A DNA stretch of 64,000 bases from the NCBI GenBank assembly GCA_023053575.1, contig JAKZAP010000021.1, positions 11,594,212-11,658,211 on the forward strand, in the 5' to 3' direction. Within the stretch, counting starts at the first letter, position 1, and each line of letters starts with the position of its first letter. A program made the translations under genes and the position numbers. Shown piece after piece: positions 1-64,000 of the stretch. The notes under the pieces are model-generated. The model was given only the letters and a program-made list of their open reading frames with translations. It did no database searches and was not told where the DNA came from. This stretch comes from Branchinecta lynchi. Taxonomy: Eukaryota > Arthropoda > Branchiopoda > Anostraca > Branchinectidae.

Positions 1-1168
1 CAAATGTCATAAGAGTCGACATACCGTCGTTACGGTACTATACATATATGCTCCGTGGTTTACCAAGCGATATGACCAAGAAACAGTTCACAATACTGGT
101 ATGCTACTTTGCTTATTCAATGAGCAGCAGTGAAATCAAATCGCCTGTCTCAAGTCTACCAAGGTTGGTAAGCTGCTAAGTTTTTTTTTTCTGGGAAATG
201 TATCACAAAGGTCCAATGCACAGTGGTGGCTTCTCAGATCTGCACATCCGTGTCGTAGATAGCCGACCAGTCCAGTGTACAGTAGTCGCTAATGGACGTT
301 TCCACAATACGTTTACCAGAATATGCATAAGTAAAAGGCGAAGACGCAATTTACAGTAGTATAAGGGTTTCAAACTAGTCACTGGTGTCGTGAAACCGAG
401 TCGAAGCGATAAAACACACTCTTGCTGGTACTTCAACAGTCTTGGCTTTACTGGCACACTTTACACGCTGGGGCAAAGATGCAATTAGCAGGTTCTCTAA
501 CTCAGTGTCGCTGGACAAACTGTGTCAAAGCAGTTAAAGCCCACTAAAGTCCTTCATTTCATTTGGGTATTCTTATTACAAGACTGTGACTTGAAATGTC
601 CAGCGGCTTAACGCTGGCTTGATGGATACCAGCAAAGTATTGATTATTCTTCCATCTTATGGTCGATTCGCTTTGAATCCAAACGTCCCACCAGATCACC
701 AATAAGCAGCAACATCAGGGAAGTTTTCCAATGAAAAAAAAGCCAGTGTTATGCATGTATTCCACCACGTTAGACACAACACTACGCTAGTCACTTTGTC
801 CAGGACCGTTCGAACTCAGGAACTGTCCCTGAAAGGCAACTCCTGGATCGGGAACGATACAGAGCTCGTTAATCTTAGGAATAGGGGGAACTACCTGACG
901 GGTGCGGCTCAGTTCGTTACCTGTGCATAGTTCGCTTACACACAGCCCAAAGTTTCTCTACTACAGGACAATTTCGACCACCTCCTACAGGCCTTCTTGG
1001 GTGGTGGCAGATGCGGGGGCCGGGGGAATGGTGGGAGGCGTCTGACATATTTGTGTGTTTTATTAAAAAAACTTCCTCTTCTCCGAATTTCACCACATTA
1101 CAATTAGCTTCGCCGAAAGCTTGACACATTTTCAAGGGGTACAAAGTAAAGGTTTGCCAACCACAAGC
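1..1168. other. No gene or element recognised
   Basis: Short ORFs on both strands have no motifs. No terminal repeats or copies elsewhere in the window were noticed. Confidence 0.4.
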
Positions 1169-1467
1169 GTGTTCAACCCTTCTGACAATAGTATCTATTT
1201 GTTAGTATTTTCGTTCAAACTTCGTGAAAAATTACTACGCTGACCGTTGTAACCTTCTCGAAATGGTAACCAATAGTAAATATTTGCTTACCACGCTCGG
1301 GAGCGTCGTAATCGAGGTAACTACGAATCTCTATGATGTGATTGGCCCGATTAGGCCGTGGCATGATATTTTGCCAAAAAATGGAAAAAATGCGTTCCAG
1401 CCTTGACGCCAAGAAGACAAAATTCGTGACGTCATGCGTAGTAACTACGGTAAGTAGGGAGGAACAC
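1169..1467 (+). mobile_element. Family D inverted-repeat element
   Basis: About 300 bp with ends GTGTTCAACCCTTC and GTAGGGAGGAACAC, and inner blocks TTACCACGCTCGGGAGCGTC and AATTCGTGACGTCATGCGTA. Three other copies in the window define the family (18.1, 19.0, 21.6 kb). Confidence 0.7.
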
Positions 1468-2215
1468 TCTCCATGCTCCGACTGATTGTCCTCGGATGTC
1501 CTCGGACTTTATGGTTCAGAAACGATCAGGGATGAACGGTCGCTGACTAGAATTCAAGCCAGGATTGTCGGCACCATCATCAATCAACAAACATCCCAAA
1601 CAAGGTCGACAGGGCAGGGAAAAGTAATAATCGGCGTGGGACTGCTGAGGTTTCCACTGGCTTAGCGTACTTCAGTCCACTGGCTTAGCCTACCATACTT
1701 GATTCTCGGATCATCAGGAATTCTCGAACATGAATTATTTGTCAGTTTCTTGACTCTTTGACTAGGACTAACAACCTTACTGAAAGGTGTCATTATAGAA
1801 GAAGGACCAGGAACCACTAGCCTCTTAGACAAACGATGTCAATCGGTTGGTAGTCGCATACGCGGCAATCTTCTTCAATTAAAGCTATCAGTTTCATTTC
1901 CATGGTATCAAGATAGTATTTATAAATCTTCGTGTACCGACGGTCATGGCCGACATTTTTTTTTTTCCTGCTGGGTTCGCTTTTATACCACTTAACAAAC
2001 AGACAGTGATTTATTCTGAGTGATTTACACAGATTATACAGATTGTGTCCCTGTTGTCTCCTTAACCTTTCTCAGAGGATAGCGAAACGGATAGGGAAAG
2101 GATAGCAAGTTTATGCTACAAACAAAGGATGCACTGGCCAACTATTCTACATATAACAATACAAGTTAGGCCGGTTGACGCACCCCATCCCCCCATGCTT
2201 CACTTGCCTGTATGA

Positions 2216-2520
2216 CATTATTAGGTTTTGAGCTTGCCAGAACGACAAGTCAGTTACTAAACATGAATTTGCCCGTAAATGACCTTTTTCTAGTCGAATG
2301 GCTGCAAAGAGATTTTGTAATGGTATATTTCGAGCTTGTCAGATTCCCAGTTGTGTGTTATGAGTATGTCAGAATGACAGTCGTATGTTCTGAGCTTGCC
2401 AGAGTGACACCAAAGCATGTCAGTTTTGCCATCGACTGACCTGTTTACTGTCGTATTTTGCGAACAGATTTTCTAGTCGTATATTGCGAGACAGTCGTAA
2501 GTTATGAACTTTTAGCAATC
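2216..2520 (+). repeat. Degenerate 45-bp minisatellite
   Basis: Repeated GAGCTTGCCAGAxTGACA and GTCGTATxTTxxGAxC blocks about every 45-60 bp. The 75-codon ORF through it reads as repeats and is not a gene. Single units recur near 3285 and 50440. Confidence 0.5.
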
Positions 2521-2737
2521 ATGGTTCATGAACCTCTTCAGTCCAGGAAGTTCAGTATGCGGCTGAATTAGTGAACGCAGGTGGAATATTTGCAGGCTTT
2601 GATCACCACTCTTTTTAAGAATGTGCACCTGGAGCACTCACTGTCAGTCGTTGGTTCGGTTGCTTGCCACTAAGATGCCAGTGTTTGTGTCAGGCTGTGT
2701 TGCTTGTATATTTCTTTATATCTTAAGATCAGCTCTA

Positions 2738-3019
2738 CAGAGGTGTTACTAGCCAAAACGTTTGGGGGAGGGGACAAGCCATTTATTGACTGGCTGGTAG
2801 TTTTTACCGACTATTTTTGCAGAAAAACGGCTGTTTTCAAGAAAAAATGACAGTTTTGAAAAAAATTGACTAATTTTCAGAAAAAACGACTGTCTTGACG
2901 AAAAATCGACTGATATTCAGAAAAACTACTGTTTTCCTGAAAAAATCAACTATTTTGACGAAAAATCGCGGCGCTTAACGCGGCCCCCGTACCTCCCCCC
3001 CCCAGTCGTGACGCCCCTG
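2738..3019 (+). mobile_element. hAT-type short element
   Basis: 282 bp between perfect 8-bp repeats CAGCTCTA (2730-2737, 3020-3027). Ends CAGAGGTGTTACTAG and GTCGTGACGCCCCTG are imperfect inverted repeats. Interior is a run of related short units (AAAAACGACTGTTTTC-like). Confidence 0.75.
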
Positions 3020-3027
3020 CAGCTCTA

Positions 3028-4085
3028 TACTCTGGTAATCAATGGTTTGATTCTTTACTTGGTATAACTTCATTTACTTCCAACAAATATTTTTAATCTG
3101 AGATCTTCCATTAAACATCCTATTTTTGTATGCAGCTTTCTGCATCTGTTAAGGAATACGGCTATGTCGTTTTGGTTTATTTAGCTGTACGCACTCCAGA
3201 AACGCAGCTCGGCTGATCACACTGTCTACCAGCTAGGAAACTCGGTTCCCTGCTGGTTCCCTGCACTAGCCTACAGGGCACTACAAGCTTGTCAGAAAGA
3301 CAGACGTATGTTAAGAAAGCTTTTATGAGTTTTGCCTTGAAACCAAACTATGGCCGTATGGGGGTGGGGGGTTAGAGGAGGCTTTATTTACTTTTTTATT
3401 AAATCGGAAGCTTTATTTACAAAAACAAATTTCAGTTCCTACTTCAGTGTCAAAATGATTGCTTAAACAGTTAGCTAATCACTAATACCAAGTTTTTTCC
3501 TTTCTGTTTGACCTGTTTAGAAGCAAGAAACAAAGCCAAGGTATGGAAAAATTTAGAGAGGTGTTCTGTATAACCTAAGCATAACTTAACTTATAGCATA
3601 ACTTAACTTACTGAAGCATAGGACCATCATGGACCTTATTCACTCCAAAGTGCAAATTAAGGGTTTTACTCACCTGCTTTCACTTATGACCGAAGCACCA
3701 TAATTGGTTCAGGCAGAGCTTTCATACAAAAAAACACACAAATAAAACCGAGATGGCCTGCATCCCATGCCGCAGCTACATTTTGAACTCCCGCGCCTTC
3801 AGTTCGTAACTGCTCTTCTCTTGCATTGCCCGCGCCATCTATCAAAATCTAGCGAACTAGTGAAATCGCACCAGTTTCGTCGGAGAGCAGGTCCGCAGCG
3901 ACAGGTTTGATTGCTGAAAGGCAAACACCTCATAATCTTTACCGAAGGGCAAACGTCATCCGCTTCAGTAATTCTTGCGTGGCTGTTTCAGAAGTATCTT
4001 AAATTTTGTGCATTTAAGCTTGTGAACTTAGAAATGGCATTTTAAAGTTGAGAGGGTGGAGAAGTTGATTTGTAGACACCGGTAG
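3028..4085 (+). promoter_or_regulatory. Upstream region of the SLC17 gene
   Basis: About 1 kb between a hAT element and the start codon. The 3780-3920 part is more GC-rich than its surroundings and contains CCCGCGCC and CGCGCCATC blocks, as expected near a transcription start, but no TATA box is evident at a convincing place. The true start site cannot be read from sequence alone. Confidence 0.3.
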
Positions 4086-4143
4086 ATGGACCTGACGTTG
4101 ACCGACAACGAGGAAGGGATCCACAATGAACGAAAACCTAGAG
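4086..4143 (+). CDS. SLC17 gene exon 1 (start codon)
   Basis: ATG at 4086 opens 19 codons plus one base, ending at GAG|GTAAGT. The peptide is acidic and polar (residues 1-19) as expected for the cytosolic N-terminal tail before helix 1. It was chosen because its phase (one base left over) exactly matches exon 2, which starts with two bases completing a glycine codon. No in-frame upstream start is needed. Confidence 0.8.
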
Positions 4144-7100
4144 GTAAGTGTCATAGCTTATTGGTTAAAATTGTATGTGTTCTGTCTGTTCCGTCCGTAG
4201 AGGTAGGCCTATGCTTCTTTGGATGGTGAGGCTTTCGCCTTCTTGCTATCAGACAAATCAGCTGTTGTTGCATAAATGTTTTGTCTTTTTAGTTCCATTT
4301 TGACCATTTAGCCAAAAACCTGAACCGTCTTAAAGTCAAATCATCCAGAATAACACATCTGGTCTGTGTTCTGTTTGTGTCCCCACACAAAGTGGTAGTG
4401 TTGGGCAATCTTCGAGATCGATATATCGGACCAAATATCGATATCCAATATCGAAACGTGAATATCGACATCGAAAACGATATTTTTCCATTCATAGCTA
4501 TTTATTGTAAATAATGCAACATAACCTACATTTATTTATATATCCGAAACTGGAGCAGTATGTTTTCCGTAATTTAGTTCTTATTTATTCGTAGTATGAG
4601 ATGATGCAAGATGCTATTTAACCACAATTTTGGATCCAGACCAGTTTTGCCGAAATGACACGTAACCTATAGTGAAACATGTAAAAGGAATATCAATATC
4701 GATATGTCGGCTATCGAATATCGTAAGTGAAAATATCGATATCGAAAAATCTCAGTATCGCCCAACACTTCAAAGTGGTACCATCCGAATTCAGCTACCG
4801 GTAACATCCGAAGAAGTGAGCATGTTGAACAAAGTGATCAACCCCCCAGCAGGTGAAATAAAACTGTCCGACCCCGGTTTTGGAAGCCTGAGCCTCATTT
4901 TTGTTGCATGCTGCAGGTCCACGTCTCGGCCGATTCTGGACTCTGATTCTTTCTACATCCGTTTTTGCACTGCAGTGCTTCCGAGGAACACGGCAGCGCT
5001 TCTCGACAATCACGGACTTGCTCACCGACCAAGTCCGTGCTTCCCTGCAAGGTGCTGCAGCGCTGCCGCTTCAACCAAGAAAAAAGTGAATCCGAAAACG
5101 CATATTGTGCAAAAGCAAAGAAGTGCTGCAGCAGCGATGCGGCAGCGCTATTGCAACAAAAACGAGGCTCTGGAACAAATGGACGAATTACAGTATGGCC
5201 GGACGCCAGCAAAAATATCACCCTGAACGAAAGGATAGAAATTTGGGTGTCGACTAAATTGCATCAGAATTCCACACAGCCGTGACGTACATAGTTACTT
5301 CATGTGATTGAGAACCCAACATAGGATTTTGATTGTCCCTAGGCATTTTCACAAATGTAAACGCGCTCGGCTCTATACATATATATTAAAAGAAATACTC
5401 ACCGATAGGAATACACTACAACTTTCTTTTCTGAGGTAAAATAGCTCAGAAGGGTGTGACGTCACGCTTGTATGGAATTGCGATACAACTTAGTCTATTC
5501 TGCTCCCCCACCCAAACTCCCCCCACAGTGCCCGAATCCTGTACGGTTATGTCAACGATGTATCTAGGACTTGTGCTTGTTCTTCCTACCAAGTTTCGTC
5601 CCGATACCTCCAGTCTAAGCGTTTCCCAAGATTTCCGGTTCCCCCCTCCAGCTCCCCCCAAAGTCACCGGATCCGGTCCGGACTTTAAGTGGGCTGTCTG
5701 AGGACCGAGATCTCTCCAAATACCAAATTTCCTTGCTATCTGATCACCCGTTCAAAAGTTATAAATACCTCAAGATTCGGGATTCCCCCTTCCTCCACTC
5801 CCCCAACGATACTCGGATAGGGGAAGTGACTATTTCCAACTTAATCATTTCGGGTTCCTGATATGCCTGCCAAGTTTCATCGTCCTAGCTTATGTGGAAG
5901 TGCCCGAACTAGCAAAACCCGGACCGACCGACAGACCGACGGACGGACAGTAATCGCGATCGCTATATGGCACTTGGCCGAAGGGCAAGTGCCATAAAAG
6001 GACTCCCTTTTAGATTCGGAGGGGAATCAATTTTTGCTGTTGTTGATGCAATAGAAAATTAACTAAAAACATTTATTCATACAATGTTTACAACGGACAC
6101 GTCAGCTACGATTCTTCATCAGCGACATTGTTTGAATAAATGTTTCAAAGTCAGCTTGGGCTCAAAGAATATTTAATTAAAAACAATCAGAATAAACAAA
6201 ATAAAAATAAAGTGGATCAAGACTAATTCCATCAACTGCCTTTTTTTTAAAAACAAAATTCGTTTTGGAAGCATTCCCCGTGTTCTCGCTGTTTCTGTAC
6301 GCGTCCCCGTGGAGTGACTCCCTCTATTCTCGCTTTTTCCCTTCTGTTTCCCAAGGAGTCCTCGGGGAACGGCGAGAATACGCCTCATGCCGCTGTATCT
6401 GTGGTTCCTATCGAACTTCAGCTCTTTGGGTTGTAAGTCAGATGCCAGTTGAGTTTGGTATATATAAACGTTGAGGTGATGCCGCTGCACCCCGCAGCGT
6501 GTGTTTCCGCCGCCGTTCGGTAGCGTTACTCCCCGTCCGTTAACTGTATTTGTATCTTTTATCCTGTCACTTCTAAACGTATTTGACCTATGTTGACTTC
6601 GTGAACAAACTCTTTCAGGCTTCGGCCAGCGTCATGTCTTCGCAATGCTTGGCTTCCTTGGCCTGGCAAACGTCTACATGATGCGGGTCAACCTCTCCGT
6701 TGCCATCGTTGATATGGTGAACGCACCCTCCCGTCCCGCACAAAACATCTCCCCTGGAACGTGCCCACTGCCAAACACGACGGACAACGGGATTCACAAA
6801 GTGCGTGTTCCGAGGTTGTGCTAACTGGCCAATTTGGCGTGAGTAGTGTAGAATAAAATTTGATTCAAAATATCTGTCACAGCAACGGTGCATTTCACGC
6901 TAACATAAATATAGTTAATCAAATAAAGGCTTCGTCATTTCGGCGTCTGCGTTAGACTTACAGATTTAAACATGTATGTATACAAATCTAAGCACAATGA
7001 AAATTTATAAATTTAATAATATAAGGCAAACTCATTTCTGGTCTTGGGAATTAGAAGAGATGTACCCTAGAGCTCTAGCCTACTTTTTACACCGATGGGC

Positions 7101-10100
7101 ACCAGTGGCTTCCCCTCGATCTGTTCTCTTTTTCTTCAGTTTGCTTTATTTTCCGAAAGTTTCAGTTTTATTGTGCGAAAGAAAAAGTTCATTGATGAAA
7201 ATCGATAATATGAATAGTGGATCAATGAAGTGACGCATTTTCATCGGTCTTGGGGTTTATTTATATGGTCGTCACTTACGGGTAACTAGATTATCGTATC
7301 TCAGCCCTTTTCTGTTAAATTTTAAAGGACTGCTCGCACTATTTACTCTTCAACTTACAGTATTTTAAAATATTTGAATACACTAAAACTAGGCTGTGCT
7401 TTCAACAAATAACTCACGGTTTTGACTGTTTTAAGCCTTTTCCAAGACCCGTTCACTTGTGGCGAAAACAGTTTACATAACCGTTTTTGGGATCCCAAAA
7501 CGTAAGTGGAGGGATACCTATGACATCGAAAAGTTGTCCGTCTGTCTGTCCGTCCGTCCGTCCGTCTGTCCGTCCGTCTGTAAGCACGATAACTCTCGAA
7601 GGGAATGAGATATTTTGATGAAACTTGGTGTGAGGATTCGTTGGGTCATCGCACCAGTCAAGTTCGTAGATGGGCTTTGTAGCCCTACATTTAGGGGTGG
7701 GGGAGGGGTTTCAAATTAAGGAGCAAACAAAATATTTTGAAACAGCTAATGTGATAGTCGATTATGGGGTAAGAAGACATGTGAACACGATGGTGAAAAC
7801 CATTTTGTCATCGAACATGTAGTTCGCCCGGAATCCGGCCAAAACCAGAAAGTTTGTTAAAAGTAAAAGTTTTATTTTAAGTTGATTAGATGTTCGATTT
7901 AGGGGTAGGAAGACATGCTGAAGACGATTAATTTAAAGTTGAAGTTGATTAGATGTTCGACTTAGGGCAAGAAGACATGCTGAACACTTACGTGAAAACA
8001 ATTTTCTATCCGGACATGTAGTTCGCCCGGAATCCGGCTGGAGTCGGAAAATTTGTTATAAGTTAAATTTTTCTTTGAAGTTGATTAGATGTTCATTATT
8101 GGGGAAAGAAGATACCCTGAGTTCATTTTTTAGCTTTCTTTTTTTCGCCGGACAATTAGTTCTGGAGTTTGGCCGAAATCGGGAAATTGGCGGTAGTGAC
8201 AGGAAGTTTTTCTCAGATGATTAGCTATTTGGCCTTAATCTGTTTCTGAATTTTAATTGTAAAAATGTTCAAGGAGTCTGGCGATGACTGGATCTGGCTA
8301 AGACAAGACCCAATTGTCTGGATCAGATATTGAATTTTTGGGATCCCATCGAAACCTTTGCTCTTGTTTCTGATGGACAAAATTCTCGCAGACAGCCGTC
8401 GACAGCGTGATACACATCAAAGGTACCGGAACACGACAAGTGAGAAAACCAGCGTGGTTTTGTTAGAGGGGTTAGAATGTACCGGACGAAATTTGGGTCT
8501 CCGGGTTTAGAAATATATTGAGTGATTATGGAAGTAGGTTGGGTTAGTATTACAGGTAAGACAGGCCTATTAAGCGTTGCTATCACTACTGGGTTGTCTT
8601 CAGAATGCCTGGATCTATTTTTTCAATCATGCAAATCCTACCGATTTTGGGTCTTCTAGCCAGATTCTCTTGAAATGTGGACATTGAGGTTAGTGGTAAC
8701 GGTGTCTGTATCCGACTCGTCAGTGTACGTCATCTCTGGCGTACAGCGATTTGAACAAAAAACACCTGCATCACCATATGTGTTCCTAGCTCCATGCGCA
8801 ATCTTTGAACAATACCGACTGTTTGCCTGGAGTATAGTTACGTTTTCAGCAATTAGCGTGTTGAACTCGAATCTAACACTTTGCGACCCGTTTTCAGCTC
8901 CCGTGTTTTGCATAAGAGAACCCGGCACAGGATTTGATACTCTACCGAATCAGTAGTTGCGTTTTTGATCGCCTGTGTAAGTTCTCCTGTGAGTTCGCCG
9001 TTGAAGCTTAATTTCCGTTTTTACACTCAGTTCGCCTGACACCTGACGCCTTCGCCGTTTCAAGACGCAGGTGAATACAAACGGAAAATAAGCATCCCTG
9101 CACCTCATTCATAACATCGTCTAAATAAGTCAGTAAAGGGTAGTTACATTTGACAGTGAAAAGGCCATTCTTGTAGTCAAAACATACAAGTTGTAATCAT
9201 CCAGGACATTCAATTTTTGTGGGTTAATTTATTCATGACAGGCGAACTCGGACCGAGAACTGCGTCTGCGTCACAGTTCGCCGTTTCACTGGCAGGTCTT
9301 GTAGAACCTAGAACTGACACGGTCTCCGTTTCAGCAAAAACGACAACTAAGCAAACTGCGAATTCGGAAGGTGATCGAAAACGAGAAATAGGAAGAACTG
9401 AGATCAGGAACGGCAATAAAAAACGCAACTAGTTTATGTTTGGATTCGGTGTTGAACTCGAAAGAAACACGGTAGCTAAAAACGCTTGAAGCAACATAAC
9501 ACGGAACCCCTGTTAGGATGCACTTGAAGCCACATAACACGGAACCCCTGTTAGGATGCGCACTGGATGCGCTCCGTAAAAACGACTTGTGACGAACATG
9601 GGTTGAGAATCGGAGCCTGAAAACCCCACTTATATAGTTATTAAAGTTGCGTTTATAGCAATTAGCGTGTTGCACTCGAATACTAAAACGTTGCGCTGTC
9701 ACCCGTTTTCCGCGCCCGCGTTTTGCGTAACAGAACCCGGCACAGGATTTGATACTCTACCGAATCCGTTTTTTTTTATTCGGTGTTGAACTTGAACTCG
9801 AAAGAAACACGGAAGCTAACAAGTGCGCAAGCGCTTAGACGTGAAGTGTAAAAGTATTTTTCTCTTCCCCAATAAACAAACAAGTATTGAAATAACCTTG
9901 TAATCACCCCCCCCCCCCCCTTTAAAAGCTTTAAATGTAAACAAACCACCAGTATAAATCCGAAGAAATGTTGAAGATCTTGCACGAATAGCATTTGTTC
10001 GAACACTGAATGGTCTGCCTGCCAACCCCACCCTTTAAACCTCTTGTTCATTAGCAAGGTAATAACAAGTGCAATAAACCAATTCGTAGCAGACTAATGC

Positions 10101-13100
10101 CCCCTTTGTCACAATTCATTAAGTACGGCATATCACCGATCATATGACAAAACAGTCCAGTTTCCATCTGTTCATTAAAGATTAAAGTACGTCGCGTCGT
10201 CTTATTTGTTGATGTTACACCAAATCCTCATCCATAGATATATCTCCCAAAATATACAAGAGTGATAGACGAACTTAACTCATGGGAAATCTGGGCCCAG
10301 CTGCCCATGAACGGGAGGGGGGGGGGGTCAAAATGCGTATTTTTCCTCAAGTATACGAGCTTAGAGTTTGATTCCAGTCACGGGTCAAAAGCTTTTTTCA
10401 TGGGCAATTTTGGGCCTACTTGCCCATGAACGGGGAGGGTGGTGGGTGGTTCAACTCTCCCCGGTCCTCATGATCCTGAAGCACAAAAGAATTTCATCGC
10501 CTTATCTCCACTTATTGTCAAATTAAAAACATTAAAAATTGGGCAATCTGGGCACAATTGCCCCTGAACCAAGTGGTGGTGGGGTTTGGGACCCGGAACA
10601 AGTAAAAAGAGACCCCAATACACACAATCCTACCAAGTTTCAACTCGATACCTGTTGATTCCTGGCAAGGGTAACGAACTTTACTCCTGGTCAATCTGGG
10701 CCCAGTTGCCCATGGACGGTGTGGGTGAGGGAGGTGCAACTTCAAATGCAATGTCCTAGCCCTAGGAGCTACACGTCCAAGAAATTTCATCGTCCTATGT
10801 CCAGTTCTGGTCAAGTTATGAACATTATTCACTGGGCAATCTGGGCCCATTTGCCCCTGCACCGGTTGGGTGTGGGGGGTGGGACCCCCAAAAGGCACAA
10901 CTAGATCCCAATACCCACAAGTGTACCAAGTTTGAACTTGATACTTGCACTCGTTCACGAGTTATGATCTCTACAAAATATGGTGAAAACCGAAAACCGA
11001 AAGCTGAAAGCTGCTACAGCGCTCGCAATAGCGGATTGTTTCCAAGAAACACTCCACTATAAACGCTTGAAGCCACAGAATACGGGACCCCTGTTAGGAT
11101 ACGCACTGGATGCGCTCCGTAAAAACGACTTGTGACGAACACGGGTTGAGAATCGCGAGCCTGAAAACGCCACTTGTATTTTCTGCTTGAAGCAGCTAAG
11201 ATAAACGAGGGATCGTACCTGGTTGAAGAGCACTTGATGAGCGGAGTAGCTTAGCGAGAGTATTCTCAGTTATTCATAACCTGTACTAATAATAATAATA
11301 TAATTATTATATTATTACATATTAATAATAATAATACAATACCAGTACAAAGAAAACGGCCAGACTCTAGCCAAACTGTTTATCCCGTACCTCTTTTCAG
11401 GAAGGGGAGTTCAACTGGGATGGTCCAACCCAAGGCATTGTTCTCGGCTGCTTCTTTTGGGGTTACATCATTACCCAGATTCCGGCCGGAATCTTGGCCG
11501 AGCAGTACGGCGGAAAACTCCTTTTCGGGTGTGGCATTTTCTTCACTGCCATACTGACACTGGCTGCGCCCCTGGCGGCAAGATTGAGTACTAAATTTTT
11601 CATCGCGCTCAGAGTGCTAACAGGAATGGCTGAGGTATGTTAACAGGTGTCTAATCTCACCTCGTTATCGAAAACTCCGTGTAATTACTTTTTTTTTTCA
11701 TTTTATTGCTGTACTTTTTTTCACTCGCCTATTAGGGACAGCGGAGTATTTCAAGGAAAGTAAAAGGCACAGTTGAAAAGATTAAACAGAACAAAATAAT
11801 TAAACATGTTTATGTTCTTTGAATACACTTAAGCACAATGAGACAAAATTTTACATGAGCACTGAACAAGTTTTTGGATTAAAATACTGGCTTAGAATTT
11901 CGTGGGCTGGCAAGGAAGAATGTAACTATTTCCTCACCTTGTTCAATGAGTAGTAAATTCATCATCAACATCAGAACCACACATATAGAGTATCGTATGA
12001 TCGCGGCTATTATACAGTTAAAAAAGAATAGAGTATTTGATAGTGCGAAACGGATACGTCAGATGAATTTTATAGCAGCTATGTTTTTTTCCCACAAGTT
12101 CGGTTTTGCTGAAGGAATATTTATAAGAATAGAGTATTTTAGTATTTTAAAAGAATAGCGTATTTTAGCGCCCTGCCCCGTCCTGGAAGGCTATTATAGG
12201 ATAATTGATTCCCCCGTCGATTCCGACGATTCCAAAATCAAAACCAGTAAATAATATGCTTACTACATGAAAAATCGTGTGCGTCATTTATAGCCGATGG
12301 TTGTTGCATCTGTCTTTTGGCATTACCGCAACACTCAGTTTTCATCATTCTCCCCAGCAGTTTTTAGTGGAGTGTTTATATATGAACAGTCGACTTGCCC
12401 CACTAGCCGGTTTCCGGTCTTCCGTATTCACCTTTTTGTCGTTTTAGTGGAGTTAATAGTTGCGGTTTTGTTCGACTTTTCACTCGCCTTTTCGATGGCT
12501 TTTTACTTTATTTGCGTTTTCGTAAAATGGTCCTAAGCACTGTTTGACAGTTTCCCGTTTTTGTCAAAAAGGCAAACGCCGACTTTCGGCTTTTCCCTTG
12601 ACCTTTTGTAAAAAGGCAAACTTGGTAGGTGACCAAGTTACGCTCTCCTTTTGGCTTTTGCTTCGCAGTTCTTACCAGTTTACCTCAAAATCCAACAAAA
12701 GATGGATTTGAGTCAAAATCATTAGCAGTTGAAGACTATCCTGGATAGTTAAGAGTACAGTTTATAATACAAATATAATACAATTAAAATGGCATTTGTC
12801 AAAATTGCGTTTTCATCCAAGAAAAGGGAGAAGTCCTTAGTAGAAACGGCGACTTGCAAAGTTCAAAAACGCCTGAAAAATGCTAAAAGCCAAATCCGAA
12901 AAGGGAAAGGCAAAAGTCGAACAAAATCGCAACTAATGACTTACCTTAAATTATCTTAAATCGCACTTGCCAGCGAAAGGTAATCCTGTCGTGCGCTGAC
13001 TCAGTGATGGATGGAGAGGGCCGCATCTTGGGAATCCCATGCAGTTTTCCAAGGCTTCCGAGTCCAGTTTTTGTCAACCGATGGCTTGAAGGCCTCCACA

Positions 13101-16100
13101 CTATCTGCCATGAAAGTGTTTTCACTGAGGGAATTCCATAGCAGTACCGCTCGATTAGTGAAAAATTGGTTTCGCTTCTTGGTTGGAGCTCTCTCCCGGT
13201 AAAACTTCTTGGAGTGTCCACGGGTTCGGGTGTTCTGTTCTAGCCGGAACAGGTTGGTGTCCGTCTCCAAGAGTTTGTGTGCCATAATGACGTCACCACG
13301 GCTGCACGGTAGGAAAGGGTTATTGAACCGAAAGGATGTGGTTGCTCGTTCTTACAGGTACTGGTCCCAGAAGCTCGAATTTTCCACCTATGAAGAAAGC
13401 GAATTTGATATCTATTATTCTAAAACGCTATTCGTCACACATACTCATTTGGTATACTTGTTGGCATTGCAATCTAGATATACCTCCCCCCCCCCTCCGC
13501 CCACTCGGCTCAGGGACGACTGGGCCCACATTGCCCAGTGACTTAAACTTGACCACTGACGAATACAAGGATCAATTTAATTTCCAGGGAATTACACTAC
13601 CGGCTATGCATTCGATGATGGCAAGATGGATACCCTCAAACGAGAGAGGCACCTTAGGATCTTTCATCTTAGCAGGTACTGTTTATATAAGGCTATATAA
13701 ATATAAGGCTCATTTATAGTTGTTCGCTATGATGATTGATTTATAGTGTTTTAAAGTTTCCAGTATTCTTATTTATCGTCGTGTATATTTAGACGCATAT
13801 ATTGTCAGTAGTTGTTTATTATGGTCTTATTTCAATTTTTGTACTCTTCAACTTTTGAGGGCAATAAAAGAATAATAATAATAATAATAATATCTCTCTC
13901 CCCGCTGCAAAAGTTTAAACTAGCGCACAATGAAGCGCACCTTAATTCTTTACTCTTTGGAAAACAGCAAAAGCTGGAGTCGCTGAAGTTTTCAAAAGCC
14001 TATCCGAGAGGAAATAGTAATCCTGCATCAGTATGTTCTTTTATCTCCGCACTATCCTTTAATCAATAGTTTCGTTTTTGCAGATACCATGGTATCTGTT
14101 ATCACGGTTACTGGATCTGCAATTAGTCGTTTTTTGCAGTTACACATTTGTATTTTTACCCGAGTCTATTCAAATATATGAGAGAAGAAAAGCTCAAAGT
14201 GGTGTAATTTTATTATGTAGGAATGCAATTCGGCACCGTTATCGCCTTACCGTTATCAGGACTCCTGTGCGAGATCGAGTTAGATAACGGGTGTCCCTTC
14301 GTTTTCTACATATTTGACCTTCTTGGCCTATATGCCTTAATCTATACCGCCGAGCTTTCGTATATTTACCGGAGTTTGTTCAAATATATGAGAGAAGAAG
14401 AGCTCAAAGTGGTGTAATTTTATTTTGTAGGAATGCAATTCGGCACCGTTATTGCGTTACCGTTATCAGGACTCCTGTGCGAGATCGAGTTAGATAACGG
14501 GTGGCCCTTCGTTTTCTACATATTTGGCCTTCTTGGCCTAGTTTGGTACTCGTTATGGCACTACTGCGTGACGGATGGCCCGGGTGATCACCCGAGAATA
14601 GGAGCTGACGAGAAGGAATACATCCTGTCGCACGTGGGACATAAAAGAAAAACAGTATGTATTTTATAAGTATCCCTTCTGTCCAAGCCAACTGTGGATC
14701 GTATTACTCCGCTAGACGGATAGTCTGCTGAGATTTTCGAGGTCAAATAAATTCGAGGTTGGATACGCGTCCCGTACTGGAGCCTATACTATTTTCGTCA
14801 GAATTCAACCTGCTTATTCCATTGCCCAGCTTTTTTTGTCTTTATTTCACCATAGAAACTTCCAAAAGGGTAAACAGTATCTAAAAAGAAAGCCAGCTTC
14901 TTCTTCTTCAGTGTTGGTTTTCTTCTGAGATGATAGCGTGCAAGCTGCGTTGACAGTACACGAATTTTTTCTAGGGACTTTGTTACCGTTACCGTTACAG
15001 CATGGGACATAAAAGAAAAACAGTATGTATTTTATAAGTATCCCTTCTTGACCAAGGCGTCTGCGGATCATATTACTCCGCTAACGGATAAGCCAGCTGA
15101 GATTTATTTTAACTTTATTTAGACCCTTCTTCACAATGGTCCTCTTCAGGCTCCTCTTCTACCTTGAGGCTGAAGACATTTGACCCTTGCTAAGAAAAAA
15201 CGAAATATAGTTAGAATAAATGTCAGCTGACCCCCCCCCCCCCAAATGAATGATTAACTTTTTCTTCGAAACTGGAGGATCGTCAAGTATTTGAGCTCAA
15301 GATCGCGCCAACTGGCAATCGAATGTCTCCATAAATGTCTGTCTTGTTCCAACTCTTCTCTGACCACCTCTCATTGGATGAATTTAGTTCACCTTCCGCC
15401 CCCAAGACCCGCCCCCAAGACCCGCCCCTCCTCTTTTATCCGGCCTTGGGACAGGCTGCTCATTCGAGGTGAAGTTATTAGCCCTACTTTGATATAAAAA
15501 TGACACTAATATTTTCTATTTCATTTTAGAAAACGAAGACTCCCTGGTTGTCCATATTTTCATGTGTTCCCTTCTGGGCGATTTTTGTGGCACATGTAGG
15601 CAACAATTGGGGATTTTATACTCTGCTGACAGAGCTACCTACTTATATGAAGACAGTACTCCATTTCGACATTAAAGCTGTAAGTAAAATATTAGTTGCG
15701 TTTTTGCAGATACCATGGTATCTGATACCTCGGTCAAAAGGCATTTTTGCAGTTATCGTGGTATCTGGTCAGTTATCGTGGTATCAGATATTCAGATACC
15801 ACGGTCCGACCGTGGTAACTGGTCGTGGTATCTGAAAAGTCATCTCACTTTCATCAAGTTTTGTCAGATTGGTGAGAAAGAAGCTTAGCACTTAGTGATG
15901 TAACTGGATATCTGTTTTTCTTTTGCGATGACTTCGAAAAGTGCAATTTCGGCAATAGTCGTTTTTGCAGAGCACCCTGTATCAGATACCACGATAACTG
16001 TAAAAACGACTAATTGCAGATCCAGTAACCGTGGTAACAGATACCATGGTATCAGCAAAAACGCAACTATGGTATCTGAGCAGTCTCCGTGGTATCTGAA

Positions 16101-19100
16101 GATTCATCTGAAAGAGTCTATAGTTTTCTGTCAAATTGATGGGAAAGAAGTTATGTCACTCTAGATGTAAGTAGATATCAGTATTTCTTTTTCGATGATT
16201 TTTAAATGCGCAGATTTGGCAATTGTTGTTTTTGCAGAGCAACCGTATATCAGATACCACGGTAACTGCAAAAACGACTAATTACAGATCCAGTTTCCAT
16301 GGTAACAGATATCATGGTATCTGCGAAAACGCAACTAAGCTAAAAGCTTACTGTACCGCCAAATGGAATAATAAACAAATTGCCGTCTGCTTGGGTTGCT
16401 CTAGCTAGTCAAGAAGTAGTGACGCGGAAAATCCTTATGCAGCTTATTACACCGTTTGACAATGCTGAGCACAAGTGTCTTTGAGAAGTTAAAGTCTTTG
16501 ATTCATGTGAGCCGAAAAGGTGGGAGACATCATCATTTAATTGATGTGTCGAATTTTTACGAACGCACTGTTACCTTTGTTTTCCTCAAAATCCTCACGG
16601 TAGCCAACGCTATCCACAATTACTTGAACACAATTCACTCATCAAACCAATGGCGCTTTGTTTTCCTCAAAATACTCACGGTAGCCAACGTTATCCACAA
16701 TTACTTGAACACAATTCACTCATCAAAGCAAGTCCGCCATTGCCAATTAACTATTCATTCATCTCCTGGCGGTGGTCAAGAGTTATACCAAAATCTTCTA
16801 GAAGATTGAGTGGCGTGTAAGAGGATTTAAACAAGTAAGTATATCACCATGTGGACGTTTAGATATGTCGAAAGAAGAAATCGTCGGCCAGTTTGACATT
16901 TTTTGGTCTCGGAAGCTGAATATTATTTAGCTCAGTTTCAGAATCTTCAAGAAATCACCGTAACGAATTTAGTATGATTTACGACGTTTATTTATTGTGA
17001 TTTAGTAATCACAATCCTTAGTTCTTTAGACTTACGGGAATTAACAAGTATACCTATAATACTAACACATCCTACTTCCATAGTCACTCCATATATTTAG
17101 ACCCGGAGACCCCAATTTCGTACGATGCATTCTAACCCCTGACAAAACCGCGCTGATTTTCTCACTTGCCGTGTTTTGCTACCTTCGACGTGTGTCACGC
17201 TGTCGACGGTTGCCTGCGAGAAGTTTTTCCATCAGAAAAAACGGTTATGTAAATTGTTTCCGTGTTTTCGCTATAAGTCTACGGGTCTTGGAAAAGGCTT
17301 AAACAGCCAAAGCCGTGAGTCATTTGTTGAAAACACAAACTAGTTTTTAAAGTATTCCAATAGTTTAAAATACTGTAAGTTGAAGAGTAAATAGTGCGAG
17401 TTCGTCCTTTAAAGAAATTGATAAAGCAAAAAATTAGTTTGGTTTTTCTACATATTTCCCATATGTGTGCTACAATAAAAACATTTTGTTTGATCCGTAG
17501 TCAAACTATGATCCTAGCCTCCTCATGTCGTGCGCTTCCGACCCGCGCCGCTAAATGACCTAGCGGTCAAATCGAACCGTGGCTTCATCTTGGGTCTTGG
17601 AGGGGGGGGGGGGGGTCGTGCTAGAATCTTATTATATAACTCCTTTAAAATAGCGTCAACTCATAGCAACTTCGGTTTCCGTATGGAAATTTTTCACCTG
17701 AAACCGACCCAGACAAAGTGAGACAGGTTTTGACCCAGTTTCAGGTTAGTTTCTTCCTCAGATCGACCGACTTCGGCCTCCTCTCTTTCCGAGGTCGAAA
17801 TCGTCCAATTCCAAATCGCCTGAGCCGAAATTCCGGTCCATCCAATGAAGAAATTAACCTGAAATCAAGTCGAAATCTATTTCACGTTGTATGGGTCGAT
17901 TTCAGGCGAGAAATTTCTGTATGGGTCAAATCGCGACTGGTCACAGCTCTATTTATATCTGGGACGTAACTATACAAGCTAACAAGTACTTTTGTTTGAA
18001 TCACTGACGCATAAAAGCCTGGACTTCGGTAAGTAAGTAAGTAAGGGGCCTTGGACAACCCCAAATTTCAAAATCTAGAAGAGTGTCATAGATTGTGTTC
18101 CACCCTTCGAACAATAGTAACTAGTAATTATTATTTTCCTTCCAACCTCGTAAAAAGTTACTACGCTGACTGTCCCAACCTCGAAATAGTAACTATTTGC
18201 TTACCATGCTCGAGAGCGTCGTAAGCGTGGTAACTACGCATCTCTGGAACGTGATTGGCCGGATTTGCCCGTGGCATGATGTTCTGCTGGAACATAAAAA
18301 AAAATCGTTCTGCCTTGACGGCAGAATGCCAGAATTCGTGACGTCAGGCGTTGAAACTACGGTAAATAGGGTGGAACACGCACATAGAGGCAATTGCAAA
18401 AAATATGCAAATGAATGGAGTTGGAGTAAAAGTAAGAGTATATAGTTGACAGCTGGGATTTGGAAGCGAAAGATAACTGAAGCGGACATCTAGGAAATAT
18501 TACTTCCGTTTTTGCAGATACCATGGTTTCTGTTACCACAGTAACTAGAATTGTAATTAGTCGTTTTTGCAGTTACCGTGGTATCTGATATACGGTTGCT
18601 CTGCAAAACGACAATTGCCGAAATTGCGCTTTTCGAAGTCATCCCAAAAGAAAAATTTATGTTCAGTCACATCACTAAGTGCGAAACTTCTTTCCCATCA
18701 ATTTGATAAAAACTGATGAAAGTGAGAAGACTTTTCAGATACCACGATCAGTTACCACGGTCGGACCGTGGTATCTGAATATTAGATACCACGATAACTG
18801 GCTAGATACCACGATGCAAAAATGCTTTTTGACCGTGGTATCAGATACCATGATAACCGCAAAAACGACTTTAGACCGTGGTACCAGATACTATGGTATC
18901 TGCGAGAACGCAACTATTGAATTTGCAGTCATCATTGCCGTGAAACTCCTGAAGGCTTGACTGTACAGAAGCACCATATATTTGGAAGTCTGGAAGGTGA
19001 AGCCTAGAAGCCCGCTTGCGGGATATGATGCTACGAGCGTGTTCCACCCTACTTACCGTAGTTACTACACTGTAAAGAAAATCATGCAGTATTTGATACT

Positions 19101-22100
19101 GGGATTAATCTTGTCTCTAATGAGATAAGATTATCTCTAATTCGGATTAGTCTTATCCCAGTAGAGACAAGATTATCTCTAATTCGGATTACTCTTATCC
19201 CAGTAGAGATAAGATTAATCCCAGTAGCCAATACTGCAGTTGACTTTAATCCTTACTCGGAGAAACTTTTTACAGTGTACGCATGACGTCACGAATTTTG
19301 GCTTCTTTGCGTCAAGGCTGGAACGCAATTTTCTTTTTTCGCGAAAATATCAGTCCACGGGGTAATCCAGCCAATCACGTAACAGAGACCCGTAGTTACC
19401 ACGCTTACTACGCTCCCGAGCATGGTAAGTAAATAGTACTATTAGTTACTATTTCGAGAAGGTTGGAACGGTCAGCGTAGTAACTTTTCGTTAGGTTGGA
19501 ACAGAAATAGTAACTAATAGTTACTATTATTAGAAGGGTGGAACACACTCTACATTCCCTAGTATGCGGCATAGAATTGGACTACAACTAACTACATCGA
19601 ATTTAACAACTTGACATAATCACTCGTGCAAAAGTAAGGACTTACCTTCTGCATTGCACCACAATCACACTGATCAAAGGAGCGAAGGAATTTTGCTGGG
19701 AAATCACCCTTGTCCAGGCAGGTGGGTCCTTCAGCTCTGCTTTAGCAATTACTGTCTGTTAAAGGACCTGTCTTACCTGTAATACTAAAGCAACCTACTT
19801 CTATAATCACTCCATATATTTCTAAACCTGAGACCCCGATTTCGTACGGTACATTCTAACCCCTCTAACAAAACCACGCTGATTTTCTCTGCCGTGTTTT
19901 GCTATCTTCAATGTGTATCAAGTTGACGGTTGTCTGCGAGAAGTTTTCCATCAAACAACCGGTTATATAAATTGTTTCCCGGTTTTCGCTATAAGTCAAC
20001 GGGTCTCGCAAAAGGCTTAAAAAAGCCAAAAGCGTGGGTTATTTGTTGAAAGCACAGCCTAGTTTTAAAGTATAAAAATATTTTAAAACTCTGTAAGTTG
20101 ATGAGTAAATAGTGCAAGGGGCTCTTTAAATAACAACGCTTCATGCCCACCCGTGCAAGCCATACAAGACTCACCTAGAGCAGGTGCCTTCCCAACCCCT
20201 GGGATCCGTTGCGCACGCCCTGAAATTAGTTGATTACGTCTTGGAGTTCGACGGTTGGTCACCGGAACTCCTGCCAGGATTTGCACCATCATCACTTCCA
20301 TACGAAAAATTTGAGATTCCGTCATTACGATGAAAGTGCAGAAATTCCGGCCGGAAAATCCTGATGGTTTGTTCTCTCTGTTAGTTGGAAGCAAGCCTCC
20401 CGTTTCTGTATTTAGGACCATCAGTAGCTGCGTGCTTTGTCACGGGAGTTCTCACTGGTGGTTTCCGGTTTGCGGACTAACTAGAACCTGCTCGGAAGTC
20501 CGGCTTCAGCGAGGAGTTAGCAAGCTTTCATCAACTCACCGGTGAACCAAAAAACGCGTTATAAGAGAAGAACCGGGAAGTGACAAAACACCAGAGACGG
20601 ATTGCAACGAACGCAGCTAGTTATCTGTTTGTTTTTTTCCTTCTCTAGAATGGCCTGCTGTCAGCTGTCCCTTATCTTGCGATGTGGGTAATTGCGAACG
20701 TGACAAGCTGGATAGGTGACCACGCTAGAAAGAAGCGACTGGCAACCATGACAACTGTTAGAAAAATTTGTAATTCCGTCGGTGAGTTAAACACATTTTC
20801 TACTGGCAGCTTTTGGGGAATGGATGTTCCTAATGTCGCGAGATTCTGGATTGACTTTCAGCTAGCAAAGCTCATCCAAAAATCGTAGGAAACCTGTTTG
20901 AAGTGTCGCTTACCAGGTTTTATTTGATCCGCCGCAGGACTCGTGGAAGCTTGATATTCTAGAATTGCAGAAGTTCCGATACAGATAGATAGATAGATAG
21001 TTGATTACACGGAAGTCCTAGGGCATTGCAACGAAATTACGCGAACATCATACCTTGAATACAATCCACAAAAAAAAAACTATCTAAAAAGAAAATAATC
21101 TTAAATCTGGTACAAATGACTGACATTTTTTTTTTATTGACTGAGTGCCCTTTTGAATGAATCAAATGCTTTTGTTACGCCAAATTGACCAGACAAGAAA
21201 AAGATTAAAGGTTAAAGCATTCACAATACGTACATTTAAGCTTTCTGATCCTAGTGCACGTCATCGTAACACTCAAAATAAAACAACAGATTTACAAATT
21301 TACAAATAAACATTAATAAGTACGAAATACCAAAGAAGTATTTTTTTTTTTTTTTTATTATCAAACAGGGCAACAGCTTACAAAGTTCTAGGCCTTTTGT
21401 AGTTATTTTGGTATACCACTGGCATGTCTAGCGCTTTCCATAACTCTATTGCGTGTTAATAAAATTTTACCTTACCTTACCACACCTTAAGCTATTCCAG
21501 ATGCTCTGTGCTCCTGTTCCAACATTATTAATCGTCCGAGTTTTCTGATAGACTAGAAACACTGATTCTTCTAGAACCTTACCATCCACTTTTCATCCCA
21601 TTCACACTGCCCGAATATTCCCGCCAATTTTGAGCGTGTGTCACCCTTCTTACAGTAGTAACTTATTAGTTATTATTTTCGTTCCAACCACGTGAAAAGT
21701 TACTACGCTGACCCTTCCAACTTTCTCGAAATAGTAACTATTTGCTTACCACGCTCGGGAGCGTAGTAAGCGTGGTAACTACGATCTCTAGGGCCCGATT
21801 GGCCCGATTAACGCGTGGCTTGATATTTTGCCGAAAGTAGCAACAGAGAAGAAGCCATGAGCCGCGACGTCATGCGTAGTTACAACGTTAAGTGGTGCTG
21901 AACATGAGCTTTATGTTCCTCGCTTAAGTGAGACCGCAAGAAGCTTCACACCCTTGAAAATGGTCTGTAGGTTTGACGAAATAGCTGCCGTCTCAAGAAT
22001 CTCCGTCCTTACCTCGAACAGTAAAATCATATTTAACCGCAAGTGGCTTTTCTGCGCCCCACAGAAGACTGCGCCAGGGCCGGCCGGGCCCCCCTCCTTC

Positions 22101-25100
22101 CCTACGAGTTCAAATTCGCTTTCTTCATCCAAACACTCTTCATTGCGAAAAATAGCGTAGGAAAATGTCAATAAAAATTCACTAACATAACAAGTACATA
22201 ATATATTATTACTCTACATTATCTTCATGCAATGTACAATTTTGATTTCTTAATTTGGTCCATAATAAGTATTACTGATATTACGGTACTGTGAACACTG
22301 GCCGGCCTGAAATCGCGGTGTCGTTTCTTTCTAGTTATGTAGCGTTTGCGTGGAGAAGAACACCCGTCGAGTAGAAAGGAACTCCGGCCGACTTGAAAGT
22401 ATTCCGTTCGTGAAGAGACAAGAAAAAAGTATAGTGGGACAAGAATCTCTTTATGATGAAAGGAATTCTGGTCCACTTGAAAGGAATCTCGTCGGCGGCG
22501 CTGGTAAAAAGACAAAACAAGTCCAGCTAGCTTTTTTAGAGCAGCAGTCATCAGTACTGATTTAACAAATGGTCTCAAAACACTTTTTATGGCACTTGCC
22601 TTCCGGCCAAGTGCCATATACCGATCACATTTCCGTCGGTCTGTCGGTCGGTCGGTCAGTCCGGTGATTGCGAATTAGGGTACTTCCAGATATGCTAGGA
22701 CGATGAAACTTGGCAGGCGTATCATGGACCCGACCAAACTAACTTGGAAATAGTCACTTGCCCGATCCGACCATCGTGGGGGGAGAGGGAGGTGGTGGAA
22801 TCCGGAAAATAGGGACCGTAACTTTCAAACGGGTGATCGGATCGGAATGAAATTGATATCTCGAAAGATGTCGTGTCTCAGACGTCTCATTTCAAGTCCG
22901 GACCGGATCCGATGAATCTGGGAGGGGATTCGGAGGGTGGAATCGGAAATCGTGTGAAACTCTCAGAGTGGAGCGATCGGGATGAAACTTAATGGTAAGA
23001 ACAAGCACAAGCTCTAGATACGTGACTGACAGAACTGGACCAGATTCGGACACTGTGGTGGAGTTGGAGGGGCGTTCCGGAATTCCGGCGATCTGTATTT
23101 AATGTACTTCCAGGTGGGCTAGGACGATACAACTTGGCAGGCATATCAGGGACCCGACCAAACTAACTTGGAAATAGTCACCTGCCCGGTCCGACCATCG
23201 TGGGGGGGAGGGGAATGGGGCGGAATCCGGAAAATAGGGACATGCATAACTTTCGAACAGGTGATCGGATCTTAATGAAACTTGATATCTGGAAAGATCT
23301 CGTGTCTCAGATGTCTCATTTCAAGTCCGGACCGGAACAAATCTGGAGGGAGTCGGAGAGCAGAACCGGAAATCGTGTGAAACTCTCAGAGTGGAGCGAT
23401 CGGGATGAAACTTTGTGCGAAGAACAAGCACACGCTCTAGATACATCACTGACAGGACTGGACCGGATTCGGAAACTGTGGAGGGAGGTGGAAGAGGGTT
23501 CCGGAATTCAGGCGATCCGTAGTTAATGTACTTCCAGGTGAGCTAAGACGATTAAACTTGGCAGGCATATCAGGGACCCGACCAGATTAACTTGGAAACA
23601 GTCGCTTGCCCTATCTGACTATCGTGGGGGAAGGGGGAGACGACAGAATCCGGAAATTAGTAGCATGCATAACTTTCGAATGGGTTATCGGATCTTAACG
23701 AAATTTGATATCTTGAAAGACCTCATGTCTCAACATGCCCATATCATGTCCGGACCGGATCCGATAAACCGGAGGGGGGGTCGGAGGGGAGAGCCGGACA
23801 TCTCGTGTCCGGATTCGGGTACCGAGGGGGGGGGAAGGAGCTGTAGGGGGTGTCCAGAGTTCCGGTGATCGTGAGTTAAGGTACTTCCAGATGTGCTAGG
23901 ACGATAAAACTATGCTGGAGCATTAGAAACTTGACATCATTGGGTTAGACATCGTCATTCTCCGGACCGACCATACCTTAAAGAACTCATCTTAACCGCA
24001 AAGTACAACAAATTCTTTTAAGCAAAATTTACTTTTTCATGATCGCCATGAGCACATGCTCCTTTTTGTCTCAAAGGTTTTGCTTAGAAACTAATTTTTA
24101 GCACCCTTAAAGTGCGCATCGCAAACGAAAAGTAAAACAAACAGAAAAAACTTTTGACCATCACTTCGACCCTCTGACGCAGCCTAGCAAGTTTGGCACA
24201 TCTTAATCGGGAAAGGGAAAACAAGAGCTACGAGCTCATATGGCACTTGTTACGAGTAGGTGGTACACGAAAGTAGATGAGAACGTCTCGAAGTACACCC
24301 GCCATCCAAAAATGCGGTTCGGAAAGAGAAATAGGATATTTAGTTTCACTCACTTCTGAGCAGTTCCGGCATAATCTCGTATGATCTGCAGCATATGCGC
24401 ACGACTGTTCAAACTTCCAAGTTTCAGCCCAATAAATCCACTCGTTCGACCCCTAGACGTGTTACACCATTTCCGGTACTCCCTCCATCTTCCCCTACCG
24501 TGGTCGAATCTGGTTCGGACTCAAAAATGGATCGTCTAAAAAGCATCTGCTTTTATACCATCTATCAAGTTTCACTCAAATCTGATCATTTTTGGAAAAT
24601 TCCGGTACCCCCCCCCCCCCCACACACCGTTGGACCTCTGAAGCCTATTTACTATCCGCGTATCGTATCGACATGTACAACAAATCGCCTCCGCAGTTTG
24701 TAATAGCCTCCTCGCTTTAATATAATACGGTACGAACTCCCGGTATAAATAAATCGCAGGAAGCAACGTGACCTGATGACTCACTCGTGTCAATCCCAAA
24801 CCGGTTTTCTGGATTGGAGTAGGCGAGCTAATTAGTCCGGGAATCAACCCCGGTTGAAAAATAGTCGGAAAACAATGAACAAACAACAGTAAAGATTGAT
24901 ACGTAGAAAAGATCAGTGCGGTTTGATTTTAGCCAGTTTTAGCCGGCAAAAATCGGTTTTTATTAATAAAAGCCGATTAAAACCGCAGGTATGGTAAAAA
25001 TCAATTTTAGCCGGCAAAAACGGACCCCCCCCCCCCCTACCTTGACTGAATCCGTCCTTAAAACGAAATAACAAATCTAGGCCGCACAAGCTTGGCACTG

Positions 25101-28100
25101 TCGAACTTGCATCTCATTCGGTCCAACCGTTTGGTTTTTGTGCATGTCAAAATTTTCCAACCCCAACTCCCCCAACCATGGTCGCATACAGTTCTAACGC
25201 ATGTCTTACATGTCGAGTTCATAGATTCTTATCACCCATTAAGTTTCACTCGAATCAGACCACTCGTTCGCAGTTTGCAGCAGTTTCCATATTTCCCTTC
25301 CCTCGCTCCCCCCAAGATGCTGCCTGCAAGGTTTCATTCGCTTAGTACATCTGGAACTATTCTAACTCGCGACTACCGGAATTATAGGACCCCCCCCCCC
25401 CCCCAGAGCCCCGAAACCATCTGGCTCCGTCAGTTTCGTATATAGGCCTAATGCATGTTCTCCCAATTAAGTTCCGTCCCAATCCCTTTGCTTTAAGCGT
25501 TTTTTTAGTTCCCCCCCCCCATCCCCCGCAGGTATCGGACCTGATCCAGACTTGACACCGAACATCTGAGGCGATAGCTCTTTCGAACTGACAAGTTTCA
25601 TTTAAATCCGATCACCCGTTCAAAAGTTATGCATGCCACTAGATTCCGGACTCCCCATCCATCCACTCCCCCCACGATGGTCGGATCGGAGAAACGACTA
25701 TTCTCAAGTCAATCTGATCGGATCCCTTACATACCTGCAAAGTTTCATCATCATAGCACATCAAGAAGTACGCCGGACTCGCGGGATCACTAGAAGTCCG
25801 CCCCCCCCCTAACTCCCCCACAGTGTCCGGATCCGGTCCAGTTATGTCAATGACGTATCTAGGACTTGTACTTTTCTTCCCACCAAGTTTCATCCCGATC
25901 CCTCTACTCTAAGCGTTTGTCAAGATTTCCGGTTCCCTCCACCAGCTCCCCCCCCCCAGTGTCATCGGATCCGGTCCGGATTTAAAGTGGGACGTCTGAG
26001 ACACGAGGTCACCCTAAATATCAACTTTCATCAAGATCCGACCAACCGTTCGCAAGTTAAAAATACCCCAATTTTGGCTTCCCCGTCCCTCCACCCCCCC
26101 CCCAGATGGTCGGATCGGGGAAGTGACTATTTCCTATTTAATCTGGTAGGGTCCTTGACATGCTTGCCAATTTTCATTGTCCTAGCACATCAGGAAGCAT
26201 CGAACTCGCGGGATCACTAGAAATTAGGACCCCCCCCCCCCAACTCCCTCAAAGTGAGCGGATCTGTTCCGGTTATGTCAGTCAGGTATCTAGGACTTGT
26301 CCTTGTTCTTTCTACCATGTTTCATCCGAATCTCTCCACTCTAAGCCTTTTTCAAGATTTCCGGTTTCCCCTAAGCCAACTCCCCCCAATGTCACCGGCG
26401 TCTGAGACAAGAGGTCCTTCCATATATCAAGTTTCGTTAAGATCCGATGACCCGTTCGTAAGCTAAAAATATATAATTTTTCCTAATTTTCCGGATTCCC
26501 CGTCCCTCCACTCCCCTCAAGAGATCACCCTCAAGATTCATCGGATCCGGTCCGGACTTGAAATGAGACATCTGAGACACGAGATCTTTCCAGATATCAA
26601 GTTTCATTAAGATCCGATCACCCGTTCGAAAGTTATGGATGTCCCTATTTTCCGGATTCCGCCCCCTCCCCAACGATGGTTGGATCGGGCAAGTGACTAT
26701 TTCCAACTTAGTCTGGTCGGGTCCCTGATATGCCTGCGAAGTTTCATCGTCCTAGCTTGCGTGGAGGTGCCCAAACTATTATTTATGTTTCTTGACTATG
26801 TCCAGGTTAATCAGGTCGTCAATCTTTTAACAATATATACTCCCGCATTCGCTCCCTAATACATCCAATATTCCTGACAAGTTCCATTATCCTAACTTAA
26901 TGTAATTTGTTTAGATTATCCACTTTGTGTATTGTCCCGCATTCGCTCTCTCAGTCTTGGCTCAGTTGGTAGAGCGTTTGCTTTACAACTCAGAGGTTCC
27001 TGGTTCACTCACGCAATCGGGCAGCGCTCTTTTCGCTACGTTTCACTCTACTTTTGCTTTATAGTTTCCGGACTCCCGGATCCGGGGAAAGTCGGATTGG
27101 GGAAATGATTAATTGTAAGTTGATCTGGTCCGGTCCCTGATATGCCTGCCAAGTTTCATCGTCCTAGCTTATCTGGAAGTGCCCGAACTAGCAAAACCGG
27201 GACCGACAGACTGACTGACGGACAGAAATTACAATCGCTATATGGCACTTGGCCGAAGGGCAAGTGCCATACAAATACTTTTGACCATCACTTCCATCTA
27301 ACCCAGCCTTGCAAGTGCCATATGAGCGTCCAGCTCTTGTTTATTGGCTAGTGAATTTATGTCAGATTTCTTGTTTGAAGAATTTATTTTTTCCCTCTGC
27401 ATGTAAACATAAGGTGCGTTTTTTTTTTATGTAGTTTCGTTGTAGTTTCACTGTAGTTTGTCATACTTTTGTTTCAGTTATAAAGTACAGTATGCGGAAT
27501 GCACAAATAAAATGGTACACATATGTGCTTTCATAACTGAAAAAAAATTGCGTCAAACTACAGTGAAACTAAAACGAAACTACATAAAAAAAAAACAAGA
27601 GCTAGGAGCTCATATGGCACTTGTTACGAGTAGGTGATGCAAGAAAGTAGATGAGAATGTCACAAAATACCACCTTCAACCTCCCTAGGTTCGGACCAAG
27701 AATTAGGATATATAGCTGTCTTGCATATCTAGGTCATCAGATCTTATCACCCATAAAGTTTCACTCGAATCGGACCACCTGTTCGCAACCTAGGGAAGTC
27801 AGTAATTTCCGGATTCCCTAAACGGTCGGATCCAGGAACGGAAGTTTTCTTAGGGCATCATGTCGGGTTCTTAAGTCTATTTGGTCGGGTCAGTGATATG
27901 CCCGCCAAGTCTTATCGTTGTTGGGACATCTGGAATTGTCATAACTCGCGATCACTGGAATTCCCGCAAACCTCCTCCAACTTCCCCCAAAGAGCCCCGG
28001 TAAGAGCTGGTTCTGTCAAGAACGTGTCTACAAGGCTTATGCTTGTTTTTCCTACCTAATTCTATCCCCGATCCCTCGACTCTAAGCGTTTCGCGAGATT

Positions 28101-31100
28101 TCCTGTGGCCCCCTCCAACTCTCCCCACAAGCATCGGATCCGGTCCGGACTTCGCGTGGAACATCTGAGACGATTGCTCTTCGATCACCCGTTCAAAAGT
28201 TAGGCGTGTTCTGGATTCCCCATCCCTCCACGCCCCCACGATGGTAGGATCGGGGAAACAACTATTCTCAAGGCAGTCTCTTCGAGTCCCGGATATGCCT
28301 ACCAAATTTCATCGTCCTAGTACCAAACCCGCGGAATCACCGAATCCCCCCCCCCCCAACTCCCCCCACAGTGCCTCAATCCGGCCCGGTTATGTCAACA
28401 ATGTCTCTAAGAATTGAGCAAGTTCTTCCCAGTTTCGTCCCAATCCCTCCACTCTAAGCGTTTCCCAAGATTTCCGGTTTTCCCCTCCAGCTCCACCCTC
28501 CCCCCCCCCAAAGTCACCGGATCTGGTCCGGATTTTAAGTGGGTCGCCTGGGGCACAAGGTCTCTCCAAATATCCAAGTTTGTTGCTATCCGACCAACCG
28601 TTCGAAAGTTATAAATACCGCAAGATTCCGGATTCTCCCTCACTCCACTCCCCCCACGATGCTCGGATCGGGGAAGTGACTATTTCCAGCTTAATCATTC
28701 AAGGTCCCTGGTAAGCCTGCCAAGTTTCATTGTCCTAGCACATCCGGAAGTACGATCTAGCGGGATCACCGGAATTCCGCCCCCCCCCCCCTCGACCCCC
28801 CACCGTGCTCGAATCCAGTCCGGTTATGTCAACAATGTATCTAGGACTTGTGGCTGTTCTAACCACCAAGTTTCATCCCGATCCTTCTACTCTAAGGGTT
28901 TTCCAAGATTTTCGCCCCCCCCCCCCTCCAGTTCCGATCACCCGTTCAAAAGTTATAAATACCTCTAGTTTCCGGATTCCCCTTCTCTCCACTCCCCCAC
29001 GATGCTCAGATCGGTGAAGTGACTATTTCCAACTTAATCTTTTGGGGTCCCTGATATGCCTGCCAAGTTTCATCGTCCTAGCTTATGTGGAAGTGCCCAA
29101 TCTAGCAAAACCTGGACAGATATTCTTTGAGCCCAAGCTGACTTTGAAACATTTATTCAAACAATGTTTACAACGGATACGTCAGCAGGAAACACACCTG
29201 TAATCAGGTTTGTTTCCTTCCCCGAAGTTGAACCAGAGGATTGACAGCCTGACGAGGACCCTTGCCAAGAAGGGCCGAAATATCGCTGATGAAGAATAGT
29301 AGCTGACGTATCCGTTGTAAACATTGTTTGAATAATCCTGGACAGACCGACAGACCGACGGACGGACAGAAATTGCTATCGCTATATGGCACTTGGCCGA
29401 AGGGCAAGTGCCATAAAAGCGCACCTATAATCTTATCACCAAGATCGGATTCTTTTGAAGTTTTCCTGTACGGTACTTGTAAACGCTGCATTGAGAAACG
29501 ATACACCCTTTGTGTGCGGTTTCGATTAAGTTTGTCGATACGGCGAGACTGCCTAGTTTCCGTGAAAGGTGTTTGCAGTTGATTATAAAGGGTATTTGGT
29601 GGCTTCAAACAAGTCATTGGGAATGGACGTCGTTCTATTTTGGAAGGAAGAATAGGTCAGAAGGGATCTAAAGGTCCTATCCCCGCTTCCTGCAGAAATC
29701 TACTTGTGTGGGGAGCAATTGGCCTTATGACAGTTCAGCACTCAGTTTCAGTTTCAGTTTATTTCAAATATAAACACATATCGTGGCTTGGGGCCAAATG
29801 GCGTGTTGAATACGTCAGTATACATGAAGGCAAATCAATAATGTCTGTCATAATATCAACATAAATAATTCAAACCGAATATGGCCTAACATAAAAACAT
29901 AGAAGTTAGCACACACAAGAATGACTAAACCTCTTTGTTGAAAATATGTACAAATTTAGGGATAAAACTATTACGGTACCGCTCCCTACGGTAGTAGCGG
30001 GGTTCTAGCTTGGGTATTCGCTCCGCACACGCTCTTTGCGGACGCAAACGTTGAGGTTAGAAGAGAGGCGGTAGAAGGGAGCGGAAGGAGGGGTTCTGTA
30101 GGGACTTCATACCAAAATGTCTGCACAGCCTCTCCCGTCTATGATGGAGGGTCTCAAGTTTAAAATGATTTAAAAGAAAACAATAAGGCATTTTAGGTCC
30201 TCTGTATATAATTCTGAGAGCACGTTTCTGTACACTATCAATGGAATTTGTGTCCTCTTTTGTCAGAGCATAGTGCCAAACCGGACACGAATATTCAAGT
30301 AGACTTCGGACAAACATACAAAATAGATTAATCAATACCTTTTCTGGAACCCCAAATTTAGTCAGGGTTTTAACTATTGACATGGATGAATTTCCTTTTT
30401 TATTAAATTTTTTTATTCTTCTTCTAAGTTAAATCCGAAGAGAGCGTAACTCCAAGAAGGGTAATTTGTTCAACAATTAAACCATTTTCAGGGACGGGGA
30501 AAAATTCTGGGCTACTTTTTAAAAAGGAAAAACTTACAATTGATGACTTATCTGTATTTACAACCATATTAGCAGTTAGGGCCTCGTCGGCTATATATTG
30601 AAGAATAGTCACTGCGTTACTTTTTAAATTTCGACCAACAACTTCAACCAAAGATAAATCGTCCACATATTTCCAACTTGCATCAGTTCCTTTTGCAATG
30701 TCCAATGTCGTTTTGCAGCACTCCAAGTGGACTAGTTTCTATTAGTCCACCATTGCCTCATAACCAACACTTGTGTAGACATAGTAAAAAGTCGGATCCA
30801 TAGGGTAGTGGGTCACTTTCACTTTCTGCCGCTGAGATATATGTAAAATCTCGATTACCTGAGACACAGATGACAGGTTTTCCACTCAATAACCTGTGGA
30901 TCTATTTTTACCATGTCTGATCCAAGTGCTGACAGTGAGGCATAGGGGGATTAACAGAAACTAGTCCGCTTGGAAGTGCTGAACCGGAATAGGGTCAATT
31001 AGGTATTCTGCGGTAATTTTTTGACGATGTGAATCCGGACTTGTGACTCCGAATCCATATCGACTGTCATTCAAAGTGCGAACATATGATGAGGATTTCT

Positions 31101-34100
31101 CGGTCGGATTTTCATCGCTTTCATCATAAAGTTGAAAAAATTTCAACTTTTCCGTATGGAAGTAATGATAGTGGTGAAAATCCGGGCAGGAATTCCAGTT
31201 CGGGAGCGCCCGACCCTGATCGTGTGTCTTGAGATTAGACGTCATGCATTCGGTTGCAAATGGCAAAGAAATAGGCTGGCGTTTTAAATATCTTTTCTGA
31301 AGATGGTTATAAGTGAAACGAATCGAATTATTACGGTGGTTTTGGGGTTTCTTTACAAATTCCATTTTTGGCAAAAATGTGAAAACAAACGACTGAGTCG
31401 AGATTTCGTTTTGAGTCCGAATCCGGCTTGAAAGACAAGAATTCAAAACCGGTTTTGCGTTTGCGGATTCGAATCTACGGTCAATTGAGCCATTTGTTGT
31501 GATTAGAAATAATAACAGCTAAACCGGATTCGTTGGGAAGTCCCTCGTGTCGCTAAAGAAAAACAGCCAAATAGGTTCGAGACTCTTTGTCATCCAGTCT
31601 GAATCCGGGTCGAAAGACATGGAGTCGAATTGCGATCGGGACATCTTAGTGCAGCTGTGGTAGGACGAGGAAATCACCATGCTTGGAGGTTTTAGTATTT
31701 CTGATATGTTTCTTCTTCTAGGGAGCTATATACCCGCCATAGCACTAATCGGAGCTGCGTATTCTGGCTGCAATACGACCCTGACGATCATCCTACTTAC
31801 CCTTGCAGTCGGAGCCAACGGCTCATGCTACTCAGGCTTCCAGGTAATAAATGAATGAATGAATGAAGTATTTTATTACCCATCAACAACACAACGGAAA
31901 GAAAAGATGGAGTATGTGAGAAGAAAAGAAAAACAACAATTACAAAAATACAACAACAACATTAACGTAGATACAAAATCACAGAACCAAAGGAAATTTA
32001 TCAAAAAAGAATACCCATCCAGGGGTGTTCAACATCTTTATACGAGAGATTCTCGACCAGTTTATCAACGCATAGAATGGGATCAGCGACAGAGTACCTC
32101 TGCATCAAATACCGGTTGCGGGACCAACTGGGAACTTGAACAAGATATTTAGCAAATTTAAAATATAGCTTTCTCATCTCTTTCTTATCAGAGGTGGTTA
32201 GGAGATCCCAGAATGGAGCCACAAACAGTAAATGAGGCAGAGCCACAGCGTTGTACAACCTTGCAAGGAGTTTTTTTTGGCATATTCACTTGCGATGGAA
32301 CAAGTGACGCATAAGCTCCGCGGAGTTTCCTCTCAGTACGAGCGATAATGAGCTTACGCGTTGCGGGCAGTGACGGGCCAATTGGTAGGCCAAGGTACAA
32401 CAGCTCGCTCGTAGGTTTTAAATCAGTACCACCAAGGTTCACAAACTCGGGAGAAAACTGGGGCGGACAGTTAAAAAGTAATACTTGTGACTTCAGAGCA
32501 TTCAAGGCCAGACCTATACATTTGTAATTCTTTTCAATTATTGGATAATTCAATTCAAGACTTAGAATCGATCGACTCAAGTTCAATAAGTCGTCAGCAT
32601 AACACAAAACAGAAACATCAACTCCCTTCACAATACACGAAGTTGGAATTTTAGTTTGCGCACTTAAAGCAGCATTATTATAAATAATTGGCGAAGTAAT
32701 GGCCCCTTGCTTAATTCCAAGACATACTTCAATATCCTCTTCAACCAATGCATTCCCAATCTTTAAACGGACTTTCAGATGACGATACATATAATAAAGT
32801 GGTACAATAATATCCGACATAACCCCCCGGTTTATCAACTCTAACATAGCCTGTGAATGGATTAAAGACCCAAAAGCATTGCTCACATCGTACGCACCAA
32901 TAGCTAAAAACTCGCATGTTTTACCAGAATCTTTCAATATAGAAGAAAGCGATTTCAGGGCCTGGAAACAACCCAGACCTCGCCGAAAACCGAACTGGTA
33001 TGGAGGCATCTTACAAACGGTTACAATATTATCAATAATAAGAAGCTCAAGTATTTTGGACAACACACTAGATACAGTAATCGGACGATAAGAAGAACAC
33101 TTAGAAATTGGCTTGCCCTTCTTTAAAATCGGTGTAATTACTCCAGTACAAAAGTTATCCGGAACCACGCCCACACTAAAAACCATCTGGAAAAGCAAAG
33201 ATAAGTGATTGATCATCAGTTGACTACCAAGTTCCAAATGGCGGGCACAAATACCATCAATCCCACTAGAATACCTCTTCTTTAACTTTCGAATAATGTG
33301 AAGAATATTATTCGGTGACACAACAACTGAACCAGATTTAGGCAAAGACCCGAGAGCGGACTCTATTTGCCGATTAAAATGCTCAGACACGCAAGAATTT
33401 GGTGCTTTCAACTTATCTGAGAAATGGGCGAACCATTCGGAAACAGGTATTCCGTCTGCAGCAGCAACAGATGTCGGCTCAGGACGCAATTTCCACAGCA
33501 AATCAGGATTTTTTTCGATCTTTTTCGCACTATCAACTCTACTTTGAACCAAATGCTCTCGTAAAACTCTACAAAATTTACGCTTAGCATGGATCCGCAC
33601 AGCATTTAACTGGCCCGTTCTCGGCCGATCACATTCGTGCCATACACGCAGCCAAAACTTCGAATCAGCGCATGCTTTTTGAAGGACAGGGTTACGCGAC
33701 CATCCAAATTTCTCTGTTTTTATCTTATATTCCTTCAGCCCAAGCTGACTGCGAATCATATTTGATAGCGCAAAACGGACACGTCAGCTGAATTTTGTTA
33801 GAGCTATATTTCGGCTCTTCTTGGCAAGGGTCCTCTACTTGAATTGGGAGGGGAGGCTGGGTAAAGTCGACAAGCGCAACAAGAAGATAACTAATTTCAC
33901 GTGGAAAGTCATTGTATTTGGGGAAAATGATATTTCTGTGCCATTTCGTCGTGGAAAGATCATTTCTAGTAAGAGGTGTGCTTTAAGGAAAGATATACTA
34001 GACTAGGTTTCTTAGCGTATTTGGAATTGGCCGCTACACGTAGACTTCCTAGCACGAAGCTGCTTGTTCAGGAATTTCTTACGAATTTCTCGAGCCCGGA

Positions 34101-37100
34101 CGGATATCTGCTTGTTCAGGCGCCCAGGGTCTGGAGAAGGAGAAGACAAGGTCTCTTCATTGACTTATTTTATTTGTCTTTCAAAAAGATGGCCAGCGGT
34201 GGACGCTACATTACAAGTACAACTAAATGCAAAACAAAAACAAAAGAAAGACAAGTTTAGGTGGAAGGCACGAAGCCTCCAACATTTGTTGAATAAGTGA
34301 GTAAGATTTATTTAGAAAAAAACATGATAATTTGCTAAATTGGTTGTCTTTTGACTTCCGTTATTACACTCAAAGGTTGAAGGGCCCATCGTACCTATAA
34401 TTGCAATGTAACCTACTTCACCAATTGCATTCATTAATTTTTAATCCAGAGAGTAGATTTCATATGTCATATTCTATAGTCGTAGCTGCACCTCACTAGT
34501 CTTTGCACTGTCAGCGATTCACTATTTTCCATGCATATTATGCTCCCGACGAGTTTTCGCGTATGATGCTATTGATGCATAAAACCGGTTATCTCCATTT
34601 TCCTAGTTTTTGCAAGAATTCAATGGGCCTGGGAAAAGGCTTAAAACAGCCAAAGTCGTGAATCATTTGTTAAAAGCAGAGCCTCGTTTCATATTATTCA
34701 AATAGTTCTAAATCCTGGAACATAAATAGTAGATAGTGCGAGGTGTGCTTTAACAAATGACGGCGCAAATGGCAGTACAAATATTTGCGGTCATTATTGC
34801 ACTTGCATTTTGTTGTACATGTCAGTGAAAGACTGCACAAACGTATCAATGTGCCTGTTTGTTTTTATGGCGCTTGCCCTTCGGCCAAGTGCCATATAGC
34901 GATCGCAGTTTCTGTCCGTCCGTCGGTCTGTCCAGGTTTTCTAGTTCGGGCACTTCCACATAAGCTAGGACGATAAAACTTAGCAGGCGTGTCAGGGGCC
35001 CCAAATGATTAAGTTGAAAATAGTCACTTCCCCCATCCGAGCACCGTGGGGCGAGTGGAGGGAGGGGGAATCCGGAATCTTGAGGTATTTTCAACTTTTG
35101 AACGGGTGATCGGATCTCGACGAAACTTGATATTTGGAAAGACCTCATGCCTCAGACAACCCACTTAAAATCCGGACCAGATCCAGTGACTTTTTGGGGG
35201 GGGGGGTCTGGAGGGGGCAACCGGAAATCTAGGGAAACGCTATGAGTGGGGGGATCGAGATGAAACTTGGTGGGAAGACACCTAGCAAACACTAGATACA
35301 TCATTGACATAACCGAGCCGATTCGGGCACTGTGGGGGGAGTGGAGGGAGGGGGAATCCGGAATCTTGAGTTGTTTATAACTTTTGAACGGGTGATCGGA
35401 TCTCGATGGAACTTGATATTTGGAATGACCTCATGCCTCAGATGACCCACTTAAAATCCGGACCTGATCCGGTGACTTTTTGGGGGAGCTGGAGGGGGCA
35501 ACCGGAAATCTTGGGAAACGCTATGAGTGGAGGGATCGAGATGAAACTTGGTGGGAAGACACCTAGCAAACACTAGATACATCATTGACATAACCGAGCC
35601 GATTCGGGCACTGTGGGGGGAGTGGAGGGAGGGGGAATCCGGAATCCTGAGGTACTTATAACTTTTGAACGGGCGATCCGATATCGATGAAACTTGATAT
35701 TTGGAAAGACCTAATGCCTCAGACGACCCACTAAAAATCCGGACCGGATCCGGTGACTTTTGGGGGGAGCTGGAGGGGGTAACCGGAAATCTTGGAAAAC
35801 GCTGTGAGTGGGGGATCGAGATGAAACTTGGTGGGAAGACACCTAGCAAACACTAGATACATCATTGACATGACCGAGCCGATTCGGGCACTGTGGGGGG
35901 AGTGGAGGGAGGGGGAATCCGGAATCTTGAGGTATTTATAACTTTTGAACGAGTGACCGGATCTCGATGAAACTTGATATTTCGAAAGACCTCATGCCTC
36001 AGACGACCCACTTAAAATCCGGACCGGATCCGGTGACTTTTGGGGGAGCTGGAGGGAATGTTGGAAAACGCTATGAGGGGAGAGATCGAGATGAAACTTG
36101 GTGGGAAGACACCTAGCAAACACTAGATACATCATTGACATAACCGAGCCGTGCCTACTCGTAATAAGTGCCATATGAGCTCGTAGCTCTTGTTTACTTT
36201 ACTGTCTGTCTGCGGTATTGACTAAACTTTAGCCGATTATCTTCGGCCCGTGACGTTTTCATGACGTCATGAAAGAAATAGGAAAATTCGATTAAACTAA
36301 TGATGCAGAATATATATGTATATTTACATTTATAAACCGTTCTAGACGTCTTTGGGAGTTAGTGCAGGTGGTGGGCAACTCGATTAAGTCATCTACGCCT
36401 AGAGATTTTTAGATAGTGCTTTCACTACACTGCAACAAAAAAAATCTTGCAGTATTTGGCAATGGGATTATTCTTGTTTATGATGTGATAACATTATCTC
36501 TAATTAAGATTAGTCTTATCCCAGTGGACAAGGCCGTATCCAGGGGTTAGGGGGTTGAAACCCTCCCCGAAACATACAAAAATCATAATTTGTATAGGCT
36601 TTTCCTCTCATCTATGTGTTTTTTGTCCTTTTTTGTCCGACCAGCAGGCAACCTCCCCCCCCCCCCCCCCGAAAGTCCCCCCCGCCCCCCGAAATCAATT
36701 CCTGGATACGGTCCTGCCAGTGAAGATAAGATTAATTCCAGTAGCAAATACTGCAGTTAACTTTAACCCTTACCCGGAGAAACTTTTCCGAGTGTACACC
36801 GCGCGTACGAATTTTCATTGCGTCATTTTTAGGTGAACCATATCGACTTGGCCTCCAATTATGCTGGAATACTCATGGGCATCACCAACTGTTTTGCTAA
36901 TATTTGTGGATTTTTGGCACCGTATGTTGTTGGATTCCTTGTAACTAACGAGGTGAGTGTAAGCGCCTTTATTTCAAAGTTATCCCCCCCCCCCCTCGTG
37001 TTCATTGGGCTAGCAGTTTTTTTTTCTAATTATAAAAGGATCCAGATTTTGCAAAATAAAAGCATTCGTTTGATTGCGAACATAAAAAAGAAGGTTGAAT

Positions 37101-40100
37101 CTAAAACCATTGCAAGCTTTTCCCGGTGTAATGTTCTGAACGTTGGTCAGATTCGTGATTACCAGGCATCAATTTTTGTGTTTCAAAGCATGAACCATAT
37201 ATGCCCTTATTACTTCCATGATTATTTTTCTATGAATCAGGAGCACCACAATTATGACACTAGAAATGCACAGCTTTTAATTAACCCCCCCCCCCCCCCC
37301 GACTAGTGTAATCTTCGATTATGGACTTATTTTCCAAAGGTCTGTTAATTACAGCAGTGGTTCCCAACCGGTGAAAGGGGTACGCGACACCCTTGCAAGG
37401 GGTACGCTAAGGTACCAACATCTGTTTAATCTGTATTTTTTTTTAAATATCACCTCACTCGTTTTTGATTGCCGAAAGCCTAATATTACCAACAGAGGCA
37501 TCGCTAGCTAAAAAGCTTTTTTGGGGCAAGATATTTTTACCGAGTGGCTGGTAACTTTTACCTACTCTTCGAAAAAAATAACTGTTTTTACGAAAAATTG
37601 CGCCACTGGCCGCAATGACGGCGACTAGCCGACCACTTAGCTTTACTACTTGCTTTTCTCGGTTGACCACCTGCTTTTCTCGGTTGGTCTGTTTGATATT
37701 TTCGATAAACGGGATCTATCCAGAATAAGGATACATTATTTCCATTACTCAAAGTTTCTTCTGTATCTGCCCCGGTCCCATAGTAATTATAAGATCATTA
37801 AATCTTACGGAGCTACTGAGAGTTTGTCACGACTGCAAGAATTGCACACCGACTTCCGTCAGAAATTTAGTCTACGTGTGTTGCCGCATCACCGACTGAT
37901 TAGACTTTTTTGATTGATAGTTGGAAGCCTATTTTATGTTTCGTATGTAAGGTAACGTAAGTAACGTAAGAATGTAATGTAAGAAACCTGGTGTTTCTTA
38001 AAAGCATCAGACATGCCAGTGGCATAAAAAACGACGCTTCACTAATTCTGATGGGTTTGTAAAAATTATTAATACAATTCTAGCCTAAACCATTGCAAAG
38101 AAAAAACAAACGAACAACTATCACACATCAATATGTTATTCTCTACGTCCACTCTCTTTTGTTTTAAAACATTTTGTGGGTTATAAATATACTTTATCTT
38201 TACCTTTACTTTACTTTATTTAGGGGGAGGGGTGTCCCCAGCCCATGCGTGACGCCTGTGTTTGCAAGCCCTAGTGAAATTCTTAATAATATTTATTCCA
38301 GAACAGCTAGCCGACTGCTGTAAAATCTATTCCTGTGTCAAACAATATTGTTAAAAAAGAAGCGAAGGCATTGCAAGTAATATTGTCGTTCAGGTCTAGA
38401 ACAAAATTAACGAAAATGTCTGCATGTAGATTGATGAAAGCACGGATTTGCGGGATGTGTCACATGAAGCTCAGATTATTTGTCCATTATCGAGATTCTG
38501 ACTATCTGTTTTGCAAAAACTTCCAGTACCGAGGACAGCATGAAAAAATCTATTCGTATGCCTATTATTTATCAGTTTGCAGTGACAGGGTAGAACTTAT
38601 GACTGGATTCAAAATCCATTTAGTGGAAACGTGATGTCAAGCTCCGGTAAAAATGTGATGACTGTAAAAAATATTGCCGTTAATGGCATCGAGCACGAGA
38701 TTTGAAAAACTTTTGCTACAACGCAGCCTCAAATGTCCATTGATTTTGTAAATATTTCTACACGTGTATGCCTTTTCATTTATGACATAAATATCGCCTT
38801 TTTCACGTTCTGAAAATGGGGGACCCGACCTTTTCTATCCTTGTTTAGGGGTACGCGGTACGGGAAAGGTTGAGGAACCATTGAAATAGAGTATTCTTAA
38901 TCGAAGATTACACAAGAACCGACTAGAAAACAAAATGTATTGACCATTGCCCTGTTTGTTTACCAAAATTATATAAATGTGGTTTCTTCAGTTTAGAAGG
39001 AAATCAAAGGAGTCATATAATCTGTTGCGGTGTGGTAATGGTCTGAGGTGCGGTTAAAGTTTAATTGAAAAGGTCTTAGGTCTGAGTTATCTATGACTTA
39101 TTCACTTAGAGAAGCTTGAAAACTCTGCGAAAAAGCGTTACTTCGTTGCTCCACTATTCACGAGTAATTGATTTTCAAGTAGTGGGATTTCCGTGTCTGA
39201 TTTGTATCCTCTGTGCGCTTGTACCTGCTGTGTGCTCGACGAAAACGATTTACGAAACATAAGTGTTCACGCAGTGAGCTACCTTCCGTAAGCTGACCAT
39301 TGGCCACCGAAACGCCGTGTATGTATTAAGATTCAATTTTTCTGCGTCGTAGTAGAATTTGCGTTGTGAGGACGACCGTGGATATTCTGAACGTCATTCT
39401 AGAGCAAACAGTGGAAACAAAAATCCATTAACACAATCCAAAAGTGCAGTGCATTTCGTTCTGAACGTCATTCTAGAGCAAACAGTGGAAAAAAAAATCC
39501 ATTAACACAATCCAAAAGTGCAGTGCATTTTGTTAAATGATACAAAAATAAGTTGGCTTTTCAGTTAAACTTTAACTGATATTTCTTTCGTTTCCCTTCG
39601 AACGATCTCTTCTGGCTGTTAATGATGAAATTTTATTTCAGGGGTCCGTGGAGCAATGGCGCATAGTCTTTTTCATTTCTGCTGGAATATATTTTTCGGC
39701 CAATACGTTTTTCGTCATTTTCGGGTCCGCCGAAGAGCAGCTGTGGAACCGGATTCCGGATACAAAGTCGCCATCACGGCCACGGTCGTTCGGCTCCGTT
39801 GACTCTGCGCCCAAGGTAGAGTGAAGGTAACAGTTCAACCGACCGACAATTGGGCATTTGCAGTGTTGCCACTGGCTGTAGAATTCTGCGGTTTGTCACA
39901 GATTTTTGCTTCTTCGACAAAGTTAAGCCATAATTTGGCGACCGGTTTCGGAAACAAAAAGGCTGAGGCATATAATTATGAAGATAGGTTAAGCGAGATT
40001 TTTCGGTAATGGCTGGTAAAAGGATTCAGTTTCGTAGGCGTCAGAATGTCACAAGTTTTTGCGGCTAAAAGTCACAGATTTCGTCAGAGAAAAGTGGCAA

Positions 40101-43100
40101 CACTGGGCACCTGAGCCCATTGTGCTTGCAAGGACATAAGGCTACACCTCACCGTGCTCCCACTCTCCTCCTCGTGTTATCACCTTTTTCATCATGCCCC
40201 CTTGCAGAGCTGCTGCGAGTCCAGTAGATCGGGGTCCGAGACAAGTCCGAGTCCTTGGTAAAGGCGTTTCGAAACAAGTCCAAGTCGACAGCTCTGGCGG
40301 ACGGACAGCTCCGTGAAAGACAAGTCCTTGAAAAATGGTGTCGCGAGAACGTCTCGAGACGAGTCTAGATTCCGAATCCACAAGCTCTGCCCCCTTGCCA
40401 AGCCTTGGATAGGCAGCTGCAGTTGCTCATTGTTGGTACCGGCAGGGGCGTCGCAAGGGGGGGGGGGGGGGGGTGCGGGGGGTGCAGCACCCCCCCACCT
40501 TTATGAGATTCGGTAAAATTTTACTAGAATTTTTCGGTATTTTTTCGATAGCAGAACTGTTCGATATATTTACGGGGATTCGGTAGTTATATAGAATAAT
40601 AAATAGGTAATATAGAATAATAAATAGGTAATCTGTGCAAATCTCTTCGGTATAATGATCGGGATTTGGTATATTTGCCAGTATTCGGTAGTTATCACGA
40701 ATTTGGTGAGATAACTTACTGAAATCATTTGGTAATTTTTCGATGCCGGAACTATTCGGTATGTTTATGGAGATTCCGTAGTTACACAGAACCCCGATAA
40801 GCTATTGGTTCAAAATTATTCGGTATCATGATTAGGATTCGGTAGTTTATTCAGTATAATTTCCAGGATTAGGAAGTTAACCACGAATACTGAATTTGTT
40901 CCAGTTTCGACGCAAGTATACCGAATATGAATATTGTTCGGTAGTCTTTCGATACCAAAACAATTCGGTATAATAACCGGGATACGCTAGTTATACAGAA
41001 TCCCGAACATGCTATCGGCCTAAATTTATTCGGTATAATAAGTGGAATTCGGTAATTTATTCGTTATAATTGCCAGGATTCGGAAGTTACCACGAACCTT
41101 GAAACTCAGAAGACGTCGAGTGAAGCACTGGTCGCAGACAAATCATCGATAGTTAGTCCTTACTTTTATTTTGGATTCCAAAAAGAATATCTATTCATAA
41201 ATATTTAGAAAATCCGCCTGCAGCACTTTTCGTAATATTCTCTGTTTTGTGTAACGTCGCGTCATTAGACGGGGTTTCAAGCCAGTTTTAGGATTGAGAT
41301 TTCGAAACATTAAAAGCTAGAATTTGGATGGAAATTAAGATTAAAATTAAAAGCAAAAAAAATTTCGCCTGCGGCGCTCACTTTATGTGATTATGGGTAG
41401 TATATTGACTAGACTACAGTTACTGCTGCTGCCGGAACGTCGCTCCATCCGGTTTCGGGAACTTCTTGGAGTCTCGGTGTTTAATCAACGGTAAATGGTA
41501 GAATTTGAAAGAGAAGTAGTTAGTTTTAGCCTACAGAAAAAAAATGATTTCGAAAATTTTCGCCTGCGGCGCTCGATTTAACTTTCTATTGGCTATAAGA
41601 GGTAGAAGCTGTTACTGCAATCACGCCCGGCAGTATATTTTCCATGTGGCCTTCGCCAGAACGCTGCCTAATAGTTGGCTTATCGTCTTTCATGCTGCCC
41701 TTTATTGTTACTCTTCCTACGTAATCGTCTCTGTTCCATAATTTAAAGCTCAAATTCTTAGTTCTAGGATCGGTAAAATTTTTGAAAGATTCGGTAAAAT
41801 TTTTGTTCTGCACCCCCCCACCGAAAATGCACTTGCGACGCCCCTGGGTACCGGTGTAGCTGCTTTACAACGCTAATCCACTTAAAGGAACAGAAAACTT
41901 GACTCAAACTTAACTTGAGGAGCTCGATGACATATCAAGAATGTACCCTGAGTCGATATTGAGAGTAAGAAAAATTCTCGTTACGACCATTGCGGTTTCC
42001 GGGCAGTTTCCGAGAATTCGACTTTTGAGTTATTAAACAAAAAAAAAAGCAAAAGGTTTGTCTGCCGGGAGTAGGAATCGAACTCGCGACCTCTTGACTT
42101 CTGTCCCGATATGTTAATCAAGACGGCCAAAGGCGATTTTTTACAGTGCATAAGTGCAAAATTACAGTGCATAAGGGGCAAGGGTCTTCCGGTTAGCTTT
42201 GGGAACACTAAGGATGGGGTTCGAGATAACAAAGAAAGGGGGTCCTGTCGACAATAAGTATCTTTATATGAGCCCCCCAGGTCGGTTTGATGGCCGAAAG
42301 TTGCGTAGTCAAGTTTTCTGTGCCTTTAAAGCACCCCTAGCACTGTACCGTTTATGTTCCAGTAATAATAGTTGGATATTTTAAAACTAGGCTCTGCACA
42401 GTTTGACTTTTGTCAAAAACTGGGAAAAATTTACATAACCTGTGCTTCTGACGACGAAGATTCGCGTAAACAATCGTCGAGAGCGCGATACGCATTGAAA
42501 ATAGTGAAACAGATTAAAGGCGTATTCTTGCCGTTCCCCGAGGACTCCACTGAGGAGTCCCCGCGTTTTTGTTTGTCCCGGGGACTCACTCCCCGTATTC
42601 TCGCGAGTCCCCACGGACGGGGAATGCTCCGATTATCATCACCATCATCAAAAAGGACTCCCTTTCAGATTCAGAGGGGAATCAATTTTTGCTGGTGTTG
42701 GTGCAATGTAAAATTAGTTAAATAGAATAAGGAAAACCAAAAATAAAGTGGATCCAGACTGATTTCGTCAACTGCATATTTATTGTTAGAACAAAATCCA
42801 TTTTGGAAGCATTCCCCGTGTTCTCGTTGTTTTCCGTACGCGGAGTCCGCGTGGAGCGACTCCCTCTATTTTCGCCGTTCCCTTCGATTCCCCGCGGAGT
42901 GCTCGGGGTCCTCGGGGAACGGCAAGAATACGTCTTAAGTGTGAAAATTGGTGAGTTGTCATCTGGAGGTTTGGGACGTGCTAGTTTAGCATTATAGAAA
43001 GGACGGGTCTTTCAAATATTTTACTTTTAAGACGAATTCTCTTTATTTCCCTAGTCCCGCCATTCTGGGGCTGTCTCCAACAGCGTTTACAACTCGTTTG

Positions 43101-43472
43101 CCTAGACGCAATTGATTCGAGCAACAAGATCCGTGTATTAGCTTACGTGATGGATCTGCGTCACTGTCAGGAAGGTCCACATAAAACTGGGCGCATTTGT
43201 ATAGTGCTGTAACATGGCATAATTTATAGAGGCGGAGGCCATTTTGGTGCAATTATATTATTCTTATTATTGTATTATGACAATGGAAAAGGAAATAACC
43301 AGAATATTTTGGAGTTATATTAAGGAGTGAACTTATGGAGTTGCACAGGCTTTCAGTTGTACTTTAAGTGTATATATATTATTTTTTTTTTCAGGAGGAA
43401 CCTGGTGCAATTAGCAACGCGACCGCGTCAACAGTCGGGGTGTGGGCAGTTGGACTAGAAGAGACCGACTAA
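4086..43472 (+). CDS. Sialin-like SLC17 family transporter, complete gene of 11 coding exons
   Basis: Gene-level entry. Joining 4086-4143, 6619-6800, 11401-11634, 13588-13675, 14431-14654, 15530-15679, 20649-20781, 31722-31843, 36833-36952, 39642-39815 and 43395-43472 gives 1563 coding bases, 520 residues and a TAA stop, with every junction GT/AG and phase-consistent. The family are 12-helix major-facilitator anion transporters (sialin, vesicular glutamate and phosphate carriers), usually about 470-590 residues. Visible landmarks are RVNLSVAIV in helix 1 (Arg42 matches the arginine altered in human Salla disease), N-glycosylation sequons NIS and NTT in the first luminal loop, an Asn/Trp-rich TQGIVLG segment in helix 2, PAMHSMMARW in helix 4 and WGFYTLLTELPTYM in helix 7. 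Substrate cannot be decided from sequence; sialin, glutamate or phosphate transport are all possible. Introns are large because they are packed with transposons. Confidence 0.93.
4396..4770 (+). mobile_element. hAT-type short element rich in ATCGAT palindromes
   Basis: 375 bp between perfect CAAAGTGG repeats (4388-4395, 4771-4778). Ends TAGTGTTGGGCAATCTTCGA and TATCGCCCAACACTT; subterminal arrays of ATATCGATAT-type palindromes on both sides. Starts about 250 bp into intron 1. Confidence 0.78.
4890..5170 (+). mobile_element. Family K inverted-repeat element
   Basis: Ends GAGCCTCATTTTTGTTGCA and TGCAACAAAAACGAGGCTC, GC-rich interior with GCAGCGCTGCCGC and GCTGCAGCAGCG blocks. The 184-codon ORF over it is a by-product. 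A second copy in reverse orientation is at 52337. Confidence 0.72.
5446..5995 (+). mobile_element. Family A element, 5' truncated
   Basis: Internal unit sequence and GACCGACAGACCGACGGACG tract end at the hairpin 5967-5995. The AACAAGAGC start is absent. It abuts a family I element fragment. Confidence 0.7.
5998..6383 (+). mobile_element. Family I element, left part missing, split by the hammerhead copy
   Basis: Matches 42650-42934 (GGACTCCCTTTTAGATTCGG, GGAAGCATTCCCCGTGTTCT, GGAACGGCGAGAATACG). The left end is replaced by the family A hairpin; 6071-6172 is a later insertion. Confidence 0.68.
6071..6172 (-). mobile_element. Hammerhead retroelement, deletion copy (102 bp)
   Basis: Flanked by TTAACTAAAAAC (6059-6070) and TTAATTAAAAAC (6173-6184), 11 of 12 matching. 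In ribozyme sense (minus strand) it has the same 5' piece ending at TTTGAGCCCAAGCTGACT as copy 1, one inverted arm, then jumps to GCTGATGAAGAAT, the bases just 3' of the ribozyme cleavage site, and continues to the common 3' end. The ribozyme core itself is absent. It interrupts a family I element. Confidence 0.78.
6619..6800 (+). CDS. SLC17 gene exon 2 (helix 1 and first luminal loop)
   Basis: Acceptor TTTCAG before 6619, donor GTGCGT after 6800. It encodes residues 20-80: transmembrane helix 1 with the family hallmark RVNLSVAIVDMV, followed by a loop with two N-glycosylation sequons (NIS, NTT). Such glycosylated first loops are typical of SLC17 proteins. The exon ends in phase 0, as exon 3 requires. 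Confidence 0.93.
7326..8569 (+). mobile_element. Family C inverted-repeat element, split by family B
   Basis: TTAA at 7322-7325 and 8570-8573 as target duplication. Flanks of the nested B element join to give the same sequence as the intact copy at 57941. TTAA duplications are used by piggyBac and Kolobok-type elements; with only about 7 bp of terminal repeat I cannot choose. Confidence 0.7.
7487..8368 (+). mobile_element. Family B Helitron-like element, nested in element C
   Basis: Starts with palindrome TTTTGGGATCCCAAAA, then a GTCCGTCCGTCCGTC tract, then internal units with GTAGTTCGCCCGGAATCCGG, and ends GGGATCCCATCGAAACC, GCTCTTG. The layout mirrors family A: hairpin end, GTCC tract, internal units, half-palindrome and the AACAAGAGC terminus (reverse complement). 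An intact element C at 57.9 kb gives the empty site and shows insertion into a run of T with at most 3 bp duplicated. Confidence 0.72.
8640..9780 (+). repeat. Dispersed and inverted repeats, unclassified
   Basis: GGCACAGGATTTGATACTCT occurs at 8925 and 9740 with about 100 bp of shared upstream sequence (GCAATTAGCGTGTTG). GAACCCCTGTTAGGATGC occurs at 9503 and 9543, and again at 11085. Element borders not resolved. Confidence 0.45.
10260..10960 (+). repeat. Tandem units of about 140-150 bp
   Basis: TGGGCAATCTGGGCCCAGTT-type blocks recur near 10290, 10410, 10545, 10690 and 10835, with TTGCCCATGAACGG. AAATTTCATCGTCCTATG between them resembles the internal phrase of family A, so this may be a third Helitron-like family. 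Confidence 0.5.
11288..11342. repeat. AAT microsatellite
   Basis: AATAATAATAATATAATTAT and the following TTAATAATAATAATAC; partly palindromic, ends about 60 bp before exon 3. Confidence 0.8.
11401..11634 (+). CDS. SLC17 gene exon 3 (helices 2-3)
   Basis: Acceptor CTTTTCAG before 11401, donor GTATGT after GAG. Seventy-eight codons (residues 81-158) encode the WDGPTQGIVLG start of helix 2, the QIPAGILAEQYGGK loop that corresponds to the conserved major-facilitator loop between helices 2 and 3, helix 3, and the RVLTGMAE entry into helix 4. Confidence 0.95.
12032..12091 (-). mobile_element. Fragment of hammerhead repeat 3' part, subfamily 2
   Basis: Plus strand TATTTGATAGTGCGAAACGG then ATACGTCAGATGAATTTTAT and AGCAGCTAT; this is the reverse complement of the 3' part seen at 33.8 and 48.1 kb. 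The ribozyme core is not included. Confidence 0.5.
12457..12935 (+). mobile_element. TAGTTGCG-type inverted-repeat element
   Basis: Ends TAGTTGCGGTTTTGTTCGAC and GTCGAACAAAATCGCAACTA; inner GCAAACGCC/GGCAAA units. Terminal octamer is shared with family G. Confidence 0.68.
12990..13420 (-). mobile_element. LINE RT C-terminal fragment
   Basis: Minus strand encodes SRGDVIMAHKLLETD, RTRGHSKKFYRERAPTKKRN, QFFTNRAVLLWNSL, the RGHSxKLxxxR...FFxxRxxxxWNSLP pattern found at the 3' end of many LINE polymerases. No full RT. In intron 3 of the transporter, just upstream of exon 4. Confidence 0.72.
13588..13675 (+). CDS. SLC17 gene exon 4 (helix 4)
   Basis: Acceptor TTTCCAG, donor G|GTACTG. Residues 159-187 begin GITLPAMHSMMARW; His166 is at the position of the histidine known to be needed in human sialin (His183). 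The cytosolic loop SNERGTLGS follows. One leftover base is completed by exon 5. Confidence 0.94.
14070..14145 (+). mobile_element. Family G fragment
   Basis: TTTTTGCAGATACCATGGTA followed by CTGGATCTGCAATTAGTCG. Ends six bases before the start of the duplicated exon 5 block. Confidence 0.5.
14151..14330 (+). pseudogene. Partial tandem copy of exon 5 with its acceptor (exon 5a)
   Basis: 180 bp nearly identical to 14361-14540, offset by 210 bp. It includes about 70 bp of upstream intron, the TATGTAG acceptor and the first 110 bases of exon 5, with four base differences in the exon part (two change residues: Cys for Trp, Asp for Gly). The copy stops at GGCCTA, has no donor, and runs into a stop codon, so including it would truncate the protein. 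It is a recent duplication and a potential decoy acceptor. Confidence 0.88.
14431..14654 (+). CDS. SLC17 gene exon 5 (helices 5-6)
   Basis: Acceptor TTTTGTAG, donor GTATGT. It encodes residues 188-262: MQFGTVIALPLSGLL, the helix 6 segment, and the long cytosolic loop between helices 6 and 7 ending in DEKEYILSHVGH, a well-conserved family signature. This copy, not the shorter one at 14221, is used because only it has a full reading frame and a donor site. Confidence 0.93.
15001..15105 (+). pseudogene. Partial copy of exon 5 3' end with donor site
   Basis: Repeats the sequence around 14634-14740: the last codons of exon 5 (the GHKRKT part), the GTATGT donor and about 85 bp of following intron. 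With the copy at 14151 it shows that exon 5 was duplicated in pieces on both sides. No acceptor or exon body belongs to it. Confidence 0.8.
15093..15231 (+). mobile_element. Degenerate hammerhead repeat with inverted arms
   Basis: CTGAAGA (15170-15176) and CGAAATATA (15201-15209) keep core blocks, but stem II no longer pairs well. Around them CAGCTGAGATTTATTTTAAC (15093-15112) is an inverted copy of the arm near 15211-15231. The same inverted-arm layout as at 29.1 kb. Located in intron 5 of the transporter. Confidence 0.55.
15530..15679 (+). CDS. SLC17 gene exon 6 (helix 7)
   Basis: Acceptor TTTTAG, donor GTAAGT. Fifty codons (residues 263-312): KTPWLSIFSCVPFWAIFVAH, then the NWGFYTLLTELPTYMKTVL segment that is the most family-specific stretch in the protein and the basis for suspecting an arthropod host. 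Confidence 0.95.
15693..16069 (+). mobile_element. Family G element (TAGTTGCG ends, ATACCATGGTAT core)
   Basis: Ends TAGTTGCGTTTTTGC and GCAAAAACGCAACTA; many CAGATACCATGGTATCTG-like palindromes. Starts 13 bp after the exon 6 donor. A further partial copy continues to 16337. Confidence 0.7.
16070..16337 (+). mobile_element. Family G partial copy in tandem
   Basis: Repeats the right part of the preceding element: CAGATACCACGGTAACTGC, AAAAACGACTAATTACAG and the end AAAACGCAACTA. Confidence 0.6.
16575..16736 (+). repeat. 81-bp tandem duplication
   Basis: CTTTGTTTTCCTCAAAAT starts units at 16575 and 16656; three or four differences. It preserves a 117-codon open frame (16456-16809) with a duplicated 27-residue block, but no homology or splice context supports a gene. 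Confidence 0.7.
17030..17408 (-). mobile_element. Family C element, diverged
   Basis: Shares CTCCATATATTTAGACC, TGCCTGCGAGAAGTTTTTCC and the GTCCTTTAA end with other copies. The left end is degraded. Confidence 0.6.
18095..18379 (+). mobile_element. Family D element
   Basis: Ends GTGTTCCACCCTTC and TAGGGTGGAACAC form the terminal inverted repeat; interior matches the copy at 1.2 kb. Confidence 0.72.
18504..18916 (-). mobile_element. Family G element
   Basis: CCGTTTTTGCAGATACCATG start and GCGAGAACGCAACTA end; interior in reverse order to 15.7 kb. Confidence 0.65.
19039..19546 (-). mobile_element. Family D element with nested family E
   Basis: Ends GTGTTCCACCCTACTTACC and AGAAGGGTGGAACAC. 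Interrupted at 19068-19277 by a TA-flanked family E element; removing it restores the D sequence GTTACTACGCATGACGTC. Confidence 0.72.
19068..19277 (+). mobile_element. Family E TA-flanked element nested in D
   Basis: 210 bp, ends CACTGTAAAG and TTTTTACAGTG, flanked by TA on both sides. Interior has several GGGATTAATCTTGTCTC / AGATAAGATTAATCCC palindromic units. TA duplication suggests a Tc1/mariner-type non-autonomous element. Confidence 0.72.
19763..20125 (-). mobile_element. Family C element
   Basis: TTAA at 19759 and 20126, AGGACCTG start. Shares GGCTTAAAAAAGCC-type and TTTGTTGAAAGCACAGCCTA blocks with other copies, in opposite orientation to 57.9 kb. Confidence 0.7.
20649..20781 (+). CDS. 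SLC17 gene exon 7 (helix 8)
   Basis: Acceptor TTCTCTAG, donor G|GTGAGT. Residues 313-356 read NGLLSAVPYLAMWV, then a DHARKKRLATMTTVRKICN loop; the TTxVRK motif is typical of SLC17 proteins. Ends with one base, completed by exon 8. Confidence 0.94.
20780..21637. other. Intron 7 stretch with microsatellites
   Basis: Contains GATAGATAGATAGATAG at 20984 and long A and T runs (21070, 21130, 21340). Nothing else recognised. Confidence 0.5.
21638..21904 (+). mobile_element. Family D element, diverged ends
   Basis: Interior blocks TTACCACGCTCGGGAGCG and CGCGACGTCATGCGTAG match family D; the terminal repeats have several changes (GTGTCACCCTTC, GTGGTGCTGAACA). Confidence 0.6.
22589..23960 (-). mobile_element. 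Family A element, minus orientation
   Basis: Hairpin ATGGCACTTGCC...GGCCAAGTGCCAT at 22589-22617, then GTCGGTCGGTCGGTC and about three internal units of roughly 430 bp (GGGTACTTCCAGATATGCTA repeats at 22680, 23100, 23530, 23880). The AACAAGAGC end is not found in this orientation, so it is truncated or fused head-to-head with the next copy. Confidence 0.65.
24220..27270 (+). mobile_element. Family A element, longest copy
   Basis: Begins AACAAGAGCTACGAGCTCAT at 24220 and ends with the hairpin at 27242-27270. It has at least six internal units, several carrying runs of 10-18 C. It contains a tRNA-like segment at 26950-27015. Located in intron 7 of the transporter. Confidence 0.7.
26945..27015 (+). 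repeat. tRNA-like sequence, probable SINE remnant
   Basis: TTGGCTCAGTTGGTAGAGC is a good tRNA D-arm (A box), and GAGGTTCCTGGTTCACTC resembles a T-arm (B box, imperfect). The anticodon stem does not pair, so this is not a working tRNA gene. CCCGCATTCGCTC just before it also occurs 97 bp upstream. Confidence 0.5.
27418..27596. mobile_element. Short element with 40-bp terminal inverted repeats
   Basis: Left arm has TATGTAGTTTCGTTGTAG and TTTCACTGTAGTTTG; right arm has CAAACTACAGTGAAAC and CGAAACTACATAAAAA. The arms differ by few bases. It directly abuts the AACAAGAGC start of a family A element. Confidence 0.75.
29121..29336 (+). mobile_element. Hammerhead-ribozyme retroelement, copy 1 (216 bp, 10-bp target duplication)
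   Basis: Bounded by perfect direct repeats CCTGGACAGA at 29111-29120 and 29337-29346, inside a family A element. From left to right: a 5' piece TATTCTTTGAGCCC, an inverted arm (29151-29186), a middle with GTTTGTTTCCTTCCCCGA, the ribozyme, and the sense arm (about 29301-29336) ending TTTGAATAAT. The arms are near-perfect inverted copies over about 35 bp. A fixed 3' end and a target duplication of this size point to retrotransposition. Confidence 0.85.
29245..29288 (+). ncRNA. Hammerhead ribozyme, type I, intact core
   Basis: Stem I CAGC (29245-29248) pairs with GCTG (29285-29288). The catalytic core CTGACGA (29249-29255) matches CUGANGA. Stem II: GG, a bulged A, then CCCTT pairs with AAGGG and CC around the loop GCCAAG. 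GAAA (29277-29280) follows, then a minimal stem III A-U/U-A and the cleavage triplet ATC; cleavage is predicted after C29284. Every invariant position of the hammerhead is present. Short stem III type I motifs of this kind are known from Penelope-like elements and retrozymes. Confidence 0.85.
29745..30770 (-). mobile_element. CR1-like LINE 3' fragment
   Basis: Minus strand: WKYVDDLSLVEVV (catalytic YVDD block, 30650 region), ITLLGVTLSSDL, then in another frame FVRSLLEYSCPVWHYAL, SIDSVQKRALRIIYRG and an ETLHHRRERLC-type end. The 3' tail is repeated CTGAAA units (plus strand 29748-29765). Two frame breaks; 5' truncated within the RT. In intron 7 of the transporter. Confidence 0.8.
30771..31721. 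other. Intron 7 end, no recognised element
   Basis: A 161-codon minus-strand ORF (30961-31446) is present but is low in known motifs, rich in His/Ser/Thr and has no paralog elsewhere in the window. I do not call a gene. Confidence 0.4.
31722..31843 (+). CDS. SLC17 gene exon 8 (helices 9-10)
   Basis: Acceptor TTCTTCTAG, donor GTAATA. Residues 357-397 form hydrophobic helices ending ANGSCYSGFQ, matching the conserved Gly/Ser-rich turn before the next helix. The 3' tail of a minus-strand LINE begins only a few bases past the donor. Confidence 0.93.
32001..32258 (-). pseudogene. LINE RT C-terminal part after frameshift
   Basis: Reads YNAVALPHLLFVAPFWDLL and a YFKFAKYLVQVPSWSRNRYL-type block ending in a stop, the usual post-RT region. 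One base more or less in the A/T run near 32270 would join it to the upstream ORF. A related fragment lies at 37690-37913. Confidence 0.75.
32188..33759 (-). pseudogene. LINE reverse transcriptase ORF (523 codons)
   Basis: RT landmarks in order: SSGIDGICARHL (about residue 164), SYRPITVSSVLSKILE (223-238), GFRRGLG (257-263), DVSNAF (291-296), GIKQGAITSP (348-357) and the catalytic CYADD (386-390). These are LINE-type motifs, and the catalytic aspartates are present. The usual second Asp after AF is Gly. The frame breaks near 32270 in a run of eight T; the C-terminal part continues in another frame. The first residues (SQLGLKEY) may come from the neighbouring repeat rather than from the LINE. 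Confidence 0.85.
33762..33845 (-). mobile_element. Degenerate hammerhead repeat next to a reverse transcriptase ORF
   Basis: Minus strand: GGACCCTTGCCAAGAAGAGC, CGAAATATAGCTCTAAC, AATTCAGCTGACGTGTCCG, then CTATCAAATA and directly the RT reading frame. The CUGANGA block is lost. It is in the same sense as, and immediately upstream of, the RT ORF. Confidence 0.6.
34375..34754 (-). mobile_element. Family C element, diverged
   Basis: GGCCTGGGAAAAGGCTTAAA and GAATCATTTGTTAAAAGCAG match family C; ends GTGCTTTAA. Left end poorly preserved. Confidence 0.5.
34867..36194 (-). mobile_element. Family A Helitron-like element, complete copy
   Basis: Starts (plus strand) with the hairpin ATGGCGCTTG...CAAGTGCCAT (34867-34895), then a TCCGTCCGTCGGTCTGTCC tract, then four internal units of about 280 bp that recur at 35330, 35610 and 35890, and ends CAAGTGCCATATGAGC-type, GTAGCTCTTGTT. 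Both ends hold half of the same palindrome. No long ORF. This minisatellite core plus terminal hairpin recalls Helentron-associated (DINE-1, pearl-like) elements. In intron 8 of the transporter. Confidence 0.75.
36428..36794 (+). mobile_element. Family E element with nested hAT-type insert
   Basis: CACTGCAACAAAA start and CCGAGTG end with TA on both sides; interior matches 19.1 kb. Split by the element at 36529-36716. Its right end is 38 bp from the first base of exon 9. Confidence 0.68.
36529..36716 (+). mobile_element. hAT-type short element nested in E
   Basis: Ends CAAGGCCGTATCCAGGGG and CCTGGATACGGTCCTG; flanks CCAGTGGA and CCAGTGAA are an 8-bp duplication with one change. Interior includes two C-runs. 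Confidence 0.7.
36833..36952 (+). CDS. SLC17 gene exon 9 (helix 11)
   Basis: Acceptor TTTTTAG, donor GTGAGT. Forty codons (398-437): VNHIDLASNYAGILMGITN, the highly conserved HLDxAxxYAGxLxGxxN family signature, then helix 11. An inverted-repeat element ends only about 38 bp upstream of the acceptor base. Confidence 0.96.
37025..37290 (+). mobile_element. LINE RT C-terminal fragment
   Basis: Plus strand reads KRIQILQNKSIRLIANI, a DYQASIFVFQSMNHICP block and HHNYDTRNA, the common LINE ending QxxxxRxI...LLP...HxYxTRxx. It runs in frame from exon 9 by chance across the GTGAGT donor; it is not part of the transporter. Confidence 0.72.
37355..38883 (+). mobile_element. hAT-type element, degraded, with nested repeats
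   Basis: Begins CAGTGGTTCCCAACCGGTG and ends AAAGGTTGAGGAACCATTG, the classic CAGTGGTTCCCAACC hAT terminus. Flanks AATTACAG and AAATAGAG match at 6 of 8. A LINE fragment (37690-37913) and another CAGAGGCATCGC...GTGACGCCTG repeat are nested within. Confidence 0.62.
37690..37913 (+). mobile_element. LINE RT C-terminal fragment, same family as 32.0 kb
   Basis: HYSKFLLYLPRSHSNYKIIK and YGATESLSRLQELH match the pattern of the minus-strand fragment at 32001 (KFAKYLVQVPSWSRNRYL, RYSVADPILCVDKL). Nested in the hAT-type element at 37355-38883. Confidence 0.55.
39389..39533 (+). repeat. 72-bp tandem duplication before exon 10
   Basis: GAACGTCATTCTAGAGCAAA occurs at 39390 and 39462 with nearly identical following sequence. 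About 110 bp before the exon 10 acceptor. Confidence 0.75.
39642..39815 (+). CDS. SLC17 gene exon 10 (helix 12 and C-terminal tail)
   Basis: Acceptor TTATTTCAG, donor GTAGAG. Residues 438-495: QWRIVFFISAGIYF is the conserved start of helix 12; FGSAEEQLWN closes the transporter core as in other family members. A Ser/Pro/Arg-rich cytosolic tail follows. Confidence 0.94.
40443..41846 (+). mobile_element. hAT-type non-autonomous element, 1.4 kb
   Basis: Perfect 8-bp duplication GGTACCGG (40435-40442, 41847-41854). Ends CAGGGGCGTCGCAAGG and CACTTGCGACGCCCCTG. Interior has about four diverged units with ATTCGGTAGTTA and TTCGGTATAAT blocks and three CGCCTGCGGCGCTC units. No transposase ORF. Confidence 0.8.
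42519..42934 (+). mobile_element. Family I inverted-repeat element
   Basis: Ends GGCGTATTCTTGCCGTTCCC and GGGAACGGCAAGAATACGTC; subterminal CCGAGGACTCC / GGTCCTCGG. Interior carries GGACTCCCTTTCAGATTC and GGAAGCATTCCCCGTG. Confidence 0.72.
43395..43472 (+). CDS. SLC17 gene exon 11 (C-terminus, stop)
   Basis: Acceptor TTTTTTTTTCAG; 25 codons then TAA at 43470. The tail is poorly conserved in the family, so the call rests on the strong acceptor, phase 0 continuity and an ATTAAA about 110 bases after the stop. Confidence 0.78.
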   Translation, partial: EEPGAISNATASTVGVWAVGLEETD

Positions 43473-43580
43473 CTCGTTGATCCGATCCGTCCAGTGCCGA
43501 CTTGGGGGAGAATAGCCTGTGTGATTGCGTAGCCGAATTGTTTTTTTTAACGGAGTTCGTTGCGAAGTTTTTGTACTCTC

Positions 43581-43586
43581 ATTAAA
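43581..43586 (+). promoter_or_regulatory. Possible polyadenylation signal ATTAAA
   Basis: ATTAAA lies 109 bases after the transporter stop codon, followed by T/G-rich sequence (GTTGTTGTAGG). It is the nearest canonical-type signal in the 3' flank, just before an inverted-repeat element starts at 43629. Confidence 0.4.
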
Positions 43587-43628
43587 AACTATGATGAAAC
43601 GTTTTTCGGTACTAAAGTTGTTGTAGGC

Positions 43629-44070
43629 TAGGGGCGTTTTCGCGTGGATGGCTCCCGTCGAGCTCGACGGACGTTTTCGGGTGGATGCCGCCGATCTTTT
43701 TGTAATTTTCGCGTGTACGGATGAACAGGTGAAGGGGACATCCAGCTCGATCGACCTCTCCAGTCCAACACCGCTCCGAGGGCAGCGTTGAACTGAACGG
43801 GGATACTGTTTGAACCTTCCCACTCATAGGTTAGGTTATTCTTTATTTTACACAAAATCACAGTAAACAACTTGTAACAAAAAACATAAAAACTAAACGA
43901 TACATCTTCAAATAAACCAGTCACCGAGAACCCGGGCGTCCAGGTTGTGCTGGGGGTGACCATTATGCACCCACCCAGCTGAACAGGCATTTTCGAATGC
44001 GCGATCGATTCTCGCGTGGACGGTATCACCCTTTCAGCTCTGCAGCCATCCACGCGAAAACGTCCCCCTA
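43629..44070 (+). mobile_element. Inverted-repeat element after the transporter gene
   Basis: Ends TAGGGGCGTTTTCGCGTGG and CCACGCGAAAACGTCCCCCTA (about 24 bp in all). No duplication identified with confidence. Confidence 0.65.
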
Positions 44071-44637
44071 GTCTGTGTTCCCCTGTTCCCATTAGGAATA
44101 CATTGCCTTCCGTTCTCTAGCCTTATTCTTCTTTCTAGTAGGCTACCCTTCTGTGTACCAGTGGAAAACCACCTTCAGACCACCTTACAGGTCACAGCCC
44201 AGCTTTCTGTAGAAATTGGCCAGGTTTTTCTTTCACGAAATTGTAGATCCACCGCAAACATTTTCTTTAACATCTGTTTCAACCAGTTTGCAAGGTATTT
44301 CTCAGGTCGCGTTTCAGCAAGTTATTATAATAAAAGGAGGGGCCAGCGCGGTATTGTGATGGTTATACAGCGCTCTCTGAAACGAAAGTAATAATAACGC
44401 GACTGACACATGTCATCACCCTTGGGAGTTGCTGGTGAACCGATAGTTATTATCATTTATGATGCTCGGGACCATCTAAATACATTGTAACGATCGTAAC
44501 AGTCGCGGAACGAAAATAATAAAAGGGAGGAGCTTATTTGCGGCTGAAATAAAACAAGAATCGTTACGTGAACCTCTGCTGCCTCTATTTACTTCTATGC
44601 TCTGATCGAGGGGTTGCGCACTGGCCGATTCCGTGTA

Positions 44638-44935
44638 CACCATGAGGCAGAGGCAGGAATGAGGCACGTGAGGCAGGCATGAGGAAGGGACCTTGTGCAC
44701 CATGAGGCACTTCAAAAATCCCTAAACGTGTCACCAGAACGGGCGATGAGGCACGTAAGGCAGGAGTGAGGCACGTGAGACAGGGATGAGGCAGGGACCT
44801 TGTACACCATGAGGCACCTAAAAAATCCCTGAACGTGTCACCAGAACGGGCGATGAGACATGTGAGGTAGGCATGAGGCACCTGAGGCAGACATGGGGCA
44901 GGTGAGGCAGGGACCTTGTACACCATGAGGCACCA
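44638..44935 (-). repeat. Minisatellite of about 110 bp
   Basis: GGGACCTTGTxCACCATGAG occurs at 44688, 44796 and 44908, with short GAGGCAGGxATGAGGCACxTG sub-repeats. The 136-codon minus ORF is repeat-derived. Confidence 0.75.
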
Positions 44936-45654
44936 GTGCGCGACCCCTCGGCTCTGATGGCGGGACCAGTGTTTCTGCTTCTCATGTTTGCACATGAGAT
45001 CTCATGTTTGCACATGAGATCTCATGTTTTTTTTTCAATCTCATTAATTTTTTGGGGATCCCAAAACGTAAGTGGAGGGATACACCTATGACATCGCAAA
45101 AGTTGTCCGTCCGTCTGTTAGCACGATAACTCTCGAAGAGGTTGAGATATTTTGATCAAACTTGGCATCAGGACTCTTTAGGTCAAGATCGAAGATGGGC
45201 TATGTAGCTCTATACTTAAGGGTGGGGGAGGGGTTTGAAATTAAGGGAAACAAAAAATATTTTTTTAAACCTACTGAAATAGTAGAATCCGAATATAAAA
45301 TTTATTTTCTCGCCGGACAAATAGTTCACCCGGAATCCAGCGAAAACCGGAAAATTTGTGAGAAGTAAAAGTCTAATATGAAGTTGATTGGAGTTTTGAT
45401 TTAGGGGCAAGGAAACGTGCTGAGTCCGAATATGAAAATTTTCTCGCCGGACAATTAGTTCGGCCGGAATCCGGCCAAAACCGGAAAATTCGTTTAAAGC
45501 AAAAGTTTCATTTAAATTTGATAAGATGTTCGATTTTGCGGTTAAGTAGACATGCTGAATTCGCGTATGACAATCATTTTCTCACCGGATATATAGGTCG
45601 CTCGGAATCCGGCTGAAACCGGAAAATTTGTTAGAAGTAAAAGTTTAATCTGAT

Positions 45655-45829
45655 TTATTCAAACAATGTTTACAACGGATACGTCAGCTACTAAGCGATA
45701 TCTCGGCCCTTATTGGCAAGGGTCCTCGTCAGGCTGTCAATCATCTTGGTCAACGTCGGGGAAGGAAACAAACCTGTAATAAATAACTGAAACTTCTACC
45801 GACTATAGATATCTTATTAAAGTAATACC
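45655..45829 (-). mobile_element. Hammerhead retroelement, copy 3 (175 bp, 13-bp target duplication)
   Basis: Flanked by perfect AGTTTAATCTGAT repeats (45642-45654 and 45830-45842) inside a family B element. Minus-strand sense runs from 45829 through GTTTGTTTCCTTCCCCGA, the ribozyme, GCTGACGTATCCGTTG and the TTTGAATAA 3' end. It shares the 3' end with copies at 29.1 and 6.1 kb but has a different 5' end. Confidence 0.83.
45693..45736 (-). ncRNA. Hammerhead ribozyme with one core mutation
   Basis: Minus-strand reading has CTGACGA, the same stem II with bulged A (GG-A-CCCTT / AAGGG-CC), then GAGA in place of GAAA, and the ATC cleavage triplet. The A-to-G change is at an invariant core position and should abolish or greatly reduce cleavage. 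Stem I is reduced to three pairs. Confidence 0.75.
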
Positions 45830-46614
45830 AGTTTAATCTGATGTTGATTATAGGTTGGATGTAGTGGTAAGGAGACATGATGAATTCATTTTTGAGCTTT
45901 ATTTTTTGGCCGGACAAGTAGTTCCGGAATTCCGCCAAAACCGGAAAATTTGCAGAACTATAAGGCAGGAAGTTTCGATCTGCTTCGTCAAATTGATATG
46001 ACTTAAAGGGGTAAACACACATGCTGAATCCATATCTGAACTTGGTTTTCTCATATGATTAGCTGTTTGGCCTTAATCTATTTCTAAATTTTAATAGTAA
46101 AAGTGTTCTATGAGTCTGGCCAAGACAAGACCCAATTGTCTGAATCAAATTTGAACTTTCGGGGTTCCATCCAAACCTTTGGTCCTGTTCAGTCATGATC
46201 TCATGATTTTCAGGATTAATCAGCTTTTGTAACCCTAAATACTAAAATGTGTGTCTAATGTATTTTAAATAGATGTAATTCTATCTACGGTTTTCAGATA
46301 AGTCGTCTGATAGCTTTCAATCGGGTTGAGATAGTTTGTATTTCATTGGGTGACCTAGGGATCGTCTGTCTGGAACCTAAAATGGTTCCCTGACAACAGA
46401 TGGTTTTGAAAACTTTCTTATGAACGACCCTTTGCTTTATCTCGTAAATATGGCGGTACCGTGTCGGGAGTTGTGAACTTTTTAACAAGTATTTCACGTC
46501 AGTAGCTTCTAACCAGTGTTACTCTTTAGCCTACCTGGAGTACCCCGTATTAAGCAAGTCTTTAGACGTAAAAACTAATTTTTTTTTACTGTTCAGAACA
46601 CTATCTACTTTATT

Positions 46615-47230
46615 CCGGGACGGCCGCTACATGTTTTCAGAAAGAGTCAAGTTGAAGCACTGTCATGTAACAACTTTCACAAAAAATGTCTCACTCTGTT
46701 CCGTTAATATTGTGAACAAAGACAGGCGGTCAGATCCATGATATCATAGGTGACCTTTTCTTTTCTTTGGGATAAAAAAGACGATCTGATCATAATGATT
46801 CCCAAAAATTCTGCTGCTGCCTCATTCGTAGTGTTTCTTATTTACCGGAAAATCTACCATTTAGTAGAGATTTTAGGCTTGGACACATTAAAAGACAAAA
46901 TTTGCATGGGAAATGGCGATTTGAGACAGAAAAATGGTAGATTTTAAATATTCGCCGGTGGCGCTCGGTTTCATTTTGTCTTCACCACAGTCATTGGAAG
47001 ATGTTGCGGGTGCTTCGCTCTCCAGCAAAAGTGGATTTGATAGGCCTACTAGAATCCATTCCCCCTAATCCTTTACCTTAACCTTGTCTAAAACGGTGTT
47101 GACACTTCTTGAAAACCGTCCAATTTTACGCATGTGTTGCCGTGTTTCTTGTGTATTGTTTCCAACCGGTATAACTCATAAGCCTGGCTGACCATCCACC
47201 AATCGTATATTTTGAGCCCCTTCCCCCAAC
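46615..47230 (+). repeat. Diverged relative of the 40.4-kb hAT element
   Basis: Shares TTCGCCGGTGGCGCTCGGTT, GTCATTGGAAGATG and other blocks with 50705-51291 and with the right part of 40443-41846. Ends are not recognisable. Confidence 0.4.
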
Positions 47231-47342
47231 CAAAACACTTGGAATCGTTTATAGTTAATTAGAAAAATAAATCCTGCCTTATACATTTGGAGGATTTAAA
47301 CTTTAACTGCTATGAACTATGAAGGGCCGTGAGAACTTAAAG

Positions 47343-47716
47343 CGAGGCTTCACCTTCCCGATTTCTTCCGGATTCCAGACAGCCGTTTTCGTCGAGGCAG
47401 ATCTGGAAGGTGAAGCCAGGCCAAAAACGTCTGGACGTCCGGGGTGTTGGACACCCCAGATTCCGGATGTCTGGAAGGTACCATAGAGGCAATCCATTCG
47501 AGAGACAGAACAAATACACAAATGTAGGAAGGAAAGGGAAAGTGATTGGCAGATGTGACAGCGATGCAAGAGATAATTGAAATGCGAAGGGGACATCTAG
47601 GAAATGTTGAAGAATACCAAAATTGGATGTAATCATTATCATGAAAATCTGGAAGGGTTGGCTTGACTATGTGGAAGCTCCGGACGTCTGGACATCTGGA
47701 AGGTGAAGCCTGGCTT
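47343..47716 (+). mobile_element. Inverted-repeat element
   Basis: Ends CGAGGCTTCACCTTCC and GGAAGGTGAAGCCTGGCTT; interior GTCTGGACGTCCGGG units. A related end is visible near 18990. Confidence 0.5.
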
Positions 47717-48111
47717 TCTGCAAAACGCAACTATTATTTTGGACTGTTGCTCATGATTTTGAAAATTTCCGAGTGGAAACACACTGCGCGGGACGATCAA
47801 AACGCAAAACGTTTAAATCTCGCTAAGCATGCTGAATTCTACACAGGGTCCTCAGGTTCGTTTTGTTTGCGGCTAGAGTCACGTTCGTCAGGTGGCAACT
47901 GCATCACGCTCGGGATAAACATCGTGAAGAAAAATGCTTGTAAAAAAACTAAATACCAGAGCAAACTTTGATTGCTTATGTTATGAGCAATTCATCGCCA
48001 CCCATTCGCCACCTACTTCTATTCAGCTTCTATTACTTCAGACAATGCTTCAGTTGACTTGGAATTGTGTCTTTTCTTAGCAGGGGCGAAGCTATGGGGG
48101 GGGGGGTATTT

Positions 48112-48220
48112 AGTGTTGGAAAATGGATACGTCAGCTGAATTTTATAGGAGCTATATTTCGTCTTCTTGGCAAGGTTCCTCTTCAGCTGTTCAGGCTCAA
48201 AACCGCTCAAGTTGGAGAAA
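48112..48220 (-). mobile_element. Degenerate hammerhead repeat, subfamily 2
   Basis: Minus strand: CTGAAGA (48180-48186), a CCTTGCC / AAGAAG stem II remnant, GAAATATAGCTCC, then AATTCAGCTGACGTATCC. Core blocks are kept but stem I has lost a base and the cleavage triplet is ATA. Lies between the two genes. Confidence 0.6.
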
Positions 48221-48742
48221 CGAACTTGTGGGAAACACATAACCAAAGATCCTAGCCTAGCGTTAAATATTTAACTTCGTAAATTCCTTCGTGAGTCTTG
48301 CTTGGAGTTAAAAAGGTTGCTGTGAATGTGATTTGATTTTGGACACAGTTGCTGTTTTCTGCTCATTTGGGTTGTTGGACGGGTAGAGATTTTTCTGCAT
48401 TTGGGTTGAACTTCGTTTTGTTGTAGAGAAGAGCTTGGGATCGGAATTTCCTTTCACTGATGATGCCTTTCCATGTTTCTGGTAGTGAGTAGGGTAGCTA
48501 CTACAAAATTAACTTTCAGATTCTGATCTTTTGGTCATAGAATTATGATTCTCCTGTACTTCAGCTTTGGTTTGAGCTCAGTAATACCTCAATAACTTGC
48601 TGCTAAGCATCCCGATTCTAGATTTGAAAAACACTAATTACAATGGGAGCTTGTCGGCAGCATGGCTACACATGTTGAAAAGCCTCGTAATTTCACACTA
48701 AAAATATTCCGAGAATGATGGCGTCACACAGCAATGTTGATC

Positions 48743-48756
48743 CGGCCGCCATTTTG
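48743..48756 (-). promoter_or_regulatory. YY1-type motif, candidate TVP23 promoter
   Basis: On the minus strand the bases read AAAATGGCGGCCGG, a good match to the YY1 site (AAnATGGCGGC) common at metazoan housekeeping promoters. It lies about 3.3 kb before the first TVP23 exon seen. A start nearby would fit the missing first exon, but no short coding exon with a convincing donor was found. Confidence 0.3.
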
Positions 48757-49145
48757 TCTTGTCATTTTTATTGAAACTGTGTGTTGTTGTTTTTTCGTTG
48801 GGAGCAGATTATGGTGGATTATAAGAGAAATTGGGAATGAGATGCTCAAGTTCGAAGAACCACCTATTTACCGGTGTAGCCAGTTATGGATATTCACTCC
48901 TAGGTATCAATAAATTCTTCTAGGGAAGTTCAGGTACTTTTTTTATACATTACATTACATGCAATTATTTAAAAATAATATAAGCACACATTACCGATGG
49001 CCTTATTGAATCTAGGATATTTTCCTGGATACAGTGGTATATTTAAAACATTTTGTCAGTTTTTAAAAATTATGATAAATTCCCAGCAATTAATTTTCAT
49101 TACGGAGAAATTGGAAAATCGGCGCTACTGCTGGTAGGGCTATTG

Positions 49146-49845
49146 CAGTCTAGTACACTAGCCCCATTTTAGGCACGGTTCTCAAACGTCTAGCACCATG
49201 CCTGGGTGCTAGACGTTCAAGCACTGTACCTTGGATTTCATGTATGGTGCATGGATTTCAGTATACACTGCATACAGAAAAAACACAGTTTCTGTCATCA
49301 CAACTGAGCACCAGCTCGGACAGGGCTGAAATTACTACTATGAATTAGAGAAATCAAAGACAATCCTTTACATATTTTTCACAATAAAAACAAAAGGGCT
49401 CTAATGATGATGGAGATGAAAAACCTAACAGCACCCTATCTATTTTCGACGTATTTTCCCTATCTATTCCCCAACAGCCAATATTCTGGTTGGCTGCTAG
49501 GTAGAAAAAGCTGAGGCTCAGGACACTTTGCATGCAAAACCCTTGACTATGTAGAAAAGGAAATAAGGTTTTTCACATCTGTCATCAGCCGAGCCCTTTT
49601 GTTTTTGTTGTGAAAAATATATAAAGGATTGGCTTTGATTTCTCTAATTCATGGAAGAAATTTTAGCCCTGTCCGAGCTGGTGCTCAGTTGTCATGACAG
49701 AAACTGTGTTTTTGATGTATGCACTGCATACTGAAATCCATGCACCATACATGAAATCCAAGGTACAGTGCTTGAACGTCTAGCACCCAGGCATGGTGCT
49801 AGACTTTGAGCACCGTGCCTGAAAAGGGGCTAGTGTATTAGACTG
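49146..49845. mobile_element. Fold-back element with long inverted arms
   Basis: 700 bp that is almost entirely palindromic: ends CAGTCTAGTACACTAGCCCC and GGGGCTAGTGTATTAGACTG, and blocks such as CCAGCTCGGACAGGGCT and AGCCCTGTCCGAGCTGG mirror each other over arms of roughly 300 bp. Flanking 8-mers GGCTATTG and GCTTTTTG match only partly. Could fold into one very long RNA hairpin. Confidence 0.75.
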
Positions 49846-50704
49846 GCTTTTTGTGGCTACCCTATAGTCAGTATTCGCCTGTGTCTCTGTTGATCCCTGA
49901 ACGGTTTTTCATTATTCCAACGGCTTCTCTTATAGTTTCGATGAAGTCCTGTGCGTGTTCCTAGAATTTGGGGTTTTCCGAAATCTACAACGTGGGATGG
50001 GTTTTCGAAAACGTGTTCTGCTAGTGCTGATTTGAAGATGTAATTTGGACGGTGTCTATTGGAAAGGGAGTGGTCGATCTCCTGTTCATGTTCTGTGAGC
50101 CTCTTCTCGAAAGTCCTCTCTGTCCTGAAACATAGCGCTTCTTGCAGTATGGGGTGGGAGTGGGGGGGGGGTTGTACCACCCCCTCACCCGAAGAGCTGA
50201 CCAAATAAATTAAGCTAATCTGGGCACTCTCTCCGAGCGCCCGACCACAAAAGTTCAGTGAAACAGGCTTAACTCAGGAACGCTTAATGGGGGTGGCAGT
50301 GCACCCAAAAAAGTCAGTAAGGCTAGTTGAGGTTTACCAATTACCAAGAAACTTCCGTTGACATCCAGCTTGGACCGATGCTGTTCTGGGTTCTCGAGCA
50401 TTTGAGACTTGAGGAATCAGATTCTCGGTCGCATGTTTCGAGCTTGCCAGATTGAAAGTTTTCACATAATCTGTTATGTACCAATATCTCTCAGTTCATG
50501 TCAAAATCAGATTAGTTTTTCAACAGAATAGAATTTGATGACAAGTATTTCCCTCCAGTGCAACGCTGTAATGACGGGCCCGATTATTGCAACATGTCAT
50601 CTGATTTTTTGTTTGTTTTTCTAACTAGAAACTCAGAACAAGTCTGCTCTGTTTTAAGTGTTTTTGTTTCTGGATGATCAGTAGGCTACTTCTTTTTTGG
50701 AAAG

Positions 50705-51291
50705 GATCAGACTGAAGCACATTACCAACTTCCAGCTAAATTTCTCACATTTTCTTTGGTCGTGAACGAAGACAGACGGGAAGATCCATGCCAAGTAGCT
50801 CTTAGTTTAGTTTCTGATCCGAAAAGACGTATGGGAGGGGGGGGGGGGGGGGAGTAGTGTTTAGCTCGAAAAAAGTCGCAATGTTCTATTAAAAAAAATT
50901 CGCCGGCGCCGCTCATTTTCATTCTGTCTGATATACAGACATTAGGAACTGCTGTAGGGCGGGCCATTGCGGAAGCGAATTCCTTTTGTTATAAATGACA
51001 TTCATCTTAAATTTCATGTCATCATGCCGTGCTGCGTTTCTTGGCTATTGTTTCGAACTGGTGTGACTCTTGAGCCTTGTCGTACATCTTTCGTACATTT
51101 AGAGGTAGTCACCTCTCACGTCCAATCCCTTCAAACCGCCCCTGAGCTCGTAGATAAGACTAGGCTTCTTCCGTCTTCAACGCTTGCTGGTATCGTTTGT
51201 TTTATGACTACATTACTATGCGACGAAAAGCTAAAATGGGCGACCGCCCCCCATCAAGTTTGGCTAGCGACGCCCCTGTCTCTTAGGCCGA
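50705..51291 (+). repeat. Diverged relative of the 40.4-kb hAT element
   Basis: CGCCGGCGCCGCTCATTTTC block, a run of about 18 G near 50840, and a right end CTAGCGACGCCCCTG like that of the 40.4-kb element. Left end unclear. Confidence 0.45.
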
Positions 51292-51999
51292 AGTATGTAG
51301 AAAATATGCTTGGGCTATTGGCTGGCAGGGTGTAGTAGAGATAGGTCTGTGGTTTTGAATGTCAAATAAGACCTTAACTTAAGTCCTAACTTCAACAACA
51401 ACATTCAAACAGCATCGAACATCCGAACTAGACCCTGAACAGTGAACTTGCATTGAATCACACAGATTAACGGGATTAACCACACAAAAACTATCTGGAG
51501 CAGTAACGACACTTCTATGTTTTCATGTGTTTTTCCCAAAATAGTTATGTTCCCTATCAGTTATCAGGAAATGAATTTTGTCTTTGGTTAATGTGGAGTC
51601 TTTTTTTTGCCGCAAAAGCAATCTCAAAACTATGCATTGTTAGAAAAAACTATGAAATTGTTTCCCTGGGTCTACTGTCTGGGCCAAAGCCTTAAGGGGG
51701 CCTGTGTAAGAGGTTATTACCCACTCAAGATTTGAGTGAGTAGGCTACTAGCTATAACTGGCTAGTTGTACCTAGATATATAAGATTATTATATCACTGG
51801 GTGCAAACCATTTTTAACTGTACACTAATAACTAATAACTAATACACAGTCTTGAAACAAAACTGAAAACAAACAAACAGATTTGCAAAAAAACAAACAT
51901 TTTCTTCACATGAGGATGCAGCAGTAATTTTGAGAAACAAGCCAACTGACCAGTTTCTTCTTCTCTTCAGTTCGGTTATTCTGATTATTTTTTTTATAG

Positions 52000-62330
<10,331 letters not shown>

Positions 62331-62830
62331 ATCTTTAATTTGCCAGTTTCCCCGATGAAAAATTTATCTCGAAATAGTACTATGAAGTAGTACGAAAAAG
62401 TAGCATGCAGTACTAACTGATGCTACTACATACTTCTACTTCAAGGCTACCGTGTTACTGCATACTACTATATGATACTATGGCAAGACAGGATGCTACT
62501 GGATACTACTACTTAAGATTGACCAGTCTGAGGCACATTAAATAATAGCATTCTTTGCTATTACATATTATTGCATGCAATTTTTTCGTATTACTACTAC
62601 ACAGGCTACAAATTTTTCATCGGGTCTGTAAAGGGGGAGGGTTCAGTTATTTACCGTTGTTTGAGTTTTCCATGGAGCTTTTAATTAAAAATTTTGTAAG
62701 AAAATCTGTTAATTGCCATCCTATAGCGAAGTTGCTTATTCGATCCCTGAGATTACCAGTCCCTATTACCATACGTTTCACATGTTTCTTTTATTGGAGT
62801 CCTCGCGGACCTCCAAAAGTAGAGCCTATA

Positions 62831-62993
62831 CACTGTACAAAAAATGTATTTGCTACTGGGATTAATCTTGTCTATAAAAAGATAATATTATCTGTAATTC
62901 GGATTAATCTTATCTCAGTAGAGATAAGATTAATCCCAGTAGCAGGTACTGCATTTAACTTTAATCCTTACTCGGACAAACTTTTTTACAGTG
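62831..62993 (+). mobile_element. Family E element
   Basis: CACTGTACAAAAAA start, TTTTTTACAGTG end, TA on each side; interior palindromes GATAAGATTAATCCCAGTAG. Lies downstream of the TVP23 stop. Confidence 0.7.
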
Positions 62994-63169
62994 TAGTTTT
63001 GAAGTCTTCAGACAGTTTTAAATATTCGAACATAAACAGTAAATAGTGCAAGGTCTGCTTTAAAAAAAAACCTAGAAGGGCTTATAAAGCCCTTTTCCAG
63101 ATCACGCATGCACAGTCCACCAAAAAGCCCTGATAGAGCGCCGAATGGGATTGTCGTACTAGTCGAACA

Positions 63170-63450
63170 GCCATAGCCTTTTCCAGATCACGCATTTCTG
63201 CGTATCACGCATTTCTTCGAGTATTTCTCCTGTCCATTGTGTGGAGATGAGAATGAAATTGTGGTGCATGTCATGTGTGAATGTGAAGAATTAAGAGAGC
63301 TTAGGAATGAAGTGTTCGGAGAATGCGTGAGGGTGTTCGATGAGAAATGGATGTGTAATATGATTGGTAACCGTCAGTTTGATGATGTGAGGAGGCTGGC
63401 GAGATTCCGCAGGGTCGCTTTTCAACCCCAAAAGTTATGCCTAGAGTAAG
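63170..63450 (+). mobile_element. LINE C-terminal cysteine/histidine fragment
   Basis: Reads CPLCGDENEIVVHVMCECEE then LRELRNEVFGECV. The CxxC...HxxxxC spacing with a following LRxxR is typical of the C-terminal zinc-binding end of several LINE polymerases. 5' truncated. Confidence 0.55.
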
Positions 63451-64000
63451 TAGGTTACTGTATAGATCGTTGTTTTTTGTTTATTTTGTTGCCACGTCCT
63501 TTGGCTTTTTTGTGCAATCAATCGTATCTTATCTTATGCACAGTCTACAAAAAAAACTGATAGAGCGCCGAATGATAGAGGCTCTCATTAAACTTGACAT
63601 TCCTAAATTATCTGTACGTAGAAATACTCTTTCAAACGAATTTGGAGCTAAGGTAACGTGTTGTCCCCAGATGACCCATCTATTCCCCCATCCCCTCCCG
63701 TCTTCCGTGCGTCGGTCCGAGAGGAATACTGGCAATAAGTTTTCCACATATCCCGCTAATTCTTCTACCCAATTTTTACGTAGTTTCGTTCCATCATTTA
63801 TTTCTGGTAATTTCTTGTAAGTGTATTAGTTAAATTGTTTCTTGTGTGTCTGTGTATTTTGTAAATTTGTATTCCTTTTCTAGCTTTTAGCTATTCGGAT
63901 TAAACTTGATTGATTGAAAAAAAAAAAAAAAATGGCTTTGGCGTACTGTTCCAATAGCTATAGATAATGACGGACGAAGCCGAAGACTCGCTCGAAAAAA
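63451..64000. other. Right edge, probable retrotransposon remains
   Basis: A phrase around 63540 (LQKKLIERRMIEALIKLDIP) is open for 127 codons; the stretch ends with GATTAAACTTGATTGATTG and an A-run (63917), like a retroposon tail. No firm identification. Confidence 0.3.

Follow-up and report, generated by a model that had tools for sequence, protein, structure and literature searches.

The systems closest to the insert analyzed here are found among Penelope-like elements and metazoan retrozymes. Penelope elements of Adineta vaga, as characterized in the available part of the original report, have pseudo-LTRs in direct and inverted orientation, one member of the inverted pair may bear a 31-bp tail, and the inverted junctions contain palindromes; several copies are flanked by duplications of 8-10 bp and others by none, and solo pseudo-LTRs also occur around unrelated sequence (PMC3846280). 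For Poseidon of Anolis carolinensis (PAc), the accessible sections of a second study report two internal start sites for reverse transcription, which explain a 30-40-bp tail, as well as cutting and extension of both target strands. In this system, ribozyme mutations left insertion in vitro unaffected and, in the same sections, no reads began or ended at the ribozyme site (PMC11167929).

Helix III is usually missing from the hammerhead ribozymes of Penelope-like elements, which may work as dimers and whose role is not known, according to the accessible portions of two reviews (PMC6155905, PMC7761336), through which the minimal motifs are traced to Cervera and de la Pena (2014) and Lunse et al. 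(2017). Metazoan retrozymes are presented, in the available text of PMC7229834, as tandemly repeated elements whose type I hammerheads are canonical, and it has been suggested that retrozymes may derive from Penelope-like elements (PMC11722881, available in part).

In this study, we analyzed a short insert at 29.1k within a 64-kb stretch of DNA; this whole stretch is referred to as the window. The insert is very probably an insertion of a Penelope-type pseudo-LTR sequence alone, carrying a minimal hammerhead of a type that may function as a dimer. It is organized as a head-to-head pair composed of a tailed inverted arm, a palindrome and a tailless direct arm that bears the ribozyme motif (Table 1). 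Within the palindrome, positions 29187-29200 pair with 29205-29218, and the left half, when inverted, matches direct sequence of the related copy at 45.7k (18 nt, 94%). The inverted arm carries no ribozyme, as the palindrome half passes straight into the 34-bp stretch, and its outer part is identical to the copy at 6.1k (47 nt at 100%, BLAST). The direct arm terminates in ...GTTTGAATAAT. The 34-bp perfect inverted repeat, the palindrome and the tail are all absent from the description given in the initial annotation of this DNA.

Table 1. Positions of the insert, its parts and related copies in the window
Feature	Position	Strand	Remarks
Insert, 216 bp	29121-29336		flanked by perfect 10-bp target duplication
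Left target-site duplication, CCTGGACAGA	29111..29120	.	identical to 29337-29346 over 10 bp
Right target-site duplication	29337..29346	.	from duplication comparison
Inverted pseudo-LTR arm including tail	29121..29186	-	34 bp perfectly complementary to 29302-29335
32-bp tail, inverted arm only	29121..29152	-	matches longer 3' end of 33.8k copy (33759-33728, 84%)
Junction palindrome (head-to-head)	29187..29218	.	14-bp arms, 93% complementary, 4-nt loop
Tailless direct pseudo-LTR arm	29205..29336	+	88.6% identity to 45.7k copy, 131 columns
Minimal type I hammerhead ribozyme motif	29245..29288	+	predicted cleavage 29284/29285
Related copy 6.1k	6059..6185	-	inverted tail arm joined to direct arm starting 1-2 nt before ribozyme site
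Older related copy 12.0k	12024..12138	-	inverted tail end, inverted internal piece, direct arm from ribozyme site
Older head-to-head pair of related arms	15073..15237	.	15178-15073 on -, 15142-15237 on +
Older related copy 33.8k	33728..33865	-	tail kept on direct strand; ribozyme core lost
Closest related copy 45.7k	45642..45842	-	direct arm only plus upstream sequence; core GAGA, not GAAA

The hammerhead motif consists of CTGACGA (29249-29255), the stem II strand (29256-29276), GAAA (29277-29280) and TATC (29281-29284), enclosed by a stem I of CAGC/GCTG (29245-29248 and 29285-29288). The invariant core, the 4-bp stem I and the 7-bp stem II with one bulged A listed in the initial annotation are all present. 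The minimal stem III that it also listed is really no stem at all: helix III is absent, and in its place there is only a self-complementary AUAU, which could pair only between two copies. By analogy with known minimal hammerheads, the motif possibly acts as a dimer. When two copies of the motif were cofolded, stems I and II paired between strands; this calculation does not model AUAU pairing and is thus uninformative on dimer action.

The minimum free energy structure of 29245-29288 consists of stems I and II and nothing else (-13.7 kcal/mol, z -2.42), and 4 of 200 shuffles were equally stable. The same hammerhead stems form in the fold of the entire 216-nt insert, with pair probabilities of 0.78-1.00, and the 34-bp repeat becomes a long stem presenting the palindrome hairpin and the hammerhead. 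A full descriptor, built from general knowledge of hammerheads, has a single match in the window, the 29.1k motif, and the loose pattern CTGANGA...GAAA has nine. With limits chosen after the motif was seen, a descriptor requiring a stem II of at least 7 bp matched 1 of 2000 Markov-simulated windows, one requiring at least 5 bp matched 13 of 2000 (2 of 300 in another run), and one additionally requiring a loopless 4-nt stem III matched 0 of 2000. The covariance search with the Rfam hammerhead model proposed in the initial annotation scored at background, with no match at gathering score in the 64-kb window and none at E up to 10 in 28900-29500; this model expects a helix III, and the 29.1k variant has none. 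Exact-pattern scans likewise gave 0 matches in viral contigs and 0 in genome contigs, and no match in phage records.

Target duplications were compared for four copies (29.1k, 45.7k, 12.0k and 6.1k), with the ends placed by the analyst. Exact duplications of 10, 13 and 14 bp flank the 29.1k, 45.7k and 12.0k copies, and these lengths were reached by 0.45%, 0.15% and 0.15% of 2000 random flank pairs, respectively, although the 12.0k match is not blind because the end of this copy was reset after reading the sequence. At 6.1k, 12 of 13 bp match and only 8 bp are exact; in 2000 random flank pairs, 8 exact bp occurred in 1.35% and 13 bp with one mismatch in 0.6%. The perfect 10-bp duplication reported earlier is exact, and the two further copies said to share its 3' end were also recovered: the 3' part of the 29.1k insert is 93% identical to that of 6.1k over 57 positions and 100% identical to that of 45.7k over the last 34-36. 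By eye, the targets are AT-rich in three of the four duplicated sites, the exception being 29.1k.

Two ends recur among the copies. The inverted arms of 29.1k, 6.1k and 12.0k begin at the tail end (TATTC[T/C]TT..AGC), the start in 12.0k being a 13-nt match to the 33.8k tail judged by eye. The direct arms of 29.1k, 6.1k and 45.7k stop at T[T/A]TGAATAA, within a few nt.

A family profile built from seven copies (29.2k, 33.8k, 15.1k, 48.2k, 56.4k, 45.7k and 15.2k) detected ten places in the 64-kb window, including 29.1k and with the inverted arm of the insert counted apart. Beyond the seven builders, it matched 12.0k (E 6.7e-8), 6.1k (3.3e-6) and 52.9k (2.4e-4), and the 15.1k and 15.2k matches form one head-to-head pair. 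We call the 29.1k, 45.7k and 6.1k copies young, judging from their sequences, and the remaining copies are more diverged. The young copies share the direct arm and have different 5' structures, which suggests that one pseudo-LTR gave rise to each of them by a separate insertion. With no fixed 216-bp unit among them, the new non-autonomous family suggested in the initial annotation is a weak proposition. The 52.9k match (52852-52932, minus strand) looks like a remote hammerhead-like relative, in which stem II is strong and, by eye, stem I is not clear. Near the head-to-head pair, 14635-14736 and 15000-15105 (minus strand) are 89% alike over 104 columns and continue to be alike past the tail end of the family, reflecting either a local duplication or common internal element sequence.

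No Penelope reverse transcriptase (RT) or GIY-YIG domain was detected in the insert or in 20 window stretches scanned with Pfam, in which the one RT belongs to a LINE. The profile scan covered these 20 stretches; an RT or GIY/YIG word occurs in 8 of the 324 frames of at least 60 aa, and all eight are within the scanned stretches. Since no Penelope ORF was found, the placement of the insert rests on anatomy. The RT ORF at 32188-33783 (minus strand) was considered as a partner of the adjoining 33.8k ribozyme copy and was set aside. It is 5'-truncated, has an RVT_1 domain with YADD and an ATTC-repeat tail near 31.86k, and we read it as a LINE beside the repeat on the evidence of its relatives. 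The endonuclease domain PF03372 occurs in 6 of 38 listed relatives, including the two best (7995 top word-sharing candidates scored), and the closest named match among those listed, a protein of Artemia franciscana, is 51% identical over 40% of the query. Separately, a short frame with YVDD at 30427-30738 (minus strand) resembles a second RT fragment and had no Pfam match. A frame also crosses the ribozyme, reading MIDSLTRTLANKGRDIA to a stop at 45.7k (45655-45776, minus strand) and RIDSLTRTLAKKGRNIADEE to a stop at 29.1k (29205-29336, plus strand); it may be what is left of an ORF start, because the ORF start of the anole element overlaps its ribozyme (PMC11167929, available in part).

Other features of the window include large tandem arrays at 22680-23802, 35041-36151 and 54039-55493, whose units measure 281-423 bp. 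The 22680 unit, in reverse complement, looks by eye similar to the left flank of the insert (29040-29110). An exon-like stretch at 52436-52972 (plus strand) matches DUF846 (E 6.5e-16), which we take to be TVP23-like; protein searches with it gave 3 matches among 100 candidates, all schistosomatid and 58-61% identical over about a quarter of the query. At 59834-60229 (minus strand), there is a weak ABCC10_N match (E 0.0054) under the curated cut-off.

Comparison with the described systems supports the kinship with Penelope terminal repeats that had been proposed from the motif. The window copies show inverted and direct arms (29.1k, 6.1k and 15.1k), a 32-bp tail, a junction palindrome and variable duplications. 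Direct and inverted pseudo-LTRs, an optional tail, a junction palindrome and duplications are likewise found in Pen2a_Av and its kin, as far as the available text describes them; their ORF usually lies between pseudo-LTRs, whereas the 29.1k insert has none, and the direct arm is 132 bp at 29.1k compared to about 193-218 bp in Adineta vaga (PMC3846280). The word hammerhead is absent from that paper, whereas the motif is present at 29.1k. PAc resembles the insert in having a pseudo-LTR hammerhead with stems I and II and a tail, and differs in that its ribozyme overlaps an ORF start, an ORF not found at 29.1k (PMC11167929, accessible sections). The 29.1k motif, with its invariant core, stems I and II and no helix III nucleotides, is like the minimal Penelope-like hammerheads outlined in the reviews in its type I order and missing helix III, but its sequence differs and its activity is predicted. 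On the non-coding points checked, the insert agrees with the Penelope description. Penelope-type elements and such ribozymes are already known, and the insert adds one more member.

Retrozymes were the other relatives named in the initial annotation. Small, non-coding and with a type I hammerhead, the insert could be read as a metazoan retrozyme; such non-autonomous elements measure 170-400 nt and spread via small circular RNAs made by a ribozyme of this type. The size, type I stem order and duplication (more than 4 bp) of the insert agree with the published account, of which part is available (PMC7229834). That account describes tandem arrays and canonical hammerheads, whereas here two arms stand in inverted order, a Penelope-like tail is present and the minimal hammerhead has no helix III, and no tandem array (repeat 150-450 bp) was found over 29111-29346. 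We consider a retrozyme quite improbable and have rejected it on the missing array and helix. The perfect 34-bp inverted repeat near both ends of the insert invites yet another interpretation, that of a MITE with 34-bp terminal inverted repeats and a hammerhead-like stretch arising by chance. The left side carries 32 bp of tail outside the repeat, the arms vary between copies, and the duplications range from 10 to 14 bp, so that a MITE was likewise rejected; it seems scarcely credible. In sum, the observations in the initial annotation are confirmed and its interpretation is partly supported.

A more serious alternative accepts the pseudo-LTR and holds that the hammerhead is inert, the motif being intact merely because the 29.1k copy is young. 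Of the copies examined, 29.1k alone passes the full descriptor. Cores or stems are damaged in the others, even in the close 45.7k copy, which has GAGA for GAAA and three of four stem I pairs; the 48.1k core has extra bases and the 56.4k core a deletion. Decay of old copies after insertion would, however, be expected. When the sequences were aligned by hand, all four stem I pairs were kept in 3 of 7 copies, and the outer pair was swapped, with GAGC/GCTC at 48.1k and 56.4k versus CAGC/GCTG at 29.1k, i.e., G-C in place of C-G, which speaks against inertness although these two cores are otherwise damaged. In an automatic alignment of eight copies, the number of pairs with both partners changed was 0, and 70.9% of cells were paired compared to 72.8% in shuffles and 35-56% with partners slid; this alignment misplaces the 33.8k and 56.4k copies and includes an incomplete 52.9k copy. 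Covariation in the hammerhead stems is accordingly not established among the window copies. The dispensability of the PAc ribozyme for insertion in vitro, as given in the accessible text (PMC11167929), also favors an inert motif, whereas the start of the 6.1k and 12.0k direct arms at the ribozyme site argues against it. On balance, we regard an inert hammerhead as unlikely.

Under the preferred reading, an insertion of a Penelope-type pseudo-LTR, a tandem transcript of a Penelope-like element would cleave itself at the ribozyme, acting as a dimer formed via the self-complementary AUAU. A reverse transcriptase supplied in trans by an element would nick both target strands and begin copying at one of two internal sites, either the short-form end (...T[T/A]TGAATAA) or the tail end (...GAATA). 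The head-to-head arms, together with the 10-14-bp duplication, could then result from copying off both target strands or from self-priming by the palindrome.

Two other copies provide a possible trace of the cleavage step. The inverted arm of 6.1k ends in ...AACAATGT, followed by one C and then by the direct arm from the first base past the predicted cut; counted from the other side, the match to the 29.1k arm also includes the 2 bases before the cut. In the 12.0k copy, an inverted internal piece ends in ...CATA (aligned to 48.1k), the cut marks the beginning of the direct arm, and ATA (3 bases) is common to both sides. The direct arms of these copies thus start 0-3 nt from the predicted cut. 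With starts spread evenly along the 132-bp arm, the probability that two among five copies (29.1k, 45.7k, 6.1k, 12.0k and 15.1k) fall in a 5-base span is about 0.013, a post hoc value from few copies. These junctions are suggestive of a ribozyme cut that may set where new copies begin, and microhomology joining without cleavage is a possible alternative source of both. We put forward only tentatively, and with some doubt, the further reading that the minimal hammerhead works in vivo, that the RNA copied by Penelope-type enzymes owes its 5' end to the ribozyme cut, and that 6.1k and 12.0k are the genomic footprint of this activity. No paper on cut-site junctions was found in the literature searched, with many subscription papers outside it, and we make no claim of priority. 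The accessible text of a 2020 review calls the in vivo activity and role of hammerheads in Penelope-like elements a mystery (PMC7761336). With pseudo-LTR copies so dense and variously joined (ten places in 64 kb), genome-wide counts of 5' junctions could probe the role of the ribozyme cut in insertions.
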